DNA of 64,000 bases from the NCBI RefSeq assembly GCF_921293095.1, contig NC_060257.1:58440968-58504967 (forward strand), read 5' to 3'. Position 1 is the stretch's first letter, and every line of letters begins with the position of its first letter. A program made the translations under genes and the position numbers. The notes below the pieces were generated by a model. It ran no database searches. It saw nothing but the letters and a program-made list of their open reading frames with translations, and was not told the origin of the DNA. Below are positions 1-64,000 of the stretch, piece after piece. The stretch is from Ischnura elegans (lineage: Eukaryota; Arthropoda; Insecta; Odonata; Coenagrionidae).

Positions 1-330
1 GGAAAGTTTTCTTCGTTTGATAAGGTATTAATAAACCTTTTTTAAGCCAAGCGCTACCAGCCAGCAAGGTACTCAGCTACCCGCTAGCATCCTGCGTCCT
101 ATCAGCGCTCAGAGCCTCGATCAAGGTCACCTCACAAGGCGGGAGGGGGGACCAGAAATGCGTCGCACGGACTTTTTCCCATCATTCCTACTTACGCGTC
201 GCGTTTTCGCGCGCTTGAAATTTTTCACTTTTCATTTAATCGCGAAAAATAGATATCGTCATTAAAAAATCTAAAAGCGTGAAATACGTACTCCAGGAGT
301 AATAATCTTTCGATTTAGGCAATAAAAAAA
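1..330. repeat. Dispersed repeat family R2, copy 1 (cut by window edge)
   Basis: The inverted partner of 42276-42570: TTGATAAGGTATTAATAAAC at the left, GCGCTTGAAATTTTTCACTT in the middle, CTCCAGGAGTAATAATCTTT at the right. May extend beyond the window. Confidence 0.75.
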
Positions 331-3300
331 TAATATTTACTATTTATATCTTAAACCGCTGGTGTCCTAACACCCCTTGCCACACACCGTTGGAGTGGCT
401 TGCAGGATAGTTTGCAGTTTTTTTGTAATGCTAGAAGTTAAATTCATCCTTCGATCCTGGCAGACATTATGAAATGTAGCTCTATCGGAAAAAATATTTA
501 ACTCTCTCGTAAAACGTATTTGAAATTTTCAATAATTAAAGTGACCGTTATTCTGTCCTTTATAATTAAACTTATTTTATAAAAAAATGTTATCTTTTAT
601 CCTGCAATATAATTTTTTGTCATATTTCTATCCGTCTAATGGGCATATAGTTAACTTTGCTGCTGTGCTAAATTAAATTATGCATATTTCAATCACTGCA
701 ATTGAATAGCATGGGTAATATATCGTAGGGTGCTGCATTTCATTAAGTATTTTTAGGTGGTATGATCATTCGATAATAGTATTTCAAACTTTGTAAATTT
801 TCTCAGAGAAAATAATAAATGATTCGTCCTACGATAGCTGATTTCATAAATATGTCTGGGATAGGGTTTAGTTCTTCTTGCTAATTAATTCCGCTTCGTT
901 CCCTCGACAATACATATTTTTTTATTCGTTGCTGAAAAGGTACGTGTATTTTTAAATCAGGAACTAATAATTCTCATTATTATCTTATACTGAATTATTC
1001 ATGTTATAAATAACTCATTTCTCATTGTGCAGCGAGCTTTTTAAAAAAGAAACTGTGCAATAATTTAATTCAATTTATAAATGAAGCGAAGAAATGAGTT
1101 AATACAATTTTTCCCATTGTGTCAATGAGCCAAGACTTTGAATGAGTCTTGTTTTCCCTTTCGTTACGATTCCTTTGCTGGTGAAAGGAGTCGAGGCGAT
1201 AAACTTGCCAGTCTCATAACGGATTTAATCTTAAGCTTTCCTTCGCTTTGTAACACGTTGTACTCCCGAGAGAAATTCTCCGGCTCCGACGATGTAATTT
1301 GCGATTCCCACATATGTCCCGGGAGTACGACTCGACTATCCGCTGTGCAGTGACCCACATATAAGTGGTAGGCGAATCGAGGGATGAATATTGCGTCTTG
1401 CCCCTCTATTTCCGGGAATTTTCCTTTTTGGTATGCACCAAGGCTGTCGTTGACAAGGTGGAGCTGTTATGAATATGAATGTGATACCTTTCGTTTTCCT
1501 TTTAAGTACCATCCTTAAGGAGGTTGATTCGAGAGACGTAATGTTTGAATTTTTATGAAAATTTCAATATATGCTCTTTTGTCTTAACCCCGTCCACTGA
1601 AGGCTACGAAATATGGGTTTTACGTGTTATATTTTCTGGAATCGCATTTGAAAATGCGAATTCATACATGTACATAAAACCTTGTGAGCCACCTCTGGGT
1701 CCTCTGGGTGTTTGGCAGGGGGTTATTAATCACCAACATGCAGCATGCAAAAGGACAACCATTTATTTAGGCCAATAATTTATATCGTCAGCATTAACCG
1801 ACGTAAATTTTTGCCTTAAGTTTAAAATAAGAAACGCGAAAGTTGCTGCCCTTTATTCATGATTAGATGACATCATCACTGTTTCGGTTCACTTACTAGT
1901 TCAGAGGGAACCGTTCATTGAGGGAAGGAATCGCTAACAATAGTGTAAACAACTACAAGCCATGAGAGGCAATTGAGCAGCGGTGACCCGCTCGACTGGA
2001 TCACGTGACGTCATCAACTTATCTGAGAAAGATTCGAAGTTGAGGGCGCTAATCAGTACCTATTTTTGATGCGGGAAAGGAGTAATGCCTCGTCAGCGTT
2101 TCCGCAGAAACGGAATTAAATACCGTTATTTCTCCGAAGCAATTTGTTATTCTTTCGTTCTTAAGGTGGTACTTTCGCGATAGCGCGATTCAAAACAAAT
2201 AATTTTCTTATTTGTTGTACATTTTAAATTCCCCATAGAGACAACATCAGTTCATATCAAAATTCAAAATGAGGCTACTGATAATTCAATATTTGTGACG
2301 CATGAATGTCGCAATGAGAATAGAGACTAATCCAGGACCTACTTTCTTCGCATGTTTAAGATTTCTGGATATTGAAGACTTTATACGTAGGTACCTATAG
2401 GTGGGAAGACAAATATTTGCAGGATGTAATATTTGAAACTGTTTTTCTTGGGAGTCCAGCAATTTTCGGCATTTTATTCAATGCTGTGAATTTTTAAGTA
2501 CGTGAAATAATTACGGTTGGACGAAAATGTGGGATGATAATTGTGTGAAACAATTAATCTTTGAGTATTATTAAACGCGATCTTTGAGCGAGCATCAGGA
2601 ATACGATTGCGAAACCTCGCCCATTTTCAGATTGTTTCAGACAATTATTATTACGCATTTCATCGAAAAAGTTTTTATATTTGGCTCAAATGTAAAAAAA
2701 AACATCGTTTTTGCAGGTAGCGGTTTACTCTTTATCCGTATTATGTTGGCGCCGAGGAATGTACAAAAATTCTTCAAGTTTCACGTAGTTGGGACACGTT
2801 GAAGACGTCATGATATTTCCCTAAAATAGGACAATTTCACTAACCGAGAGTATATGGATGTCAACGAAATTGGATTTCCCTCCGTTCTCCGACCATAGCC
2901 ATCTTGTTTGGATGGATAGAATTGCTGATGTAATCGAGGACAACATTACAGAGAAAAAAATAATAAATGGGCATCTAAGTAGTGTGTGAATATCATGGTT
3001 GACTTCGAAATGGTTGAAATCTCTCAAGACTGATTTTTTTTAAGTATACCGGGACTACCCACGGTAATAACTTCTACGGGAGTCACCTGAAATGCACAAA
3101 TTGTGCAAAAAATTCATAGGTTTTTTGCAAAATCTCTCAAGACCCATACTGTACCACGAATTAGATTGTAATTCGTCATCGGCTATCGAACTCGAACTAT
3201 AAAGCGGTAATGGCGGCTTGTGTAAACGAAAAGTCACTACTTTTATGGGGAAACCCGAGTGCCTAGAAAAAAGTAATGTTTAAGAAGGAGGGACCACTTA

Positions 3301-3702
3301 AAGAAAGATGTTTAACAATAGAGATAAGATAGTTCGAGGATTTCAGTACGTTAGAGTGCAATAAAAAGCTCAAAATTGTGTGAACAGAAGAAGGGAATGC
3401 GTTGAATAAATATAAAAACTACGGTGGCAAAATGCAGGAGGAAGAATTTAAATTGGTTCGTTTATCAACGAAGTGAAATTGGAAGAGAAAATAATATTAC
3501 AATATAAAAATAAATTTTAATAAAAAAACAACGTTCGTGTCGCGAATTTTAAACATTCCCATTTTTTCATGAACACACCTGGTACATTTTCTTGTTCTTC
3601 TTCTTAACCCTCCGCTGCAACGCTGCGTTGACGACTTGAGGTGCAATACGTTATATGCTAATTCCTTCGCGATATTAATTGCAAAGTTTTTTAATGCGTT
3701 TA
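331..3702. other. Left flank, no gene recognised
   Basis: Mostly AT-rich. The missing NRF 5' exons were sought here (a frame with WALRM.D or G.L.GN) and not seen. It is either an intron of that gene or upstream DNA. The largest open frames are 60-77 codons and unlike known proteins. Confidence 0.45.
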
Positions 3703-4440
3703 ATAATTTAAACAAACATTATTAACAACTATTGAAAGCATTAAATTTGGGGCACGCGACATTTTTGCTGCACATTTATGATTGTTAACATGTTAACGTT
3801 ATTTAGATGTAATAAAACTGTAAAAAATACGTGTATTAAGTATTTTATTATTATATTTGATGCCCATGCATGAAATTAAGTATTATATGAATGATTTTTT
3901 GTAGTTAAAACAGTTATTTCTACTGGCATGTATTTTCTTTAACCATTACTAAATGGCGTCTGTATTGATAATTTAAACAAACGTTATTAACAACTATTGA
4001 AACCATTAAATTTGGGGAAAGCGACTTTTTGCTACACATTTATGATTGTTAACATGTTAACATTATTTAGATGTAATAAAACTGTAAAAAACGTGTATTA
4101 AGTGTTTTATTAAATTAATATCTCCATCATTATTATGCATATATTTGATGCCCATACATGAAATTAAATATTATATGAATGATTTTTTGTTGTTAAAATA
4201 GTTATTTCTATTGGCATATATTTTCTTTAACCATTACTAATAAAAAATTCGTGGAATTTCGGTCATATAATGCAAAAAGTTTTTTGCCAGCTAAAAAACT
4301 CTCCTTTTTTCTGGAGTATAGGTCATAGAATGCAAAAATCTTTTTGAATTATATGACCTATACTCCAGGAATTTTTGATCATTAATTAAAAGAGGTCAAG
4401 GCAAGAGAAAAAAGAAAATTTAACCATTACTAAATGGCTT
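3703..4440. repeat. Tandem duplication, 265-bp period, interrupted
   Basis: Copy 1 is 3703-3967; copy 2 begins at 3968 and shares ACTATTGAAACCATTAAATT, TTATGATTGTTAACATGTTA and TTAACCATTACTAA. Copy 2 is split near its end by a 178-bp insert (4241-4418) and resumes at 4419-4440. Confidence 0.85.
4241..4418. mobile_element. 178-bp insertion with 15-bp target duplication
   Basis: TTTAACCATTACTAA occurs at 4226-4240 and again at 4419-4433. The intact tandem copy at 3703-3967 gives the pre-insertion state. The insert contains GGTCATATAATGCAAAAA twice, plus an inverted partner (TATATGACC). The long duplication suggests retrotransposition. Confidence 0.7.
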
Positions 4441-4523
4441 CTATGAGACGCCGTGTGACAAATTGCGTTACGAATGTGACACGATTCGCATAGGGTTAAC
4501 AATGTATTTATAACGATTTTCAG

Positions 4524-4720
4524 GACTTGCTTTCTGTCGCTCTGTGTGCTCCAAACGTCTGCCCAGAGGAGACCCTAGGGGACCTACTGGAGGAATCGCT
4601 TTCCCAGAGGGCCCTGCCCCTCCAGAGGCTCCTGGGACTGAGGCTCCAGCTGGAAGGTGTCCGAAGTCTGAGGTGGCACCCCGAAACGCTCATCTCGAAG
4701 CCCAAGTTCGGCATCATGGC
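4524..4720 (+). CDS. NRF-6-like exon 1 of those visible (end of NRF domain)
   Basis: Acceptor ttttcag precedes GAC and donor gtaagt follows ATGGC. Residues 1-66 include LCAPNVCPEE, the CxPSxC-type cysteine pair typical of NRF domains. It ends two bases into an Ala codon that is completed by the next exon. It opens in phase 0, so at least one upstream exon is missing. Confidence 0.85.
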
Positions 4721-7700
4721 GTAAGTTTCTGGCTGCTCCCAAAAACATTCTTGTTTCAACCTTCCGTCGACCTATTTAATCTCTGCCGCTATTTGCAGAG
4801 ACCCTCCCTGAAACGCGACAAAGGGGTGTCCGGTGACAAGTAGCGGATACAGAAAAAACTCAAGGGGGCGCAATACACCTTGAATTACCTTTAATTTTAT
4901 CGTAATAAAATATAATCAAGTCAAATGTAAAGTTGAAGAAGTTTTTAATTAAAGTGATTACATAAAAATACAAGACAATGCCATCTTATGATATAAAAAA
5001 GTTGCAATTGTGGTTCTGTAATGTTTGACAATACGGACGGCCCCACAAGGCCCGCTGCGCCCCCATCTGTATCCGCCACTGTCGGTGACTGGGAAAATTG
5101 GAAATTATGCGTTAATTTTTAGTGCCAGACATTATGCATGAATCATTCTGCATACATACAAGCTGAAAAGCGATGATCCCTTCGGAGGAAGTTCGTGACG
5201 TCCTCAACTTTTCTGCGGAAGGGTTCAAACCGTCGATGCTTCGCCGCAAGTAGCTCGACAAGTAGGTGATGGATAAAGAAACGGAAATTACGTGTCTTTT
5301 GGTGAACCACTTTTTGGTGCACTTTTAAGCCAGTTTTTTTTATTTTAAGTCACCAAAGAAATTGCCGAACTAAAAGAAATTTTGGCGAATGGAATTTTTC
5401 TTAACTGCGGCAGAAATTAAATTTCTTCAGGTTTGAAAAATTCATCTGCGGTATTTTTCAAACTCGCGCAGATGGTAGCCAGATGAAGACGAAAAACTTT
5501 AGAATTACTTCCGCATACATTTCTTTAGCTCTGGTTTGATCGACTACGTGATTTAACTAAATCGTAGAAAATAAAATAAAATGAGGTTTGAAAAAACTTC
5601 CTTTTTTTCAAAATCAGTATAAAGTCCGATAAAAAGTAAAATATAAGCTTTTCATCACTCGAAGGGTGAAGTGTGGATGCCAATTAGGTCTAGATATTGT
5701 TATTGCGTTTCGATCCATACCTAACAGACATTCATTTCTAATAAACCTAAACAGCCTAATCAGTTTACTTTATAGTTCATTTTATACTTTTTTGGGAAAA
5801 AGTTTTTTTCTTAATTTTATATTTATCTATTACAAGTACAAATTCCCTACGCTACGGGTCCCTTCGCGGGGAGATTTTAGAATGTATGGAACCAGCATCT
5901 CATGGAATTTATGCATCCCGCAAGGCGAAAAGTGAGTTACCTATATGATGTGCGGGAAGCATGATCTCAAGGATACCGCGAAAGAAAGGCAAACATCACT
6001 GCATGCGAATGTGGCAAAATTTGTTACTGAGTTACAATGCAGTTTTACACAGGAGAAATAATTGCTGAATCTGACGTGTGTACTAAAGCGCAGTCAAAAT
6101 AGCGTCGTGTAAAGCGGTGAATTGCTAGAACGCATGCAAGAATGCATGGACGTGACATGTACGTGAAAATAGCCCATTCTGATTTCTTTCATGCAGTCGC
6201 GCACTTGCACGCTATAATGAAAAATCAATGCAGTTCCTAAACTGCTAAATTACATTTCCCATGTAAAAAGGCTTAAATTTTCATGACTACGGAGTTGCAT
6301 GAGTCGACACATAAAAGCAAGAGAGGTAGATTATTAATAATAATAATAATTAGCAGGCTAAGAGCTTAGGGGCTTTACTTTTCTAATTATATTTCTGGCT
6401 ATTATTTTTTGACATCTAAAGCAAACAGTTTTAAAATTTATACATCAATTTATTATTTATGGCATAGCCCTTAGGCTAGTAAATAAGCATACAGATACTG
6501 TATAGAGTATATTGGCGCTTGAATTCTTCAAGCGGGTGTGTAAAGGGTATAATTGTGTCCTTGGAGCCTAGTCTTAGGTCCATAAGTTGTTTAAAATTTC
6601 GAAAATTCCACCATCTTTTCTTTAATAGGGTATGAAACGTAAATGTTCGCCATCATAAACACTTAAAATATTCAATAAATTACATTTAATGCATTATTCA
6701 TTGTTGAAAAGTGTTAACTTGACAATTGAGACAATGCTTAGATGAAACTATTAAATTTCATCACTCTAACGTCAATAGTAATCAAGATATGTAAATTTGC
6801 ATATTTGCTACCATATTCCAATAGAAGTTTCGACTATCCTGACATGTGTATTGAAAGGTTCACTATGCCATTAATATAACTTCCATCCAATGGCCATTCC
6901 CTTTGTAATACCTTACCCACTCTCCCCGTAGATTCGACACTTCATAAGTTATAGTAGTTCCTTACATTTTAAGAAAACGCAGTTTCGATATATATCAAAT
7001 GTGAGACAACATACAAATAATATATACATTTGGCAGTATGAGGAATACAAACATGTACCAAATCACAAAGTTTCATCGCTCCAATGCTTATCTATCGCTA
7101 TGCTCCTTATCAACTTATGCCATTTAGCTTTTTTTTGTAATAATGGATTCGAAATATTGATTATTATGACAAATGTACTGTAAAATATGAAAACCTAATG
7201 ACTTAATTACAGATACTGTATAGATAATCTACCTATTCATAATTATTTATTTGTACTTTTCCGATATGCATTAATATTTCCACAACATGATTCACCACTA
7301 AATGGCTTCATAAAGTACATTTAAATTACCAACTTCTTTTTGTTTTTGTGAAAAATTGTCAAAGTTGGTATAGTTTTGTAGTTTTTAAACAATTATGAAA
7401 ATTATATTTTTTCCTTATAGCTTAAAAAATTCAATTATTTATCCTAGTGTCGACACAAAAAATATAAAAAAATTGGTAAATAAAAGTAAAAAGAATTCTG
7501 TCAGCAAATTTACCTGTTGATGCCTCTTAGTGATCAAACATTACAAATATTAAACTTTAATGGAAAAGTATGAATATATAGCTAAGAAAATAAATTACTT
7601 CCGAAGTGGAGCCTGACGTTGTTATAGAGATTAGCTACCCTTGCATATACTTTCTTTAGACATTCCTGGTTTTATACCATTATTTATACCATCTTCCTAG

Positions 7701-10700
7701 TTTATTTCTTATATTTCATGTTTCTGCACCTAAACAGTCATTTTTTGATTCTTTTCTAACAGTGAATTGTGGTTTGATTGATTAATGGTGCTATTTTAAA
7801 AATCTTGGATCTAATTTTGACATTTCAGGTTTCTGATATTCTTGATAGTCTTCCTGCTGGTGGCGGGAACATATTATGATGTGGCAATATGGCGCCCTGC
7901 TCTCAAGAAAGCTACTTCGTCCAAGGGAGAAAGCAGTGATTTGAGCCGAAAAATGGGAAGTGATGGTTCCAGACCAGTAGATGTTGAACTACTTGTTGTG
8001 GATACAAACCAAAATGGTGAGCCTGACTTAGAATATTTATTGGCAATAACAATCGTTGCTCTCAACAATCAAATAAAATATCCTCTGGAATATGTAGATG
8101 CCAATGGCGCAAAGTAGTTATTCGTGTTTTTGACCGTGTTCCACCAATTTTAAAAATCTGATAAAAGTTAGGAATATGTTGGAGAGTAACAACATATTTT
8201 TTTCGGCTTGTTTATTGTTTCCTAAATTTTTAAATTTAATTTTGAAAATTTCAAACTTGTGTAAAAGTTTAGTTTTCAGTCAACAAATTTTGAAAAAAAT
8301 CGGGATGGTGGAACGTAATTGTATTTACATTTTAAAATCAAGAAAACGATTTTACAAAAATAAACACTGGAGATATGGTTGAAAAACTAAAAATCGTGTT
8401 TCAATTTTTTTGGAGTTTTTATCCATTGTTAAGGCCTGAAACTTAGGGGAAACACATAATTTTGGATGCATTGTAAGTGTATATTTATCATTTTTCAAAA
8501 TATCTGGGGGCACTTTTCACCTGCAAGATCTGTAATAGATCTGTAAAACTCGTTTAAAAATTAGGTACTTTTAACCAACTAACTTAGTATTTTACTGTCT
8601 CAGCCATTTGAAAGAATAACAAAAATTGCTTTTCTAACAATTATGGGGAAAACAGTAAATTTTTAACTTTTCAATTTCATGCTTGGACAGCAACTTTGAA
8701 TTTTTTTTGCTCTGAAGAATTTTATTGGTATTTGTGAAAAATTGTATGAAGTAAGTTTTAAGTTCTATGGGAAACAAAATATAAATTAATTTATAAAATA
8801 TATATAAGATAATAATTGCTTAAAAAACAGCAAAATTGTGTCAGCTTTGACAATTTCTCACAGCCATAAGCTCAATACTCTTACCACAAAACTCAGCTTG
8901 GAATATTGGACTTACATATGTGAGTAGTTCTGTATTCTTAATTCCAGCAATATTGTTGCGCTTCATGGGAATATACTTTTAAAATATTGAAAATTTACAT
9001 TTTTTCATTAAAAAAATGAGGCAAAATGCTCAGAAAGTGCATCTTTACAATAACAGAAGTTTGCAAAAATATAAAATTGAACTTCAAGCCTATTAAAACA
9101 GTATACTCCAGTGTAAAAATAGTCATCCATTACAATCATTTTGCTATGACTATTAATAGAATCAGGCTACATTTCCCACCTTCATTGAGCATTTTAGTTA
9201 AGTATTATTCCTGTGGCTATGTAGTCTTGTCTGATGGTGAAATATCATTGGCACCTAAGTCATAACAAGAAATTTTTAAGAAGTTTATTTACAAAAGCCA
9301 GTCACTATTTCTACCATCATATAATAAATTACTTGTATTAATTCTTCAAACTGATAGTGGTGAACTATTTTCTGGGATGTAGCCCAAAAATTTTTTTCAA
9401 ATGGAGTCCAATTGGAATACATCGTACTTGTTGGTCATCAAACTTATGATTGATGTGGTAGAACTCTTCACTGAAGTCTCCTATCAGCTAGCCTTTTCGT
9501 ATTATGTAACTCTTACTTTAAATCCATGGTATCTTTTCCTTTATAACTTAATAACAGACCACCCAGTATTGATTGCTTGGGATGGACAGGGCCCAGAGGA
9601 GTGAGAAACTTGAAACTTGGATTTCATGATCATATAGGATTTTAATGTTTTCACTTTGAGCATGTTAAGAGGTGTGCTTACCTGGTAGGATGGACAATCG
9701 TAGAAGTTGTATGATGTGGCATAACAGATGTTAATGAGAAAATGATGCAAAGGACGCATCAGATGCAATCGAAATTAGCACTTTGAAGTTTGGGAGCATG
9801 ATGTGCACCTTGGTACAAACTTTGGTTGCAATCTCTGCAGCCATATTGAAACACTTAGAGGACATACGAACAGACATCCTCTTTTATATAAATATATATA
9901 GATTTGGGGTGTCCCGTAGCCATGTAGCCTATCCACTTGCCCTTTGACGATTATCTTCCCACTCCAAAGGGTAAGAAGTCTTACATCATCTCCAAGTAAC
10001 ATATAATAATAATAAGTCTTTGAACTCTTACATCATCTCCAAATAACATACAATAATAATAAGTCTTTGTACTCAGGTTAACGGATAAAGGATAAGTCCA
10101 GTAAACTGGGGTTATTGTTTAATTCCTCTTTAACAGAGAAACGCTTTTATTTTTGTAGAAAAAAAAGAAATTGCAGAGAAATCATGTGCAATCGTTAGCT
10201 TCTTTTGAAGTCATTCAAGGACTTCAAAGGCTGAAATTTAATTCAGTTGTGATGGTGGACGTTTATGCATGTATGTATGGCTTCAGTGGCGCTGTCTCCA
10301 TGGGGCCTGAGGGGGCCCGACCCATGTGGAAAAACCCCGGTACTGGGCCAGTATTGGCCCAGTACTGGGATACTTCCAAAATTGGCAAGAAAATGCCAGT
10401 ACCGGCCCAGTACTGGGCCGGTTACTGGGCCGTTACTGGGCCGGTTCCGGGCCGGTTCTGGGCCATTACTGGGCCGGTTCTGGGCCATTACTGGGCCGGT
10501 TCTGGGCCATTACTGGGCATGTACCGGGCCAGCTCCAAGTGGTACTGGGCTGGTTCCGGCCTAGTGCTATAATCAAATTTGAATAAAATAATCGCAATTG
10601 AAAAAAAACATTTTAAAGGTTTATTTAAAGTCATATAATTCGGTTACATAGAATGATATATGGTCAAAAAAGATAGTAATTAAGAATTAATATTTCATTA

Positions 10701-13700
10701 AATAGACGTATTTAAGTTTGCCTTTGCCGCTTTTCGAATTTCGCACAATCTCGTGCACAATTGCTTCTTGACAAACTGTGATCTTCCACCTTTACATTTC
10801 CTGCTCTCGCGTAGTGTTCTGCATAGTCTGAAAATGAAGGATGGAGAAAGCATAAAAGCATTGAAATATCTTTATCCTCTCCATTAATTTACTATCACTA
10901 TTGTTTTGACTTTCATTGTTTCATTAGTGTTGAGATTACTGTGTATGCAATAACCAACGAAACAATAACTAACCTAACCTGTAATTATACTCTGTCCAAA
11001 GCTTAATCGGCCCCAAGAAAATTATTTAAGACCTTATAAAAGGCAGTTTTTTAGACTAAGGCCTTTTAGGTGATTCATCGAAGCACCAGTAATGGCATAT
11101 GGCCCAGCTATTAATAGGATTACAGTTGTTTTAAAGAACTTACTTCTAAGGAACTTTGGTCCAATGGTGTCAGCAACCCACACATTTACAGCTCCAGCTG
11201 GAAGAATTTGTTCACAAGGCAAACTGGTATATTTACGGGAGTGCAATCCTTGATGATTTTCTCCACGGGTCTCCGAGGAGCCTCTCTTCTTTGAGAACGA
11301 TACCTAGCCATGTTGACACACGCACACCACAAGCGAGACTGAACGATCTATCTACACCGGAAGTAGCGACGCTGGCTCGAAAGTGGGAGTGGGATAAGGA
11401 CCGGAAACTGACGTTTCCATAGGGCATTTACTCTAAAATTGAAAAAAAGTGATTTTCCCGAACGCTCTATGGTTATTCTAGAGAGCGTACGGGAGTGAAA
11501 TTTTTCGAAGTCCAGAGAATCCAAGATGGCGCTGAGCCCAATGACAAAAGACAATGCGCTACGCGCATGGAAATGAAAGAATGATTCAGATGACGTAATA
11601 CACTATTCATAAACCTTTAACTTCCTCACTAGACCAAACTTCCATGAAAGAAATATGTAAAATAGTATTATTCACTGTAAGATCTTAGTTAAAATTGTTG
11701 ATAATTTTTATTCTGAGAAAACGCAATAAATACATTAAAAATGTGTATTTATAACTTTTCGTTGAAGCATGTTTTTAAAATTATATGGCAAAAATTGAAG
11801 GTTTAATTTCTGTACATGCATTAATTTCCCAATCTGGACTGGAGATTCTGGCTCAGTTTTGGCGTTTCTGGCCCAGTACCGGTCGGTTCTGGCCCAGTAC
11901 TGGCCGTTTCTGGTCCAGTACTGGCCGGTTCTGGGCCAGTACTGGCCGGTTCTGGGCCGGTACTGGCCGGTTCTGGGCCAGTACTGGCCGGTTCTAGTCC
12001 ATTACTGGTTTATTACCGGCCGGTTCTGGCCCAGTACTGGCGTTTCTGGCCCAGTACCGGTCGGTTCTGGTCCATTACTGGCCGTTTCTGGTCCAGTACT
12101 GGCCGGTTCTGGTCCAGTACTGGCCGGTTCTAGTTATCATTCTAGTTATCAGGGTTCTAATTTTGATCATATGACTCTTCTAAAATACTTTTTTAAAAAC
12201 TTATAACTCGCTACTTTTAAAATTTCCCGGGGCAAGATGCCCAGTTTGGGCCCCCCCAATATTTTTTGCACCCCTGTATGGCTTTGAAGGTTCAAAGCAT
12301 AAAAAATTAAAACGACTATTGCAATCCTGATTTTTTTCCAGTGGTTTTGATTATTTTGGTCCTAGCAGGACCTTTTTTATGTATTTTTTAAACAAGCGTG
12401 TATGTACTCCTAATGAATGTGGCTGTTTCATTAAATTCATTTATATGAACTTTAGTTTTGCACTTTTTAGGTTGTCAATCCAATAATGGTAGGGCATTGA
12501 CTACCAGCAAAGGAATGATGGCTGTGGACTTGAACAATAAGCCCCCTAAGCAAGAGATCAAGGAAGCCAGACAAGGTCAGTAGAAACCTCCAAATTTTTC
12601 ACTCCTTTGATTTATAATAACTCACTCATCTTCACTGTAGCCCTGAGAAATGGAATTCTTCCTAAATCCTAGATGTGTGTGACATAATCACAGAGTAATC
12701 CAATGTGATGAGCCCTTCTTTTATCAGTCAATTCTGACTTAACCCTTCCGTGACCGTGCGGGATACCTCAGTTATCCCAAATTATGTTAATGTTGTATAA
12801 TGTTTTTAATTTTTGTCCCTTTGATATTTTTTGTATTTGAGCTTTGTCGTTATTTAGGTGACGAATGATTATTTTACCACCAAATTGTTTTTGAAGGCTT
12901 CAATTTTTATTGGTGGGGTAACTTAGTTACCCAGCACAGCTGTTGGCGGGAAGAAAGAAAACTTGTTTGTTATATGAGTGCAGGGATAAGAGTTGAATGC
13001 AATAAATTTTATTATATTTTAATTTCAATAATGCCAGTATTCTACGTGATGGCACCTTTTGTACTAGTTTTTTCACAGCATGTTAGTCAATGTACAGTTC
13101 CATTGGCATAATAGGAAAGACTCCTGCCATTTTACACAAAATCATGGTAAAAACCTAAATGTAACCTACAGTTGCCTACAATGTATTTATAAACAAAAAT
13201 ACCTACAATATATTTATAAATTATACGAAACAAGATATTATATCATTAAAAAAGAACTATGGTGTTGAATTACAGGAAAGACTACAACGTATAATTTATG
13301 ATTTATAAATGGGGTACCTCAGATAGCCCACACAGTCGTTCGCGTAAGTTTTCTAAGCAGAGTCATGGAAGGGTTAGCAAAGTCACGTCAAAAGCAGTTA
13401 AACCAACGTATTAATTATAACTAATTGTGAGCAACTGTAATAGATATACTCCTCAATGACACCTTCAGTTCATTCAAGGATACAAATATTTTTGTACATA
13501 TGTTGAAAGATCCCTTGTAGATGAAGTATTTTGAAATTTATTCTCTCTCTAATATGTACTAATAATTCTACTATCACAACTGCATTTATGTAATAGTTTT
13601 ACCCTGGTGTTACCACTTAATTTAAATTAAATGAAATAATGACATGTAGTTTACACTTTGAGAAGTAAAACCTTTGTACAAGACCAAATAACAATGTGGA

Positions 13701-16700
13701 ATTTACTTTTCTCTACTTATTCAGTTTAAGCCACAAATATTGACACCAGTGGCATAACTATGGGTGAGGGGATAGGTCCTCCTCCAAAGCCTCAGATAAA
13801 TTAAAAAAATGTTTAAAACTATTGTCTAGTTTTGACTTAAAATAACTGCAACTGCTTAAAGTACAATCTTTTGTGCCAAAATGATATAAAATGTATTTCC
13901 AGGCATGTGATTTTTCAAAAATTATACCAGATTTTGCCTGGGGGGAGGGTTCACCATCCCATCCCTCCCCAAAGACATATTCCTAGTTATGCCACTGATT
14001 GACACAACATTTTTTGCAATACTTTTTTCTAGTTTTTACTCTAAAGAGCTCTCCAGTGAGATTTTTTGCTGTCATAGGTGATAACCACATTTTTGTGTGC
14101 TAAATTAACCATAAGATCAGACATATGGTATTGATTTAGAATTTTTTTTACCACGTATATATTTCAATCCTAAATATTTTACTAAGAGGTGTTCGATATT
14201 AACCAATTATGTAATGCCCATTGGCAACCTGAGATGCCACAATTTTTGCTCATTTTTGAAAATTACTTCCTCCCCCAATATGCATCTTACACTACCAATT
14301 CTTTCCTTTCTGTACTCTCTACTCTCTCCTTTCTTGAGCAAGGTCGGCATTTTACCCTGCCATTAAACCTAATTATTCATATCTATGAGGTAGAGTTTGT
14401 GAAGGGTACACAAGTGGTCATTGTTGAGCTTGACATGGAAGTGTACACTCGTGCCTCTCATGATATGTATTGCATATTTCTGAATATTGTTGTGGTATGC
14501 GCATACGTAACATACCTATGCTTTTAATGCCACTGTGAAAAAGTTTTGCTGTTCATATATTGTACTCGTGATTTCTAAACTGTGCTGCGTTGCTACTAAA
14601 AAAAAACGTTGTTCCACTTGCAAAACATTTTTAAAATTATTTGTCCCGAAATACAGTACTTACCTATGGTGAGAAACATTCTAAATTTTGATGAAAATAA
14701 AAATAAAAATTCTCTGGGCATCAATGGGTTAAAAAAAAAGCTAAACCGATGGATCATTGCCTAGCTTATCTTTTTATGCTTGAATTTCTCTTGTATTGTC
14801 TTTATAAAATTAACATTATGAGTAGTTACATACACATTTTCTATAGTTTATTTCTTTATTGTATCATACATGCTTTATTTTTTTTGGATTAATCACTGGC
14901 TGTAATTTTCCTTCCATATGATAATGAACCAATATATCTTAAAGTTCCTTAACGTAAGTAAACCATAAATATTACAGACCTTATAGTAAGAACTATGTGG
15001 AAGAGGATTTATTTTTCAATATTTCTTGCCACTGAATTTCATGTGAATAATAATCTGGGAAAATATAATGCTCTAATGAATAAAAATTGATTTCTTGCCC
15101 CTTAACAATTGAATTTTGTAGCCAAATGCATGACTTTTATTGAGTTATTGTTTGAAAGTACATATACGTGTGGTGTGTGTAAATATTTTATTTTTGGAAA
15201 TTTTTCATTAAATTCTCTTTACATGCATGAAATTTTGGCATGTGGGTTAGGAATTTGTCATTGGTGCTCAGGTTAAATTTAAGAATTTCAGCAACCGTAT
15301 AAAATGAAATGCATATTAATTGAAACTTTCAACCAAGAAACCTGCAGACTGATTGGAAATGTGGAAAAAATCATGTACGACATGGAATAATTTTTTGAGA
15401 GGAAAAAAAAACCTCAAGGAAGACTTTTCCAGAAACGGGATAGCTAGACGTCCTTAGGATGACCATTGCTCCTGCGCATATACCATGGTAAGGTCAATGT
15501 TTTTCTATTATTATAATCATATTCATGCATTGTCCTTTCAGGTGCATTAGGTCACTTCTTAATGTGCTTCTCTGTACCCAGAAACACGACCACCATCTTT
15601 GATACGTTCTTGGGCGAGGACTCTGTATGTGCCATACATGGACTCCGCTTTATGGGCATGGGATGGATTATAATGGTGCACACTGTGTACTTCCTTTCGG
15701 ATTATTGTGGTGAGAACATCTGCTATTTGAAGTCACTTTTTTATTTTGTCATTGATAGAAAATTTCTATTATTGGTTGTTAGAAGTTTATATGAACCTGT
15801 AAAACCAGCTTATACAATTATGTAGAATATAGTACTTGGTTTCCATGGACACCCTTCCTTTTAAAGATATGATATCGATGGCTAAGTTCTAACTATGCGT
15901 ATCTCAAAAATAGGAGATTTTGAGGAGAGCAAATAAAAACGATTAATATTTGTTACTTGCACACTGAAAGTAAAAACCAAAAGTTCATAAAATTGAAACA
16001 GAAGCATTAATTTGCAAGCAAAGAGTTGTGTTTTGCTTGTATTTTACTTTTTTAATATCATTACACTTTATTTATGATACCTGTCTCAAACCGGCCGAAT
16101 TTGGGAATCGTGTTGTTAGAACTTAGCCATCGATATTTATTTCAAAGGGGAATTGTGCATTGGCATTGGACACTATATCTCTCCGGAGGGAGTATATTCA
16201 TGGAATCCAAGTTGGAGGGCAGTTTTTTTTCAATCATCGATCATTCATCAAAATCACCGTACAGGTGACTGGCGGGTACTGTCCAGGTTGGGCAATTATG
16301 CATCCTCCGCACCGCACCCTCAAGCCATTTCTAACCATAAGCTTTTAGTTTAAGATTAATAGCAAACTCATTAACTACACTGCCTCAATGGATTCTCCCG
16401 CCAAGTGTGCACTGCGGAGAAACACCCAGAAAACTCGCCGAATGACTTAAGCATTTACATGTCTGACCATTATGCCGATAAAAGAGAATTTTTTTAATGC
16501 ACTGTGGCTAGAGTGTGAAACATTATGTCCATTACCATTCAAAACAAAAGAGGAGACATGCTGACTTATGGAATTGTTCGGATCCATGACAACACCCATC
16601 ATCTCAGTGCTGATGCAGCCCAACTGCTCCTTGAGCTGTTTCAATGTGACATTTTCAATCATCTGCCGTGCAATGTCAGCATAGTGCCGTCTGACTTCCA

Positions 16701-19700
16701 TCTTTACACTGAAATGAAGGAGTGGCTAGGAAGGAAGCATTTTCAAACTGGCAATGAGCTTCAGGGCAAAGGCAAAATTCATAGGAAGTATTGGTGGCAA
16801 CATCCTATGAAGAAGGTATGCATAGGAAAGCTTGTCCACAGGCATGACCAACTCCTCAATCGCCGAGGCGATTATCTTGAAAGGATACCACAAGTGTGCT
16901 CAACATTTAGCAATGACATAATTTTTAATCCATCACTTTGCCTTGTGTTCATGACCCATCGGAGGTTGAAAAATAAACGGCCCTCATATATTTTATCTAA
17001 TTGTCCCCTATCCTAAATTTATGATCTGAAATTTTCAGACCTGGAACACAATGTTCTAGGATTGAACACATGGAACTGATATAGACAAATTCAGAAACTA
17101 ATGAAACTGGTATGGAACCAATAGGGAATTAATTTAGAATATATCAAACTGATTTGGAATGCATGGAACTGAATATGGGATCAGTCGGGGGCACATAGAA
17201 CCTATATAGAACACATTGAACTGGAATGGAAACATGTGGAAACTGAATGGTAAAAAATGGAACAATATATAGGGTAGCAGTACTAGGAGCGTGTGTAACT
17301 GGTATGGAATAGACATGAGACAACCAAAACTGGTCCTAAGCATATTAGTGTGTGAAGGAACAGGTAGAAAATAAGCATTAGGAACGTTATCTGTTTTAGT
17401 GGATGGATGTGAGGCACATTGCTATGGGTAAGTGTGGTATGGAATTAATCCTTTGCTCCTTTTAAGTGACATATCTGGTCCTCAGGTTCTGTACCCACTT
17501 TAAAATGACTTTCTATCCTGAAACTTCCACATGTTCCATTACAAGATTTCCAGTTCCATACAAGTTCCATATCTGAATTCTAGGTTTCAGATCAGTTTCA
17601 GATCTGATCTTGGTTTGGAATTGATGGGAGTTATTTGGTAAGGTCATCAATATATATGCACCTAGAATGAAATTAAGCATGAAGAAATAATTTACTATAG
17701 GCTGGATTTGAACCCAAATCTTCTGATTGCTTCTGATCATGTATGCTACCTGTTACACCATGAAAGCGTATAATGGTGGCATAAAATCAGGGGATTGGGA
17801 AATGTTAAATCTCTGGCCAACAATTAATAGTTTAATAGTTTATTTACTGACGGGATAACCACCCAATTACAAAAATGCACAAATTAACACAAGATTGAAA
17901 CATTTCCAATGCTCCCAAAAATACAGGAACAATCGCACAAACTTGCTGCAAAAACCAACAATAGAAAAAACAAACACAGCAGTCAAGAATAACAGATTGA
18001 ACCGTCACACATCTCTCAAACAGTGGAAACAGACACTATCACCATACACAAGAACAAATCATCCAAGTCATTGCACAAACAAAGGCAGCTTCCTCCTTAA
18101 ATTCTTTGGATTTAAATTAAAAAGGTCAATGTTACTACATTTGTAGTTAATGCTCCGCATAGTTCTGGTTAAGGGTGAGTGGAAGGCGTAATTTCTATTA
18201 GAATGAGGGAGTGAAAACATGAATGTTTGCCTAGTGTTTAAAATGGGGACATGGAAAGGGATCATTTCTACCAGATGAACAGAGTCAATGTCTCCATGCA
18301 GTAGACGGTGAAGGAATGTTATGTCCAGGTGTAATCGACGGGTTGCCAAAGGTAACAGATTAAGAAGGGATAGTGTTAAGTCATAAATAATAGGGAGGAT
18401 GTTAAATCTGTAGGATACTAATCTAATGAATCTGCGTTGCACACTCTCAATAGCTTTGATGTGAATGTTATAGAACGGGGACCATACAATAGAGGCATAC
18501 TCAAGAATAGGGCGGATTAAAGTGCAATAGAGGATCTTATAAGTATGAATATTATCAAAATCTCTTGAAATAATTGGTAATATGTTGACTGAATTTGAAT
18601 CCTTTTTAAAATTGGGTGCACATATCTACTTTAGTTCCCCTTGAATTACATTAATCATGTCATTCTCAGTGATTAATACTTATTCTCATCCTGAATTTTT
18701 TATTGTGCAGGACAATTATTTTCCAAAAATACATTTTTTCTATGTAAGTGGCTAGTTTCACTAATTGATGTGCATACACAGGTATTTATGTATAGTTGTT
18801 GCAATGTTCTTCTGTTGGAATCAATAACATTTGCACATAATGATTTTTGGAGTTGCAAAATTGACAATAGCTTTTGTGAAACTTCTTATGAATTTCTCTT
18901 GGGTTCCTGAAGGTTACCTATGACTTAGCATTCATGTTTTATTCACCTTTAAGACTATAGCTAATGTCTTTATTTGCATGCTTCTTGGACTTCATGCCGG
19001 GCTTTCATAAATTTCTTCGCTATAAGTGGCATGAATAAAACTATTTCAATCCAGCTAGCACAGGAGATACACTCTGCATCGGACATTTAGGATGAATGAT
19101 ATAATGCAGATGGAACCAACGTATTTCTCATTCTGCCACCTTTTAATGAATATAAATGCTCACTGATGATAAAATGGTTTTTGATTAGCTCCACTTTCTC
19201 TTGGGCTTGTTGACGAAATTTCCCCTTCTTCTTTGGGGACCTCTTAAGGGTGGAATGGTTCACACTTTACAAGGGGAGTGTCTCAAAACTGGGTCTCATA
19301 TTTCAATCAAGATTGTAGATTTGTTGTTGAGGTGGGGGATCAACTCCCAGGGCACTCATTAGACCTGTAAGTCCATTGTGCCAACCACCGATAATGGATC
19401 ACCCAAAGAGGCCTATGTCCTTAGTGAAGGACAAAAGGTCCCCAATGGGAAGATCTCTTACTTCCTTGGGCTCTATAAAAGGTGAGCTCAGGTGTCTATA
19501 TCGAGTCCTCATGATTGCGGGGCACTCGCATATTAGATGGGTGGTTGTTTCTTCTCCCATGTCACACCATCTACACCTATCTGAGTCTGTTATCCCCAGC
19601 AAATGCATATGTCTCATTACGTGATAGTGTCCCGTAAGCAGGCCTACTACAGTTCGCAATTGACTTCTGTCCATAAGGAGAAGTCTTCTCTCGAATATTT

Positions 19701-22700
19701 CAATCTAACTTTGTAGTGTTATTTTCCATCGGGAGCTGTCCCGGAATCAATCCCGATATGGGGTTATATAACCAATAGTTTAAACAAAAAACATGGTTAA
19801 ACATTTACAAACCTAATATATTCCCTTAGAAACTAGAAGCAACCAAGAATGAAATGTAGCCTGGTGGTCACGATGTATGACTCTCTGACAGTAGGTCCCA
19901 AGGATCACTACTCGGAGTCATAACTTTTTTTTCATAGTTTGTTTTTGCTTTTCATTTTACAGAAGCCTGTTATTCATCATTATTTCCATTGATTTTCACT
20001 GAAAATTTTGTCTCTCTGTGTGAAAATATTTTTTTGCAATACAGCAGTGTCTGCTGTTTTTCCATTTTTACTTTCAATAATGTTATTTCGGTGTCGGAAC
20101 CCGAAGTGTTTTTACGCTGCACATGCATTTGGATTGCAATATGTACTCATATTCTTCCAATTCAAGATTTGGAATGGAATCACTTTATTACGTGAAATTT
20201 CAGCACTATGTGTACTCATTAGTAAAGGAGAATGATAACTGCGAAGCTATATGTTTCACGCATAAGAATTGTTAATTCTGTCTTGGGGAGAGTTAAAGGC
20301 TAAATTTAGCAACAAGATGATTCTGGGGAACCTCTAGTTGCCAATGGTTTGTAAACAGTTGAGCCACCGCTCGCTGAAAAGATGGATGACCGCCTAGACT
20401 TTGGGAAGAAGACGTATTTCCCTCCCTGGCTGGCTGTCCTTGGATTTCAATGGTTCTTTTCCAAAAATACTATATTTGTCTGAATATAGTCCCCCTTTTT
20501 CTTCCAAAAATGTCCATGATAAAAGTAATTGGGGGACTATATTCAAACCCATTTTTTAAATTTTTTCCTGAAACTCAAGTCTCAAAATTAGGGGGGGGGG
20601 GCTTATTCAGAGAGGGACTATATTCGGAGAAATACTGTATTTATAAGCCTTTTTACACTTACATCCATATCCTATTGCAGCGGATAGGCCACGAAAGTGT
20701 TACTTACTGTCTTTTGAATCTTGCCTAAGTTTTGAGGTTTTAAGCTTCTAGTGTGGGTAGGTCTTCACTAATAGGAATCGAGCATCCGAAAGTAGTGGAA
20801 TATATTTACGCTTCCTGGAGTAAATATATTTTGGTTACAGTCAAATACATAATTAAAATTTAGAATATCGGAACATGTGTGTTGCGAAAATGCTTAGTTT
20901 TTCGACGCGGAAATAACATTATTGAAAGTAGGCTTCTATTTGCAAAAAGAGAAAGCAATGAAGAAAAAGATTTCCACACAGAAAAACAAAAATTTCAGGG
21001 TTGGGCACAAGGGTCTGACAAGCAAACGATCTTCTCATGCTTGAGATTAAAAGCAAGGTACTACAATTACTGTACAAAATGTTCTCTTTATTTTTCACGT
21101 GAAAGGTATAAATATTAAATTAAATGTTTGAGGCTCCATAATACACAAAACAAAATGAACGTGATGATAACAGTGTAAAAAATTTTTGTCTGCTAATTAA
21201 GCGTGTGGGGGGGGGGGGGCACGTGCCCCCGTCCCCCACCCCACTAAATCTTCCTATGGTCAGCACCAGCAATCCCTTTCTGCTGCACACTAACACTTTC
21301 AAGGAGGAAGATCTGTAAATACCTTTGATTTTTCAGATAACAAAGCAGTAGCACTACGCAAAGCTGATGGATTTATGGTTCAAGTGGTAAGCAACGCTAC
21401 TCTCTCAGTGGATACGTTTTTCTTCATCAGGTGAGTCATTTTATTCAAGAAATCAGCGATTAACCCTTCAGGTGTGGTTGATAGATCAACAGCCTTCCAA
21501 TAATCATGTCAAAATGGAGAGTCACTCGTTTAAATTTCAGGGGAGATTGGCAGAGTAAGTATATACGTCATGGGCGTACCCAGCCAGGGGCAGGAGGGGG
21601 CGGCTGTCCCCCCCTAGAAGCAAAACTAGCAAATGTCTTTAAGGAAAAGAGCTGTTGCAGTTTCCTTAACCCTTTCGCGCCGGACCTTTGTTGAGGGAAA
21701 TTCTTCCTCAGTACGAGTCTCTTGAAAGTTTTCTTTACTCCCCTGTACGAAGCTTTTTCGCGTCGACTGAAGGCAGTGGTTCCCTCCATGACCATTTTTG
21801 GACCCAACTCAGTGGGGCATCAATCCCTTTCCTCAGCCTCTGTCCCAGACCCTAGAAGGATTAAAAGCCCCTTCCTAGCACGAGTCCGCGGTCAACTGGC
21901 TAAAATATTAATGCAAAATATATGCAAATATTTCTTGTTCGCATCGATTTTTTTACATTCAAAATGAATTTTGTGTTTTTTTTCTGAGCGTGCAGAAATT
22001 TTAAACAAAGCTCTAACGTTGATATAGACAGATTAAGTATATTTACTAGTTGTTCTATAACTCCGTTGATATTAACGATAGAATTTTGTTTGAAATTTCC
22101 ATGTGGTCAGTAAAAAAAGATGATTTTAAGTCTAGCATTGGATTTCAAAAGTGAGCAACAAAAATATTTTTGGAAAACACACTGCAAATAACAGTAGTTG
22201 ACCATGTGGAGAGGATAGGAAAGGGTCGACCTGAGCGGCCGAAGAAGGGACTGGGCTCGCGTTAAGGCGGTTCGCGAGGGGCGACCGCGTCTGTGGGTCT
22301 ATTGTGTCCGTCTCGGTCACTTTTTTCGACCTGTTTCGATTCATTGGTTAGGGTAGGAAAATTCACGTCGCACAGGTGTGGCATTCGTTGTTCAAGGAAG
22401 ATAATCCTTGCCGCACAGGTGCGGCATTCGGCGCGAAAGGGTTAAAATGTTGATTTCATTCACCTTTTCCATGCTCAAATCTTACCCACAACTTGGACAA
22501 CCATGGCTTGCACCCCCCGAGTTTTGATCCTGGGTACGCCCTTGATTTACGTACATATACCTGCATGCTGTCTGCTGTATTCATAGCCGGTTGAAAGAGA
22601 GGGCTGAACATTTGAGAAGGTTTTTCCGCACCTACCAATGTACAAGTGTTTACAATTTCCCACAGCTTAAGGGTTAATCCTGTTAAATTCTCTAATGACA

Positions 22701-25700
22701 TATTTCAAGTAGCCGGTTGAAAGAGAGGGCTGAACATTTGAGAAGGTTTTTCCGCACCTACCAATGTACAAGTGTTTACAATTTCCCACAGCTTAAGGGT
22801 TAATCCTGTTAAATTCTCTAATGACATATTTCAAGTTAAGTTTCACTACTCAAATATCCATTTACAAAGCTCTTTTCATGATAACTGAGTACATACTGCA
22901 TATGAGAAACTGTTTGCCTTACCGTACCAGCTAAGAAGTTCTCCCTTTGTATTCATTCGTAAAAAAAGATTCTTAAAATTAACTTTTCTTTCATCTTTGA
23001 AGTATTGAAAATTATTCATAATTCATGCTGTACAATCCTTGAAGGATTGCAGGTTTTCCTGGCATACATATATGGTTTGCGGAAAGACTTTGTGGGTTTC
23101 TCACTGAGTACTATTAATGCAGAGTACCAAATCGTTATTTTTGTGCAAAGTGCCTTTTGAGATTAGATAACGAAATACAGTTTTATGCCACCCATTTTGT
23201 GCTATTAGGCATTTAAGGTAAAAAGTTATTCTCTCCAATTCACTCTTAAACTTCATTTTATTTTTCAACTTTTCGCCAAGAACAACGATGGACATCAGCA
23301 CTTATATGATATTTACACTTACAAGATTAACGAATTTATCATGAATGTGAAAGAATGCATTTACTCTAATATTTTGTGTGTTTTTGGTTTTGTTCCTTTT
23401 TGCCATAAAGTGAATCAAGCGCAAAAACTTTTAGATTTTGTGCTTAAAAGTATTTTTTATACCAAATCACATCCAGGATATGAACTGACAAAAATTAGGT
23501 GCCAACTGTAACCTAATGACAAGTCAGACTAGCAATAAGTATTTGAGAAATTTGTTTCCTGCATCAATGGTACCCATTGAGGAACTTGAGAAATTTTCTT
23601 TGTGATGCTATATGATAAATTTTCTCTATGATTAAAATCACCTTCTTCAAGTACATAAAGAATGTTGTTTCCCTGAGGGAATGCAGCGTGCTTATCATTT
23701 CAAAAGACTTACTCCACTTACACCTAGAGCAGCAACAAGTAGGGTTACTGATTTGAAGATAAGAGAATCATTGTCAGACATATTGCATAGTTTTAAGTGT
23801 TAAATTTGTTGGAAAATACCGTGTACATATTTTGTTCTACTTTTTCATCTAAGTCGTGCTGTGTGTTCACTCCATCACATACTGGATACACATGCATTCT
23901 TGAGAAAAGTTTTATAACTGTTATCATGAAAATCGTTCATGTTATTGATAACCTAAAAATAATATTCAAGTATGGAAGCTTGCAGAAATATAGGGGAGGA
24001 GTTCTGCAACCCTAGCCAAGACCCAACGCTAGCTGAGCTGCGTCACCAGTACTTTTTGTCTTGATTTAGCAAGTAAAAATTTTGCTCAAATGATATAATT
24101 TCTGTGGGTTATTTTTATGGCTGAGTACACCTTCTTAACCTCATTTAAAAATCTATATTTTTCCATATTATTTGTGTGACTCCCTTATTTTATGTGTGGG
24201 TATTCCGAACCCCCCTACAAATACCCAGGTTGACGACCTTTCAGTTCCCCTAGATACACCTGTAGTATGCGTAATGTTTGTACCCCTCCTACTTTCCCAT
24301 ATCAGCAGGCCTGTTGTAGAGAGTTTCATCTTTCTCATGTCCGAAGTTGTTTGTTAGGTAGGACTAGCTCTTATAAATTCCCAATCTTTGTATGTACTCA
24401 AATAAGTTGTATTTTTTTCTTTCAATTATAGTGGTTTTCTCCTGTCCTACTTATTCTACAAAGACGAGGCAAAGAACAAACTGAAGGAGCAAAAGAAAGA
24501 AACGTTTAAGGCAAAAGTCAACAAATTTTTTCTAATGCTGTTGAGAAGATTTATGAGGTAAGCTTGGCTAAATGTCTTAAAGGAATATCATGATATTTTC
24601 TTGACGCTGCAAGGATTGAAGTATGTACGATGCTACTCTTAAGCTGCCTCCCACTCCAGTTCTATTTGCACAATAATAATAATAATGATTTTATTTCTAT
24701 TGGTTAGCAAGTAACATAGAAATCGTCAAAAAGAGAAAATACAAAAGTGATACATAAAGATAATGACACATAATAGCACACAGCATTGGTTAAATAGAAG
24801 GAAAAAACACAACGGGACTCAGTAAAAAAACAAATGTGTCTAATAACTTCAGGCTTTACTTTGTGAAACCTCTCCATACTGGAAGTAAGGAAATAAAACT
24901 TTGTAAGGTTCACTGTTATTTAATTATGGGCACGACCTGGGTTTCGTAACTTGGTTACATCGTCAGGTGACGTACAATAGGTTGAGGTATGACAACAGTC
25001 ACACTTAGATACCATGAATTCAGAAACACAATAATACACTTTTTCAAGGAGTAAATTCTTCACACAGTTTTTGAGCAGCGGCAGAGAGGTAAGTAGTTTA
25101 ATGTCAGATGGTAATTTGTTATAGAGGCTGAATATTATTGAGGCTGAATGATGAGGACTATGTAGAGAAAGGGAAGTAGAGGCTTGGGATAGGTGGATGT
25201 CAGTATTATTTCAACTGTGGTAAGGGTGCACATCATGGTGTGAGGAGAATACCTGGAGTTTTGTTTGAAAAATGAGGAACAATTTAGTATATAAAGGGAG
25301 GGAAGTGTGAGGATGGTATGGTTCTTGAATAAAGATCTGCCAGGGATACGAAGAGGGAGGCGAAGCACTGCCTTGGCCTGCTTTTGAAGGGAAAAAAAAT
25401 CCTTTGGGAAAGGTTGTCATTTCCCCAGAGTAAAATGCTGTATGAGATGTGAGATTGGATTTTTGGGTGAAATAGGAGTTTCAGGTTGTCCCATAACTTG
25501 TGTATGTAGGCACTGAAGTTCTTTCGAGGCCTATGGTAGTTTTAGAATGTTTACATTATCTAATATGGGCTTTACAGAAGTTGGATTTGCCAACTATACT
25601 TCTATTACTCTTATCTATGTACAATGAACAATGTTGTGGAGTCTTCAAGGGTTATTTCGTGAAAAATAACTATGCCCTATTGTAACGTTTTAAGAATATC

Positions 25701-28700
25701 CTCTACTAACTAAACAAATAATTTCAGTACAATTCAAAAAACCAGCTCCATATTTTAATACTTGGGAGCAAAAAAAAAAAACAACATCAAAAAGCCACCA
25801 TGATTATCACAATCCCATTTATATTTTGTACTACCACTCACTGAACCACCGCCATGTACTGCACCATTGTGGATCTTTGAGTTCTTCGTATCCCTTTCCT
25901 CCCGTTCTCTTCTCCTCTCGTAGGCGCCTCCTTTTCTCTGCGATCTCTTCTTCTCCCTGCCGATCTTGAATTCTGCCGTATCTCTTCCTCTGCTCTCTCA
26001 ATACACCGCTAATTTAGTCTTTCTCCCGATCTTTCTTTTTAACACGTCTGCCTCCTCCTTCTCTCCATACACGACTCCCTGTTTCCGTTCACAACAATCT
26101 CCCCGTCCCTCACTACCATTGTTAGTTTTAAATTATATACAAACAACATGGTGGCTTGTTTATGTTATGTTACACTATGTAACAATGAAAAATGTATCAA
26201 TTTATTGAGTCACGAATACAAGTGAGTCGCACTCAGAGAATCGGCGAATCGTGATGGCTGCGGATTCAGTCACGGTTTTGCGCTGCGGCTGCTCACTCCT
26301 GTGGGCTCCGGGATGCTACTCTCGGAACAGGGCACCAAATCCCTAGGGTACCATTACCCTGCCGGTGCCAAGGGTCCTCCGCCTGTCTCCCTCCAGGCAT
26401 TGCTGCCTTTCAGCGGTAGTGCGCAATGATTTGAACGCTACATGGAGGATATACTTCTTTATGTTTGTCCTTTGTAATAAGAAACTAAATTGTTTGGCAC
26501 TAGGCACCAGAATTATTTATATGTACGTGTTCTTTGTCACTGAAGCAAATTCAAATGGATTTCAGTATCATTGAATTTTTATGTTTTATTTGCTCTGTTA
26601 CAGGTTAACTCCAACATACATGGTGGTGTTGGGAATTGTTGATATTAATATGAGTTGGTATAATAAAGTATCATTTTTCACAATGTCAGAAAGAGCAGAT
26701 GTGGTCTGTTCCAAATACTGGTGGAGAAATATCCTCTACATAAACAACTTCTTTTCTCGTGAGGAAATGGTGAGTCTTCATGACCAAAAATTTGGCAATT
26801 TTTGATTTTGCAGAATATATGTTTTTGAATGTGAGAAATTATTGCGTCTGTGTGAGCTGACTGGGTAATATGTGAATGTCAATCAGTGACATCTTCTGTG
26901 TCTATCATACTGATTTGTGTCATATAGCTTTGAATATGTTGATAACTAATACCTGTATACTTTTCAGTGCATGTCCTGGAGTTGGTACTTATCCAATGAT
27001 ATGCAGTTTTTTGTTCTGGGCACATTCTTGATGTTACTTTCCACCAGGTGAGATATGATTAAGTTCTCTAAAGACCTGGATTTACAGTACATGAACATGT
27101 ATGAGTTAATATCGGTTTGTGGGCAGGAACAGAACATGTGCAAATGCATGAACCAAATTATATCAGGTAGTATTTTCTGTTCATGCATTCGCACAAGTTG
27201 AGTGATTACACGGTGCATTTTGGCGTTCATTCATGGGTTCATACATTTAGACCAGTCGCGTAGCGAGGGGAGTCCAGCGGAGGGGAAAAACCAGCATACT
27301 GTACATAATTGCTTTGGCACTCTTGTCATTGGGCTGCTGTGTGCCGCAGGAAGGAAGGGATCTTGCTAAAACAGGATGCTCACATGTCTGATGCACTTAC
27401 ACTTTATTTTGTTGCCTCATGTACATATAATCAGTGACTTTTTGCGTAAACCATACCTTGATGTCTCAGAGTAACCCTCATGACTTAGTGCAAAGTGTTG
27501 TGGTTACTAGTAACTAGAAGACTTGGACCCAAAAGTAACTAGTGAAGAACAACTTTTAATGGAACCGAAATAAAGAGATGCACACTCAAAGAGACATCGG
27601 CAACGACTGGTTACCAGTGGCGCAGCGAGGGGGTTGTTTTGGGGGATAAAACCCCCCCCAGAGCTCACAGAAATTTTTAATCTAAATATATTTTACTTAA
27701 TTGGATTAATATTGCTTATAGAATAGTGTGGGGATTAATAAAATATCCCTCAGAAGACCGTAAAAATCACCATTTTGAACCATTTATCTTAATAATTTTT
27801 CCGGCGGAAGGCCTCCACACTAGGGTGGTGCGAAAAAACTCAAGTTCCAAATTTCGTGTCGTAATAGTGCGGAAAAGTTGCGATACGTTAGTACAAGAAA
27901 AACAAAAAAAGAATTATTAAAATCGGACGTCATCTTCCGATCCCGCAAAGCACCTGAAAAAATGACAAAAATGAAAAAAATTGTTTTTTTTTTCTCGTGT
28001 AAAAAAATTTAATTAAATTATTACCTTTTAACGCTGTAGCAAAAAATGATTACAAATAGCATAGGTTATTATTTATATATGCATATTTATGGTTTTTAAC
28101 TGTTATTACCGATCATACAAGATTATTAAAAATGTATAAATTTTGCAATTTCGCCTATTTTTCAGAGTTTTGTAATAATTACTTGAGGATAATTTTTGAG
28201 AAGTTTTAATTAGCTCTTTAGATCAAAAATGACAATAAAACTGGCCACTAGAATTGAAAGGCAAAATTGCACTTTAAAAAGGCAGCATGGTAACCCTATT
28301 GAAACCGAAAGTGAAGATGTTGAGGTTTTAAATGACGCAACGCAAAGTTCAACAATCAAGGAGAAATTTTGTGACTAGGAAGATTACATGCCTAGTACAT
28401 CCAAAAATATATAAATCACCATGGCAAATGAGGGTAAAATTCCAAAGTACAGCTTTTCATTGTGATCAATACGGGGTGTCTCACCGTACAGCTGCTGCTA
28501 TAGCATCAAGTGTACTTGTAGACATTGGTGTTATAACTGAAGAATATACTTCTAAGATGTAGAATTAAAAGGGAAAAGAAAAGTTTTATAAACGATTTAC
28601 ATCAAATCCATCTTGATATAGGTGAGCTACACGGTTATACTTTGACGGAAGGGTAGACAATACCATAGAAATAGAAATGATTGAATCCAAGGAGTACCGT

Positions 28701-31700
28701 CGGACAGTTATAGCGGAACACCATTCTCTAATAAAAGAACCGACTTTTGTGTATTTGAGTTATGTTTCTCCAAGCTCCGGGTCTGCTAAAGATATAGTGG
28801 TCTCCATACTATCTTATCTCTCTGATCAAGAAGTATCATTAGAGTTCTTAGAGTTAGTTTGCTGTGATAGCACCAACATCAACATTAGATGGAAAGGTTG
28901 CACTATTAGAAAGCTCAAAAAACACCAATGACACCCGCTGCAGTGGGCAGTTGGGTTACTGCATTTCATTGAATTACTTTTGTCATATTTTTCAGTATTT
29001 AGATGGTGAAACATGTGGCCAAAAATCATTTAGTGGGCCAATTGGACTAATATGAATGGTTATGGAAAGCTTCCAAACTGCATTTCCAAACAATTGAATG
29101 TGAAATTCTACAAGTTGATAGATACATTTTGAGCAAGGACCAAAGATATCTTATTGACATTAGTCAAGCAATCACAAGTGGCGACTTTCTGAATGACTTA
29201 GCAAACCGGGATACTGGACCATTTTCACATGCTAGATGCCTCGTGTGAACAGAGCAAAGGAAACCTCTCGATACATACCTGGATATTAAAAGAAAGTAGT
29301 TTTACCTGTTATTGAACGAAACTCTTAACTTTGATCACGAAGAGAATATATTGATGGCGATGGTTTTTTATTACAGAAGGCACATTAGAGAGCTAGGGCT
29401 AAAAAGAGTATTTAAAGCCAGACAGACTTAACCAAAAGGCAAACCTATCGTCAACTTCATTACTCCTACCATGAACTTCGAAATAACTGACCATATAGAA
29501 TTGATTGACTGGAATGTAGTCAAACTATCTACTCCACCTCTTCTTATGAGAATAATTACTAATGAAGAAATAGCTTCCTTCATTGAATCTGGCGATAAAC
29601 AATATTGGGATATTATAACTTCCCATATCACACGCAAGCAATGGAGCCGTGTGTGAAATTGGTAACGGAGGCATCCCTTAAGCTTTGTAGCTATCAATCC
29701 AGAGATGGATTTATTAGGGCTAATTCAAATCAAGGTCCATTATGTCAGACCTTACCACTAAATCGCAGTACAAAGTAGTTTTCAAAAGTTAAAATTTAAA
29801 AGAAGGACAAAAAATTTAAATATTGTAGAAGCAGTAACCCTCATTGGTTGGATGGATGGAGGGTGAGGGTAGAACTCAAAGTGCAGCCACCTCTCCCCGG
29901 TGAGTTCTGGGTTGTTTAAATATTGTTAAATCATATATAAACTAAGGAAGAGCTGCATAATCAAACATGTATTTTAGACTAAAATAATACCTTAAGTTAT
30001 TATGACACAACTCTGAAAAATCGGCTAAATTGCAAAATTTATACACTTTTAATGATCTTGTGCGATCAGTAATGACAGTTAAAAGCCATAAATATGCATA
30101 TATAAATATTACCCTATGCTATTTGTAATCATTTTTTGCTGCAGCGTTAAAAGATATTAATTTAATTAATTTTTTTTACAACGAGAAAAAAACAATTTTT
30201 TTCATTTTTGTCATTTTTTCAGGTGCTTTGCGGGATCGGAAGATGACGTCCGATTTTAATAATTCTTTTTTTGTTTTTCTTGTACTAACGTATCGCAACT
30301 TTTCCGCACTATTACGACACGAAATTTGGAGTTTGAGTTTTTTCGCACCACCCTACTCCACACCCACCACTCACCCAGGCGGATATGCAATACCCTCAAG
30401 CCCCTCAGTATTAGTTGTGCCTGAAACCCCCCCTAGCCTTAATTCCTAGCTGTGCCCCTGCTGGTTACAACAGGAAATTAAAGGTGGCTAGCAGTAAGCA
30501 TACATGCCACAAGTGACAGCACCACCACCAAGTTGCACTCATGCGCACTAGATGGCACCATGTACCCGTGAATGGTGAGGGTTATTTTAACTTCAATACA
30601 AAGCCCACTGTGGATTTAGTGGGAGGGGAACTAAGTCATGAGGTGCTTTGGTTCCAGATATCCTCAGTGCATCAAGGGTCAAGCGGCCAAAGTAGGGTGC
30701 TAACTCCGTGGGTGGGAGGAAGGGACGGGAATTGAAGTGGAAAGGGAGGACATTGGGCTTAGGTGGGTGGAAGAAGGAACAGGACGGAGAAAGCACAAGC
30801 AAAAGGGGACGTCCATTAATTACTTGAGGTGACTTTGACAATTTTTGGACACCCTCTTCTTCCCTATTAGTTTGATATTGTGAGATTTGACCTCTAATCT
30901 CACGTGAGATTGTTCAAAATGGGTATTTTTCAGTGGAAATATGTTAACTTATGCTTGATTGTGTTGGATTTGTTAAAACAAAAAGAAACAATTTTTAAAA
31001 TTATTTTATATTATATTAGTTGAGACTAGTGCTTAAGATTGGTGAGATTGTAGTCTAGATTCGCATTCTACACATTTCCTTGTGGAAAAAAAATTATGTG
31101 ATACTTGCCTCCATGTGAGATTGGGTGAGAATCAGCCTGACCCCCAACCTCCCCCCCTAAACGCCACACGTAATTAATGGATGCCCTGAAAGATGTGAGC
31201 ATAAAGTAATTGGTCGGTCAGTAATATCACAATGCCTATTACTTTACGCTCATGCTTGGTGTTAATCCTTCCTTAGTCCCTTATAATCCCAAAATAGGGT
31301 CACTAATTACGTAGACAGAAGCCACCAAGATGCTAGTGGTCCCTAAGTTGTCAGGTATTCACTGGTTGGCTTTCTTTGTAGGCAGTGGCATAGCCAGAAG
31401 GGGGTCCAGGGGGTCTGGACCCCCCCGAAATATAAAAACACAATTATTTTCCTTCAAAAATAAAACAGCATATTGAAAAATCATGAATTTATAGGATATT
31501 TCTTTAACAAACGAAGTTTTTTCGATTGTGAAAAGTGTTAAAATTAGTTTAAAACCCATTTTTACTTAGTACCCTGTTTTTCAAAAATTTTCCCCCCTGG
31601 TTTTGGACCCACCTGAACGAAATTCCTGGCTACGCCACTGTTTGTAGGAGTCAAGTCTTTAACTCCAAGGGTGTGATTTTATTGACTGAGTCTGTGCATC

Positions 31701-34700
31701 AACTGTACATGAAAAGTTCTCATTTTTCAACTTTCATAAACATTTTTGTTATAATTCGTAATATAGTCATTATTCTTTGAAAAATTCTCTGAATGCATAT
31801 AGTATACATACATATATCTAAATTAATTTTAGTAGTTAGAATACATATATCTAAATTAATTTTAGTATTTAGATTATTTCACTCAATCTTGTTAATATGC
31901 TTGTGAACTATTCACTGTGGTTACTCCGACTTGGATGAGGTTCCGCAGGTGTCTATGAATCATATTTGTGCTTTCTGTTGGCTTTAATTTATGTTTTCCT
32001 AAATGATCTTTGTATTGTATCTTCTAATCATTATGTATCAATTTGCATATTGCAGCATTTATCTAATAAGGTGTAATTTTTCCGTTACAGCTATTTTGTT
32101 CTGAGTATAATTATTCTAGTCATAATTCTCATCAGCTCATCTGTGTTGACAGGCTACATATCATATATTTATGGTTATATACCAACGTGAGTATTTTTAT
32201 GAATTTATTTCTCCTTTTTAAAAATATTATTATTTGCCTGTGTGCTAATTCCTATTTTCACCAGGTTGTTTTCATAAAGCTTCCTCTGACCTATTGTGTA
32301 AATGACTGAAATTTCCCAATTACTGTATCTGTCTTTATGCCCCAAATTTTGCTTGAATAATGCTATTAAAATCTGATAAGTACACACGTACGTAATTTGC
32401 GTAAATATAAGATGAACCCAATATTGACTCGTTCATTCCTTCCTCTCACGACAATTGCAAAAGGTAAAAATATAATTTTTAATTATTTATGCATTGAGGG
32501 GAAAACATCAGTAAAAATTATCAGTTTGATCTCAAAATTGATGGTACTGGAATCAATACTGTATGGCAGTGGAATTGTAACATATTTTTTGCCATTTGTA
32601 AATGAAAAACAAAGTTAGGAGAGGTGCTAGCTTGTCTTTTCCATCATAAGGTTCTCCCAGCAGATTTTTCTATTCCACTATTGAAGCCCTTTGGTCTGGT
32701 GCCCCTTACAGTAAGTTTTCGACATGCAAACAAGATTCATTTCAAGACCTTGTTCATATGTAGAATTCATTCATAAGTTGAAAACCGATGCTGCCTGTAA
32801 CAAAATGTGGCAACAGAAACTCTTTGCTTTGAGCAGGAGCGTACGAAAAATAATCACAATGAGTACTGAAAGTCATACGTGATTCACTATCGGTCATAAG
32901 TTTTGTGATACTCGAGCAGTCGTACTTTGTTAATTTTTCTATTAACATGTTGTTTACCGGGGTATTTTCATGCAGGGGAACGACGTACTTGGGTAGAGTC
33001 TGGAGATTGAAAATGTGTGTCAATTTGGGCGAACTGCCTTTGGTTTAAACATGGTTAAAAAGCTAATGTTTAAATATAACCTAACCCAATCAAACATTAT
33101 GATACGTCTGTTTATAATAAGTAAAGAGCAACAACTGATAACGTACTACCAAGTACCTATAGTATGCTTTATAAGTTGACGTGCCTGAATGACGAGAATC
33201 TTTGTAATATGTCCGGAACACAAGGGAAAAATTATGAGAATTCTCGCCATCAGTATCCAACCTGTTAAGTAACATTTTAAAATGCATGCCTCCTAAGGAA
33301 AATATCCACATATGATGATAATGTGGCTAGCATTCATCACTGAATGGAATTTTTCATGTGGGTTTAGCCCAAAGTGCGATCTGCATGCCGCAGGCAAACT
33401 CCCAAAGTGCCAAATTTGAAATTTTGGTCACATTTGAATTTTTTTTTGTTGAGGAATAAATGTTCCTATTTCTGAAAGTTTGTAAGTCGAATGTTTGCAA
33501 GTCAAGGACTTATTGTATTCACTCCAAATCCTATAATCAGGTGCCTTTGATTAGTTGAAGTTGATTAACATACATTTTTTGCATTCATTTTCATACTTTT
33601 CTGAAATTTCATTGTATTTATGTTAATTTTTTGTGTGAGGGAAATTGATTGAAATATTTATTCTAGACTTGATGAGCAGTTAGCCATGTTGAATGTGCTC
33701 TATGACCCGCCATGGACGCGTATTGGCCCATACCTTGTTGGAATGTGCACTGGATATCTTGCTGTTTACCTGAATGGAAAATTAAACTTAAGCAAGGTAT
33801 GAAGAATGATATCATGTATCTGCTCTTTTTTTATTTGTGACCCTGGCCAGCTAAAGTCAGGGGTGTCCTGTGACCGGGAAAACGTGGAGAATCTTGAATG
33901 ATGCATGAATAATTCATTAATTTTTGCTCCAACGTAGAATTTCAAAATATTTTATTTCATATTCAAATAACAAATTTTTCCAGTTTAACGCCCATTTTCC
34001 TAAACTGTGTTTGTCCTGGAGTGCAGTATGTTAGTAGAATTTTTACAGCTGCAAAATGTGGAATGTCAGACAAGAAAATATAATTGAAATGTATAACACT
34101 CTATTACTAAGCGTAAGTCTTTAAATTAAGATCGTAAAATAATAGGTAACTATAATGTTATTTAACAGTATTGATGTTATTTTGGGTGTTTTAAAAGAAT
34201 TATCCATCACAGTAATCACGTTAAGTTAACCAGGAATTTTGTAAAATTTCTCGGAAAACCTGCAATTATGCATGGCTATTTCTGCTTTGATTGGCTGGGC
34301 GCCGACTAAAATTGTGAGCAATTGGGGGCTGTGACTGTGTTATGACTGTGTTAGGAGAACTTTGAGAAACAAAAAATGTAGTGAAAATGGGGAAAGAAAA
34401 AAGTGCAGCCTAACCAAGTAAAATTTTTTCCGAGTCACCTGTGTAAGCATACAGAAAGTGGAGAATACCAATGGTAAATATTATGTGCCTTCTCCTGCCT
34501 AAATTCATACTATCTACTTGACCCTTAACCGGTGACGTGCGGCCTGAGAGACCGCTGCGTTTCTAAAATTATGAATATTTTCAAAATTAAGATTTCAAAA
34601 TATCTATAATTCTCATTAGCTTCATAATTTTGCATAACAAGGACATACCACTCTTAAAATTTAACGTTCCTTTTATTAATTTCTGTAAATTTGAAATTGA

Positions 34701-37700
34701 ACTCGATTAGCGGTCTGTGAGACCGCACGTCACTTACTAAGAATGCATCAAGAAAAGGAATAAGCGGGATAAATTTCATGGCTACTTACTGCTTAGCCTT
34801 CCAACTTTAACATTTAAGGCCTTTTTTGAATCTGGCGAAATATTGATACATAAATCTCAAGTGTTTTTGGCATCAGTTTTTTGATCCTGCTTCAAATCAC
34901 AATTTTTTATGACAAATTGGTTCGTATTGGGAGTGTAAAAATGTTAATATAAGTTTTAAAATAGTTAAGCATTCAAAGAAAAATTAAACAAAGCAATAAA
35001 AATGGCGTACCAATATTTTATGAATTTTTGATTTATTGCGGTCTCCCAGACCACACATCACTGGTAGTGTAACAAGAATTGCACGTCACTTGTTAAGGGT
35101 TAGTGGTAAATGTTTTCTTTCAATTAATAATGTATTTTTCTGTGAGTTGTTAGGTAATTTTACTTTAAACATGGATTTAATTCCATACTCAAGTTTCAAA
35201 TGTAGTATTTTTTAAATGTGGTTCAGAAGATGTCAATTTAGCAATTTTTACTAACTCTTATTTAGGTTTAGTAACAATTGCCAAATTGACATCTCTTAAA
35301 CCACATATAGTATGGGTAATATAAAGGATGTTCATTTTTTTAAGCAGATTTGTTACAATTTGATTTTGTATCTATTATTATTATTATTATCCTTGCATCA
35401 CTTCCCTAGAGGCCATGGTTTTCATGTTATTCAGAAGATACATTCAAAGTAACAATTAGATGGGGGCCCTGACCCCTGTTCATCCCTCAGGGGTCAGGGA
35501 GGGTTCATGAGGCGCTGCGCCAAAATTTGCAACTATGCGATTTTGTCCCACTATTCGGCCATTTTCAAAATTCATCGACCTGACTGAAGAGGCTTTGGAT
35601 TATTCTACTCATGCACTCTGTAGAAAATATTGCCCACAAAGCCTTTTATTTTTGGCTATCAGTTGATAAATTCCAATATAAAGAACATGTTTTAAATTTT
35701 TTATGAAAATAACGAATAGGTGCCTACTTTCTTCCCGACTAACCCTATTAGTTGATGATTTATGATTTGTTGTCTTTCCTCTCTGTAGAAGCCATCTAAT
35801 AAGAATCAAATGCAATAAAAATGTAAAAAAAATGCAGAATTTACCACTCAGAGAATCCAAGAACTTAGTTGAAACCCATATCAAGCATATTGAATTGCCT
35901 GCACTCCTTGGAATTTCTATCTTGCCTTAATGTATGACTGGATCCACATCCGATGTTTAGCTTCTAGTAGGTAGCTCTATTAAGTTACCCACTCAGTATT
36001 TTTTTAGAGGTATGGGTAGTTAAATAGATATATTTAGGTAACATAAATCATGGTATGTAATATTAATATTTTTTATTCGTCTTAAGGTCATGAATACATG
36101 GTATAAGACACATATCAAGGTTTAAAACAGTCATTAGACAATAAAACCAAGCAGAAAGCAAATAGTTGATATTGTTACACAGTCATGTTCTGTCGCAATG
36201 TTAATCAATTCAGGTTCAGTTATTAATTTAGATATTCATTTACTGTGTAATATAAATTCGTTTTAAATTTTATAGGGACGTGGTTGAGTTTTAGTTTTAA
36301 AATTATTTTTAACAATAGAATAACATTTTTGCATCTTTTTTTTCAATTCATTCTCAAGAAAACGACAATTCTTCTGTGGGTTCTCGGATCTTTGTGTAAC
36401 ATCATCGTTTTATTTGGCATTTACGAGAGGGACATATCGGTAACTGCCTCTGCATTCTATGTAGCTCTCAGCCGGACTGTATGGGGATTAGGACTAGCCT
36501 GGATCATTATAGCTTGCTGCACTGGTCATGCAGGTAATTTGATGATATAAATGAGCTGGTAAGATGTCAAAACTTTTTTGTCTGTTGTCTGTTCTATGCT
36601 TGACTCATGCTATTGTCTTCTTTCAGGAATAATTAATTCTATTCTCTCCTTTGGAGGATGGGTCCCTCTGAGCAGATTAACATATGGCGCTTACCTACTT
36701 AATCCCGTGTTGATGAATTCTATTTATTTGAGTTCAGAAAGTGCGTGGCATATTGATTTCTTACCATTGGTGAGTAGCTGTGTAACTATCGTATGTTATC
36801 ATCTATCTGAAAATGGGCTCATTCAAGAATTTTATTTTATTTTTAATTGTGAATAAGTCGGAAAAATTAAGAGAGTGCATCCATCTTACTACCATGAATT
36901 TCCACGAAGTAAACTCATAGACAATCGATCTAAGAGACCTGTATTTTTCCCTTTTCAAATCATTGCCTTCTTCTCAAACTATTCATGCTGAAAAATCGAT
37001 GGCCGTAACCATTTTGTAGATGATAAGATGTCACTAGTGGTGTCATGGTGCCGGAACGTACCAGAGCGCCATTCCGGCACTGTTTGACAGAAGGCATAAC
37101 AGTCAAGTAACACTTTTATCAATTTTGCTGCCTCAAAATTTCTTATGTTTACATTTGTAACCAAAACAAAAATGTTTGTAGTAAAATGTAAGTAATAACT
37201 TATAATAAAAAACACTGAGTAATATTTCACCTCTAAAGAAAGTTAAGGAAAGTGCATTCTGGCACTGCTAATTTCACCATGACGTCACTGGATGTCACAA
37301 ACTAATTCTAACAAGGGAAGCTACCCAAGTGTCAACATCTGATTGTTCTCGAACTTTGCAGTGTGATACAAAATGAAATTTTAAGGGATAAGTGTCTCTC
37401 TGCTCAGGCATCCAATGGGCCAAATTTTTAAATAAATAATTGACGGATATCACTGAAAATATGCAAAAATGTCATCTGAAATAATGCTTGATTAAGTTCT
37501 ATGAAGGATAAAGTTAAAAAAAATTCTCTGGGAAGAAACAACTTCTTTTAAAGCCAGAATTCCCATCAGAGAGCATCTACAAAATTTTTATCTAAAATGC
37601 GATTCATGAACTTTAGAAGCAATTTTACTCTTGATTGTGGAACATTTTTTTGGGTCCCTCACCCAGAATGATTTTGGGACTTTATTTTTGCTGCCTTCAT

Positions 37701-38256
37701 AAAATATAATTAAGCCCGTAATCATCGGGGTCAGGGCAAAAAAACACATTCCAAAATCAAGAGTTTAATCACTTCGGAAGTTCATGAATTACTTTTTAAA
37801 GAAAATTTTTGAAAGTGTGTAGTTGTTTGTCTTATCTTTGCTCGTTTACTCCAAATAAATGCAATTTCCTGATGAATCTTACTGAATCCTATTAGGTTCC
37901 TCCGAAATCTTGTTAGATCTAGCGGTATCCTTCTAAATATTCCGGCTGGAATTTTTACTTGGGCAGCCAATGTCCCTGAATATGCCCATCTCACGGACTC
38001 TGTATTCCTGCATGTGTCATGCAGTTGCTTTCTTTTCTGTGAAATCTAATTATTTAATTTATTTTATGAATTTGTGTCACTCTGTCACTATTTCTTTTTC
38101 TCTTCGCAGGCTGCTGTTTTCTTGGGTCATACTTGCATCACATACTTCTGTTCATATGTCCTATCTCTTTTAGTAGAGACCCCAAGCATATTGCTCATGA
38201 GATGGTTTGTCCAAGGATCCGGTCGAAGGAAGCAATTACGAGGGAGAGAAACATGA
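4524..38256 (+). CDS. NRF-6-like (nose resistant to fluoxetine) membrane acyltransferase, 13 exons, 5' end missing
   Basis: This is a spliced gene of the NRF-6 family, multipass membrane proteins with an N-terminal lumenal NRF domain and an acyltransferase-3 domain. Exons: 4524-4720, 7829-8016, 12471-12575, 15542-15709, 21337-21430, 24432-24557, 26604-26769, 26968-27047, 32091-32186, 33667-33796, 36359-36533, 36627-36769 and 38110-38256. Every junction is GT-AG and keeps phase, giving 1815 nt (604 aa plus stop). Visible motifs in order: the paired-Cys LCAPNVC of the NRF domain; a first membrane helix ending GTYYDV; SVPRNT; GLRFMGMGWIIMVHT with the family histidine; LSVDTFFFIS; KYWWRNILYINNF; WSWYLSNDMQFF; RIGPYLVGM; LSRTVWGLGLAWI; LSRLTYGAYLLNP. 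Known: relatives in worms and flies are implicated in lipid or drug transport in gut and epidermis, and the acyl substrate is generally unknown. The initiator, signal peptide and most of the NRF domain were not found here. Specific function is not inferable from sequence. Confidence 0.93.
4838..5081. mobile_element. hAT-type MITE, 244 bp, NRF intron 1
   Basis: The left end AGTAGCGGATACAG and right end CTGTATCCGCCACT form TIRs, and internal G/C tracts lie next to the right end. It is flanked by CCGGTGAC on the left and TCGGTGAC on the right, an 8-bp target duplication with one mismatch. It has no coding capacity and lies 117 bp after the exon 4524-4720 donor. Confidence 0.75.
5082..7828. other. 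Remainder of NRF intron 1, nothing recognised
   Basis: AT-rich intronic sequence. It holds a short (AAT)n run near 6331-6350 and a segment near 5190-5235 resembling 2005-2045 (both read GTGACGTC followed by TCAACTT). No exon-like frame or intact transposon was seen. Confidence 0.5.
7829..8016 (+). CDS. NRF-6-like exon 2 (first transmembrane helix)
   Basis: Acceptor tttcag; donor gtgagc after AAAATG. It encodes a hydrophobic helix (FLIFLIVFLLVAGTYYDV), then a polar, Ser/Lys-rich linker. The helix ending in GT(Y)YD is the usual hand-over from the NRF domain to the acyltransferase domain. The frame stays open to 8117, but the family structure and phase support the donor at 8017. Confidence 0.85.
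8017..10275. other. NRF intron 2, left part
   Basis: AT-rich intronic DNA. Near 9976-10068 a block of about 46 bp containing ACATCATCTCCAA(G/A)TAACATA and (AAT)n is present twice in tandem. No gene was recognised. Confidence 0.5.
10335..10565. repeat. Minisatellite A, about 22-bp unit
   Basis: Degenerate tandem units of the type GGTTCTGGGCCATTACTGGG plus CC. The most regular copies are in the centre, with half-unit alternation of TACTGGGCC and GGTTCTGGGCC. The array gives long open frames in several frames on both strands (Gly/Pro/Trp repeats); these are by-products of the repeat, not genes. Confidence 0.9.
10566..11839. other. Spacer between the two minisatellites
   Basis: About 1.27 kb, unlike the short relative at 60926. 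It includes a hairpin-like stretch near 11465-11490 (GCTCTATGG... TCTAGAGAGC). No credible exon. It may be a separate insertion that split one original array, but I see no clear target duplication. Confidence 0.4.
11840..12135. repeat. Minisatellite B, about 21-bp unit
   Basis: Tandem units of the type GGTTCTGGTCCAGTACTGGC plus C, in the same orientation as array A but with one base fewer and GTCCAGTA in place of GGCCATTA. It runs directly into the conserved 3' part of the host element (CTAGTTATCAGGGTTCTAAT). Confidence 0.9.
12471..12575 (+). CDS. NRF-6-like exon 3 (cytoplasmic linker)
   Basis: Acceptor ctttttag; donor gtcagt after ACAAG. It encodes a polar, low-complexity linker (CQSNNGRALTTSKGMM...), a region that varies in length throughout the family. 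Support comes from splice sites and continuous phase (1 to 1) rather than from conservation. Confidence 0.7.
12743..13373. mobile_element. piggyBac-like MITE, 631 bp
   Basis: The ends CCCTTCCGTGACC and GTCATGGAAGGG are inverted repeats. Flanks are TTAA on the left (12739-12742) and TTAG on the right (13374-13377), a near-perfect TTAA duplication. Internal GGGATACCTCAG and GGGGTACCTCAG are subterminal. No transposase frame. Confidence 0.65.
13747..13997. mobile_element. hAT-type MITE, 251 bp
   Basis: The TIRs CAGTGGCATAACTA and TAGTTATGCCACTG are perfectly complementary over 14 bp. The 8-bp duplication ATTGACAC is perfect on both sides (13739-13746, 13998-14005). NRF intron 3. Confidence 0.92.
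14203..14728. mobile_element. Possible piggyBac-like MITE, 526 bp
   Basis: The right end reads GGGCATCAATGGG followed by TTAA; the left end TTAA is followed by CCAATTATGTAATGCCC. The inverted match is imperfect. A 112-codon open frame inside (14189-14527) resembles nothing I know and is probably chance. Confidence 0.45.
15542..15709 (+). CDS. NRF-6-like exon 4 (start of acyltransferase-3 domain)
   Basis: Acceptor cctttcag; donor gtgaga. It carries two strong family signatures, CFSVPRNT and CAIHGLRFMGMGW followed by IIMVHTVYFLSDYC. The histidine in MVHT corresponds to the conserved, presumed catalytic His of acyltransferase-3 proteins (usually GHT; the Gly is Val here). Confidence 0.95.
16400..17016 (+). 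pseudogene. mariner-family transposase remnant
   Basis: In NRF intron 4 the frame 16525-17016 aligns by eye to the C-terminal half of Tc1/mariner-type transposases: a HDN motif (IHDNTHHLSADAAQLL), PSDFHLYTEMKEWLG around the last catalytic Asp, and KLVHRHDQLLNRRGDYLE at the end. The N-terminal half with the DNA-binding helices is not readable, and I saw no intact inverted repeats. An inactive fossil. Confidence 0.85.
17040..17345. repeat. Degenerate TGGAAC-rich repeat region
   Basis: Loose repetition of TGGAACTGATATGG-like words with variable spacing. A related inverted version (TTCCATATCTGAA) occurs near 17520-17630. Probably a decayed tandem array; no unit length is clear. Confidence 0.4.
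17700..17768 (-). repeat. tRNA-derived SINE head
   Basis: On the minus strand TGGTGTAACAGGTAGCA resembles a Pol III A box and GGGTTCAAATCC is a near-consensus B box, about 45 bp apart. The flanking arms do not pair as an acceptor stem, so this is a SINE head or tRNA pseudogene, not a functional tRNA. The element probably continues leftward. Confidence 0.5.
17840..18560 (-). pseudogene. Jockey/CR1-like LINE reverse transcriptase, C-terminal fragment
   Basis: The minus-strand frame from about 18530 to 18068 reads LYCTLIRPILEYASIVWSP, then IESVQRRFIRLVS and LATRRLHLDITFLHRLLHG, ending near FNLNPKNLRRKL. This is the thumb and C-terminal region of non-LTR reverse transcriptases. The element is 5'-truncated, with its 3' end toward 17840. 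Confidence 0.85.
19375..19710 (-). pseudogene. LINE C-terminus (RNase H end plus Cys/His motif)
   Basis: The minus-strand frame 19674-19399 reads RSQLRTVVGLLTGHYHVMRH, then CRWCDMGEETTTHLICECPA, the HxxxC zinc-knuckle-like tail after the RNase H domain of I/Jockey-type elements. Truncated at both ends. A different family from the LINE at 17840-18560. Confidence 0.85.
20464..20642. mobile_element. MITE with about 28-bp inverted ends
   Basis: ATACTATATTTGTCTGAATA (left) pairs with TATTCGGAGAAATACTGTAT (right), and each is followed inward by a GGGGACT/AGTCCCC block. A poly-G tract lies before the right end. It is probably TA-flanked (Tc1/mariner type), but the target duplication is not unambiguous. 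Confidence 0.6.
20996..21265. repeat. Dispersed repeat family R1, copy A
   Basis: About 270 bp matching 39528-39803 and, in part, 63725-63905, all in the same orientation. Shared blocks include GAGATTAAAAGCAAGG / GAGATCAAAAACAAAG, CAATTACT(G/A)TACAAAAT and AATTAAATG(T/A)TT(G/A)AGGCTCC, ending in a poly-G / GTGCCCCC segment. It ends 72 bp before exon 5. Confidence 0.75.
21337..21430 (+). CDS. NRF-6-like exon 5
   Basis: Acceptor tttttcag; donor gtgagt. It encodes DNKAVALRKADGFMVQVVSN, then ATLSVDTFFFI, the highly conserved SVDTFFF(L/I)SG motif of the family (the SG is completed in exon 6). Confidence 0.95.
21569..22544. mobile_element. hAT-type element, middle layer
   Basis: The TIRs CATGGGCGTACCCAG (left) and CTGGGTACGCCCTTG (right) are flanked by ATATACGT and ATTTACGT (7 of 8 identical). 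About 200 bp of its own sequence is interrupted by the TTAA element 21670-22441. One end matches 40860-40960. Confidence 0.75.
21670..22441. mobile_element. piggyBac-like MITE, inner layer, 772 bp
   Basis: The perfect inverted ends CCCTTTCGCGCCG and CGGCGCGAAAGGG are flanked exactly by TTAA (21666-21669 and 22442-22445). The interior is GC-richer than the surroundings; two subterminal (G/C)CGCACAGGTG(C/T)GGCATTCG repeats sit near the right end. No transposase. Confidence 0.9.
22585..22836. repeat. 126-bp tandem duplication
   Basis: Two near-identical copies, 22585-22710 and 22711-22836, each from AGCCGGTTGAAAGAGAGGG to ATATTTCAAGT. The unit spans the right end of the outer piggyBac-like element together with flanking DNA. 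Near-identity suggests a recent event or an assembly artefact. Confidence 0.95.
22837..24431. other. Remainder of NRF intron 5
   Basis: AT-rich intronic DNA without a recognised gene or transposon. The branch-point and pyrimidine region before exon 6 (ttttttctttcaattatag) is clear. Confidence 0.5.
24432..24557 (+). CDS. NRF-6-like exon 6
   Basis: Acceptor ttatag; donor gtaagc. It encodes SGFLLSYLFYKDEAKNKLKE, then a Lys-rich cytoplasmic loop and FFLMLLRRFMR leading into RLTP of exon 7. The end of the SVDTFFFISG membrane helix and the long polar loop fit the family pattern. Confidence 0.92.
24672..25480 (-). pseudogene. LINE fragment, reverse transcriptase C-terminal region and 3' tail
   Basis: On the minus strand pieces in two frames read LLWGNDNLSQRIFF (compare F/WG.....RVF), then GRSLFKNHTILTLPSLYI, a pattern of jockey/Rex-like reverse transcriptases after the catalytic core. 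A frameshift separates them. The 3' end shows AATAAAATC followed by a TTATTATTATTG tail at 24672-24695. Confidence 0.7.
25481..26603. other. Remainder of NRF intron 6
   Basis: It holds a poly-A stretch near 25772 and a pyrimidine-rich block 25850-26120 (TCTTCTCCTC-like). A GC-richer segment at 26220-26430 stands out from its AT-rich surroundings and may be a transposon piece that I cannot identify. Confidence 0.4.
26604..26769 (+). CDS. NRF-6-like exon 7
   Basis: Acceptor tgttacag; donor gtgagt after GAAATG. It encodes LTPTYMVVLGIVDINMSWYN, then the extracellular loop with CSKYWWRNILYINNFFSREE. The C.KYWW.N.LYINNF motif is one of the strongest diagnostics of this family. Confidence 0.96.
26968..27047 (+). 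CDS. NRF-6-like exon 8
   Basis: Acceptor cttttcag; donor gtgaga. It encodes CMSWSWYLSNDMQFFVLG and the start of the next helix. CM.W.WYL.NDMQF is a near-invariant family motif and follows exon 7 in phase 0. Confidence 0.96.
27821..30355. mobile_element. Transposon with roughly 375-bp inverted repeats and dead transposase
   Basis: The termini TAGGGTGGTGCGAAAAAACT and AGTTTTTTCGCACCACCCTA are perfect inverted repeats. Similarity continues inward to about 28195 on the left and 29980 on the right. Flanks are the perfect 8-bp duplication CTCCACAC (27813-27820, 30356-30363). Total 2535 bp. The interior carries transposase fragments on the plus strand. The 8-bp duplication and TAGGG start suggest hAT, but such long TIRs are unusual for that group. 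Confidence 0.9.
28330..29440 (+). pseudogene. Degraded transposase of an uncharacterised arthropod family
   Basis: Fragments in several frames include QYGVSHRTAAAIASSVL (28462 on), RRTVIAEHHSLIKEPTFVYL (28695 on), EFLELVCCDSTNINIRWKG (about 28840), then after a frameshift QYLDGETCGQKSFSGPIG (about 28995), and LSKDQRYLIDISQAITSGDF (29130 on). From memory these match arthropod transposase-like proteins with VSDRAAAA, GCDGT.VNTG, RPLQW.VC.LHANELPLRH and DG.T.GP..FSGPIG motifs. At least three frameshifts or stops inactivate it; the presumed catalytic GCDGT is changed to CCDST. Confidence 0.75.
31383..31640. mobile_element. hAT-type MITE, 258 bp
   Basis: The TIRs CAGTGGCATAGCCAG and CTGGCTACGCCACTG are flanked by perfect TTTGTAGG duplications (31375-31382, 31641-31648). 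A subterminal G-rich / C-rich pair (GGGGGTCTGGACCCCCC) adds secondary structure. NRF intron 8. Confidence 0.93.
32091..32186 (+). CDS. NRF-6-like exon 9 (transmembrane helix)
   Basis: Acceptor cgttacag; donor gtgagt. It encodes SYFVLSIIILVIILISSSVL, then TGYISYIYGYIPT, a single membrane helix that follows MQFF..L in the family. Phases 2 in and 2 out agree with exons 8 and 10. Confidence 0.92.
32709..33515. mobile_element. TA-flanked MITE (Tc1/mariner type) with a nested element
   Basis: The left end CAGTAAGTTTTCGACATGCA and right end TGCAAGTCAAGGACTTATTG (core matching TTTGCAAGTC) are inverted repeats, with TA at 32707-32708 and 33516-33517. It has a TTAA element inserted at 33049-33264. No transposase. 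Confidence 0.65.
33049..33264 (-). mobile_element. piggyBac-like MITE family P2, copy 1, nested
   Basis: TTAA at 33045-33048 and 33265-33268. Nearly full-length similarity to 53693-53926 in inverted orientation, including ACCCAATCAAACATTATGAT and GAGAATTCTCGCCATC. Its terminal repeats are more diverged than in the other copy. Confidence 0.75.
33667..33796 (+). CDS. NRF-6-like exon 10
   Basis: Acceptor ttctag; donor gtatga after AGCAAG. It encodes LDEQLAMLNVLYDPPWTRIG, then PYLVGMCTGYLAVYLNGKL. The (Y/W)TRIGPYLVGM.(L)GY motif is characteristic of acyltransferase-3 members of this family. Confidence 0.96.
34522..35099. mobile_element. piggyBac-like MITE, 578 bp
   Basis: The left end CCCTTAACCGGTGACGTGC and right end GCACGTCACTTGTTAAGGG are inverted repeats with two mismatches. 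Flanks are TTGA and TTAG, each one change from TTAA. Three GCGGTCT(C/G)... AGACC words recur inside (near 34550, 34715 and 35040). NRF intron 10. Confidence 0.75.
36359..36533 (+). CDS. NRF-6-like exon 11
   Basis: Acceptor ttctcaag; donor gtaatt after GCAG. It encodes TTILLWVLGSLCNIIVLFGI, then ASAFYVALSRTVWGLGLAWI and IIACCTGHAG. The (A)LSR..W.L.LAWII..C.TG.G motif is diagnostic. The open frame extends left to 36284, but only the part from 36359 is in phase with exon 10. Confidence 0.95.
36627..36769 (+). CDS. NRF-6-like exon 12
   Basis: Acceptor tctttcag; donor gtgagt. It encodes INSILSFGGWVPLSRLTYGA, then YLLNPVLMNSIYLS. The (W)PLSRLTY.AYL.HP motif is conserved; the usual HP is NP here. 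The intron before it is only 93 bp. Confidence 0.96.
37035..37290. mobile_element. hAT-type MITE, 256 bp
   Basis: The left end TAGTGGTGTCATGGTG and right end CACCATGACGTCACTG pair with two mismatches. Flanks are perfect GATGTCAC duplications (37027-37034, 37291-37298). Last NRF intron. Confidence 0.88.
38110..38256 (+). CDS. NRF-6-like terminal exon with stop codon
   Basis: Acceptor cttcgcag. It encodes AAVFLGHTCITYFCSYVLSL, then LVETPSILLMRW and a basic tail, ending at TGA 38254-38256. The final helix followed by (F/V)E.P is the family C-terminus. The tail RRKQLRGRET is short and basic, likely cytosolic. Confidence 0.93.
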   Translation, partial: AAVFLGHTCITYFCSYVLSLLVETPSILLMRWFVQGSGRRKQLRGRET

Positions 38257-39527
38257 TCGTTTGCTCAATGTTGCTTTATTCTGTTTTATACTTATAAGTG
38301 AAGATATTGAAAGTGTTATTTTTTTCTAAGTTCTTGCCAGGATCATGGCATCCAGTTATGTGTACAATTTACTCAGAATAATGGTATAGCCCCTACTCGG
38401 TGTGAAATTTTTCTGAAAATATTCCTTAGGAAGGCACTTCTAAATACTTGCATGAATTAAAATATTTTTGGGATCATCTCCAAAAATGTTTTGCTGTAAA
38501 AATCGAACGATGGAATGAAATAAGTAATGCCAACATTGTAAGTTTTTTATTATAAAAACCATTTGAAATATATTTGCTGATGTGTAAATAAGTTTTTCCT
38601 GAGTTTTTTTGTTTGGAGTAACAGTGGAGAATCCAGTAACATAAATTATCCCAAGAGGTGGAGTTGGATTTAATTGCTAAAGTTACAGCTTGAAGTGGGA
38701 GGTGTATCTGTACTTTGGAAAAATTAGATTCTTTTCCTTCTTATTCAAGAGCTCTCTGGTTTAGCTAATGGTTGCTATTTGGCCATTATCTGGTCATTCA
38801 TACATTTTGGATGTACAATGGTTTTCTGTCAGGATATTAATGTTTGAAAGATTATCTTTTGAAGAACTTTTAAATGATAATTTATAGATATATGTAGTGT
38901 GGATTTACATAAATTACAGCCAAAATGTAAATAATTTTAAGATAACTGTCGTACTTTATGAATCTGTGGACTGAAGGTGAAAAATTATCCAGACAAAGTT
39001 TGTTCCAACTCTGCAGTTGCACTACAAGGACATTTTTGGAGGTTAACATGTTGACTGCCGTGGCTGTCATAGTGACCAGCAAGGAGACTTTTCATCTCAC
39101 CTTGTCTGTCATGGTGACCGACCTCAGAGCAACAGAGTCGCAGTAGAATTTTAGTGCCAATGGTTAGAGGGAGAGATTTTTTTGGCATGGAGCTTGACTG
39201 AAGTGGTCACGATAGCCAAATTACTTCAAAATAGAGTGAAATTCATTTTAGATTCTTTATAATAATATACCTACAAGACATGATTCAATAATTGTATACC
39301 TGGAATAGCAACAGTAATAGCTTCACGGATTCACTTCTAATGAGCGAAATGTGTGAAAATTCTTCAGAGAAAAACTCATTCGCCTTTATCAGGATTCTAA
39401 CAGAGATCCCCGGATTTCCTGTTGAGTGTTGTAAGAAGTTAGGCTTCTGATGCATCATACCCCTCTGTAGAAATTTGTGGACTATATCCAACAAGATGGT
39501 CTGGACTGCTGAGCACTCTTATCAAGG
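38257..39527. other. 3' flank of the NRF-6-like gene
   Basis: It presumably holds the 3' UTR. An ATTAAA at about 38456 is a candidate poly(A) signal, not proven. A TTAACATGTTGACTGCC sequence at 39045-39061 looks like a lone piggyBac-type terminus. No gene seen. Confidence 0.4.
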
Positions 39528-39803
39528 CCGGATCCAGAATTTTTTCTGGGGGGGCACAAGGGCCTTACAGGCAAATGTCCTCACATTTGAGATCAAAAAC
39601 AAAGCACACCAATTACTATACAAAATATTCCCTTAACTTTAATATGAAAGTTACTATGTACATAATGTGAAATTAAATGATTAAGGCTCCGTTATATACA
39701 AAGAAAATGAGCATAATGATAACATATAAAAAATCTTGTCTATTTTTTTAAGCATCCGGGGGGGAGACACGTACTCTGTGCCCCCCCTAAATCCTTCTAT
39801 GCA
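39528..39803. repeat. Dispersed repeat family R1, copy B
   Basis: Starts GGCCGGATCCAGAATTTTTT and ends GTGCCCCCCCTAAATCC. It aligns over most of its length with 20996-21265 and, in its first half, with 63725-63905. No open frame; probably non-autonomous. Confidence 0.75.
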
Positions 39804-39969
39804 TACTATGCTACTAGCAGTCTTAAGTCATGCATACAGTGCCACAGCTGGAGGGCAAAGCCAGAACTTTGCGTGCTGAAGGTGTTCACTCTTGATTAGA
39901 CGCATGATATGCTCAGCAGTCCAGACCATCTTGTCTGGTATAGTCTACAAATTTCCATGATGGGGAATG

Positions 39970-40050
39970 ACTCCTCGGTGGCTTATCTGGCTAAAGCACT
40001 CGACCAAAATTCAGGAGGTCCGGGTTCGAATCTTGGTCAAGGCTAATGAG
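39970..40050 (+). repeat. tRNA-like SINE head
   Basis: TGGCTTATCTGG at 39979-39990 (A-box-like) and GGGTTCGAATC at 40022-40032 (B box) are spaced as in tRNA genes. The flanks do not close into a full acceptor stem, so a SINE promoter or tRNA pseudogene is more likely than a working tRNA. Confidence 0.5.
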
Positions 40051-40469
40051 TTTTTCTCCGTGGAAGTTTTGCATATGAATCACTAATATGTAATTGATGA
40101 TCTAATATGTGGTCAATGTTTTAAGAGACTAATTTTAATAAAAAAACTGTATGGGCTCCAAATTGTAAGTAAGTCATTAGAAAAAAGAAGAGGCACACTA
40201 TATCATGCCCTTCATTTAGTCCAACGACGAATGAGAGTTGAGGTCAGAAGAGCCACTAAGCAGGCCCAGTGAATATCCTATTCTTCTCATGTGGAAAATG
40301 TGTCCCCAGAAATAGGCCGGTAAATGAGAAGAGCTCTAGGAAGCTAGATGGCAAAGAAGAGGTGGCATAAAATGGAAGAAAATATGAAATGGGACCTCTT
40401 CTATCGCAGCCCTGAAGAGCTTTGCAGGGTTAAGAAAGATTTAGTGCTTTCCCAGTGAATAGACTTCGT

Positions 40470-40685
40470 AAAATGTTCTTGGGATCGCCACCGGATCAGG
40501 AACTGCATAACTGCCGACGTTTCGATGTCTGACTCGGCCATCGTTCTTAGGGCTGTGAGTGTCGAGGGATTCTCTCTCACATTCTCCCTTGACACTCACA
40601 GCCCTGTGGACAATGTCCAAGTCAGACATCGAAACGTCACCAGTTATGCAGTTCTTGACCTGGTGGCGATACCGAGAACATTTTA
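40470..40685. repeat. Imperfect palindrome, about 105-bp arms
   Basis: The left arm (AAAATGTTCTTGGGATCGCC, ... GACGTTTCGATGTCTGACT) reads back in the right arm (AGTCAGACATCGAAACGTC, ... GGCGATACCGAGAACATTTT), with a spacer of a few bases near 40577. Both strands therefore give similar 60-codon frames, which are not genes. Confidence 0.9.
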
Positions 40686-40859
40686 TGGAAACTTATGCAG
40701 GGTCTCAGATCAAGGGTGAAGCCTTCAGACACTCCCCAACAAATCCTTGAAATATTTGATGGTCCAGTGAAAGGAACTGAAAATTTTTCTCACGCAGCAA
40801 CTGCCTACAATATACATCCTCTAACAAGACAACTAGTTGAGAAGCAATAATCCTCTATC

Positions 40860-40960
40860 CAAGGGCGTTCCCAGGATCAAAACTAGAGGGGTGCAAGCCG
40901 TGGTTGTTCAACTTGTAGCACAGAAAAGGTTAAGGAAACCAAAATTTAAAAAAATAATGA
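40860..40960 (-). mobile_element. Partial copy of the 21569-22544 hAT-type element
   Basis: CAAGGGCGTTCCCAGGATCA and GGGGTGCAAGCCGTGGTTGT match, in inverted orientation, the right end of the 21569-22544 element. The second terminus is not found nearby. Confidence 0.6.
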
Positions 40961-41050
40961 TATCAGCACCTTATTAGAATTAAAATTTAAAAAAATATTT
41001 TTATTTTAATTACATGTTTTATAATAATATCACAAATTGGGTACGGATAT

Positions 41051-41441
41051 CTCTTACAAGGGAAGTACCTCAAATGTCACCACCAGATATCATTCAAATT
41101 TTGCTAAGTGATACCCATGAGTTGCAGTTTTTGTTTCAGCAGCCAACGCCAAATACTTTTCAAGATATTAGCGACTGACGGTACCACGGAAACTCCTAAA
41201 TATACGCAGTCCGCATCACAACAATAGCTCCTTATAACCCGTTGCTAGGATGAAGAGCCCTGACAGAGCATTGCTGTGCTGTGTGTTCCATAAATTTAGG
41301 CATTTTAGTGTTACTTCCGTCAGTAATATCTCGAAAAGTATTAATCTTTGGCAGCTGAAACAAAAACTACAACTTATGGTTTTCCATTTCCTATCACATA
41401 GTTAAATTAGAGTGAGACTTGAGGGATTTTCCTTGTATGAC
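41051..41441. repeat. Fold-back repeat with roughly 165-bp arms
   Basis: The left arm (TACAAGGGAAGTACCTCAAA; GTTGCAGTTTTTGTTTCAGC; ACTTTTCAAGATATTAGCGA) is the imperfect complement of the right arm (TCAGTAATATCTCGAAAAGT; GCTGAAACAAAAACTACAAC; TTGAGGGATTTTCCTTGTA). The centre is near 41250. Confidence 0.75.
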
Positions 41442-42275
41442 ATAATGTATTTCCTTGGGGTATACCAGATGTTAAGGTATGCTTTGGCACATAAAACGAA
41501 ACTTTGAATGGACTAGTTTAGCTCATCCATTTTCTTTTACAAACAAGGCTTAGTACACTGGAAAATATCAAATTTCCTCTGAGTCTTCCTCTATGCTCAC
41601 TTTCCCAATCACAAAACCCCTACTACAAGGAGCGGTCTGGGTTGATTAGGGGCCCTCGTTTCCGGGGGACTTGAGGGCTCTCCCCAGGAAAATTTTAGGA
41701 ATTCGGTTAGCTGTAAATGGATTTTGACGCTATTCTGTCAAAAACTAGTTGAAAGTCAATAAAAAAAAGTAAAATGCATAATAAAAAATAATGTCGAAAG
41801 TGAGAAATTCTCACCTTAAAAAATTTCATAATGCATCATGGTTTTATTAATTATTCAGTGAATTTGTTTCTTGAAACAGCACTGAAATCTGAAAAAGCTC
41901 TAAAATAGCCTTTTCAAATAACCCATTTAAAAAAGCATCAGGCTCTCTTTTATCTTCTGACAACTTTATTTTATCTATTTTAATATGATCTTTTTACACC
42001 TAGTATGTTGAAAATAAAGCAGCTATAATGAAATGGTGGAATTTTCTAATTAAAAAAAAAAAACATTGGTTAAAGTACTCTCGAGTCTTTTGAGTGCTGT
42101 GGGGGCCACTAAGCTCGGGGCCCTCGGAAAACGCCGACCAGCCAACCTAGCCAGATCACCCGTGCCTACAAAATTGTCTGGGCTCTCACAAAAGGCACCC
42201 AACCCCACTTGCTTTAACCACACATGCATTAATGAATTCAACTGGGTACAGGGTGGTTCCCTATTTTTTTTAATT

Positions 42276-42570
42276 GCCTAAATCGAAAGATTATTACTCC
42301 TGGAGTACGTATTTCTCAATTTCAGATTTTTAAATGATGATAGGGATTATGTTTCCCAATTCAATGAAAAGTGAAAAATTTCGAGCGTGCGAAAATGCGA
42401 CGGCTAAATATGAATGCTGGGAAAAGCCCGTGTGATGTCATTTTGGTTCCAGCTGCCGCCATTTGAGGCCACCTTGGTGCGAGGCTATGAGCGCCAATAC
42501 AATGCAGGTTGCTAACAGGTAGCGCTTGGCTTAAATAAGGATTATTAATATCCTATCAAATAAAGGAAAT
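42276..42570. repeat. Dispersed repeat family R2, copy 2
   Basis: Inverted relative to 1-330. Shared blocks include TCGAAAGATTATTACTCCTG, GGAGTACGTATTTC, AAAAGTGAAAAATTTCGAGC, the CCAAGCGCT word near the far end and the final ATATCCTATCAAATAAAGGA-like stretch. Diverged by many substitutions. Confidence 0.75.
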
Positions 42571-43783
42571 TTTCCTACCATAGGCAATTTTAATAGATGA
42601 TTATTAAGAGATGTTTCACTGAGCTCTGTGCCTCATGCATGCATTGGTAACCCCAGACGATGTAAAACTACTGACTATTCGTATATAATCTAGGTCTGCC
42701 ACTGGCCGCCAATCTGGCCTTTTTCAAATGAGGTTAAAATTGACCATTAACATTTGTATAAACTGGGATTTCTAAAACCAAATAATTTGTATATTATGAA
42801 TACACTAATGTTGGTAACAAATCCCAATCAATGTCTTTCGTTTTCTTTGATGAAGTAAAACTACCATTTTGTGGGAGGCAACGGAAGTCGAAGTAGATAA
42901 CCTCGAGTGTGTACTCAATAAAATAGACGTCACATGAGCAGGAATATCACTTTTATTTTTTTCTAATAAGGCATTGATTTAGGACTCCAGAGTAGCAGCA
43001 CGCGTAATATGCTACCAAAACAATTTTGGAATGGAATTTGAATAGAAAATCAACCATGAAGGAAAACAGAATTCTAACACAGTAGATAAATTTATAACTC
43101 TCTCATGATTTTCAGATGTAATCAACCTTCACTTGAAACATTAAATGATTAGTTTTTCCTTAAAAAAAACAAGACAGAGAAACAATAAAAAGCAAACAGT
43201 TTACATCTGAAAACAGGTTTCAAATAGATTATGGTCATGTGCATAAAAAATTAGAGGATAAATATTAACTAATAACAATTGTATTTACATGGTTAATAAA
43301 AATCATATTTCCTTTTCTGATAGATTTTTTTTTCAATAGAATTACTGCATGATCCTATGGGCACTATGGCTATTAAGGGTTTAAAACCCCATTTACTGTA
43401 CCTCCAGATGGAATTTAAACTTGCATTCAGGGTGAAACAACTTTAAAGTAGAATTCATTCCAGTTCTGCCAGTAAATGCTTTCAAGCATATGTTTCAAAT
43501 TGCAGAGGATTTTAACCGAGTTAAGCTGGCAGCAATATATTATTGCAAAAGAATGTACGTCTGTACATGCTTATTGTTTTAAGTCACACACACAATGTTC
43601 TTTCTCACATGAAGAGTCCATGACATGACAAAATAAATGCGTTGGTGAGTAACGCCCTTATGGTCAATGCACTGGCACTATTTGAAACACAAAATGGCAA
43701 ATCTATTCTTAAAACAGCAGTGAAATCAACATAAATGTGGAATTGGTCTGTACACTTTTTTTGGGAAGAAATATTCGAGGAAA

Positions 43784-43959
43784 CTACCGAAACAATGACA
43801 GTCTTCTTCCGCCAGGCATTTTCCCTGAAGCATCACTCAGTCCCGCCTGGATATCTTCAAGGGGAGGTAACTTTGATAAATCGCCTCTGGCTGCCACAGC
43901 AGGATTCGAGCGAAGGAGCTGACTAGCGACTCTGCACACATCTTCAGCCTGTATTTTTT
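43784..43959 (-). CDS. Pmpca: MPP-alpha terminal exon with stop
   Basis: Acceptor attttccag. It encodes [20 protein letters not shown], then [20 protein letters not shown] and the end RRLSLFR, with TAG at 43786-43784. It matches the family ending (V..A.GDL..LP..E.IQ..L......RLFR). Confidence 0.96.
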
Positions 43960-46900
43960 CTGGAAAATTAAAATCCAACCATTAAAACAAAGGAAAGAAA
44001 GGAAACAGATGGAAATTCGCCAAGATTTCATATGGAAATATTAATTGTTATCCATGCATATGATGCAGATGAATTCTTCATGCGTTTTCCACGCAGTATT
44101 TGAGATGGTAGCTTCCCATGCTTTGATGCCTAAGGCCTGGTCTATAATGGAAAGTAAACTCTAAAATGGATGCCTTAAGACTGTAATATTGGGCTTTCTC
44201 CAACTCTTATTTTTATTTATTTTATTTAAATGCATTAATTTGTTTGAGATTTGGATTTTTGATTGTGGTAGGTTTAAATGTTAACGTACATTTTGCTAAG
44301 TTGATGTTTTAGATAGTTTATTATTTGTTTAAACGTACATTGCTACGTGTTGCTGATATAAAGAGGGTAGTTAAAAAGAAAGATTAAGAGAGATAACTTG
44401 TACCAAAGAGGGGCAATACTAAATTGAGATTTCAAGGAAGTTTACATAATTCGTGGGATCCCAACATCACAAGATGTAAGCTATAACAACTTCCTTATCT
44501 CAAATAAAATATGCACGATAAAAAAATAAAAGATGCACAAACTAAGACCCACCTAGCATTCATTGAAGTCTTTCATTTCTTGGGGAAAAACGATTTCCTA
44601 CACCTACCCATTCAGTAAAATGTCTCTCTTATAGGGATGTGCAAGTACTCGAAAATTCGAGTGGAGTAGTTGGTACTCGACTTGAGTGCTTCGAAAAGCA
44701 TTTCGAATGTAGAGTCGAGTAGTTTCGGTTACAGAGCTGCCGAGGCCAGTAAGTTCTGAATTCTGCCGACAGGAAGCGCTCATCATCATTAGTCAACAAT
44801 CCTAAGATTGGTTTGACGCAGCTCTCCATTTCTCTCTCCTATCCGCTAATCTCTTCATAGCTACATATTTATTCTCTTTTACATCCTTTGTAACCTGTCC
44901 GATATAACTCATTCGGGGCCGTCCCTTGCCCTTTTTCCCTTCCACTTGTCCTTCAACGATTGTCTTCATCAGACCATCGTGCCTCAAAATGTGGCCAACT
45001 AAGTTGTCCCTTCTTCTGCTTAATGTTTTTAGGAGGCTTCTCTTTTCTCCTACTCCCCTTAGCACTTCCTGGTTACTCACACGGTCAATCCATTTTATCT
45101 TCATCATTCTTCAGGAAGCGCTATCATGAAAAATTATTACAATGGTGCAAATGCTTTCACTCAGGGCTATTTCTAGCAATTTGGATGCATACATATTAAT
45201 TAAATTGAACGCATATTACTAGACTTTAATTCATTTCAACAGTGCTTATGGAACTTTTCAAGACACAAATTATCATTCCTCTCCTTATACTGACACAATC
45301 ACCATCAACATTCCTCATTATCTTTTCCTTTTTGCACCAAGCCAAGCATTCAGAAAAGAAAATTCACCAAGAGATTGAAAAATGAGAATAATTTGTGGTA
45401 TACAGGTATTATTATATTGCCAGATTCAGAAATGACCAAACTCGACTCGACACGATATCGCGAGTAGTTTTCAACTTGACTCTATACTCGACTCGAGATC
45501 ATAAAGCACTACTCGCACATCCCTACTCTCTTAATTTATAATTTCTGTCGGATCTAGAAATACAGTGAGGTAATAGGTCAGATGAAATTCAAGAAAAATC
45601 CCTGGATTTACCAATGCGATTGGTAAATCACTCTGAAACTTGCAATAACACACCTATTTCCTCGATGTAATACTCTGGCCTCTTCCTGTGTCCCGTGGCG
45701 AGCACCTGTCGGCCAATATCTTCAAAAACAACTGGCCTGGCCTCGAGGTTCATGAGTAACATTGACTGCAACTGCTTCTTGGCTCTCTGCGAGATAAATA
45801 AAGCAAGATTAGAACACCACTCATATGAGCAAAATTGCAATTTTTCCCAGCAATTCATACCATAACACACTTAAGTTACAGTATAACTCCAACATAGCAT
45901 CAACCTTGGTTGTTATCCCAGAGCAATGTTACAAGGAGGAGACTTATAAGTGGGTAAGAACAGATGCTGAGCATTTTGGGGTTCAGCCAGTCAGAGATTC
46001 AACCCGAAGGTTTGTTCAGATATGTGAGGGTAGAGCTCACCCCATACTTAGTGTCGAATTTCAGAACCTAATTTAATCTTGAGTTGACTTTGACATAGAG
46101 TTTTGTATTTCCGTAACTAAGGCTTAGACTCAACTCACTTGAGTCAGAGTAATCGTGATAACATTCGATCATCAAATTTACAAACTATGTAATTCTTATA
46201 TCTAAACCAATATCACTCATAGTCTATCACTCATCATAAAATAGCATAACTGGAATATAATATCACAAATGGAATTTACGTGATACATTTCTTTTACAAA
46301 ATGTGAGACAATGGCAGTGATTGTGTTGAAATTTGGCAGCTAGATTTGAGTTTAGACTCAAATAGTCAACTGTGGAGAATGGTCTAAGCCACCATGGGTA
46401 CTCACGATGGTCCTCGTAATACCAGTATGGCAACCAGGTAGAGTTAATAGTCAGGATAAAGACTTAAATATTGATCAGGAATATGGGCGTTAGCCAAAGG
46501 CATGTGAATACCACATATTCAGGGTAGGGAGGTCAATTCCTTTCCCTGGCCAACCTTGTACTTTGATGATTTAATAAAGACTTGCCTTAAGTTCTACATC
46601 ATCAATATTCCCAGCCATAGCAACCATTTCCTTCACCATAACTTCAGTCAGGTCACGCACATGGCTAGGGGGAGAGCTTGCGTGAATACAAAATAAACCA
46701 GTGTCCATGTAAGCATGGTTGTAGGCAGTGGCATTGAACATCCAATGGTGTCTGAAACGATAAATATTTTTTTTCAAACTTACCAGAAATAATCAAAAGC
46801 TCTCAGTCACTCACCTATGGCCTGTAGCTCACAGTCAGTGTCTGTTGTTATTTATTCATATTTATTGGCAAAATGTCTTAGAAATGGAATAATGGAAGAG

Positions 46901-49900
46901 ATGATTTATCTTTTGTGAAGCATTTTTATAAAATTCTATTATTATCAAAAGTGGATAACCCAAATTTCTTAAGTATGTATTAAACTTGTGAAAGTGAAGT
47001 ATCAGGGTTAAGTCCAATAACATTGGACTTAAAAGTACATACATGGTAACTCAAATTGCAGTGTTTCAATTCAAGCTTGCTTTTCATGGTCCAAATAAGA
47101 CGGGTTAATGAGGGACTGGGCGTACATATTGAAAGATGGTGAATTACAAGGCATGGTGGGCCAAACCGACATGTGAAAAAAGATGATTGGCACTTATAAC
47201 CAACCAATATTCTTATGCGCCAACCAAGTATTTGAAGCATTTAAACATCTTATTTAATAAAAACTGTACAAATTGTCTTTGAGATCAATCAGACTTGCAT
47301 TTTGTTATTTCACACCAGTCTTTTGTCAATTGGGCTCACGCAGTGGCGGATCTATGGGGGGGGGCTAAAGAGGCTATAGCCCCCCCCCCTTGGGTATCCA
47401 ATTTACACTAGATAGAATGGTAATTTTTTCCGAACCCCCACTTAGGCCCCCCCTTGTCCCTATCCTGGATCCGCCACTGGGCTCACGACAGTATGTGTAG
47501 TAATATTTCCAAATTTAAACAGGATTTCAAACCACCCAAAATATCACGCAACACAAAAAATTTCTATCTTTACCTATTAAGTACATTTGTGTAGAGTCTA
47601 GTGTACATTCCTTTTCCTGGGCCTCCGGCACTGAAAGATCCTCCGCCACCCATGACCATGTTGAGAACACAAGCTGGGATGAAGTCCTTATGCTGATGGC
47701 CGACAGCTTCCAAACCTATGACTACATGTGCAAGCTCGGGTAGGTCAGAGCCAGGGTGAACTGGAATTTCACAATGTTCCTGAAAGATGGAGAGAATAAT
47801 GAACGACATACCATATTTACCTGTAGAAGCCACACACCTTTTTTCCGGAAAAGGAGGTGCGCGGCTTACATGAATCCTCCAAATTTTAATGTAAGCCGCA
47901 TACCAATTTCCCTCAAATTCTTTTCGTTTATTTCTTCAGAGTTTAGCATTGAACTATACCCTTTTTCCGAACTGACGGAGGCTGGGTGGAAAATAGCGAG
48001 TAGCCAATCAGAAGCGCGGCCCCTTCCACCTCACCGTTTCCCCTCCATCTACTTCCCTTTTCCCCTCCGCTACACTCCATACGGCCGACCGGCATTGCCA
48101 ACCTTGGAAAAAATGGTACTTTCGGAGAAGGCGGAAGATTTTCAGATGAAAGCTGTGCGATCTCCCCAGATTCGGTTTGGCAACACTGCTAGATGGAGTT
48201 CACTACACGGAGATCAGAGAGACTGCCGGCTCCTACACACACTTTCTCCTGTCGCTCTTCTGTGATTGGCTAGATGTATGGGTGGATTTCGAGCACACTC
48301 AAGGTCAGCCGCCGTCAGTTTGGAAAAAGGGTATAGGAAACCTTCGCAGGAATTACATTTCTAACATTATTTAACCTTATTAATCACAGTGACGTACATT
48401 TATCGATTTAGCAACAAATCACGAGTAGGGGAGACTGGGGCACAGTGGGACAATTGATTTATTTAAACAATTTACTCGGTCAAAGGGCAAATGCATTAAA
48501 ATTAAGGAAGTCATATCACGAGGAATAATGCACAAAAATCTTATTTCCTAATCTTATGTAGCTTCGCGTAAATGTTATAAAATATGTTTTTTGCTATAAT
48601 TTTCGTAACTTTCATGTTATGAATATTTATGCAATTCTCTTAATTATAGCAAGTTTCATAAGGAATGACTTGGTGAATACATTATTTAAAGACTTAGTAA
48701 TATTTTTCTAAACATATTTTTCGAAAGTAACATATTTAAAATTTTTGCTGACAAATACAAGACTTCAGGACATGCGGGGCACAGTGGGACAGCTGAAATT
48801 GGGGCACAGTGGGACAACTTGGATTGGGGCACAGTGGGACAACTCGAATTGGGGCACAGTTTGATGCCGAATTACAGCCCAGTAGCTTCGTAGTATCAAT
48901 ATCCGTTACCTAAACGCACTCAAATTTCATATCATGCTTACTTTATAATGTTTTGGCTCCATATTGATGCTTTAGGATTTGAAGCAGTACATTTCAGTTA
49001 GTGAATGTGAGGACAAAACTAAAGAATGGCAACAGCAATGAACATGAGAAAAGTAATGCCGAAGTAAATAATTAGTGTGAACCCCGATCGTATGGACAAT
49101 TTGTCTACATTTCCTGAATCCCACATCTGTTATATAGATGTGCTCTTTGTAAGGAACAGTTCAGTCTTGGCCAGAAGCGAGCTTGAGGTAGTGAGAAGAG
49201 AGAGTCTCATAAACAATAGTTGCTGCCACATTCCTCCTTTCTACAAGCCTGCTCTGGGAACATTCTGTGATTTGCGTGAAAGGAAGAAAAACAGGCAATA
49301 AAACTTGATTTTTAAAGAGAATTTTGAGGCAAGATTGTTTATTACGTATTATCTATTTAAATCAAATTATTTATAAATTGAATTTTTGAGATTCATAGCT
49401 TATAAAATAAATTACCACCATAGTAAACTGTGACTTAAAACTGCAGCACGACTGCACCACAGACTGTCTCCTCTGCGCACGAAAAAATTAGTATATGAGT
49501 TAGCTCAGAGAAATAGAAAGAAATACACGCCATCTTGCGATCAGAAAGACATCGCTGATGTTGGTTTATTTTACGTTTTTTTGAAGCGGAATCCTTCGAT
49601 TAGCCTTCGAAAACCAGAAGCAACCTCACTGGCCAGAGACGTGGGCTTCTATAGGACGGTTGTGAGTGCATTTTTTTCCGATCTATCAGCTCTTTATGTC
49701 AACATGTATTTTCCGCTGGAGGTGTAATCATGATGAAAGTGGTTCCACTACCGTTCAACTCCAGGGAAAAGTGATAGCCCTCAAAGGTGAAAACAAGTAG
49801 GTGAAGTTACCTCCTCTGAAAGAGGCTCCTCGATGTCATTGTGCTATATTATAAAGGTTCAGGTTAATACAATTCCTCCATTTCTTGTGTTGTCTAGAGT

Positions 49901-52900
49901 GAAATTCCTCCAAAAATACTGTTGAAGTGTCCCATAGGATCAGTAGGTGCCGCATGTCCTTCTGAATGGATGGCTATCAATTTATTTTTACTGGTTTTAA
50001 AATATTTCATCGATCACGCAAATTTTTTTAAAGAAAACCCTGCATTGCTAGTTTTACATAACCACGAATCATATATTTCTGCCGATACTATTGAGTTAGT
50101 TAAAAGGAATGGGTGGTACTTTTTACTTTGTCACCTCACTGCAATCAATTATATAACTGTTTGTTTGGCCTTTCGAAAAAATATTGAAATGACCGCAAAT
50201 GGCCTATAAACCACCCAGGAGAGAGAATAACAATTTGCAACTTGGTTGAATACAGCATATAAAAAAGCATTTACATCTAATAATACATATTATTTTTACT
50301 TTATGTTCAACCAGGATATGCCCTGTTAACCCAAGTATTTTTAATGACAAAGACCTTGCCCAAGAAACTGTCAAAGATCAGTTTGTTGGACCTTTAGAAT
50401 TTCACTTAGAAACCGAGTAAAATCTCGAAAGCCCAGGACAACCCGGGTTGAAACTTCGTTTTAGAGAGCATAGTTTTCCCCCCTGAAGAATAACGTCCAA
50501 AATCTAGCAGGCTAATATCTAAACATGCTAGACAAAAGAGAATATAGGAGATACCTACGGACACACCAGTTAAAAAGAGACTGGAAAATATCATCAATAA
50601 TAAATAAAATAATATCATCAAAGGAGAGAGAGAAAAAACAACCTGGTCATAAGAAAATGTTGAAAAATGAGCGATAAAATGTCAAGAAAATTTAAGATTT
50701 TCACATTAAAGAACTAAAAAAAAGATTGGAAATGGAAGATATAGCTACAGTTCCAGAATAAAGTGACTAAATTTACCACCAAGGACAGTTGGCAGAACTT
50801 CAGCCATTAGCGTAATTAAATGTTGATGAAAAACATTGCATGCAGTGTTTTAAAGTTTATAATTACATGACTTAATATTTTTTATCAGCACATGTATCTT
50901 GAATAAAAATTTCTTGATTAAAATGTTCGCTTGCATGTATATTTCACCCATTAATGTTAATTAATTCATTTGTACCCTCAATTAATTTAAACACTGTATT
51001 TTATTGAGTAATGCAACCCTGTCCCACTCTACCCCGTGCACTGTCCCACTCTGCCCCAGGCTGGGGCAGAGTGGGACACTTTTCAACAAAGAAGAAACTT
51101 GACTATTTCAACTACTTTAAGTTAGTTGCATTACTTGCGAATTTTTTAATAAGTTGAGGAATATACTCTTTAAGCAATGGAACCAAAATCTTCCATTTTC
51201 CAATAATTATGTGGGATATAAAAATGAAATGCTAAAACTGTCCCATTGTGCCCCAGTCTCCCCTACCTATATTGAGGGGCGCAGCCAGGAATTAAAGCTG
51301 GGGGGTTTTATGTGCAACTAATACTGGGGTGTGTGGTGGTATGGAATACTCACCAAGATTAGCGGTAGGTGCAAGATTATTAAATTGCGGAATTTTAAGA
51401 TAAACGGTTCAAAATGGTGAGTTTCACGACTTTCTGAGGGATACATATTTTATTAATCCTTACACTATTATATTAGTAATATCAATCCAATTAAGTAAAA
51501 TGGATTAAACTTAAATATTTCTCTGAGCTCTGGGAAGGGGAGGGGGGTTTAGTCCCCCAAACCCCCCCCCCCCCTTGCTGCGCCACTGCCAATATTAGAC
51601 CACACCCAAAAAGAGCTACGAAGTTTTTTTTTCCTCACGAGCCAGCCCAAACATGGATGCATGGGTGCACAGGATACACAAGGGCATGGCTCACACAAGT
51701 AAATACGGTAAATGAAATATACTGCGGCTCGACAAATATAAAGGTAAAATTCCCAGACTATTCCACATAATTTTCAAAAATTTCCACAGTGGTAATGCAG
51801 TAAATTCTGATAAAATGGTTACCATACCTTCCACAGAATCTAATCCGATGGCCACAACATTCATGGTGGACTTTAATTAAAGGTAACCAACCGTTGAATG
51901 ACATCATCATATGAATAACCATGAAATACGACTTCTTTGGAAGAATTTTTTACATTGATAATGATTGCTGATGCAATTCACTAGTAAGATTGCCCCAGCC
52001 CATAAGGAGGTTATGTATTAATTCTCTGAAATGTTGTCAGATGGTAATTTTTCATTACATTATGTCTAGGCTTGAACTAATGGATGTGCAATAGTATGAT
52101 ATAACATGGGTAGTCGCCACAAGGGAAAACATTTTGAGTGAAAGCTGAAGACATTCTCCCACTGGATACGTTCCTGGCAAGCCATCTAATGTACCAAATC
52201 ACACATACCTTCACCAATCCTCCAGTGTACTGTGCTAGGGAGTTGTCCACTTCCAAGTTTTTGACGGGCATCAATAAACTGTTATCCTCCTCCCAAATCG
52301 GTTTGTTATCTATGAAGTACCTAAAGGATGAATTCAGGAATGAATCATTAATGACATGATCCAGGTAAGAACATAAATAAAAAAGCATGTTGTAATCTGG
52401 ATCAATAAAAACTAAAAAGTTATGCTACAGAATAGCTATAAAACTACAATAAAATGGAAGACAGATGAAAATTACAGCTCCGAGGAGGAAGACATTTACT
52501 TTTTGAGATATGGATCACAATAAACACAATATGATAAGCACTCCCACAAATCCAAAAGCTGTTTCCAGGAATAGAAATGCATCAAAAATATAATAATCAC
52601 TGGTTTCAGCTGATCGAAATATTTGAGTCTTCTCCGGATATAAAATGATAGCTTCTTTCAACACAAATGTAATAACTATGAAAAATTGCTTCGACATAGT
52701 AAGCCAAAGTCAAGTGATATAGGTAATGGATGGATAAGTACTGGAACTAGATCATTGTGCATGAAACTGAAACCATGGTAGATTGTAATCAAATCGATGA
52801 GAAAAGACCCAAGTAATTTCCATACTGTGCAAGGTCGCCAATAAAATAGTAATGAACCATCTACTTTTCACATTATTATTAACTCAACAAATCAATTCAA

Positions 52901-55900
52901 ATGTCAAATGATTAGGGCAGCAATAACAGGACAAACAGGTTGAAGATTGTGGAATAAGTTTCAAAAAAAGTATAAAAATACATTAAAATGTATGTATTCA
53001 TTAACCTTTAAATGCCTAGCCTGGCCGTACAGTCACAATAATTTTAAGGTGTTCAAATTAAATCTGGCTGCACAAGACCACCATTTGGCACTTAAATCTG
53101 GTGGCTAAAGGTTATTTGATCGACGCAAAACTCCTATATCGTAACTTGTGACAATTAACTCACAGCAAGTATCTTGCTGAAATATCTTATTTACTGTTAA
53201 GCTAAGGCTTAATTGTAAAAAGATACGCCAAAGAGCACAAATTGTAATATTGAAATCATCATTTTCATTGAAAAAAAAGGAGGACAAATTCTAAATTTGC
53301 CAGGACTCCAGATAAAGAGAAACAAGGTGGACATTTCCATGTCAGGATTAATCCAAACCTCAGGTCACTTAAGTAATGACGGGAGTTACATACCTTTGAA
53401 CGTGTTCTACAAGAGTGTCATGCTCCACGCCTACACCAGCCACAACCATTCTCTGTGGTAAATAGTGCTGTGATAGATAGGTGAAGAGAGTTGATCGATC
53501 TACTTTTTCAATGGTGTCTTCCGGACAGATTTTAGGGAGCCCTAGGGTATTTTCTTGATAAGCTGCCTGCAAATGAGGATTAAAATTAATATTTCACTAA
53601 CATGGGCTGAAAAAGGAGGAGTTTAATCAACTAAAATTATCTGAGCAAATGAAAACACTTATTTCGTTCAATTTTAAGCCTACATCCATTAACATGCTGC
53701 GTACCGATGGCGAGAATTCTCGTCATTTTTATCCCGAACATTCCTGACGGATGACGAAAATTCTCGTCACATAGCTGCGTCAACCTAAACAATTTTAAAG
53801 CTTACAATACGTATTCGTTAGTACATTTTCAGTTGTTGTTCGTTATTCATAATGAATTGATGCATCATAATGTTTGATTGGGTAAAGTTATATTCTGAAC
53901 ATTAGCATACCCCAGTGCGCAACGTGTTAATAGTACTAAAACAACGCAAATCCCTTCTGGTGGCAGATTAAGAGGGGGATGGTCACCCCCCCCCCCCAAA
54001 ATGTTTGGAGAAATAGAAAAAAAATGACTAGGGTGGCTCTCATTAAAGTTTTCATTCCACCGGCCAAACAAACAAATATTTAACAACTATTGCTGAATAT
54101 CTACAAAACACTTATCTTTGCATATCAGACCTCGGATGTATTATCACTGAGAGTTGTTGCATGCCACCGAGGGACAATATAAAGTAATGAGCCACCACAT
54201 AAAAATATCACTGACGTTAATCAAGCCCAGACCTCCTCTACCATTTGAATGACTTTTATCACTTACAGCATGAATCATGTCCATCAGGATTGGTTCTTGT
54301 TCAGGCCTCATAAGCATTGTTTCCAATTCAAACCTTATTGTCATCCTTGCCATCTCCAACTAGAAATCAAATACAGCATATTAATTAATAAATGGTTGAA
54401 CATTATGCTTTATTATTAAGGAAATCAATTTACAAGTTTAATTATAATACACGTAATCATCTTAAGAGCAGATGACACCAACACAAATACCACTAGAGAG
54501 GATTTTTGAGACAGTAACTGCATTTGTCGTCACCCACAGCTCCTTTAAGTGGATTTACAGAAGTTGCTACTTATGAGGCTGATGGCAGAGTATTCAAAAT
54601 TTTACTGAGAACCAAAAAATAATAATGGTTGTTACTTTAAATTTATGTTATAATATTTATCTAAAGAGGTGATAATATTTATTGAATTCATAACTTTTAT
54701 TTGTTATTCCTCCTGAGTGCAAACACTATTGCAAGTGTAGAGAATAAGTAGTTTCCTAAGCACATATTGCTATACTACAAACATTTTTATCAACTGATTA
54801 AAGCTCGTTTGACCGATGTTCCCTCTCGAGTAGTCCCCGCCCGGAGATCCGAATGGGGGACTAGTTTACCTCTGGAATATTTTACCCGAGAGAATTCCAT
54901 CATGTCATTATATAAATTGAGTGGAGTAGCGTCAAACCAATCCTAGGATTGTTGACCAGTGATGATGATGATGATTAAAGCTAACTGGTTGAAGTCATTC
55001 TTACGTTGTTCACAAATATTGGCGCCTGGCCGAATCACAACTGGCCAAATAGTTCAAGGGGGAATCAAAAGGGTTTCTTCATTTCCTTAGAAAGCAATTA
55101 GTCTTTAAATAATGTTTTAGACAACACAGATATGCAGTAAAGTATAATGATGGCATAACTATTCTGTGGTTTAGTTGCCAGATTCTTCACACAAAGTTTA
55201 AATGCCTAATACAATAGAAGCAACACATTTTCATTTTTCAAACCTTCACTCACCTCAGCTTCTGAGATTTGCGGCCTGAGAACAACATCACCTAAAACTT
55301 TCATGACCGCATCGACTCCCCTCCTGTCGGCTGATGCTGCATAAATGAATGTGTCCCTATGGAAAAGTGAGCAGAATTATGAACGACCATGAAGTGAACA
55401 ATAACATTCCATTCCGAACAAGGAATCTTGCAGAAAGGAAAATGGCAGACATAACATTGCCAACATTTGCTCTTACCTGGACGATTGAGAATCACAAATT
55501 CCCCCATGACGTTCAAGTATTTGCAATATTTTGTCTTTATCCTTGTAATTTGACGTTGACTGTAAGAGAGAGACACATTATGTGAATATTTGTTAATATA
55601 CAATCACACTGTAATTTTAATTTCATGGGCAACATATTCTATGCTTAGACACATGCAAATTTAATGCTTCTTGATTCGATAATGTAATTGAATCATGAGT
55701 TAAAACAACAAAAAATTTTTTTGAGGTCGTTACGAATAAATATTGCAACTTGGTACATCAAAATATTCTCTGATCAAACATAAAATAGTAAAATTGCTAA
55801 CAACCAGGAATCACATGAAAACATGATTTATGAAAGAAAAACAGCCACGTACATTGAATGCTAGCTTCTCGAGAAAATGGGATATTCCACTAGGATATGC

Positions 55901-57348
55901 AACTTCATAACGAGAACCGGAATCTATTACCACTGCAAAAGAAATAAAACTTTGAATGAATGCATGAGAGATCAATGACATTCAACAGCAGATTTAACAA
56001 ATTTTCGTAAATTAAATTTAAAATTTTAACTGTAACTTATCTGTAACTGTCAAGGAAAATATTTTCCTTCAACATTCATACAATTTATATGATGGGAATG
56101 TGAGGAAATGGCGGCAATGTATAATTTAAGATTCTTAATTCCGATCAAGTAACTGTGAAAAAAGAAACTTGAGGATCTGCTCACCTTTTGTATAATTCGT
56201 GATTGGTTATAAACCAGTTAGAAAGAGCCAGACCATTCACTCTTTCACCACAACTTTTAAGGGAGGAAGTTAAAATAATAACTCTGTCAAGGGATGAGGA
56301 CAAATGGATGTTAAGCAGATATTACTTTATGAGGGAGGCAGGACTCACAGCAGATGTACAGATGGGAAAAAAATACCATAGGCACCAGTAGAAAAGAATA
56401 ATTTGGATAGCTAACCTCCCACAGTGCAGAATTGTCCAAATCTATTTTCTGATGCAACACGGAGACCATTAGATAGGGTTGTCACCTTGGTCTCATGCGA
56501 CTCTTGTTGAGCAGAAGAATATGTGACATTTGGTAGGCCAGGCAAAGGCTCTGATAATGGGGGCATTTGCTTTGCCCCAGAATCAGATGGTTCTGGAGAA
56601 GCTTGCACTTCAGCAGCAAGGGAAGCTGCCCCTTTTCGATTGCCACCACTGTGAGGTTGAGTGGGTTGAGTAGCTAAACTGCGAGTACTCCATGAGGTTT
56701 GACATTGTTGCTGTAGACGGCATGCACTACAAACAAGACACAAAAACATCATCATATTTAGCAAAGGGAGTCCATTCTCCAATGCGAAAAGAAGTAGGAT
56801 TTATAGGAACAATGGCAGAAGTATATCATATCCTAAGTCTCGCCTTCTAAGGCCATCAACAGGCAAAGTAGTCTACAATACAGGTCGGCAGATGTAAGAC
56901 ACGGTAGAATAATATAATTTATTGTAAATTACGTTCAAGGGCATCGTCAATCGGCGACCGAAAATAATCGAAAGTAAGGAATATAAATTCCGATCTATTG
57001 GCTATAAATGCTGCTTTTTACTCTCACCGGTATCAGATTAAACAACACAATGAGCACTTTTTGGTTAAGCCTCTCCCATAAATACGTAAATGACCACGAA
57101 ATTACAACAAATACTTAATGAAATGCAGGAACTAAATTATGGCCATGCATACAATATTACGATGGTATATGCATGAGTAAGGGTAACTGTAAGTAAGAAG
57201 GTTCACGCCAAGAGAAAAATCATGAATTATTCTAATTTCATCATAGCAAAAGAAAAAATAGTATTTTCATCAAGAATAAAACTACTTCTCACCCCGATTT
57301 TTTTAACAGCCTCAAGAGAAATGTGTCAACTCCTGCACGCACAGCCAT
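43784..57348 (-). CDS. Pmpca: Mitochondrial processing peptidase alpha subunit, complete, 12 exons
   Basis: MPP-alpha pairs with the catalytic beta subunit in the mitochondrial matrix and recognises presequences of imported proteins for cleavage. Exons in order: 57348-57293, 56726-56416, 55932-55853, 55559-55477, 55356-55254, 54359-54267, 53566-53394, 52320-52209, 47779-47574, 46751-46586, 45786-45654 and 43959-43784. They total 1692 nt, 563 aa plus stop, in line with the family. Phase is continuous throughout. A basic amphipathic leader ([19 protein letters not shown]) fits a mitochondrial presequence. [14 protein letters not shown] and [20 protein letters not shown] open the core. [10 protein letters not shown] (about residues 139-148) sits where beta subunits have the HFLEH zinc site, so alpha is non-catalytic. 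[16 protein letters not shown] (about 380-395) is the substrate-gating glycine loop. The protein ends in LSLFR, as expected. All introns are GT-AG except intron 10 (GC-AG). Confidence 0.97.
44632..45525. mobile_element. hAT-type MITE with nested LINE
   Basis: The TIRs TAGGGATGTGCAAGTACTCG and ACTCGCACATCCCTA are flanked by perfect CTCTCTTA duplications (44624-44631, 45526-45533). Subterminal regions are rich in ACTCGA/TCGAGT words. A LINE fragment occupies 44781-45111. MPP-alpha intron 11. Confidence 0.92.
44781..45111 (-). mobile_element. 5'-truncated LINE, last 101 codons
   Basis: The minus frame 45107-44802 reads [20 protein letters not shown], then [20 protein letters not shown] and [18 protein letters not shown] before TAG. 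This is a familiar arthropod non-LTR C-terminus. It is followed by GATTGTTGACTAATGATGATG. Target duplication CAGGAAGCGCT flanks it (44770-44780, 45112-45122). The frame is intact, so the insertion is fairly young. Confidence 0.93.
45654..45786 (-). CDS. Pmpca: MPP-alpha exon 11
   Basis: Acceptor tctcgcag; donor gtgtgt. It encodes [20 protein letters not shown], then [44 protein letters not shown] is strongly conserved. Confidence 0.98.
46586..46751 (-). CDS. Pmpca: MPP-alpha exon 10, followed by a GC-AG intron
   Basis: Acceptor cgtttcag. It encodes [20 protein letters not shown], then [20 protein letters not shown] and VELK. The 3' boundary reads AAG then gcaagt, the canonical form of a GC donor (46585-46580). 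No GT donor keeps phase with exon 11 nearby. Confidence 0.95.
47341..47479. mobile_element. hAT-type MITE, 139 bp
   Basis: The TIRs CAGTGGCGGATC and GATCCGCCACTG are perfect, with GGCTCACG duplicated exactly (47333-47340, 47480-47487). The poly-G and poly-C tracts near the left end can fold. It lies within MPP-alpha intron 9, close to the exon 9 donor. Confidence 0.95.
47574..47779 (-). CDS. Pmpca: MPP-alpha exon 9 (glycine-rich loop)
   Basis: Acceptor tctttcag; donor gtaaag. It encodes [20 protein letters not shown], then [20 protein letters not shown] and RLYTNVLNR. The glycine-rich loop is the hallmark of MPP-alpha and is needed for substrate binding in studied homologues. A transposon shell begins 31 bp before its acceptor (47811), and a hAT MITE lies 94 bp after its donor. 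Confidence 0.98.
48428..51263 (+). mobile_element. pogo/Tigger-like DNA transposon, 2836 bp, inactive
   Basis: The inverted ends GGGGAGACTGGGGCACAGTG and CATTGTGCCCCAGTCTCCCC differ at one position and are flanked by TA (48426-48427, 51264-51265), the target site of pogo/Tc1/mariner elements. The GGGGCACAGTGGGACA(A) motif is repeated several times inside each end (48775-48860; 51010-51080). Transposase fragments lie in the middle. Confidence 0.92.
49490..50290 (+). pseudogene. pogo/jerky-like transposase fragments
   Basis: First fragment (about 49494-49730): [37 protein letters not shown], the CENP-B/Tc5-type DNA-binding region. Second (49922-50209): [20 protein letters not shown], then [20 protein letters not shown], the DDE domain; the usual catalytic D of LDNHESH is H here. 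A third piece near 50215 reads [11 protein letters not shown]. Frameshifts separate the pieces and the first catalytic Asp region was not found, so it is dead. Confidence 0.85.
51274..51588 (-). mobile_element. hAT-type MITE, 315 bp, intact relative of 27615-30460
   Basis: The ends GGGGCGCAGCCAGGAATT and CTTGCTGCGCCACTG are flanked by CCTATATT and CCAATATT (7 of 8). Read on the minus strand it aligns with both parts of the interrupted copy (CCATTTTACTTAATTGGATT; GGATTAATAAAATAT; CACCATTTTGAACC). It starts 10 bp after the end of the pogo-like element. Confidence 0.88.
52209..52320 (-). CDS. Pmpca: MPP-alpha exon 8
   Basis: Acceptor tcctttag; donor gtatgt. It encodes [20 protein letters not shown], then [13 protein letters not shown], matching D.S.AQYTGG..K of the family. 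Followed by the longest intron of the gene (4.4 kb), which is almost all mobile DNA. Confidence 0.96.
53005..53111. mobile_element. Possible small TTAA element, 107 bp
   Basis: CCTTTAAATGCC after TTAA and GGTGGCTAAAGG before TTAT. Inverted similarity is partial. MPP-alpha intron 7. Confidence 0.4.
53394..53566 (-). CDS. Pmpca: MPP-alpha exon 7
   Basis: Acceptor tttgcag; donor gtatgt. It encodes [20 protein letters not shown], then [29 protein letters not shown] and [10 protein letters not shown] are canonical. Confidence 0.98.
53693..53926 (+). mobile_element. piggyBac-like MITE family P2, copy 2, 234 bp
   Basis: TTAA at 53689-53692 and 53927-53930. The TIRs CATGCTGCGTACCG and CAGTGCGCAACGTG agree at most positions. 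It contains GACGAGAATTCTCGTC-type palindromes twice. The inverted relative is at 33049-33264. Confidence 0.85.
54267..54359 (-). CDS. Pmpca: MPP-alpha exon 6
   Basis: Acceptor tttctag; donor gtaagt. It encodes [20 protein letters not shown], then [11 protein letters not shown], matching the E..RM.(V/I).FELE....RP..EP.L..MIH.A block, with exon 7 beginning AAY. 93 nt, phase 0 to 0. Confidence 0.96.
54815..54976 (+). repeat. SINE-like element with LINE-derived tail
   Basis: The body includes CGGAGATCCGAATGGGGGAC and TTTACCTCTGGAATATTTTA. The last part, GCGTCAAACCAATCCTAGGATTGTTGAC then (ATG)n, matches the 3' end of the LINE at 44781-45111, stop codon region included. It resembles a SINE that borrows the tail of its LINE partner. 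Confidence 0.65.
55254..55356 (-). CDS. Pmpca: MPP-alpha exon 5
   Basis: Acceptor ttccatag; donor gtgagt. It encodes [20 protein letters not shown], then [14 protein letters not shown], the family (Y)A.SAD..G.D.V...L.DVVL.P..(T/S)..E block. Confidence 0.96.
55477..55559 (-). CDS. Pmpca: MPP-alpha exon 4
   Basis: Acceptor tcttacag; donor gtaaga. It encodes [20 protein letters not shown], then ICDSQSSR, matching the (K)D(E)IL..LE.HGGICDCQ.SRD segment of MPP-alpha (second Cys is Ser here). Confidence 0.95.
55853..55932 (-). CDS. Pmpca: MPP-alpha exon 3 (degenerate zinc-site helix)
   Basis: Acceptor ttttgcag; donor gtacgt. It encodes [20 protein letters not shown], then EKLAFN. HFLEK replaces the HFLEH of catalytic M16 subunits, which identifies the alpha rather than the beta subunit. 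Confidence 0.97.
56416..56726 (-). CDS. Pmpca: MPP-alpha exon 2
   Basis: Acceptor gtttgtag; donor gttagc. Residues 19-122: a variable Ser/Gln/Pro linker (about 20-85), then conserved [15 protein letters not shown] and [20 protein letters not shown] ending in FGQFCTVG. The frame opens further upstream, but [14 protein letters not shown] there is intronic. Confidence 0.96.
57293..57348 (-). CDS. Pmpca: MPP-alpha exon 1 (start codon, presequence)
   Basis: ATG at 57348-57346, followed by 18 codons rich in Arg, Lys and Leu, then donor gtgaga. The start is supported by the basic amphipathic leader and by the phase match (GG|T) with exon 2. It is the only ATG of this short frame. Confidence 0.88.
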
Positions 57349-57900
57349 TGTTCTTATTTAAAGGGACTTGGATTTATTATTGAAAAAATAGTGGATAACA
57401 TGCGTCACACAGAAACAATTCCCCACGATCGCAGAGCGCAACCAGGTTGGGAAGAAGTTTACTTGATCCCATCGAGATGGCACTGCACTCGGCGCACTCT
57501 TCCACCTCGCGTGAAGAATGTGAAGTAGTTGACGCCGCCGTTTTTCGGATATGCCGTGTTGAACAACAAGTGCAAGAAGTGGTGTTGTGGAAGAAGGTAG
57601 TGTGAGGGAAGTTTTCTGTCCGTCTGTGTTTCTGTGGATATATTTGTGTGCCTATGGTGTGGAAAAGCTGCTAGCATGACTAAATTGGGGTGTCGGTGTC
57701 TATCAGGTACGTGATGTTTGATCATGCGTTCTTCCATAGTCCCCAAATTTCTGGTTTCGGTACTCATGAGAAGCGGATCTACCTGCCGAAGGTGGTTTTG
57801 CTCCCTGGGGCTCCGTCGCCTCCAGGCACAGGTGCACGGTGGGTGACCGTGCTGGAGAATAGACCCGCTGTCAGTGAAAAGTGAAGTCATTATGGAATTA
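57349..57900 (-). promoter_or_regulatory. Presumed MPP-alpha 5' UTR and promoter region
   Basis: It lies directly upstream of the MPP-alpha start and is visibly richer in CpG (GATCGCAGAGCGC; GCCGCCGTTTTTCGG) than the window average. No TATA box or initiator can be assigned, and the transcription start is unknown. Long open frames here on both strands (57459-57890 minus; 57690-57884 plus) resemble nothing I know. Confidence 0.35.
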
Positions 57901-60900
57901 CTCCTGGAAATTATTTCAATTTTTTATTTAGTTTACGCTGTTAGGCTGTTATTGAATGTTCTTCGGTTTTATGCTTTGGAGAGTTTGATTCTCTTGCGGT
58001 GTTTGGCGGGCATGCTGAGGTGATGTTGCGCTGACTTTTATTCATTTTTGTTACTTCGGTTGTATCGTTCCTGTGTTTTTGCATATTTTACATGAAAAAC
58101 TGAGTGTTAATGCTTTCCGCATGAATGGAGTAGTCCCACCCTGCGGCAAATTCATGCGCTTAACCCGCTCCTTCTTAACGGGCTTTCCATTTCCCACCTG
58201 TGTTCCCGGGAGGCGTATGACTCGTCTCCAATTCCTGTTTTCAGCGCCTCGTACGCACTCTTGCACGACCTTTTTGTTGTTTTTTCGGCATCTCGGAATT
58301 GGAACGCCAAGTCCGGCTCGCCGGCAGAAATCATCGTCGTAGAGATGGTGCGAAATTTAATTAATACCATTCTCATTTTAGTTTCCAAAGTTTATTTTTC
58401 TGTTCTTAATCTACGAAGGCAAGCCTGGAACTCTCCATTGCGTTCGCCTTCTTGCTCGTGTACCTTAGTGTTGTTGACTGGTTGCTACCTGCGGCTAACG
58501 CCCAAACAACATTCCAACCGAAGTGTTGCTTTGTTTTTGAAGTCGTCTAGGCGACTCGTACGTCTGCACTTGGTCTCTCTCCAATTTCCTAATGGATTCA
58601 TTTTTGATTTACCTTACGTCGTATTTCATATTTAAGTGTCAATGTCAACAGCGTTTACAAGGAGAATTGAATGTACTCCTCTGCGTTTATACTTATGTGG
58701 CGCAGGGCGGTTTGGTTAATATTAACCCCTGTCATAGATAACGGAGACTAGCATGATGCCGATGATACTATCAATGACAAAAATGCAATTTGGTATTTCA
58801 GTTGCAATTTCGTATGCTAGTTTCAAGATTGCTTTTTAAATTCTCATTTTATTTTTTTGTGTGTTTTCGATGCCGTTTATGTTTTTTGTGCTATTTGTTA
58901 ATATCATGTTTTTAGTTTCCAAATCTTGTCGGGTCTATGGATATTTCCCTGGGGTGCGATAATTGTAGATTTTGTTAGCTTTGACTGTGACCTGTCGTAT
59001 ACCAACAAGGTTTTCCTCCAATACACACAATGGTTCGTTAAGGCAAACCAAATGGTTACTCTCAAAGTTATTGGTTTACATCCACCTGAACTCACCTTCG
59101 TATTTATTGCCTAAGTTTTTGACTTGATACTTGTGTTTTTAGAAAATGAATTGCATCCGTTTTCAATAATGACGAAAATAATCAATAATCTCAACTTGCG
59201 TAGATTTATTTCTCTCGGTGACATCTTTTCCATGGCACCGATTGCAAAAATAATGTGCATTGTTGTGGTTCCTATGTGAATTGATTGGGGCATAAAATCA
59301 TTGTGCCAGACAGTGCATCACGACCATCACTAATCTCATTGATCTAAAGGAAGACAGGGTCAAATAATGGTGAAATTTTAGTCGAGGAAACTTCAATAAT
59401 ACCTATTGGTGGACCTTATTTTTCCCTCATAGAAGTTGCTGGCTTTTGTTCATCTCTTGTAATGTCTTGTTAATGGAGACATCAAATACTCATTCGCCTT
59501 TTAAGTCTTCGAAAAGCCGCAGCCAGAGAAGGGCATAATGGAAGTGGGGGTTCCATGTTCGTTATAATTCTTTAGTTTATTTAGAGATAGTTAATAAAAA
59601 AAAATATTTATATAAAAATTCATGCATTAAATAATAGATTGCCCTTTTGCTTTCTCTTGTGTCGAATACACAGAAAACATCGTTAAAATTTAATGTGACT
59701 GTTTATCCCTTTTTGCCAACATTGTTTACAGCGAAAATTTTTTAACTTCTAGCATTAAATTTGGGGAGTTGAACGTTTGCGGCAGTTTGACATTGGCTTG
59801 CTCCTTGACGGGGCATCTCCGTTGGGAGGGTTTAGCAGTTGTAAGTTGTCTCGATATTCAGCTTTCGATTGGCCTGACCGGTAACTTAATTAGCCCGCAT
59901 ATATTTGAGCATCTTGTGGGACCCGTTGGTGGAGGTGTTTGCAATATTTTTTACTTGAGATTGTTGATTTGGATACGAAATTGTGGTGTTTCGAGGTATT
60001 TTAAATGTTTTTCATGGTACAAATATTTCACAGAGCCATTTACGCACAGGAATTATGTTTGACACACTGTAAAATGAAAATAATTCGGGTTAGTTCTGAC
60101 TATGAATTTTGGTATTAATTTTCATTTGGAAGGAATTCATCAATGAAGAGGAACATGAAATTATTATTATTTATTTTTAATGCTCAAATAATTACGAATA
60201 CAAATCTCTCTTTTAAAAAACGATGGATGTTACGGAACCACAAAAATGTGTTTATTTTATTAAAATCGCCGGAATTAGCGTACATAAATTCCTCAAAACG
60301 ACGTAAATATTTATTCATTTATTTATAATCCTTATTTATTAAACGCGTATTGCGAAAAACGAACGCCTATGCCTATCTGCAATTGTAATAGCTATTGTTT
60401 TATTGGTTTTTACCAAAGAATAGATAATGTCTTGGTGAACATTCGCTGCCAGACGCTTTTATATGTTATCCGATGCTCTCGAGCTTACTGAGTGGATGTG
60501 CCAGCAGGTGACCATTACGGCCAGGTAAGAAGTGGGAGGCAGGTTGTATGGGCCTAGCCAGGCCGGAGGCGGTCTAGGGGGTTTATTAGCATCGTCCAGA
60601 AGAGTCCATCAAGGAATCCCAAATCCGTGATTTCCGGTCCCTTCCCTTCCGTCCTCGAAGCTCGCTTTGTTCGGAAAGCGAGTGAGGTCCGGGTTGGATT
60701 GGAACACGTTTTGTACGTGCGTTTTTTCGAACGCGGGCCAGCCGAGGCAATTAGGATTTCTCACATTGGTGCATCCAAGGGAGGTTTTTGGGTAAACCTC
60801 GCCGCTTGATATCCACGGTAAAATTATAAACAACTAGTGGCAATTTCCGCGCATAAAAAACATATAACGCCACCACCAGGTGTAGTGGAGTAATATATAA

Positions 60901-60917
60901 ACTTGTGGAAATTACCA
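57901..60917. other. Right flank, nothing recognised
   Basis: Mixed-composition DNA with open frames up to 124 codons (58261-58635), none with recognisable motifs or convincing splice sites. It could hold noncoding first exons of a neighbouring plus-strand gene, but nothing shows it. Confidence 0.4.
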
Positions 60918-60925
60918 TTTGTTGT

Positions 60926-61178
60926 CAGGGGTGCCGACTTACAAAAAATATTGGGGTGGGGGCCAAACCGGGAATCTTGCCCCGGGAAATTTTAAAAGTA
61001 GTGAGTTTTAAGCATTTTAGAAGAGTCATATGATCAACATTTGAACCTTGATATCTCGAATCTCGATATCTGGACACTCCGGGGAAAATCGACAAGCGTG
61101 ACACATTTTTTCCTCTCACCCATAACGAATTTTTTAGGGGGTTCGGGCCCCCCAGGCCCCATGCAGTCGGCGCCACTG
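60926..61178 (-). mobile_element. hAT-type MITE, 253 bp, short relative of 10284-12276
   Basis: The ends CAGGGGTGCCGAC and GTCGGCGCCACTG are flanked by perfect TTTGTTGT duplications (60918-60925, 61179-61186). Shared with 10284-12276 in inverted orientation: GATCATATGACTCTTCTAAA and CTTTTAAAATTTCCCGGGGC (minus strand). It lacks both minisatellites. Confidence 0.92.
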
Positions 61179-61324
61179 TTTGTTGTTTATATTTTATCAT
61201 GGTTCCATGGCCCATGTATACGGACCATAATATATGAGGACCATGCATGGATCTATCTCGTTTCCACCGCGTCAGGTCTGAAAATGTTTAATAGTTACCG
61301 CGTGATGCTATTTTTATAGGTTTA

Positions 61325-61510
61325 TCTATGTTATTATATGAAAAATGTGTGGTGTCTGTCTGTTACTCAATCACTCATGTACTACTAAAGGGAATAAATC
61401 GGCAGGAAGATCCTGTGTAGTTCACATGCAGGCTATATAAGTACGGTTTTGGGTCCTTGGGAGTCCGTAGAGTGGACCCTGCAAAAACATGGTGGCCCTG
61501 CAAGAGAATG
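61325..61510 (+). repeat. Helitron-like repeat, copy 1
   Basis: Starts TCTATGTTATTATATGAAAA; shares GTGTGGTGTC(T)GTCTGTTACTCA, GGCAGGAA.A.CCT and GGCTATATAA with copy 2 at 61805. Diverged and truncated. Confidence 0.5.
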
Positions 61511-61804
61511 TATTTCCAAGACAATATTTTAGATACCTACGGATAAATGTATTGACAGAGTTGTTTAATGATAAAAATATTACAAATCTCAAGATGATTA
61601 CCATGTTTTATAGCGGGTTTTACGTGAGGAAATCGATACAAAATACGAACAGTCTGGAGGGAATAAAGAAAAGTTTCAACAAAAACCGAAATGTCGTTAT
61701 GTGGGACAGTTCCAAGAATAACTTATACTTTTTTTAGTGCTGTAAAAGCTGACATTAAATAGTACAATAGAGCTTTTCATGCTAAAGTTAACGTTTTTTC
61801 TCAG

Positions 61805-62150
61805 TCTACACTATTATATAAAAAAATGAGTGGTGTCTTTCTGTCTGTTACTCATTCACGTATACTACTGGAGGGATTGAAACGAAATTTGGCAGGAATA
61901 GCCTTGGTATATACAGTTCACAATTAGGCTATATAACTGTAATGTATGTAAATGGATACCGGTTACTAAGTAGCAGAATGTTTGTTTTTCTTTTAAAAAT
62001 GTGATTGTCACCAGTTTTGATGCAGATGTAATGATGAATAAACTGTGCCTGTGAGAGATATTGTAACAACAATGGCATTGGGGCCTTAGAAGTCCCTCAA
62101 GTAGGCCCTTTTGCTACAATAAAATAATTGCCGTGGAAGAGAACAAGGGG
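61805..62150 (+). repeat. Helitron-like repeat, copy 2
   Basis: Starts TCTACACTATTATATAAAAA, reminiscent of Helitron 5' ends (TC start, TCTACACTAxTATATA). The GGCCTTAGAAGTCCCTCAAG part near 62090 aligns with GGGTCCTTGGGAGTCCGTAG of copy 1. No 3' hairpin-CTRR end was identified. Confidence 0.5.
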
Positions 62151-63278
62151 TCGTGCTGAGGCATCTTTTTCCCCTTTTTTTAATCACGTAAAGTTGAGAT
62201 AAACTTGGTAATCTTCGCAGTAAAGTGAATGAAAAAAGTTTCGTATTTTTTTTCTTTACGTACTTTTGCTTTTTCAAAATAAATACATTTATAAGGCCAA
62301 AATCATTAATTGTTCTATTTTCAACAGTAGTGGCTTTGAAAAGTAAAAAAAATAATGCGGAATGTTTTCTTGTATTTAAGGCTGTGCTTAGCAACCGATA
62401 AACAAGTTTATGATTTCAATTCTGAGGCCATTCATATAAAGTTATCTGGATGATTTTGAGTACTGAAAAGGGATTTTTAGTAAGTAAAAGTAAAGAATAA
62501 GATTTCATTACTCAGAGAATAGCTTGGGTGACAATCCTTACTCGCTTATCAGGCTCTTCTACACTAATTTCTAATGAACCATATCGTTAAACTTTAATAA
62601 ATGCCATGCGTAATTTCATTATAGTATTTCCTTTTATTCTAACATCCCCCGCCACACGCCTATTGAGGCGGCTTACGTGGTAATATGTAGATGAATCAGC
62701 ACCCACGCATTATTCTGCAAGTCATGATAAGCGTATTTTTTTACATTTTAGAGCATTTTATACTGTTTTTGGAAAATTTGTCTTTTAAACTTTTCATAAA
62801 TTATTTTATTTACTACAGGTGTCATAACACGTCTATTTAGGCGGCTTGCGGATTCATATCACCCGCTTGAAAACCCGTGAAACTTTTGTTATCACAACTT
62901 GCCGGTGGAACTTTGTACGTTTATTCAAGTCTGTTGAAAATCGTCTGAAAGTCTTCGCATTCCTATCGTGTGGGTGCGATGGTTCTGAAGGATATAAGGA
63001 AGCCAACCAAGATCCCCCTCGCTTGCCGTAGTGGAGCTTCGCCGTTTCCCTTTGCGGGGTGGGCAGATGGAAGACAGCCCTAAGTTCCCATAGCCCATTG
63101 TCACTCAACTCCCTCCCACTTCACTAATTTCCTTTCCCGGCACCCCGCTGCGCTCCTCGGCGTCAAGTGGGCGGTCACCACGAGACGAACAGCAGTCCTT
63201 GCGCCGGTCTCGTATTTGTATCTTGACCGTTCTTCTTCGAAGGAGCACATGTCCTACCGTGTTTCGGATTTCACGCCT
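62151..63278. other. Right flank, nothing recognised
   Basis: It contains two short TAACA(C/T)...(A/G)CACG(C/T)(C/G)TATT(G/T)AGGCGGCTT(A/G)C(G) stretches (62640 and 62823), likely fragments of one repeat family also hinted at near 370-400. A GC-richer block lies at 63000-63230. No gene supported. Confidence 0.4.
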
Positions 63279-63702
63279 TTAACCGGGATCACACGATCAT
63301 TTTTTCCTCACGGAAAGTGATCGCTCGAGTGATCATTTTTCTGAATCACACGGTCCCTCCCGCCGCCGCTTTTCGCATCATTTCCGATATCACAGCTCGT
63401 TGTCATAGGACCCGTATCATGGAAATATATAGCGTGTTTATGTTTTATTATATCGTTCCCGCGATTTTCAAACGTTGCGCTACAATCGCTCCACACGGGC
63501 ATGCATTCTGATTGGCTGATATGGGGTTTCAGGGACGGAAAAAGCGACCAGATGAGTGATGAAAAAAGTGATGGGAATCCTCATCATTGTAATGATCGCG
63601 AAAATCAATTGCCGACGACGATCATTTTCTAGTGGTCACTGGAGTGATCGCTGGTGTGATCACTCGAAAATGACGAAAAAATGATCGTGTGATTCAGGCT
63701 TT
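63279..63702. mobile_element. MITE or fold-back element rich in GATCACT words
   Basis: Left GGGATCACACGATCATTTTT and right AAAAAATGATCGTGTGATTC are inverted. Many internal TGATCGC, AGTGATC and GATCACT words recur on both strands near the ends. The target duplication is not clear. Confidence 0.7.
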
Positions 63703-63724
63703 ACGAACTTGTATATTCCGTAAC

Positions 63725-63905
63725 TCAAGGGCGGATCCAGTATTTTCTCTGGGGGACTCATGACCGGCAAACGGTATGTTGTATGCTTCTTTAGATCTCA
63801 TGTTTGAGATTATGAACTGCATACAACAATTACTGTCCGCAATATTCTCTTCATTTTTATACGGAAGTTATTAATATGAAAATATTAATGTTTCATTTGC
63901 GAAAA
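63725..63905. repeat. Dispersed repeat family R1, copy C (partial)
   Basis: AAGGGCGGATCCAGTATTTT, CTCATGTTTGAGATTATGAA and CAACAATTACTGTCCGCAAT align with copies A (20996) and B (39528). The 3' half is missing or replaced. Confidence 0.65.
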
Positions 63906-64000
63906 CCGATAATTTTCTATCCTCTTTCGCACTTGGGTGATGCTTTTTACGTCATAAAGTAAAAAAACCGTTTGTAAGTTTTGGCTTGCTGTAGGAGTGG

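Follow-up and report, generated by a model that had tools for sequence, protein, structure and literature searches.

To which group of DNA transposons does an element belong that combines hAT-type ends and target duplications with inverted repeats several hundred base pairs long and the fragments of an unnamed protein? This question is raised by positions 27821-30355 of the window, by which we mean the whole 64,000-nucleotide stretch of the Ischnura elegans genome that was analysed. The transposon found there is 2,535 bp long, with inverted repeats of 376 and 375 bp and TAGGGTGGTGCG ends, and its exact termini and flanks read CTCCACAC (27813-27820) / TAGGGTGGTGCG ... CGCACCACCCTA / CTCCACAC (30356-30363). 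The initial annotation had placed a transposon with inverted repeats of about 375 bp at these coordinates; coordinates, termini and duplication all proved exact, and the three peptides that it quoted (VSHRTAAAIASS, DGETCGQKSFSGPIG and CCDSTNINIRWKG) were found in the window. Arm-to-arm identity of the inverted repeats is 92.9% over 376/375 bp in the window copy and 97.1% over 375 bp in the consensus of its family. The coding remnant is collinear with P0001, an open frame of 742 aa located elsewhere in this genome (one-against-one search, best E 1.6e-31), and the features are arranged as follows, with the remnants located by tblastn.

27813..27820, no strand: left target site duplication, 8 bp, CTCCACAC, fits nTnnnnAn
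27821..28196, + strand: left terminal inverted repeat (TIR), 376 bp, starts TAGGGTGGTGCG, 92.9% identical to the right arm
28416..28988, + strand: putative transposase remnant, P0001 residues 238-433 (E 1.6e-31), containing candidates for the first D (in LYFDGR) and the second D (in CCDST, adjacent following residue changed) and a degraded CxxH region
28984..29043, + strand: remnant, P0001 residues 433-452 (YLDGETCGQKSFSGPI), in a different frame
29114..29242, + strand: remnant, P0001 residues 478-520, including the RW motif region
29266..29322, + strand: remnant, P0001 residues 578-596
29330..29545, + strand: remnant, P0001 residues 599-668
29617..29703, + strand: remnant, P0001 residues 689-717 (HTQAMEP, the place of the candidate catalytic E)
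29843..29922, + strand: conserved segment 3' of the gene, containing a covarying hairpin whose 8-bp stem has its arms at 29871-29878 and 29901-29908
29981..30355, - strand: right TIR, 375 bp, finishes CGCACCACCCTA, from alignment to the left arm
30356..30363, no strand: right target site duplication, 8 bp, CTCCACAC

The window family was mobile, and its insertions produced exact duplications of 8 bp, most of them at nTnnnnAn sites. Across the host genome (1.72 Gb), a perfect 8-bp duplication flanks all 38 copies in which both ends are readable. These comprise the window copy plus 37 others; of the 39 that were fetched, L039 and L046 have no readable end pair and were dropped. The duplication length read from a single copy recurs in every one of the 38, with identical termini. 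Because the 39 fetched copies were the remaining best-scored places in the genome, decayed copies are under-represented in this sample. T at position 2 and A at position 7 occur jointly in 33 of the 38 duplications, against a background of 9.9%. Exact TAGGGTGGTGCGAAAAA ends occur 491 times in the genome (reversed control: 0), of which 374 are preceded by nTnnnnAn and the other 117 deviate. An empty site was recovered for copy L070, where six paralogues without the element continue uninterrupted across the junction, with 217 or more of the 220 bases aligned at 90-93% identity, and three partial matches cross it as well.

The family is also non-autonomous, and it multiplied after its own transposase gene was already broken. 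Its copies diverge from the consensus by only 1.3-2.8% (about 2%), yet stops in homologous segments are common to 30-38 of the 38 copies and frame-changing stretches to 34-38 of them, which implies that the family, its own transposase being dead, was mobilised in trans. The cysteine of the CxxH motif is likewise gone from the consensus. The termini and duplication length came out as predicted, and the consensus, itself broken, gives no intact protein. Among the elements read, none was an autonomous element with the TAGGGTGGTGCG ends of the window family, which may have been moved by a lost or unread autonomous relative, or by a cross-acting sister transposase.

Relatives that retain the gene exist in the same genome. 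P0001 is an intact open frame inside a 4.25-kb element with TIRs of ~380 bp (99.2% identical) and the duplication CTGTACAG, and a sister of this element, 97.4% identical, has two in-frame stops and the duplication TTACACAG. In a comparison of these two 4.25-kb copies, synonymous and non-synonymous changes affect 17 and 20 codons, respectively, which are too few to prove selection. Two further families have TIRs of 559+120 bp and 337+299 bp (totals of ~640-680 bp), with the 8-bp duplications ATGTACAT and GTATCCAT, and a perfect 8-bp duplication was present in four of five relatives from other families, the fifth having a damaged end. The principal claim of the initial annotation, that specific termini and a specific target duplication go together with a poorly described transposase family, holds in copies of the window family, and the same tie was found in elements of three other families with a recognisable gene. 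The unnamed protein family thereby gains a putative transposase role and can be linked to a particular terminal signature and target rule; this could allow repeats that have 8-bp duplications and no classification so far to be assigned, and gene models that annotated genomes leave without a name to be recognised as transposons. Because the open frame of P0001 is intact and lies between near-identical TIRs, its enzymology is directly testable. No relatives were confirmed outside the host genome in viral contigs, prokaryote genomes or phages, and a true hAT used as query against viral contigs gave no match.

The motifs of P0001 follow the order D, D, CxxH, RW, ER (D319, D393, C422xxH425, W519, E698), preceded by a CxC..CxC motif at the N-terminus. 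Its D-D and D-E spacings are 74 and 305 residues, versus 65 and 323 in a true hAT of the same genome, and its D2-W and D2-H distances are 126 and 32, versus 80 and 22; the E near the C-terminus is followed by R, like the CERVF motif of that hAT. In an alignment of seven members (A3), D319, D393 and H425 are invariant, and W519 and E698 lie outside the invariant columns, at places where the rows are incomplete or frame-shifted. Compared with Pfam at E up to 10, P0001 had a single chance-level match (CFAP298, 0.35) and none to any named transposase, nor did the seven A3 members match a transposase model; their matches to BOFC_N (0.002), DUF1048 (0.0037), Baculo_helicase (0.024) and Herpes_UL31 (0.11) in single members, and to CFAP298 in two, were taken as chance. 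Pieces of the window family had no Pfam match, and a BOFC_N match of read-through pieces (0.045; 14.1 bits versus a cut-off of 25) was unusable. Sequence searches of the PDB (E 0.57 and 0.36) and a PDB profile search that returned plant receptor kinases (0.041 and 2.3) were also taken as chance, and neither Hermes nor another hAT was among the profile matches. NCBIfam had no match and PHROGs only two, at 0.22 and 0.51. Structure prediction of the window's 98-aa fragment alone, run without an alignment, gave a pLDDT of 43 and no usable model of the fold.

How, then, does this group relate to hAT? TAGGG-type ends are Ac-like, a BED zinc finger is common in hATs and not universal, hAT transposases have an RNase H fold in which an insertion domain separates the second D from the E, and Kat1 is a domesticated member of the superfamily. 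According to published work, nTnnnnAn is the target pattern of Hermes (PMC2803484, PMC10368747), hATs generate 8-bp duplications and CXXH, W and DDE residues are treated for Hermes and Kat1 (PMC4763223), and hAT groups with duplications of 5, 6 and 7 bp exist (PMC12730594). The elements described here resemble hATs (e.g. Hermes, hobo, Ac) in the 8-bp duplication at nTnnnnAn and in the TAGGG-type ends, and P0001 does so in the order D, D, CxxH, W, E of its candidate catalytic motifs and in comparable D-D and D-E spacing, its D-H and D-W spacing agreeing less well. They differ in TIRs of 375-680 bp, whereas those of Hermes are given as 17 bp in PMC10368747, and in a first motif of P0001 that is DGR where hATs have DGW. 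P0001 also has no Pfam match to the C-terminal hAT dimerisation domain (PF05699, absent from the seven A3 members as well), to DUF659 or to the BED zinc finger (PF02892), having CxC..CxC instead, while the positive control P0003 matches PF05699 at 1.6e-21 and has BED. No similarity at the profile level was detected to the single true hAT used for comparison: hhalign of A3 against this sequence gave a probability of 0.28 and a score of 18.7, a level also reached by 26 of 100 shuffled sequences. The earlier judgement that the element fits hAT therefore stands for target pattern and termini; a relationship of the proteins, looked for by Pfam, PDB profile search and hhalign, went undetected.

Taken together, the window element is probably a non-autonomous, internally decayed cut-and-paste DNA transposon of a group with hAT-type target choice and ends and very long TIRs (~375-680 bp). 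The best reading of this group is a divergent hAT-like one, with long TIRs and a transposase missing from the searched profile libraries, which is likened to hAT by ends and target while protein kinship was undetected. The 742-aa protein would be an RNase H-fold DDE transposase (D319, D393, C422xxH425, W519, E698) that recognises TAGGGYGG-type ends; excision might take the hAT route, with hairpins on the flanking DNA, and the ends would be joined with an 8-bp stagger. The group also raises the question why TIRs this long persist, when those of Hermes measure only 17 bp. Literature searches by terminus, protein motifs and word combinations, covering title lists, the openings of abstracts and passages of papers, yielded no description of the group; the terminus search had a single match, an unrelated aptamer paper.

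A possible but distinctly less favored reading is a separate DDE superfamily that would have come to resemble hAT in its ends and in an nTnnnnAn stagger of 8 bp, with a transposase non-homologous to that of hAT beyond the RNase H core. Its hallmarks would be TIRs that run to hundreds of base pairs, a CxC..CxC motif at the N-terminus and, at or close to the inner edge of the 3' TIR, a structured hairpin with a possible function in expression or end pairing. The covarying hairpin offers a concrete testable part, and the whole element, hairpin included, had no Rfam match at E up to 1.

It is improbable that the mover is a hAT transposase of the ordinary BED type, recognisable by Pfam and encoded in the same genome, and that the unnamed protein is a non-catalytic passenger. 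True hATs are abundant (a PF05699 search scored 150 places among 1,723 candidates, with open frames of up to 658 aa among the matches listed), and they generate 8-bp duplications as well (PMC4763223). Against this, the unnamed protein is the sole coding content recognised between the TIRs of the four families read, as judged from the long open frames listed, and the candidate catalytic D319 and D393, plus H425, are invariant in A3, which argues against a passenger.

Membership in the P superfamily (P element, Galileo) is very improbable. The superfamily is marked by a THAP domain and a P-type transposase with a GTP-binding insertion, and among the Pfam matches of P0001, taken to E 10, there was neither a THAP nor a P-element model. 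The P superfamily is not known to have TAGGG termini or the nTnnnnAn pattern. Galileo shares very long TIRs, which reach 1.2 kb (PMC2775673), the cut-and-paste mode and the C/DxxH class, and differs in its P-type transposase and in duplications of 7 bp with the consensus GTAGTAC (PMC2775673), against 8 bp here. Least probable of all is IS3EU/GingerRoot, which likewise has TA..TA ends (TAYGG..CCRTA) that resemble the TAGGG ends, but whose duplications are usually 6 bp, according to PMC12730594 and PMC10045372, against 8 bp in 38/38 here. Its transposase is IS3/IS481-related, and P0001 had no integrase-type Pfam match. Mutator, with a duplication of about 9 bp and a MULE transposase, was set aside on the 8-bp duplications in 38/38 copies and the absence of a MULE Pfam match in P0001, and Kolobok, whose target is TTAA, on duplications that are octamers, mostly nTnnnnAn.

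The element in the window begins and ends exactly where the initial annotation had placed it (27821-30355), with CTCCACAC followed by TAGGGTGGTGCG at the left junction and, 2,535 bp on, CGCACCACCCTA followed by CTCCACAC at the right. The inverted repeats, estimated from the sequence at about 375 bp, align as arms of 376 and 375 bp at 92.9%; two ungapped blocks that overlap one another reach 96% (186 bp) and 87% (213 bp). In the family consensus the left and right terminal inverted repeats (TIRs) show two differences within the first ~329 positions. Two open frames elsewhere in the window were recognized by eye, each with no Pfam match at E<=0.01:

16519-17013 (+), open frame like a mariner transposase fragment
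18071-18625 (-), open frame like a LINE fragment

A DNA search of the genome holding the window (1.72 Gb, 110 contigs) gave 551 candidate places, and among the best 40, the 39 outside the window were taken with flanks. Both ends were readable in 37, while L039 and L046 had no readable end pair and were left out. The proposed measurement of duplication length over many copies gave a perfect 8 bp in 38/38 (the 37 plus the window copy), and when lengths of 4-10 were tried in the 37, only 8 matched perfectly, except in L016, whose octamer, ATATATAT, fits lengths 4 and 6 as well. The duplicated octamers carry T at position 2 in 34/38 and A at position 7 in 36/38, and both jointly in 33/38, compared with 9.9% of octamers in the window. 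This nTnnnnAn form is the pattern published for Hermes (text and Table 8 of PMC2803484; also the introduction of PMC10368747). An exact-pattern genome scan found 491 ends TAGGGTGGTGCGAAAAA (reversed control, 0), and nTnnnnAn precedes 374 of them; not all 491 are independent insertions, since some appear within duplicated blocks near contig ends, where the same octamers recur. Equal scores and equal target octamers also recur at L069 and near many contig ends, as if in subtelomeric duplications. A subfamily insertion of ~183 bp lies at the same place, consensus position 1703, in two copies (L068:2904-3088 and L069:2628-2812), and is perhaps another nested element.

One further family copy, L070, lies inside repeated sequence and is flanked by the duplication ATGTCCAT. 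Its flanks joined with one duplication copy (220 bases) returned 11 rows, in which six places without the element match at least 217 of the 220 bases at 90-93%; three partial matches also span the junction (bases 1-194 at 90%, 84-219 at 89% and 93-216 at 75%), and the remaining two are L070's own flanks. By eye the flanking ORF pieces look like LINE; one of them, searched against Pfam, had no match.

The gene in the family consensus is broken. Seven stops lie inside the segments that align with P0001, a 742-residue open-frame protein from the same genome, and these are common to 30, 35, 36, 37, 37, 37 and 38 of the 38 copies; the two at consensus 1486 and 1540 (35 and 37 copies) may be outside the original frame, because two different-frame segments overlap there, and by alignment the other five lie in it. 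Five stretches around frame changes are of equal length in 34-38 of the 38 copies, forward frames run without a stop for at most 170 aa in any copy, and divergence of the copies from the majority consensus is only 1.3-2.8%. Low divergence together with common stops and frame changes therefore indicates that the spread of this non-autonomous family was driven in trans. Among the elements read, none with the termini of the window family was autonomous.

Relatives were sought with an approximate 84-residue composite of family members, and the best 150 of 797 places were scored. The open frame encoding P0001 from its first ATG is at L073, and a sister copy, L076, which has two in-frame stops near the C-terminus, shares 97.9% identity with L073 across 3.25 kb. 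With flanks, both are elements of ~4.25-4.26 kb with TIRs of ~380 bp at 99.2% identity and termini TAGGGCGGATCG; each is flanked by a perfect 8-bp duplication (CTGTACAG and TTACACAG, respectively). Two further families have longer arms and a protein ~40% identical to P0001:

C16 copy (L072), arms 559+120 bp, ends TAGGGGCGGTCATC, duplication ATGTACAT
C4 copy (L075), arms 337+299 bp, ends TAAGGTGGGCCG/TAGGGTAGGCCG, duplication GTATCCAT
C5 copy (L077), of the C16 family, 3' end damaged, without a clean duplication

A perfect octamer is thus present in 4/5 relatives read, and all four are of nTnnnnAn form. The ends TAGGGCGGATCGNAAAAATCGA of the L073/L076 family occur exactly 1,980 times genome-wide (control, 0); among the first 100 are 34 inward pairs at most 8 kb apart, 20 of them 2.98-3.10 kb long, which suggests, from the spacing of the ends, a second, larger non-autonomous family.

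The transposase-like proteins of this group may be spread across arthropods, as the initial annotation has it. The window remnant is collinear with residues 238-717 of P0001 (best E 1.6e-31). Candidate active-site residues of P0001 are D319, D393, C422/H425, W519 and E698. The 20 invariant columns of the seven-member alignment A3 include F318, D319, G320, R321, D323, C392, D393, G394, N398, L424 and H425; W519 and E698 fall outside this set because rows at those positions are incomplete or shifted in frame. All four rows of a second alignment, A2, keep RW, and of eight rows printed beside P0001, seven keep the E and one has a gap. A CKC..CxC motif near the N-terminus, which we infer to be a metal-binding site, is clear in 5/6 rows printed, the sixth lacking one C. 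The D-D, D-H, D-W and D-E spacings are 74, 32, 126 and 305 in P0001, and 65, 22, 80 and 323 in P0003, a true hAT transposase of the same genome. Passages of PMC4763223 state that the CXXH and DDE residues matter in Hermes and Kat1, and that W319 matters in Hermes while its Kat1 counterpart, W576, is dispensable.

The initial annotation's view that the duplications and termini fit hAT was borne out (nTnnnnAn, 8 bp); profile searches detected no protein similarity to hAT. Against Pfam, P0001 gave one chance-level match (0.35) and the seven A3 members no transposase model, with chance-like matches of 0.002 to 0.35; NCBIfam gave no match at E<=1, and a PDB profile search only plant receptor kinases (0.041 and 2.3). 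Comparison by hhalign with a single true hAT reached probability 0.28 and score 18.7, equalled by 26/100 shuffled sequences, which is absence of evidence because a single-sequence hAT profile is weak. P0003, the one true hAT read, has a BED finger and a dimerisation domain (PF05699 at 1.6e-21). True hAT transposases are common in this genome (PF05699, best 150 of 1,723 candidates scored). The group is like hAT in target choice and its chemistry is probably hAT-like, but we do not file it as hAT. Listings of open-licence PMC text yielded no description of this transposon group.

A covarying hairpin segment lies downstream of the transposase gene:

window 29843-29922, also in relatives among L071-L082, covarying hairpin segment

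This ~60-nt segment 3' of the gene is detectable at E<=0.05 in the window family and in 10 of the 12 relatives (three matches weak, E 2e-4 to 0.008; L078 and L080 without it), although the aligned proteins are only ~40% identical to P0001. It folds as an 8-bp stem in which 97.1% of cells pair, compared with 17-50% in slid controls. The alignment has 13 rows, near relatives among them, and two-sided changes occur in 6 cells at 3/8 pairs; shuffles average 1.3 cells and 0/500 reach 6. Less decisively, 12/500 shuffles reach three two-sided pairs, and further pair types are not above shuffles (382/500 reach the observed number). Rfam gave no match at E<=1. The hairpin may act as a structured RNA close to the transcript 3' end, or it may be a subterminal binding site. 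In the C16, C5 and C4 copies an inverted copy also lies 5', toward the long TIR's inner end. When one hairpin version was searched against the genome (best 40 of 448 candidates scored), at least 17 of the 40 matches lay within 3.5 kb of listed transposase matches (best 150 of 797), with 0.02 expected by chance.
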